Assembly (NCBI GenBank): GCA_022566355.1
Contig: JADFJB010000139.1
Location: forward strand, 1-11,669
Origin: a candidate division KSB1 bacterium
GTDB lineage: Bacteria; Zhuqueibacterota; JdFR-76; DREG01
Direction of reading: 5' to 3'
Length of the DNA: 11,669 bases
The notes under the pieces were generated by a model that had not been told where the DNA came from, did no database searches, and saw only the letters and a list, made by a program, of their open reading frames with translations. Shown here one piece after another: positions 1 through 11,669 of this stretch. Position 1 is the first letter of the stretch; each line of letters opens with the position of its first letter. The translations under genes were made by a program, and so were the position numbers.

Positions 1-1434
1 TGATGTGGGTATGTGCAATCCAAAGAATGGATCCTGGATTGTTTCTACTTGTGCTAACGATCCTTCCAAGGCAGCTTTAATCATGGCTCGCGTATATTTA
101 ATCTGAATTCTGCTGCCGACGCCATAAGGCCCGCCAACCCAGCCTGTATTCAACAACCAGCAATTGGCTTTATGTTCCTGCATCTTTTTGCCTAACAGGT
201 CGGCATAAACCGATGGGTGCAATGCCATAAAAGGCGCTCCGAAACAAACACTAAATACAGCTTTGGGCTCGGTCACTCCTTTTTCTGTTCCGGCAACTTT
301 GGCAGTGTAACCGGATAGGAAATAATACATGGCTTGTTCCGGCGTCAATTTAGAGATTGGCGGCATCACGCCAAAAGCATCGGCGGTCAGCATAAAAATA
401 TTTTTCGGATGGCCGCCCTTGCCGGAGGGTTCATGGTTTTCTATGAAAGAAATCGGGTAGGACGCCCGGGTATTTTCGGTGATTTCAGCATCATCTAAAT
501 CCGGAACCCGTGTGACAGGATCGAGAATTACATTTTCCAGAATTGTGCCGAACATACTGGTGGTTTTGTAAATATCCGGCTCAGCTTCTTCCGACAGGCG
601 AATGACTTTTGCGTAACATCCACCTTCGAAATTGAAAACGCCATCATCACTCCAACCATGCTCATCATCGCCAATTAATCTCCGGGATGGATCTGCCGAA
701 AGGGTTGTTTTGCCAGTGCCGGATAATCCAAAAAACAGGGCGACATCCTCGTTTACGCCAATATTTGCAGAACAATGCATGGAGAAAATTCCCTTTTGCG
801 GCAGCAGGTAATTCATAATCGTAAATATCGATTTTTTAATCTCACCAGCATAACTGGTACCGCCGATTAAAACCAATTTTTTGCCGAAGTGGATGACTAC
901 AAATGTTCCGGAAACAGTGCCATCCGTATTTGGATCTGCCTGCAGATTAGGTGCGTGGAGGACTGTAAACTCCGGTTTATGATTTTCCATTTCCGCCTGA
1001 CCTTTTAAAGGCAGGAACATATTTCTCGCAAACAGGTTTTGCCAGGCATTTTCGGTAACCACTCGAATCGGCAGCCTGTAGCGCTCGTCTGTACCTGCAT
1101 TGCCATCAAACACATAAACATCCCGTCCTGGCAGGTAGTCCAGTATTTTTTTATGCAGCCTTTCAAAATTTTCTTCACTGATTTCTACATTCACTTTGCC
1201 CCACCAGATCTGTTTCTCACTTGAAGGTTCTCGAACGGTAAATTTGTCGTTAGGGCTTCGGCCGGTATGGGGAGCCGTAATGGCTACCAGCGGTCCATTG
1301 TCTGCAAGTTTGGCTTCATCTCTTTTTATCGCATGTGTATAAAGGTCTGGAGCGGATAAATTCCAATTAAGTTTCCTGAGGTTTTTTATTCCAGCATCCT
1401 CAAGCTGGTTTCTTAATTGATCAGTCCCTTGCAT
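1..1434 (-). CDS. pckA: Phosphoenolpyruvate carboxykinase (ATP), 3' end cut by window edge
   Basis: Cytosolic enzyme converting oxaloacetate and ATP to PEP, CO2 and ADP, the entry step of gluconeogenesis. The frame is open from ATG at 1434 to base 1 (478 codons). E. coli PckA has 540 residues, so roughly 50-60 C-terminal residues lie outside. Visible motifs are the substrate-binding TGRSPNDKF (T57-G58-R59), the SYAGEIKKS segment near 200, MHCSAN before the P-loop, the kinase-1a P-loop GLSGTGKT (236-243), and the metal-binding LIGDDEHGW (253-261). Spacing matches the ATP-dependent family and not the GTP family. The start is supported by GGAG about 10 bases upstream and by the normal N-terminal length. 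The gene is separated from the DUF559 pseudogene by about 190 bp and probably has its own promoter, though I could not identify one confidently. Confidence 0.97.
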
Positions 1435-1621
1435 CTTTTCTATTCTCCATTTTTTAAGCTACAAACCAGGTATAATTTTAAAAAAACACACCCATTAAGG
1501 AATATCGGGCTCAAATTGAAAATAATAAGCCTATCTTATGTTAGCCATTATTTAGACATAGTTTTAACTAACCTGCAATTTCTTTATTGGGAATTTTTTT
1601 GTTCACACGGGGGTTTTCTTG
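1435..1621. other. Intergenic region upstream of pckA
   Basis: AT-rich spacer between the broken DUF559 gene and pckA, presumably holding the pckA promoter and leader on the minus strand. Only the pckA ribosome binding site (GGAG, about 10 bases before the ATG) is clear. A TTGACA hexamer occurs near 1618-1623 on the minus strand but has no good -10 partner 17 bases on. The short string AACACACCC at 1485-1493 resembles the tail of the repeats at 2022 and 2271 but is too short to call. No gene, RNA or terminator is seen. Confidence 0.5.
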
Positions 1622-1999
1622 TCAATCCACTTCTTCAAGTTCAATAATCTTAGCTTCAATCACTTTGATTACATCATCAACAACACGCTTCACTTCATAA
1701 TCCGTAAATCGGAGAAAATGAATCCCAAGTGTTTCTAATTTATTCTGGCGTTCTTGATCTTTTAGTATTTTGTATTCATGACTACGACCGTCAATTTCAA
1801 TGGCTAGCATCAATTCGTTACAAAAGAAATCAACAATGTAATTGTTCAGCGGTTTTTGACGATGGAAATCATATCCTCTAAGTTGTTTGCCTTTTAATTT
1901 TTTTCAGAGTAAAATTTCCGATAAAGTGCTATTATTACGTAAATTTCCGGCGAATTCCTTTAATTTTGGGTTGTATGCGATGATTTTTCTTCGAGGCAT
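1622..1999 (-). pseudogene. DUF559 / Vsr-like endonuclease-domain protein, interrupted by one in-frame stop
   Basis: Read from ATG at 1999 to the stop at 1622, the frame encodes a typical 125-residue DUF559 protein broken only by TGA at codon 32 (1904-1906), where the family has Trp (LSEILLW then K-rich). Upstream are MPRRKIIAYNPKLKEFA and LRNNSTLSEILL. Downstream are GYDFHRQKPLNNYIVDFFC, then AIEIDGRSH and the C-terminal FLRFTDYEV. The PD-(D/E)XK-like acidic residues are D57 and E68/D70. AAGGA at 2010-2014 is a plausible ribosome binding site, so the gene was once a proper unit. The family is related to very-short-patch repair endonucleases, and its biological role is poorly known. Downstream of the stop, 63 codons remain open from a TTG at 1813, but that fragment lacks the N-terminal helix and D57. 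The gene sits directly beside the palindromic repeat at 2022-2056. Confidence 0.88.
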
Positions 2000-2021
2000 T
2001 TTTGTGATTTCCTTAACAATA

Positions 2022-2056
2022 ACACACCCCTAAATCCCCTCTCAAGAGTGGACTTA
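2022..2056 (+). repeat. Palindromic repeat copy 1 (outer tail leftward)
   Basis: A 35-base unit with an ACACACCCC tail followed by an imperfect palindrome (TAAATCCCCTCT then AGAGTGGACTTA). It matches the reverse complement of the unit at 2230-2271 at 34 of 35 positions once a 7-base insertion in that copy is allowed for. Its outer 24 bases (2022-2045) are a perfect inverted match to 2248-2271. It lies about 20 bases upstream of the DUF559 start, so it would fall in that gene's 5' leader if transcribed from further upstream. Confidence 0.9.
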
Positions 2057-2229
2057 GGATTTAATTGACTTCAATTGATTATTATTTCAATAAGGAATTT
2101 TTTTCAATTCATTCTTTACTATTTTGGGTTCAACTAAGAGATCATTGGCTACCTTGAATTAGTTGAATTGAATTGTTTATTGATATATTTGGTCTTATAT
2201 AGCTATGAAATGTCCAATTGTCACCTGTT

Positions 2230-2271
2230 TAAGTCCCCTCTTGAGATTTGAGAGGGGATTTAGGGGTGTGT
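2230..2271 (-). repeat. Palindromic repeat copy 2 (outer tail rightward)
   Basis: Inverted partner of the repeat at 2022-2056. It contains TAAGTCCCCTCT and AGAGGGGATTTA as arms of about a 12-bp stem with one G-T wobble, then an AGGGGTGTGT tail. It carries a 7-base insertion (ATTTGAG, apparently duplicating neighbouring sequence) in the loop. It lies directly downstream of the ndh stop and could fold in that transcript. There is no following T-run on the minus strand, so I do not call it a rho-independent terminator. Confidence 0.88.
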
Positions 2272-2273
2272 AT

Positions 2274-3575
2274 TTATTTTGAGTATTCCCCGGTTATCAA
2301 TCTAGCGCCTCGCTTGCGGGTAAAATAATTCGTGGCCCATTGAAATAGTACTAAGACTCGGTTGTCAAATTCAATGAGGTAGGCAATATGGATAAAAATC
2401 CAAAGCAGCCAGGCAAAAAAGCCATGGAATTTTAAAAAACCCAAATCGGCGACAGCCGCATTTCTACCGATGACGGCCAGGTTACCCTTATTGAAATATT
2501 TAAAAGGAGAGACATCTTTCCCTGCAATTCTATTTCGGATTAATCGAGCTGCATACAGGCCTTGTTTCATGGCTACCGGACTAACACCAGGCAAAGGGTT
2601 ACCCGTCTGATGAGAAAAATTAGCCGAATCGCCGATGACCAGGATCTCAGGATATCCTTCAATGGATAAATCTTTCTGCACATAAATTCTGCCATATTGA
2701 TCGGCTTTTGCTTCGGTTCGTTCGACCAGTTTTTGGGTAAATGACGATGCTTGAACTCCAGCGGTCCACAGAACCGTTTTGGTTTGTAATTTTACGGTTT
2801 TCTCTTTTTGCTGAAGGTGTAATGTGCCGGGTTCTATTTCTGTAACCATGCTGTTGCATTCAATGGTAACGCCTAACTTTGTAAGTGCCCTCTCAGCTTG
2901 TATTGATAGATTAAGTGGATAAGATTGCAAAATTCGATCAGTTGCTTCAACCAGAATAATCTTACTGTCGCCGGGATTGATATTACGAAAATCATGTTTT
3001 AACGTGGCTCGTGATAATTCGCCCAAAGCCCCTGCTAATTCAACTCCGGTCGGTCCGCCACCAATCAACACAAAGGTTTGCCAGGCTTTGCGAATCTCTG
3101 GATCATGCTCGCGTTCGGCCGCTTCGAATGCCAGTAAGATTCGACTGCGGATATTAAGCGCATCTTCTATGGTTTTTAGCCCCGGCGCAATATCAGACCA
3201 TTGGTCATTGCCAAAATAATGGTGCTTGACTCCCGTTGCCACAACGAGGGTATCATAATGAATTTCACCATCAATTAATTTCACAACCCGGTTAGATGGA
3301 TCAATATCAACTGCTTCTCCTAATATTACTGTAACGTTTTTGTGAGATTTAAGGACTGATCGCAATGGCGCGCTAATATCACCTGGAGAAAGCCCACCCG
3401 TCGCTACCTGGTAAAGGAGCGGTTGGAAAAGATGAAAATTTCGACGATCGAGTAAGGTTACACAAACAGGAGTTCGCTTTAAGAATTTCGCGGCATAAAG
3501 CCCCCCGAAACCACCACCAATAATAACAACTTGATGGGTATTTGCAGATCGATTTTTATCGTGCGCCGAGTTCAA
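2274..3575 (-). CDS. ndh: Type II NADH:quinone oxidoreductase (NDH-2), TTG start
   Basis: Single-subunit, non-proton-pumping respiratory enzyme that passes electrons from NADH through FAD to quinone at the inner face of the cytoplasmic membrane. It has 433 residues, the usual size. Visible features are an FAD-binding Rossmann motif VVIIGGGFGG (16-25), a second dinucleotide motif IGGGPTGVE (171-179) with acidic E210 ending the next strand (favouring NADH over NADPH), the FAD-contacting VIGD (313-316), the AMKQG quinone-site motif (335-339), and a hydrophobic, Trp-rich C-terminal membrane anchor (about 384-413). The only in-frame start before the FAD motif is TTG at 3575. An in-frame TGA lies a few codons upstream, so the start is well constrained. 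The first 20 bases overlap the end of the M28 peptidase gene, suggesting translational coupling. It ends TAA, just before the palindromic repeat. Confidence 0.95.
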   Translation of the reverse strand: MNSAHDKNRSANTHQVVIIGGGFGGLYAAKFLKRTPVCVTLLDRRNFHLFQPLLYQVATGGLSPGDISAPLRSVLKSHKNVTVILGEAVDIDPSNRVVKLIDGEIHYDTLVVATGVKHHYFGNDQWSDIAPGLKTIEDALNIRSRILLAFEAAEREHDPEIRKAWQTFVLIGGGPTGVELAGALGELSRATLKHDFRNINPGDSKIILVEATDRILQSYPLNLSIQAERALTKLGVTIECNSMVTEIEPGTLHLQQKEKTVKLQTKTVLWTAGVQASSFTQKLVERTEAKADQYGRIYVQKDLSIEGYPEILVIGDSANFSHQTGNPLPGVSPVAMKQGLYAARLIRNRIAGKDVSPFKYFNKGNLAVIGRNAAVADLGFLKFHGFFAWLLWIFIHIAYLIEFDNRVLVLFQWATNYFTRKRGARLITGEYSK

Positions 3576-5349
3576 CTTTAAATGTCATTTCTTTGTCGTT
3601 TCGAATGACGACAACATCAACGATATCGCCCGGGGTTGCATCTTGTAAAGCATAAGTATAGTCATAAATATTACTGACTTCCTTCTCGCCGAACTTTATG
3701 ATGATGTCCCCGCCCAGAAGGCCAGCCTTTTCAGCAGGGCCGTCTTTCGAAACGCCGGAAATCTTGAGGCCCTTGACATTTTCGGAATAATCGGGAATGG
3801 TGCCAACGTAAACCCTGAATCCACGCCTGCTTGTTTGGCGTTGCGGGATATTCACATAATCTATTTCACCGGAAGTGTTATTGACGTTTTTTGCAATGCG
3901 ATAAACATATTCGATTACTTGCTGAGCGCCTGTAGAATTTATTTTATCGGCGTCATCCGAAGGCCGATGGTAATCCGGATGGGCTCCCGTAAAAAAGTGC
4001 AGCACCGGTATGGCTTTTCCATAAAATGAAGTATGATCGCTGGGCCCATAACCCTCATCATGAAATGTGAGTTTGAAATTATCGTGGTTCAATTCGTTCA
4101 GCACATCTTTCCACTTTGTTGAGGTACCGGCGCCATAAACGATGAGTTTATTCTCATCCATTCGGCCGATCATATCCATGTTGAGCATTGCGATCATTTG
4201 ATCTGTCGGGACTGGTGAATTTTTCACGAAGTGCGCGGAGCCAAGTAAACCGAGCTCTTCACCCGAAAATGCAATAAAGATCATATTTCGTTTCAACATT
4301 TCTTTCTGGTCGGCAAATTTTTGCGCCAGTTCAAGTAACCCGGCAGAACCCGATGCATTGTCATCCGCACCATTATGGATCAGGATGTCCTCGCCTCGAT
4401 ATAATGATCCGGTCTTACCAAATCCCAGGTGATCGAAATGAGCGCCAATAACGACATATTCATCTGCAAGTTCCGGGTCATTACCCCGCAGCAGTCCCAC
4501 TACATTCCTGCCGGTTTTTATTATTTCCTTGATCTCAGTTTCCAGTTTGATTTTTACATCTTTAAATACGAATGACGACGGTTGTTTGGTTTCACTACTA
4601 TTTTTTTGATGTTCAGCAAAATTGAGATTCGCCTGGTGGAAAAGCTTATCGACGATAGTGCGTTTAACCTGAACAATTCCCATGGAATGAACATTGGCCG
4701 CCTGGTCATATCGCAGTTTCATTAATTTATCTTCAGAATCTTTTGGCAAATGACCATTTACGAAAATGACCGCTTTGGCGCCTTTATCCCTGGCAGTCGT
4801 TGCTTTATAACGAAATGCTGAATATTTTTCAAATTCTGAATGTGGGTTATCATATTCCGGATTATACCGCATAATCAAGACCGTTTTATCCTGCACATCG
4901 ACGCCGGCGTAATCGTCATAGTCGAGATCCGCTGCCGAGATACCATACCCGACAAATACCAGATCTCCCGTATAGTTTAGTTTATCGGAAAACGGCGCTG
5001 TGGTGTAGTCATTCACAATATTTATATAATTCGTATTTTCTCCAAATTGAATAGCTAACGAATTATTTTCTGTGATTTCTAATTCAGCAACGAACGGGAA
5101 TTCCTGAAAATAATCGGAATTAAAAAATGGCTCTAATCCATAATTTTGGAATTCTGATTTGATATATTCACCGGCCTTCAAACTGCCTTCACTGCCAGTG
5201 AAACGGCCTTCTAATTCATCGGAAGCCAGGAAATTAATGTGTTTTTGAAATTCGGCAGCAGTAATTTCCGGATTCGAGTTCTTTTTCTCATCCAGCTGTC
5301 CTGGTGAAAAAGCCAGGATTGAAAGTAAGGTTACTAAAAAATTGATCAT
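3556..5349 (-). CDS. Secreted M28-family zinc aminopeptidase with PA and PDZ domains
   Basis: Exported metallopeptidase, probably an aminopeptidase acting on peptides in the periplasm or outside the cell. Residues 1-18 form a short signal peptide. A PA-type domain occupies roughly 110-270. The M28 catalytic domain follows (about 280-490) with the full di-zinc set: H304 (IGAHFDH), bridging D330 (GADDNASG), general base E364 and ligand E365 (SGEELGLLGS), D392 (NMDMIGR) and H461 (HPDYHRP). A PDZ domain occupies about 510-595 (VKGLKISGVSKDGPAEKAGL), ending close to the C-terminus. The length of 597 is normal for the PA-M28-PDZ arrangement. ATG at 5349 is preceded by AAGGGTG about 8 bases upstream. 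It lies 71 bp after the propeller lipoprotein gene, and its 3' end overlaps the NDH-2 start. Substrate specificity cannot be read from sequence. Confidence 0.95.
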   Translation of the reverse strand: MINFLVTLLSILAFSPGQLDEKKNSNPEITAAEFQKHINFLASDELEGRFTGSEGSLKAGEYIKSEFQNYGLEPFFNSDYFQEFPFVAELEITENNSLAIQFGENTNYINIVNDYTTAPFSDKLNYTGDLVFVGYGISAADLDYDDYAGVDVQDKTVLIMRYNPEYDNPHSEFEKYSAFRYKATTARDKGAKAVIFVNGHLPKDSEDKLMKLRYDQAANVHSMGIVQVKRTIVDKLFHQANLNFAEHQKNSSETKQPSSFVFKDVKIKLETEIKEIIKTGRNVVGLLRGNDPELADEYVVIGAHFDHLGFGKTGSLYRGEDILIHNGADDNASGSAGLLELAQKFADQKEMLKRNMIFIAFSGEELGLLGSAHFVKNSPVPTDQMIAMLNMDMIGRMDENKLIVYGAGTSTKWKDVLNELNHDNFKLTFHDEGYGPSDHTSFYGKAIPVLHFFTGAHPDYHRPSDDADKINSTGAQQVIEYVYRIAKNVNNTSGEIDYVNIPQRQTSRRGFRVYVGTIPDYSENVKGLKISGVSKDGPAEKAGLLGGDIIIKFGEKEVSNIYDYTYALQDATPGDIVDVVVIRNDKEMTFKVELGAR

Positions 5350-5420
5350 GGTAATAACACCCTTTTATTGTTAACGTATAAATTTTAAATATTTAATGCA
5401 GAATAAGGTCCAACTTCAAA

Positions 5421-6464
5421 TCAATCTACCCAATCGGCGATAAAAATATTTGTATCGCCCTGGTTTTTGTTAAACCGATTTGAAGCGAAGACCAAATGTT
5501 CGCCATCCTTGGTAAACATCGGAAAACCGTCGAATAATTCAAAGTTTGTTATTTTCTCCAAACCTGTTCCGTCAACATTTATGATATATAGGTCAAAATT
5601 TCTTGTATTTTCACTTAAGTAGTTTGAAGCAAAGATAATACGTTCACCGTCGGGATGGAAAAATGGCGCAAAGCTGGCTTTGCCAAAATTGGTTACTTGG
5701 TTCATATTTGAACCATCTGCATCCATCACATATATTTCCAAAATACCCGGACGAACCAGGCCTTTTTCCACTAAGTCATCATAGTCCTTAAGCTCTTCCT
5801 CTGTCTTTGGCCGGCTGGCGCGAAAAACGATTTTACTGCCATCCAGGGAAAAGAAAGGTCCACCGTCATAACCTTTTTCGAAGGTCAATCGAGTCTGGTT
5901 GCTGCCATCGAGATCCATGACATAAATTTCCGGATCCCCGTCGCGAGTTGATGTAAATATAATCTTATCCCCCTTTGGAGAAATTGTGGCTTCAGCATCG
6001 TACCCGGGTGAATTGGTTAGCTGTTTTTGGATATTGCCATCCAAATCCGCCCGAAAAATATCATAACTGTCATACAGTTTCCAGACATATCCGCGGGAAA
6101 AATCAGGTGGGGCGGGACAATTCTCATCCACTAGATGTGTTGAAGCATATAATATAGAATTTCCATCCGGAAGAATATATGCACAACTAGTTCGTCCTTT
6201 TCCGGTTGATAGTATCCTTTTGCCCGTGCCGTCCAGATTCATCAAGAATATTTGATCACATTCCAAACCTCCTGATGTAGATTGGTAGCTTAGTTTGGAT
6301 TCGTCAAATGAGAAATAGGCTTCTGCATTCTCGCCAGAATCAGTCAACATTTTAATATTTTTAAGGTGGGGTTCATTTTCAAACAAATAAGGATCATTGG
6401 CATCTTCACAGCCAATATTGTTCAAAACGACGAAAACAGATAAGGCTATTATTAGAAATCGCAT
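5421..6464 (-). CDS. TolB-like beta-propeller (PD40 repeat) probable lipoprotein
   Basis: A 347-residue exported protein made of about six PD40/WD40-like blades. Each has the pattern xxSPDGxxIxFxSxR then xIYVMDxDGSNxxxLT, clearest at 157-194, 200-257, 265-306 and 311-347. Residues 1-18 are a hydrophobic signal sequence ending NNIGC. C19 may be lipidated, though Asn at -3 is not a classic lipobox. Blade 4 carries an insert of about 25 residues (218-242, starting RPKTEEELKDYDD). This is not TolB itself: the TolB N-terminal domain and pal/tolA neighbours are absent. Such propellers often bind partners or peptides at the cell surface. The next gene is a secreted M28 peptidase 71 bp downstream, so joint action in peptide uptake or cell-surface proteolysis is plausible but unproven. 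ATG at 6464 has only a weak AGG-type ribosome site. Confidence 0.88.
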   Translation of the reverse strand: MRFLIIALSVFVVLNNIGCEDANDPYLFENEPHLKNIKMLTDSGENAEAYFSFDESKLSYQSTSGGLECDQIFLMNLDGTGKRILSTGKGRTSCAYILPDGNSILYASTHLVDENCPAPPDFSRGYVWKLYDSYDIFRADLDGNIQKQLTNSPGYDAEATISPKGDKIIFTSTRDGDPEIYVMDLDGSNQTRLTFEKGYDGGPFFSLDGSKIVFRASRPKTEEELKDYDDLVEKGLVRPGILEIYVMDADGSNMNQVTNFGKASFAPFFHPDGERIIFASNYLSENTRNFDLYIINVDGTGLEKITNFELFDGFPMFTKDGEHLVFASNRFNKNQGDTNIFIADWVD

Positions 6465-6609
6465 GGGAAAACCTATTTTATTTACATTGAAGGTTCAGGA
6501 ATTGTTAATAGAACATAATTTTAGTTCAAAATTAATTCAATCAAATGTGGTTGATAAATATATATGAAGGAAATTTTTAGAATACAGTTGAGATCAGGTT
6601 ACAAAAATA
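6465..6609. other. Intergenic spacer, likely promoter region of the propeller-M28-ndh run
   Basis: 145 bp of AT-rich sequence between the dioxygenase stop and the propeller lipoprotein start. Its length makes it the most likely place for the promoter of the three genes downstream. Minus-strand TTGATT and TTGAAC hexamers occur, but none has a convincing -10 at 16-18 bases. No hairpin plus T-run terminator is visible for the dioxygenase gene. Confidence 0.35.
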
Positions 6610-7413
6610 TCAAGCCAAAATTGGATTTTTACCTGTTGCAATTGGCTCGCCATGTTTCGTGCCGGCAGCGCAGTGATGATGAGCCTCCGGACTATTGGCA
6701 TCATAACGCACACCATCCGGAAAATAAATCACACACATGGCTTTGCGAATAACCTCAGTTTTGTTTTCACCTGTGTAATGAATTGTTAAGCCGTGGTGAA
6801 ACGTGGCATCGCCGGGTTTTAAATCATATGCAATCGCTTTCTTCTTGAGATATTCCGGCAGGCGATCAAGCAGATCACTGTTCTCTTTGAGTTTGTGATT
6901 CCAACTATCTATAGCTAACTTATGTGTTCCCGGAATGAAAAACATGGCGCCCATTTCAATAGAGGCTTCTGAAAGCGCTACCCATATCGTTCCTGCATTT
7001 CGATCCAGCATTGGCCAGTAAGCCATATCCTGGTGTGGTTCGGTAATGCTGCCACCTGGCAGTTTATATAAAGCCTGATCATGCCAGAGTCTTGCATGTT
7101 TTCCCCCAAAAAATTGTTTGGCAATTCCAGCTAATCTTTTACTGGTTGTAAATTCCATTACATCAGGAAATTCCGACCATAAATGGCCGCATTGTGTGAA
7201 AGCACGTTCATAAAAACTTTTTTGAGAGAGTGTTCTTTTATCGTGACCCGAACGAATTGATACCGCATGATCAATAATGTCTCGATAGTATTTGACTTCA
7301 CCGTTTGAAAGAACATTCCTAAGCAGGCAAAACCCATTCTTCTCATAAAAATTGATTTGGTCTTGGGAGAGTTTGTAAATATTGTTTAAAGAATATTTAT
7401 GATTCTTTTCCAT
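6610..7413 (-). CDS. Phytanoyl-CoA dioxygenase (PhyH) family Fe(II)/2-oxoglutarate oxygenase
   Basis: Predicted cytosolic non-heme iron oxygenase that couples 2-oxoglutarate decarboxylation to hydroxylation of an unknown substrate. From ATG at 7413 it has 267 residues. The double-stranded beta-helix carries the iron triad H127-x-D129 (TEPHQDMAYWP) and distal H212 in IHYTGEN, with R223 eleven residues later in the position that binds the 2-oxoglutarate carboxylate. FIPGTHK (159-165) and LKPGDATFHHG (198-208) are typical family segments. The frame is open further upstream to a TTG at 7488, but those 25 residues (starting MCHLIRQL) are unlike the family N-terminus, so I prefer the internal ATG at 7413, even though it lacks a clear ribosome site. 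The family covers phytanoyl-CoA, ectoine, mitomycin and chlorinated substrates, and nothing here picks one. It lies about 130 bp downstream of ccmF and is likely not part of cytochrome maturation. Confidence 0.9.
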   Translation of the reverse strand: MEKNHKYSLNNIYKLSQDQINFYEKNGFCLLRNVLSNGEVKYYRDIIDHAVSIRSGHDKRTLSQKSFYERAFTQCGHLWSEFPDVMEFTTSKRLAGIAKQFFGGKHARLWHDQALYKLPGGSITEPHQDMAYWPMLDRNAGTIWVALSEASIEMGAMFFIPGTHKLAIDSWNHKLKENSDLLDRLPEYLKKKAIAYDLKPGDATFHHGLTIHYTGENKTEVIRKAMCVIYFPDGVRYDANSPEAHHHCAAGTKHGEPIATGKNPILA

Positions 7414-7544
7414 GATAATATTGTCGATTTTAAGTTGAATAAAAAAAATGTCATTCTTCTCCGTCAACTGGCGGATCAAATGACACAAATTCAGGAATCA
7501 AGGAAAATAATCTATATGGAGTCACATATGAATAGGGAAAAAAA

Positions 7545-9767
7545 CTAAACCTTCGCCTTCTTCTTGCGATCCGTTATTGTAACGATTACCCCAGACATTA
7601 AAACCAGAATTCCGAACCACAAGAGACTAATGAAAGGCTTTTCACTGACTTCAATTCCTAAATAATCCACACCTTTAATGCCGCCATTTGTTGAGTTAAA
7701 CTCTAAATGAACGGTTCTATTGCTGGCATCAACACTCGCAATTTTAACGCTTACACCATCCCGTCCTGGAACATCCACGATTGTTGAACTAAATTTGCCG
7801 TTTTCTAATTTGTACTCAGGCGCCAGATCATGCCTTTCTGAATAAGAGCCATCGGGGACTTCGACGGTTAGGTTTGCTTTGACTATCATGGTTTGAGCTT
7901 CGCCGTGTTGATTCACCTCGAACCCGTTAAAAGTGACTGCAATATCAGAAAACTTACCCGTTTGTCCTTGCGCCAGAGAAAGCTGGTGCGAATTTTGATC
8001 TTCTGCCGGAACAAAGCTAATCGGTGAAATATATAAATCTTTCAGAGGCTTCAACTTTATATATGGATTGAGCATGTAGCTGTTGGTATACTCACTAAAA
8101 TAGAATTGCATTTCAGCGGTAAATTCTTCATTTTCCGATTTTAAAACCAACTGTGCCCGATCTTTACCATCAGGCATTTCCCTGAATCCGACAAATTTTA
8201 TATCGTAACCAAATGAGGTTTTTTGAAATTGGTCTTTTGGCAGGGCAATTTTCTCTGATCTATCATACATTGCTGATGTGATGATACCAATCACCATGAA
8301 TCCTAAGCCAACATGCGCCAAATATCCACCCATTTTACCCGGTTTTTTCTTGATAAATTCATACACAACCCAACCATTAATAATAATCGCAAATACAGAC
8401 AGGAAAAATAACAAGATTGAAATGGGTTGATTGAGTCCTACGATTACAGCAAAAGTGGTAATGAAAAAACTGATGATTAAACTAGTATTCAAGCGTTTGA
8501 TATTGCGAAACGCATTGACCTTCCATGCCAATAAAGGTGCGAAGGAAACTGATGCCATAAGCAATAGGGCTATTGGCATATGAATGGTCTCATAAAACTC
8601 GATACTTACACCTGCAGGCTTATTAACCAATGCTGTAAAAAATGGCGCCGAGGTTCCGATAAACGTAAATATTCCTGAAAACAGGAAAGCTGTCATTCCA
8701 AAAAGGATAAAGGATTCTCGATTTAATATACCGTCAGCAAAGGATGTACCTCGAATACCTCGTGTGCTGTAAATATATAAACCTAGAAACATGAACAGGA
8801 ACAAGCCTACATAGCAGATCAAGTAAATATTCAAGTCAGATGCAGCGAAGGAATGTACGGAAAAATCACCCAATACTCCGCTTCTGGTTAAAAAAGAGCC
8901 CCATAACATTGAGATATAGGCTAGCCCGGCGAAAACTAAATTGGATCGAACCAATCCTTTTTGTCTGCTTTGTATCATCGTTCCGTGTAGCATTACCACT
9001 GAAAATATCCACGGTATAATAGAAGCGTTTTCGACCGGATCCCAGCCCCAATATCCTCCCCAGCCTAAAGTTGTATAGGCCCAGTAACCACCCATCATGA
9101 CGCCTGTTCCTAGAATGAGAACTGTAAAAAGTATCCATCGCCTGGCTTCGATAATCCATGTTGTAAAATCTTTACGGACCATGGCAGACATTGCAAAAGT
9201 AAAGGGGATTGCAGTTGAAGCATAACCTACAAACAGGGTAGGTGGATGGATGCGCATCCAGGGATTTTGTAATAGTGGATTTAAGCCCGCACCATCAGCG
9301 GGGACAAATCCGACTGGGATATCGGGACGAACCTCCCAAACCATAAGAAATGGATCACGGCCAAGTAAGATCAGGAGAATATAAAACTGGGTTAAAACCA
9401 GAAAAAATAATACAAGGGGGTTTTTCCTGACAGTTTTACGAATTAGAATAAACCCAAAAATGCTTGAATAAGCAGTCCACATTAGAAATGTGCCTTCTTG
9501 CCCTGCCCACAATGTCGAGAAAACGAAATGCCAGGGAAGAGCTCTGGAAGAATGGCTATATACGTAGTTTAGTTGAAAATTGTAAGACCAGATTTGGCTA
9601 AGTAATAATCCGATTGCGAAAAATACCGCAATAGACATCACGGTATAACTTGAATTAGCGATTGAAAGAAATTTATTATTATTTGATCTGTAATAATAAA
9701 AATAGGCTGCCGCAGCCACCAGGGATGCGCAGAATGCCAGTACAATTGAAATATAACCGACTATCAC
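7545..9767 (-). CDS. ccmF: Cytochrome c heme lyase subunit CcmF, GTG start
   Basis: Multi-pass inner-membrane protein that takes heme from holo-CcmE and ligates it to CxxCH motifs of apocytochromes on the periplasmic side. The WWD signature lies at 236-253 (WGGYWGWDPVENASIIPW). The four functional His residues all have counterparts: H174 (IHPPTLFVGY), H261 (MLHG), H305 (DFSVHSF) and H485 (YLAHVGLG). At 740 residues it is longer than E. coli CcmF (about 650). The excess is a soluble region of about 200 residues (503-708) before the last membrane segment (711-731). The start codon is GTG at 9767, overlapping the ccmE stop as GTGA, which indicates translational coupling. The gene ends TAG, and no ccmG or ccmH follows. 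Confidence 0.97.
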   Translation of the reverse strand: MIVGYISIVLAFCASLVAAAAYFYYYRSNNNKFLSIANSSYTVMSIAVFFAIGLLLSQIWSYNFQLNYVYSHSSRALPWHFVFSTLWAGQEGTFLMWTAYSSIFGFILIRKTVRKNPLVLFFLVLTQFYILLILLGRDPFLMVWEVRPDIPVGFVPADGAGLNPLLQNPWMRIHPPTLFVGYASTAIPFTFAMSAMVRKDFTTWIIEARRWILFTVLILGTGVMMGGYWAYTTLGWGGYWGWDPVENASIIPWIFSVVMLHGTMIQSRQKGLVRSNLVFAGLAYISMLWGSFLTRSGVLGDFSVHSFAASDLNIYLICYVGLFLFMFLGLYIYSTRGIRGTSFADGILNRESFILFGMTAFLFSGIFTFIGTSAPFFTALVNKPAGVSIEFYETIHMPIALLLMASVSFAPLLAWKVNAFRNIKRLNTSLIISFFITTFAVIVGLNQPISILLFFLSVFAIIINGWVVYEFIKKKPGKMGGYLAHVGLGFMVIGIITSAMYDRSEKIALPKDQFQKTSFGYDIKFVGFREMPDGKDRAQLVLKSENEEFTAEMQFYFSEYTNSYMLNPYIKLKPLKDLYISPISFVPAEDQNSHQLSLAQGQTGKFSDIAVTFNGFEVNQHGEAQTMIVKANLTVEVPDGSYSERHDLAPEYKLENGKFSSTIVDVPGRDGVSVKIASVDASNRTVHLEFNSTNGGIKGVDYLGIEVSEKPFISLLWFGILVLMSGVIVTITDRKKKAKV

Positions 9768-10138
9768 GATTTCGACTCCTCAGCCTGGTATTTTGAAGGA
9801 CATTTCACCAATAGTTGATGAGCTTCGAATCTATCGTTTACATATTTACCTATTGCAACAATTTCTGTAGCTTGTCCAAAATTGGAGGGTTTAACGCCAC
9901 TATAAACGACCTGGCATTCATCTCCCTTTTCGTCAATTAGATTAAAGAAAAATACCTTCTTCTCGATATCGTAATACTCGCTACCATTGACTCTGGTGCC
10001 TTTAAATTGAACGACTGCTTGAGAAGCCTTCGCTTCTTTTAGAGTCACATAAGGTGTTAAAGATTTTGTCAGGTTTACCCCTGCAAAAATGATCAACACT
10101 ATGATGGCAACTATACCGACTATAAATTTGGGTTTCAT
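9764..10138 (-). CDS. ccmE: Heme chaperone CcmE, Cys-type (CxxxY)
   Basis: Membrane-anchored periplasmic heme chaperone that receives heme from CcmC/D and hands it to CcmF. It has 124 residues: one N-terminal membrane helix (5-23), then a small OB-fold domain. The heme-attachment motif is usually HxxxY. Here the segment LLVKCPSKYQ puts Cys113 in the His position, with Tyr117 retained. The Cys variant is known from Desulfovibrio-type bacteria and some archaea, which use a modified System I without CcmH. ATG at 10138 is preceded by AAAGG six bases upstream. Its stop overlaps the ccmF start. In a compact ccm operon it would follow ccmD directly, but here a toxin-antitoxin-like pair separates them. 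Confidence 0.95.
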   Translation of the reverse strand: MKPKFIVGIVAIIVLIIFAGVNLTKSLTPYVTLKEAKASQAVVQFKGTRVNGSEYYDIEKKVFFFNLIDEKGDECQVVYSGVKPSNFGQATEIVAIGKYVNDRFEAHQLLVKCPSKYQAEESKS

Positions 10139-10181
10139 GACGAACCTTTATTATTAATATTTATCATTCAAATTTGAAATG

Positions 10182-10427
10182 TTAGGTACTGATCTGATAA
10201 GATTTCCCTATTGGTTTAAATTCTTGTATATCTTCACTTTCTAGTTTTAACCTAATTTGTTCAAATCTTTCAACGGTTTCCTTTTGATATAAACGCTCTC
10301 CGCAATGACTACAAACTTCTGCCATAACTTTAATTACAGCTGTATGATTTCCACCCCGTAAGAGCTTTTCAACTTCTTTAATAATTAACTTACCTCCACA
10401 TAATGGACATTTCTGAAATGATTTCAT
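10182..10427 (-). CDS. YgiT-type zinc-finger protein, probable antitoxin
   Basis: Intact 81-residue protein with paired zinc-binding knuckles C7-C10 (CPLCGG) and C39-C42 (CSHCGE), as in the N-terminal half of MqsA/YgiT. Proteins of this size and type are commonly encoded next to DUF4258 or similar small toxins. The C-terminal part (about 50-81) is charged. It lacks the helix-turn-helix domain of full-length MqsA, so autoregulation by this protein alone is doubtful. ATG at 10427 overlaps the ancestral stop of the DUF4258 gene as ATGA. The purine stretch AAGGA touches the ATG directly, too close for normal ribosome binding, so translation probably relied on coupling to the upstream gene, which is now frameshifted. 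Confidence 0.85.
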   Translation of the reverse strand: MKSFQKCPLCGGKLIIKEVEKLLRGGNHTAVIKVMAEVCSHCGERLYQKETVERFEQIRLKLESEDIQEFKPIGKSYQIST

Positions 10428-10745
10428 TCCTTTTTCTTTCTTTTACGATATTTGATCCATAAATCAGGTCAGGTTTGTATACTGTTACTAGTACTGACCA
10501 TTTACGATCTTCATCATAAGCCCAAACTGAATGAATCGGTTCTCCATTTTCAATTTTCCGAAAACTAAACAGCTTGGATAAGGTTTATCTTTTGGATATT
10601 CTTCAATAATTTCTCCATTCAATACTGAACGCAAAATCTCTGTTAATTTCAATCTGTCAGCAAATGCTTCCTCGTCTGCATGATCGGTAATTCGTATTCG
10701 ATTTGAATGAATCGCATCAATGAGTTTACTTACCTCTATTGACAT
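10424..10745 (-). pseudogene. DUF4258 protein (putative toxin), two frameshifts
   Basis: The present frame from ATG at 10745 gives 85 residues, of which the first 66 are DUF4258-like (ITDHADEEA, then YPSCLVFGKLK) and the rest is out-of-frame sequence ending in TAG. Shifting at the T-run 10547-10550 (one A missing on the coding strand) restores NGEPIHSVWAYDEDRKW and SVLVTVYKPD. A second shift at 10467-10468 (one C missing, or a 5-base CCTGA duplication) restores DLWIKYRKRKKKE and a TGA overlapping the next ATG. The repaired product would be about 107 residues, normal for the family. DUF4258 proteins are small and often paired with YgiT-type zinc-finger or HTH partners as putative toxins. AAGGA four bases before the ATG is a good ribosome site. 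Real decay or sequencing error are both possible. Confidence 0.85.
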
Positions 10746-10779
10746 GAATTCCTTAATATGATGAATTTAAAAATCGTGT

Positions 10780-10920
10780 TTAAATTTTATTATTCTTAAC
10801 TTCCTTTTGTAGCTCCAACTTTTGCTTAATTCTTTTAATTTCTCTGTCGAGATAGAAAAGATATGATGAAATTCCAAACCAAACAATTAAAAATACAACC
10901 AATAAAACATTTTCACTCAT
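10780..10920 (-). CDS. ccmD: CcmD-like small membrane protein
   Basis: 46-residue protein with one N-terminal membrane helix (about 4-24, VLLVVFLIVWFGISSYLFYL) followed by a charged, helical tail containing LDREIKRIKQKLE. This is the usual build of CcmD, which holds CcmC and CcmE together during heme loading and release. I chose ATG at 10920 because it overlaps the ccmC stop as ATGA and gives a CcmD-like N-terminus. A longer reading from 10989 would lie inside ccmC. The family is too short and variable for motif proof, so the call rests mainly on position and shape. Confidence 0.82.
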   Translation of the reverse strand: MSENVLLVVFLIVWFGISSYLFYLDREIKRIKQKLELQKEVKNNKI

Positions 10921-11585
10921 GTAGATTCTCCAATTCCTGCAAGTTGTTGCTTTATTAACTCTAAATCCACTTTGAGTCGCAGCATCCAATAGTAGATCAT
11001 TGTAAACCCGAATAATGAAGCGAAAAACACAATTCGAATGGAACCGGTCATTTTCATTTCTGAATCATTGGTCATGATGGGGTTTTCAGGGTGGAGCGTA
11101 TCTATGACTCTCGGGATCACAAAGATCAGAAAAGGAACAGTAACAAAAGCCAGAACTGAATACACTGAAGATAATTGCATCTTTTGCTCTTCGTCGTCCA
11201 GGGCAGAGCGTAAAGCAAAATAAGCGGCGTAAATTAATAAAAGTATAATAATTGAAGTCTCACGAGGATCCCAATTCCAATAAGATCCCCATTCTAATTT
11301 AGCCCAAATCGACCCTGTTACTGTTGCCAAAATGCAAAACAAAAAACCAAGGCTAGCCGATGCAGAAGCCCAAATATCACTTTTGTTGTTTCGATTCCGT
11401 AAATATTGAACGCTAAAAATTGCAGAAACCAAAAAGGCCAGGGAAGCTATCCATGACATTGGTACATGGAAAAATAAAACTTTCGAGGTGCTTTCGAAAC
11501 CCGCAGCTTCAGGGGCGAATTTCAATGAAGCAATCAGAACCAGGGTCATCCAAAAAAAAATGAAAATTTTTAATCCCTTCATCAT
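10917..11585 (-). CDS. ccmC: Heme exporter/handling protein CcmC
   Basis: Six-helix inner-membrane protein of the heme-handling family that, with CcmD, presents heme to CcmE on the periplasmic side. It has 222 residues. The WWD signature WGSYWNWDPRETS lies at 99-111, and the two heme-coordinating His residues are H40 (FFHVPMSW) and H165 (DTLHPEN), matching the E. coli pair in spacing. Two ATG codons stand in tandem at 11585 and 11582. TAGGAAA about 10 bases upstream favours the first. It follows the probable ccmB end by about 40 bp and overlaps ccmD by four bases, so it is part of the ccm operon. Confidence 0.97.
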   Translation of the reverse strand: MMKGLKIFIFFWMTLVLIASLKFAPEAAGFESTSKVLFFHVPMSWIASLAFLVSAIFSVQYLRNRNNKSDIWASASASLGFLFCILATVTGSIWAKLEWGSYWNWDPRETSIIILLLIYAAYFALRSALDDEEQKMQLSSVYSVLAFVTVPFLIFVIPRVIDTLHPENPIMTNDSEMKMTGSIRIVFFASLFGFTMIYYWMLRLKVDLELIKQQLAGIGEST

Positions 11586-11624
11586 TTCTTATATTTCCTA
11601 CAAGTTACAATAATCGTACAAGAT

Positions 11625-11669
11625 TCATAGAATCCAAACATATTCAAACAGTAAAATTGAGCCGATGAA
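11625..11669 (-). CDS. ccmB: C-terminal end of probable CcmB (partial)
   Basis: The last 14 codons of a frame entering from the right edge read FIGSILLFEYVWIL and then TGA. A hydrophobic end with LFEYV resembles the C-terminus of many non-enteric CcmB proteins (the membrane subunit of the CcmAB heme-release ABC transporter), and the position directly before ccmC is where ccmB is expected. Only 14 residues are visible, so the call depends on context. Confidence 0.6.
   Translation of the reverse strand, partial: FIGSILLFEYVWIL

Follow-up and report, generated by a model that had tools for sequence, protein, structure and literature searches.

The window, that is, the whole 11.7-kb stretch of DNA analysed here, holds a DUF559 open reading frame (ORF) between pckA and the NADH dehydrogenase gene. 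Two inverted copies of a short repeat unit accompany it (Table 1), and the unit scan found only these two units of their type in the entire window. About 25 bp lie between the inner unit and the start of the ORF, in agreement with the earlier note, which had placed a palindromic repeat close to the gene; the inverted copy that it described further on was confirmed by an inverted-repeat search, with arms at 2015-2045/2248-2278 (31 nt, 90%) and 2040-2056/2230-2246 (17 nt, 94%). The inner unit consists of a stem (TCCACTCT..AGAGGGGA), a turn and the tail GGGGTGTG, with one stem mismatch and no tail mismatches in the triplex-unit scan. The outer unit has no mismatches in the same scan, and 3 nt separate the end of its tail from the ndh stop codon.

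Table 1. Coordinates of the features at the DUF559 locus of the window
Feature	Position	Strand	Remarks
3' side of the DUF559 ORF up to pckA	1435-1621	.	place of the second inward-facing unit in intact elements
DUF559 (PF04480) ORF, Vsr / I-Bth0305I-like PD-(D/E)XK nuclease	1622-1999	-	125 codons, disrupted
In-frame TGA within the DUF559 ORF	1904-1906	-	from translation and raw sequence
Inner repeat unit	2022-2056	-	tail toward the ORF; triplex-unit scan and inverted repeat
AT-rich spacer between the units of the inverted pair	2057-2229	.	from sequence and inverted repeat
Outer repeat unit, inverted copy	2230-2271	+	tail away from the ORF; triplex-unit scan and inverted repeat
ndh (NADH dehydrogenase) ORF	2274-3575		

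With its internal stop read through, the ORF matches PF04480 at E=7e-28 and 97.1 bits (cut-off 20.6), and the catalytic columns are retained. The window copy is disrupted, because its in-frame TGA replaces a tryptophan that is invariant among the aligned relatives (W32 in the copy on contig C146; two alignments). The C146 copy, from the same genome, is intact, 84% identical to the window copy, and scores 102.4 bits against PF04480. Homology between the two loci extends only from the inner repeat as far as the stop codon: upstream of the C146 unit nothing aligns with the spacer, and no second unit is recognisable by unit scan on the 3' side of the window ORF. Three features of the locus are absent from the earlier note: the nonsense codon, the tail mirroring the stem and the lack of a 3' partner repeat. 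The window copy most likely represents a decayed example of a very small mobile element. An empty site at pckA-ndh, which the earlier note proposed to look for, was dropped as a comparison because gene order differs in the two relatives that carry pckA.

Elsewhere in the window, two small ORFs resembling a toxin-antitoxin pair lie between cytochrome c maturation genes (10182-10745). Judged by eye from the translations, one product resembles MqsA, with a CxxC..CxxC pattern, and the other is DUF4258-like.

To our knowledge, DUF559 has no agreed function. One member, VsrA from Caulobacter, has been assigned a mismatch-repair role in a DNA-damage setting (PMC12907096). An AlphaFold2 model of the C146 copy (pLDDT 90.7) has its best matches, among those listed, in the DUF559 protein 3hrl from Neisseria (Z 16.5), the homing endonuclease I-Bth0305I (PDB 3r3p, Z 12.4) and Vsr (1cw0, Z 9.4), and the protein is thus predicted to fold like the latter two. 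Among these matches, I-Bth0305I is the closest solved structure whose role is known. Holliday-junction resolvases and TnsA from Tn7 follow with lower scores, which may reflect the fold only. Invariant residues are R21, E28, W32, D57, E68, D70, H74 and D81.

The repeat unit and its predicted triplex

Each unit is made of a G/C-rich hairpin, a turn of mostly 2-5 nt and a G/T-rich tail. The tail mirrors the purine arm of the stem, keeping G and replacing A mostly by T, or else retaining A. Examples of purine arms with their tails are GAGAGGGG with GGGGTGTG, GGAGGGG with GGGGTGG, GAAGGGGG with GGGGGATG, and GGGAGAGGG with GGGTGAGGG. When the register is set by G alone, the tail base opposite a stem A is T in 133 cases, A in 79, G in 16 and C in 5. 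A perfect fit to this code is seen in 72% of cognate stem-tail pairs, in 30% of pairs swapped between loci and in 3% of shuffled tails. As read from the sequence, the code corresponds to an antiparallel purine-motif triplex, whose triplets are G*G-C and T*A-T (or A*A-T), and the tail can, by its predicted pairing, fold back on the purine arm as a third strand to give an antiparallel intrastrand triplex. The window units possess the three parts that define PIT/TM motifs: a pyrimidine arm, a complementary purine arm and a third arm with the triplet code. The corresponding E. coli motif forms a triplex in vitro, and in vivo footprinting did not show a stable triplex in E. coli (PMC4666352).

Many units (L107, L124, L130, L138 and L167) hold a second small G/C-rich hairpin within the turn, for instance TGGCGCGCAGCGAC, which causes simple unit scans to miss them.

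Copies, linkage and mobility of the element

The exact core of the unit, GGGGATTTAGGGGTGT, was counted by sequence searches of the 4.62-Mb genome to which the window belongs. It occurs five times: twice in the window and once each on C146 (beside the DUF559 gene), C105 (beside a DUF559 fragment) and C43 (without DUF559). In four of the five cases a DUF559 gene or fragment is only 57-290 bp away. The genome-wide search proposed in the earlier note therefore yields a strong enrichment of the repeat beside DUF559 genes and their remnants, and the genome-wide occurrence without such enrichment that it had named as counting against the idea was not seen.

A search with the C146 element further detected copies on contigs C105, C157, C113, C156, C44 and C68 in which an end is kept and most of the gene, or the whole of it, is gone. 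MITE-like internal-deletion derivatives of the element exist. The C105 and C157 copies have a common deletion joint (..GATAATTA/CACACCCCTGAAAATCC) and are a few substitutions apart. As this shared joint is found at different loci, the sequences suggest that the deleted form was itself copied.

Several other observations were made in this genome. The C146 element sits inside a diversity-generating retroelement cassette (L051, 136-516 and 1233-1784), with avd, which matches NF033474 above cut-off, on one side and a reverse transcriptase frame without its N-terminal part on the other. Contig C82 encodes a second DUF559 subfamily (L018, 2401-2760), flanked by a different unit family (GGGGAGGTTAGGAGGGGTTG) and broken by a short stop-containing insertion. 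Lone copies of the 3' end unit (ACACACCCCTGAAAATCC plus hairpin) are found on contigs C26, C134, C185 and C193, several of them adjoining tandem CCAGCATCCAGTATC-type repeats. The genome also has four Y1-type transposase genes (L101-L104, on C72, C12, C135 and C34) with other palindromes around them; at C34 at least, the Y1 gene is flanked on either side by a palindrome of its own (GAATGCATCAACCGTGTTGATGC) that bears no relation to the DUF559 units.

The association of units with DUF559 genes extends to other genomes of the same phylum and well beyond it. Eighty DUF559 loci were selected solely on the basis of the protein; they come from Bacteroidota, Planctomycetota, Cyanobacteriota, Thermotogota, Chloroflexota, Bacillota and other phyla. 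Strictly defined units with inward tails occupy both sides of 29 of 73 DUF559 loci; among the 355 other ORFs of these contigs, 2 are flanked in this way (Fisher p=8e-23). In a relaxed scan, units are present on both sides of 48 of 73 loci (2 of 366 other ORFs) and on any side of 64 of 73 (27 of 366). Within 150 bp of DUF559, tail-inward units reach a density of 3.8-4.6 per kb, while the remaining non-ORF DNA of these contigs has 0.32 per kb. Units also accompany DUF559 loci in Neisseria, Sinorhizobium, Sphingomonas, Azospirillum, Deinococcus and cyanobacterial replicons, and one is located downstream of ycjD in E. coli K-12. Outward orientation of the nearest tail was seen at 16 of 110 loci, including Deinococcus, and no units were found when looked for at the DUF559 gene of a phage-like plasmid from Thermoactinomyces. 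DUF559 genes of relatives and of other phyla thus have repeats on both sides, and the lack of repeats in relatives, which would have spoken against the earlier note, was not observed.

Two candidates were discarded during these comparisons. The ycjD locus is not a clean empty site, since E. coli strains without the gene have an efflux operon there. CGTC-tagged alphaproteobacterial repeats were considered as partners of DUF559, and the alphaproteobacterial DUF559 flanks observed proved to be G/C-rich triplex units instead.

Unit sequences follow the DUF559 tree, and units and nuclease co-diversify. The tree requires 23 changes of unit type, compared to 43-55 with shuffled labels, and Bacteroidota alone require 8, compared to 13-17. 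In one Pontibacter genome, six DUF559 genes fall into several clades, and every clade has a unit family of its own. The tree is built on few columns and has many weak forks, and therefore its single branches are not to be trusted.

In Pontibacter, an element with its flanks was used as query across 46 genomes of the genus. At least 13 other loci match only from query position 509-512 to 959-967, a unit-gene-unit block of about 454 bp whose homology stops at the outer hairpin edges. The aligned ends read GGAACAATTCCCC... and ...GGGGAAT, and the left one has a conserved GGAACA extension that may belong to the element or to the target; no target-site duplication was recognised by eye in these aligned ends. 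At the original site, an acyl-CoA dehydrogenase locus, several genomes have the flanking genes adjacent, with neither gene nor units between them, and one has a truncated copy. In two genomes the block is reversed relative to the flanks, between the same flanking genes, and at least one reversed block lies at a different spot within the same gap. One insertion is found directly behind a terminator. The earlier proposal that repeat and nuclease travel together is supported by these recurring blocks and by the sites without the element, and its view of the palindrome as an end sequence by the stop of homology at the hairpin edges. Units and DUF559 gene are very probably mobile together.

Units are also found on their own. 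One genome (G001) has 6 units and no DUF559, and two others (G004 and G005) have 19 and 25 units, mostly distant from any DUF559 and often arranged as gene-less, MITE-like tail-in pairs. Across the phylum, repeat and gene therefore do not strictly co-occur, since such units persist without the gene. They fit loss of the gene or mobilisation in trans, which does not prove that they depend on DUF559; a known parallel is offered by orphan REPs that have no RAYT. The pairs of G005 and G004 (L207-L221) are present in high copy with their tails facing, one unit having an ATTTA turn and the other a G/C-rich hairpin within the turn. Motif pairs in E. coli are similarly reported to join two loop types.

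The role of the nuclease

The locus is best explained, with a probability of roughly two in three, as a REPtron-like mobile element in which the triplex or hairpin ends are the probable substrate of the PD-(D/E)XK nuclease. The usual element would comprise a triplex-forming hairpin unit, one DUF559 gene and a second, inverted unit, about 450 bp in total. The nuclease would recognise the hairpin or triplex once the strand is exposed, for instance on the lagging strand, and would cut at the unit edge. With the help of host replication or repair, the block or bare units would then be copied into new intergenic sites. Scattered single units and MITE-like pairs would represent non-autonomous progeny, comparable to the REPs of RAYTs. 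Linkage, co-diversification and fold point to DUF559 itself as the mobilising enzyme, a role that is somewhat favoured over its alternatives taken together.

Among these alternatives, the least improbable makes DUF559 a passenger, with units and gene moved in trans by a Y1/HUH transposase (RAYT) or another enzyme. The mobilisation of REPs by RAYTs offers a known analogue and the genome itself encodes four Y1-type proteins, yet other palindromes surround those genes, the DUF559 units have no GTAG tag, and unit subtypes that track DUF559 clades are not readily explained by a passenger. This possibility is therefore considered unlikely.

A still smaller share falls to a free-standing homing endonuclease, for which pre-existing unit pairs would be a landing site rather than a part of the element. 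The kinship with I-Bth0305I and the gene-less tail-in pairs of G004 and G005 are compatible with such a role. However, the Pontibacter sites without the element miss the units as well as the gene, and the copies at unrelated loci share unit-gene-unit and nothing outside. No more probable is a structure-specific repair nuclease that clears triplex or hairpin obstacles and whose expression is regulated by the adjacent units: while the Vsr fold and the DNA-damage setting of Caulobacter VsrA (PMC12907096) agree with it, it leaves unexplained the inverted units on both sides, the end-keeping derivatives and the homology stopping at the hairpins. Finally, a reading of the units as bidirectional terminators or as ordinary intergenic repeats, with DUF559 near them as an inter-operon gene, draws on their intergenic position, their G/C-rich hairpins and the one Pontibacter insertion directly behind a terminator, but is already contradicted, and very improbable, given that units are rare elsewhere on the same contigs, both at other ORFs and outside ORFs, that a terminator needs no stem-mirroring tail, that unit type tracks the DUF559 tree, and that the promoter and terminator tests of the E. 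coli motif cited in PMC4666352 were negative.

If the mobile-element reading holds, a PD-(D/E)XK nuclease cutting triplex-hairpin ends would represent a transposition chemistry unlike that of known transposase classes. The link would give orphan triplex repeats and orphan DUF559 proteins each a partner, making DUF559 the first enzyme to be proposed for this class of bacterial DNA repeats, which is known but had none. The odds are about even that DUF559 proteins in general are dedicated mobilising nucleases of bacterial intrastrand-triplex repeats and form widespread minimal mobile elements.

Comparison with known systems

REP/RAYT systems are the closest analogue. In both cases a single small gene lies between inverted palindromic units, the units also occur alone and paired, and each enzyme clade has its own repeat. 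The RAYT enzyme, however, is a Y1 HUH transposase, in contrast to the PD-(D/E)XK nuclease of the DUF559 element, and its palindromes bear a GTAG tag, whereas the DUF559 units have none and their tail mirrors the stem as a putative triplex third strand. Neither GTAG nor CGTC was found at the DUF559 unit ends, which read GTCCCC / GGAACAATTCCCC with tails GTGTG/GTGGG, and the gene between the units is DUF559 rather than a Y1 (PF01797) gene. The comparison with REPs drawn in the earlier note hence stands as an analogy and fails as membership, on account of the enzyme fold, the missing GTAG tag and the other palindromes of the Y1 genes.

The units themselves share the architecture of PIT/TM motifs, which have a pyrimidine arm, a purine arm and a third strand, a TTA or CCG turn, and occur as inverted pairs (Hoyne 2000; Holder 2015, PMC4666352). 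No gene had previously been linked to those motifs, whereas the DUF559 units are linked to one. According to the 2015 paper, transposases or integrases were never found near triplex motifs (PMC4666352), and one large class of palindromic repeats has been left without a transposase (PMC3733652). Triplex repeats are therefore already known, and it is their link to a gene that appears to be new: no connection between DUF559 and repeats was found in the open papers searched, subscription journals and preprints lying outside the search.

DUF559 has its fold and catalytic core in common with I-Bth0305I and Vsr. Unlike I-Bth0305I, the 125-aa DUF559 protein has no DNA-binding extension and its gene is bounded by hairpin units; in the window and in the annotated copies examined, the gene has an intergenic position and is not housed in an intron or intein. 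MITEs and small insertion sequences share with the DUF559 element the inverted ends and the internal-deletion derivatives that keep them, but the DUF559 element encodes no DDE, tyrosine or serine transposase and has no recognised target duplication. Neither the candidate enzyme class of this kind of element nor its putative end structure fits a known mobile element.
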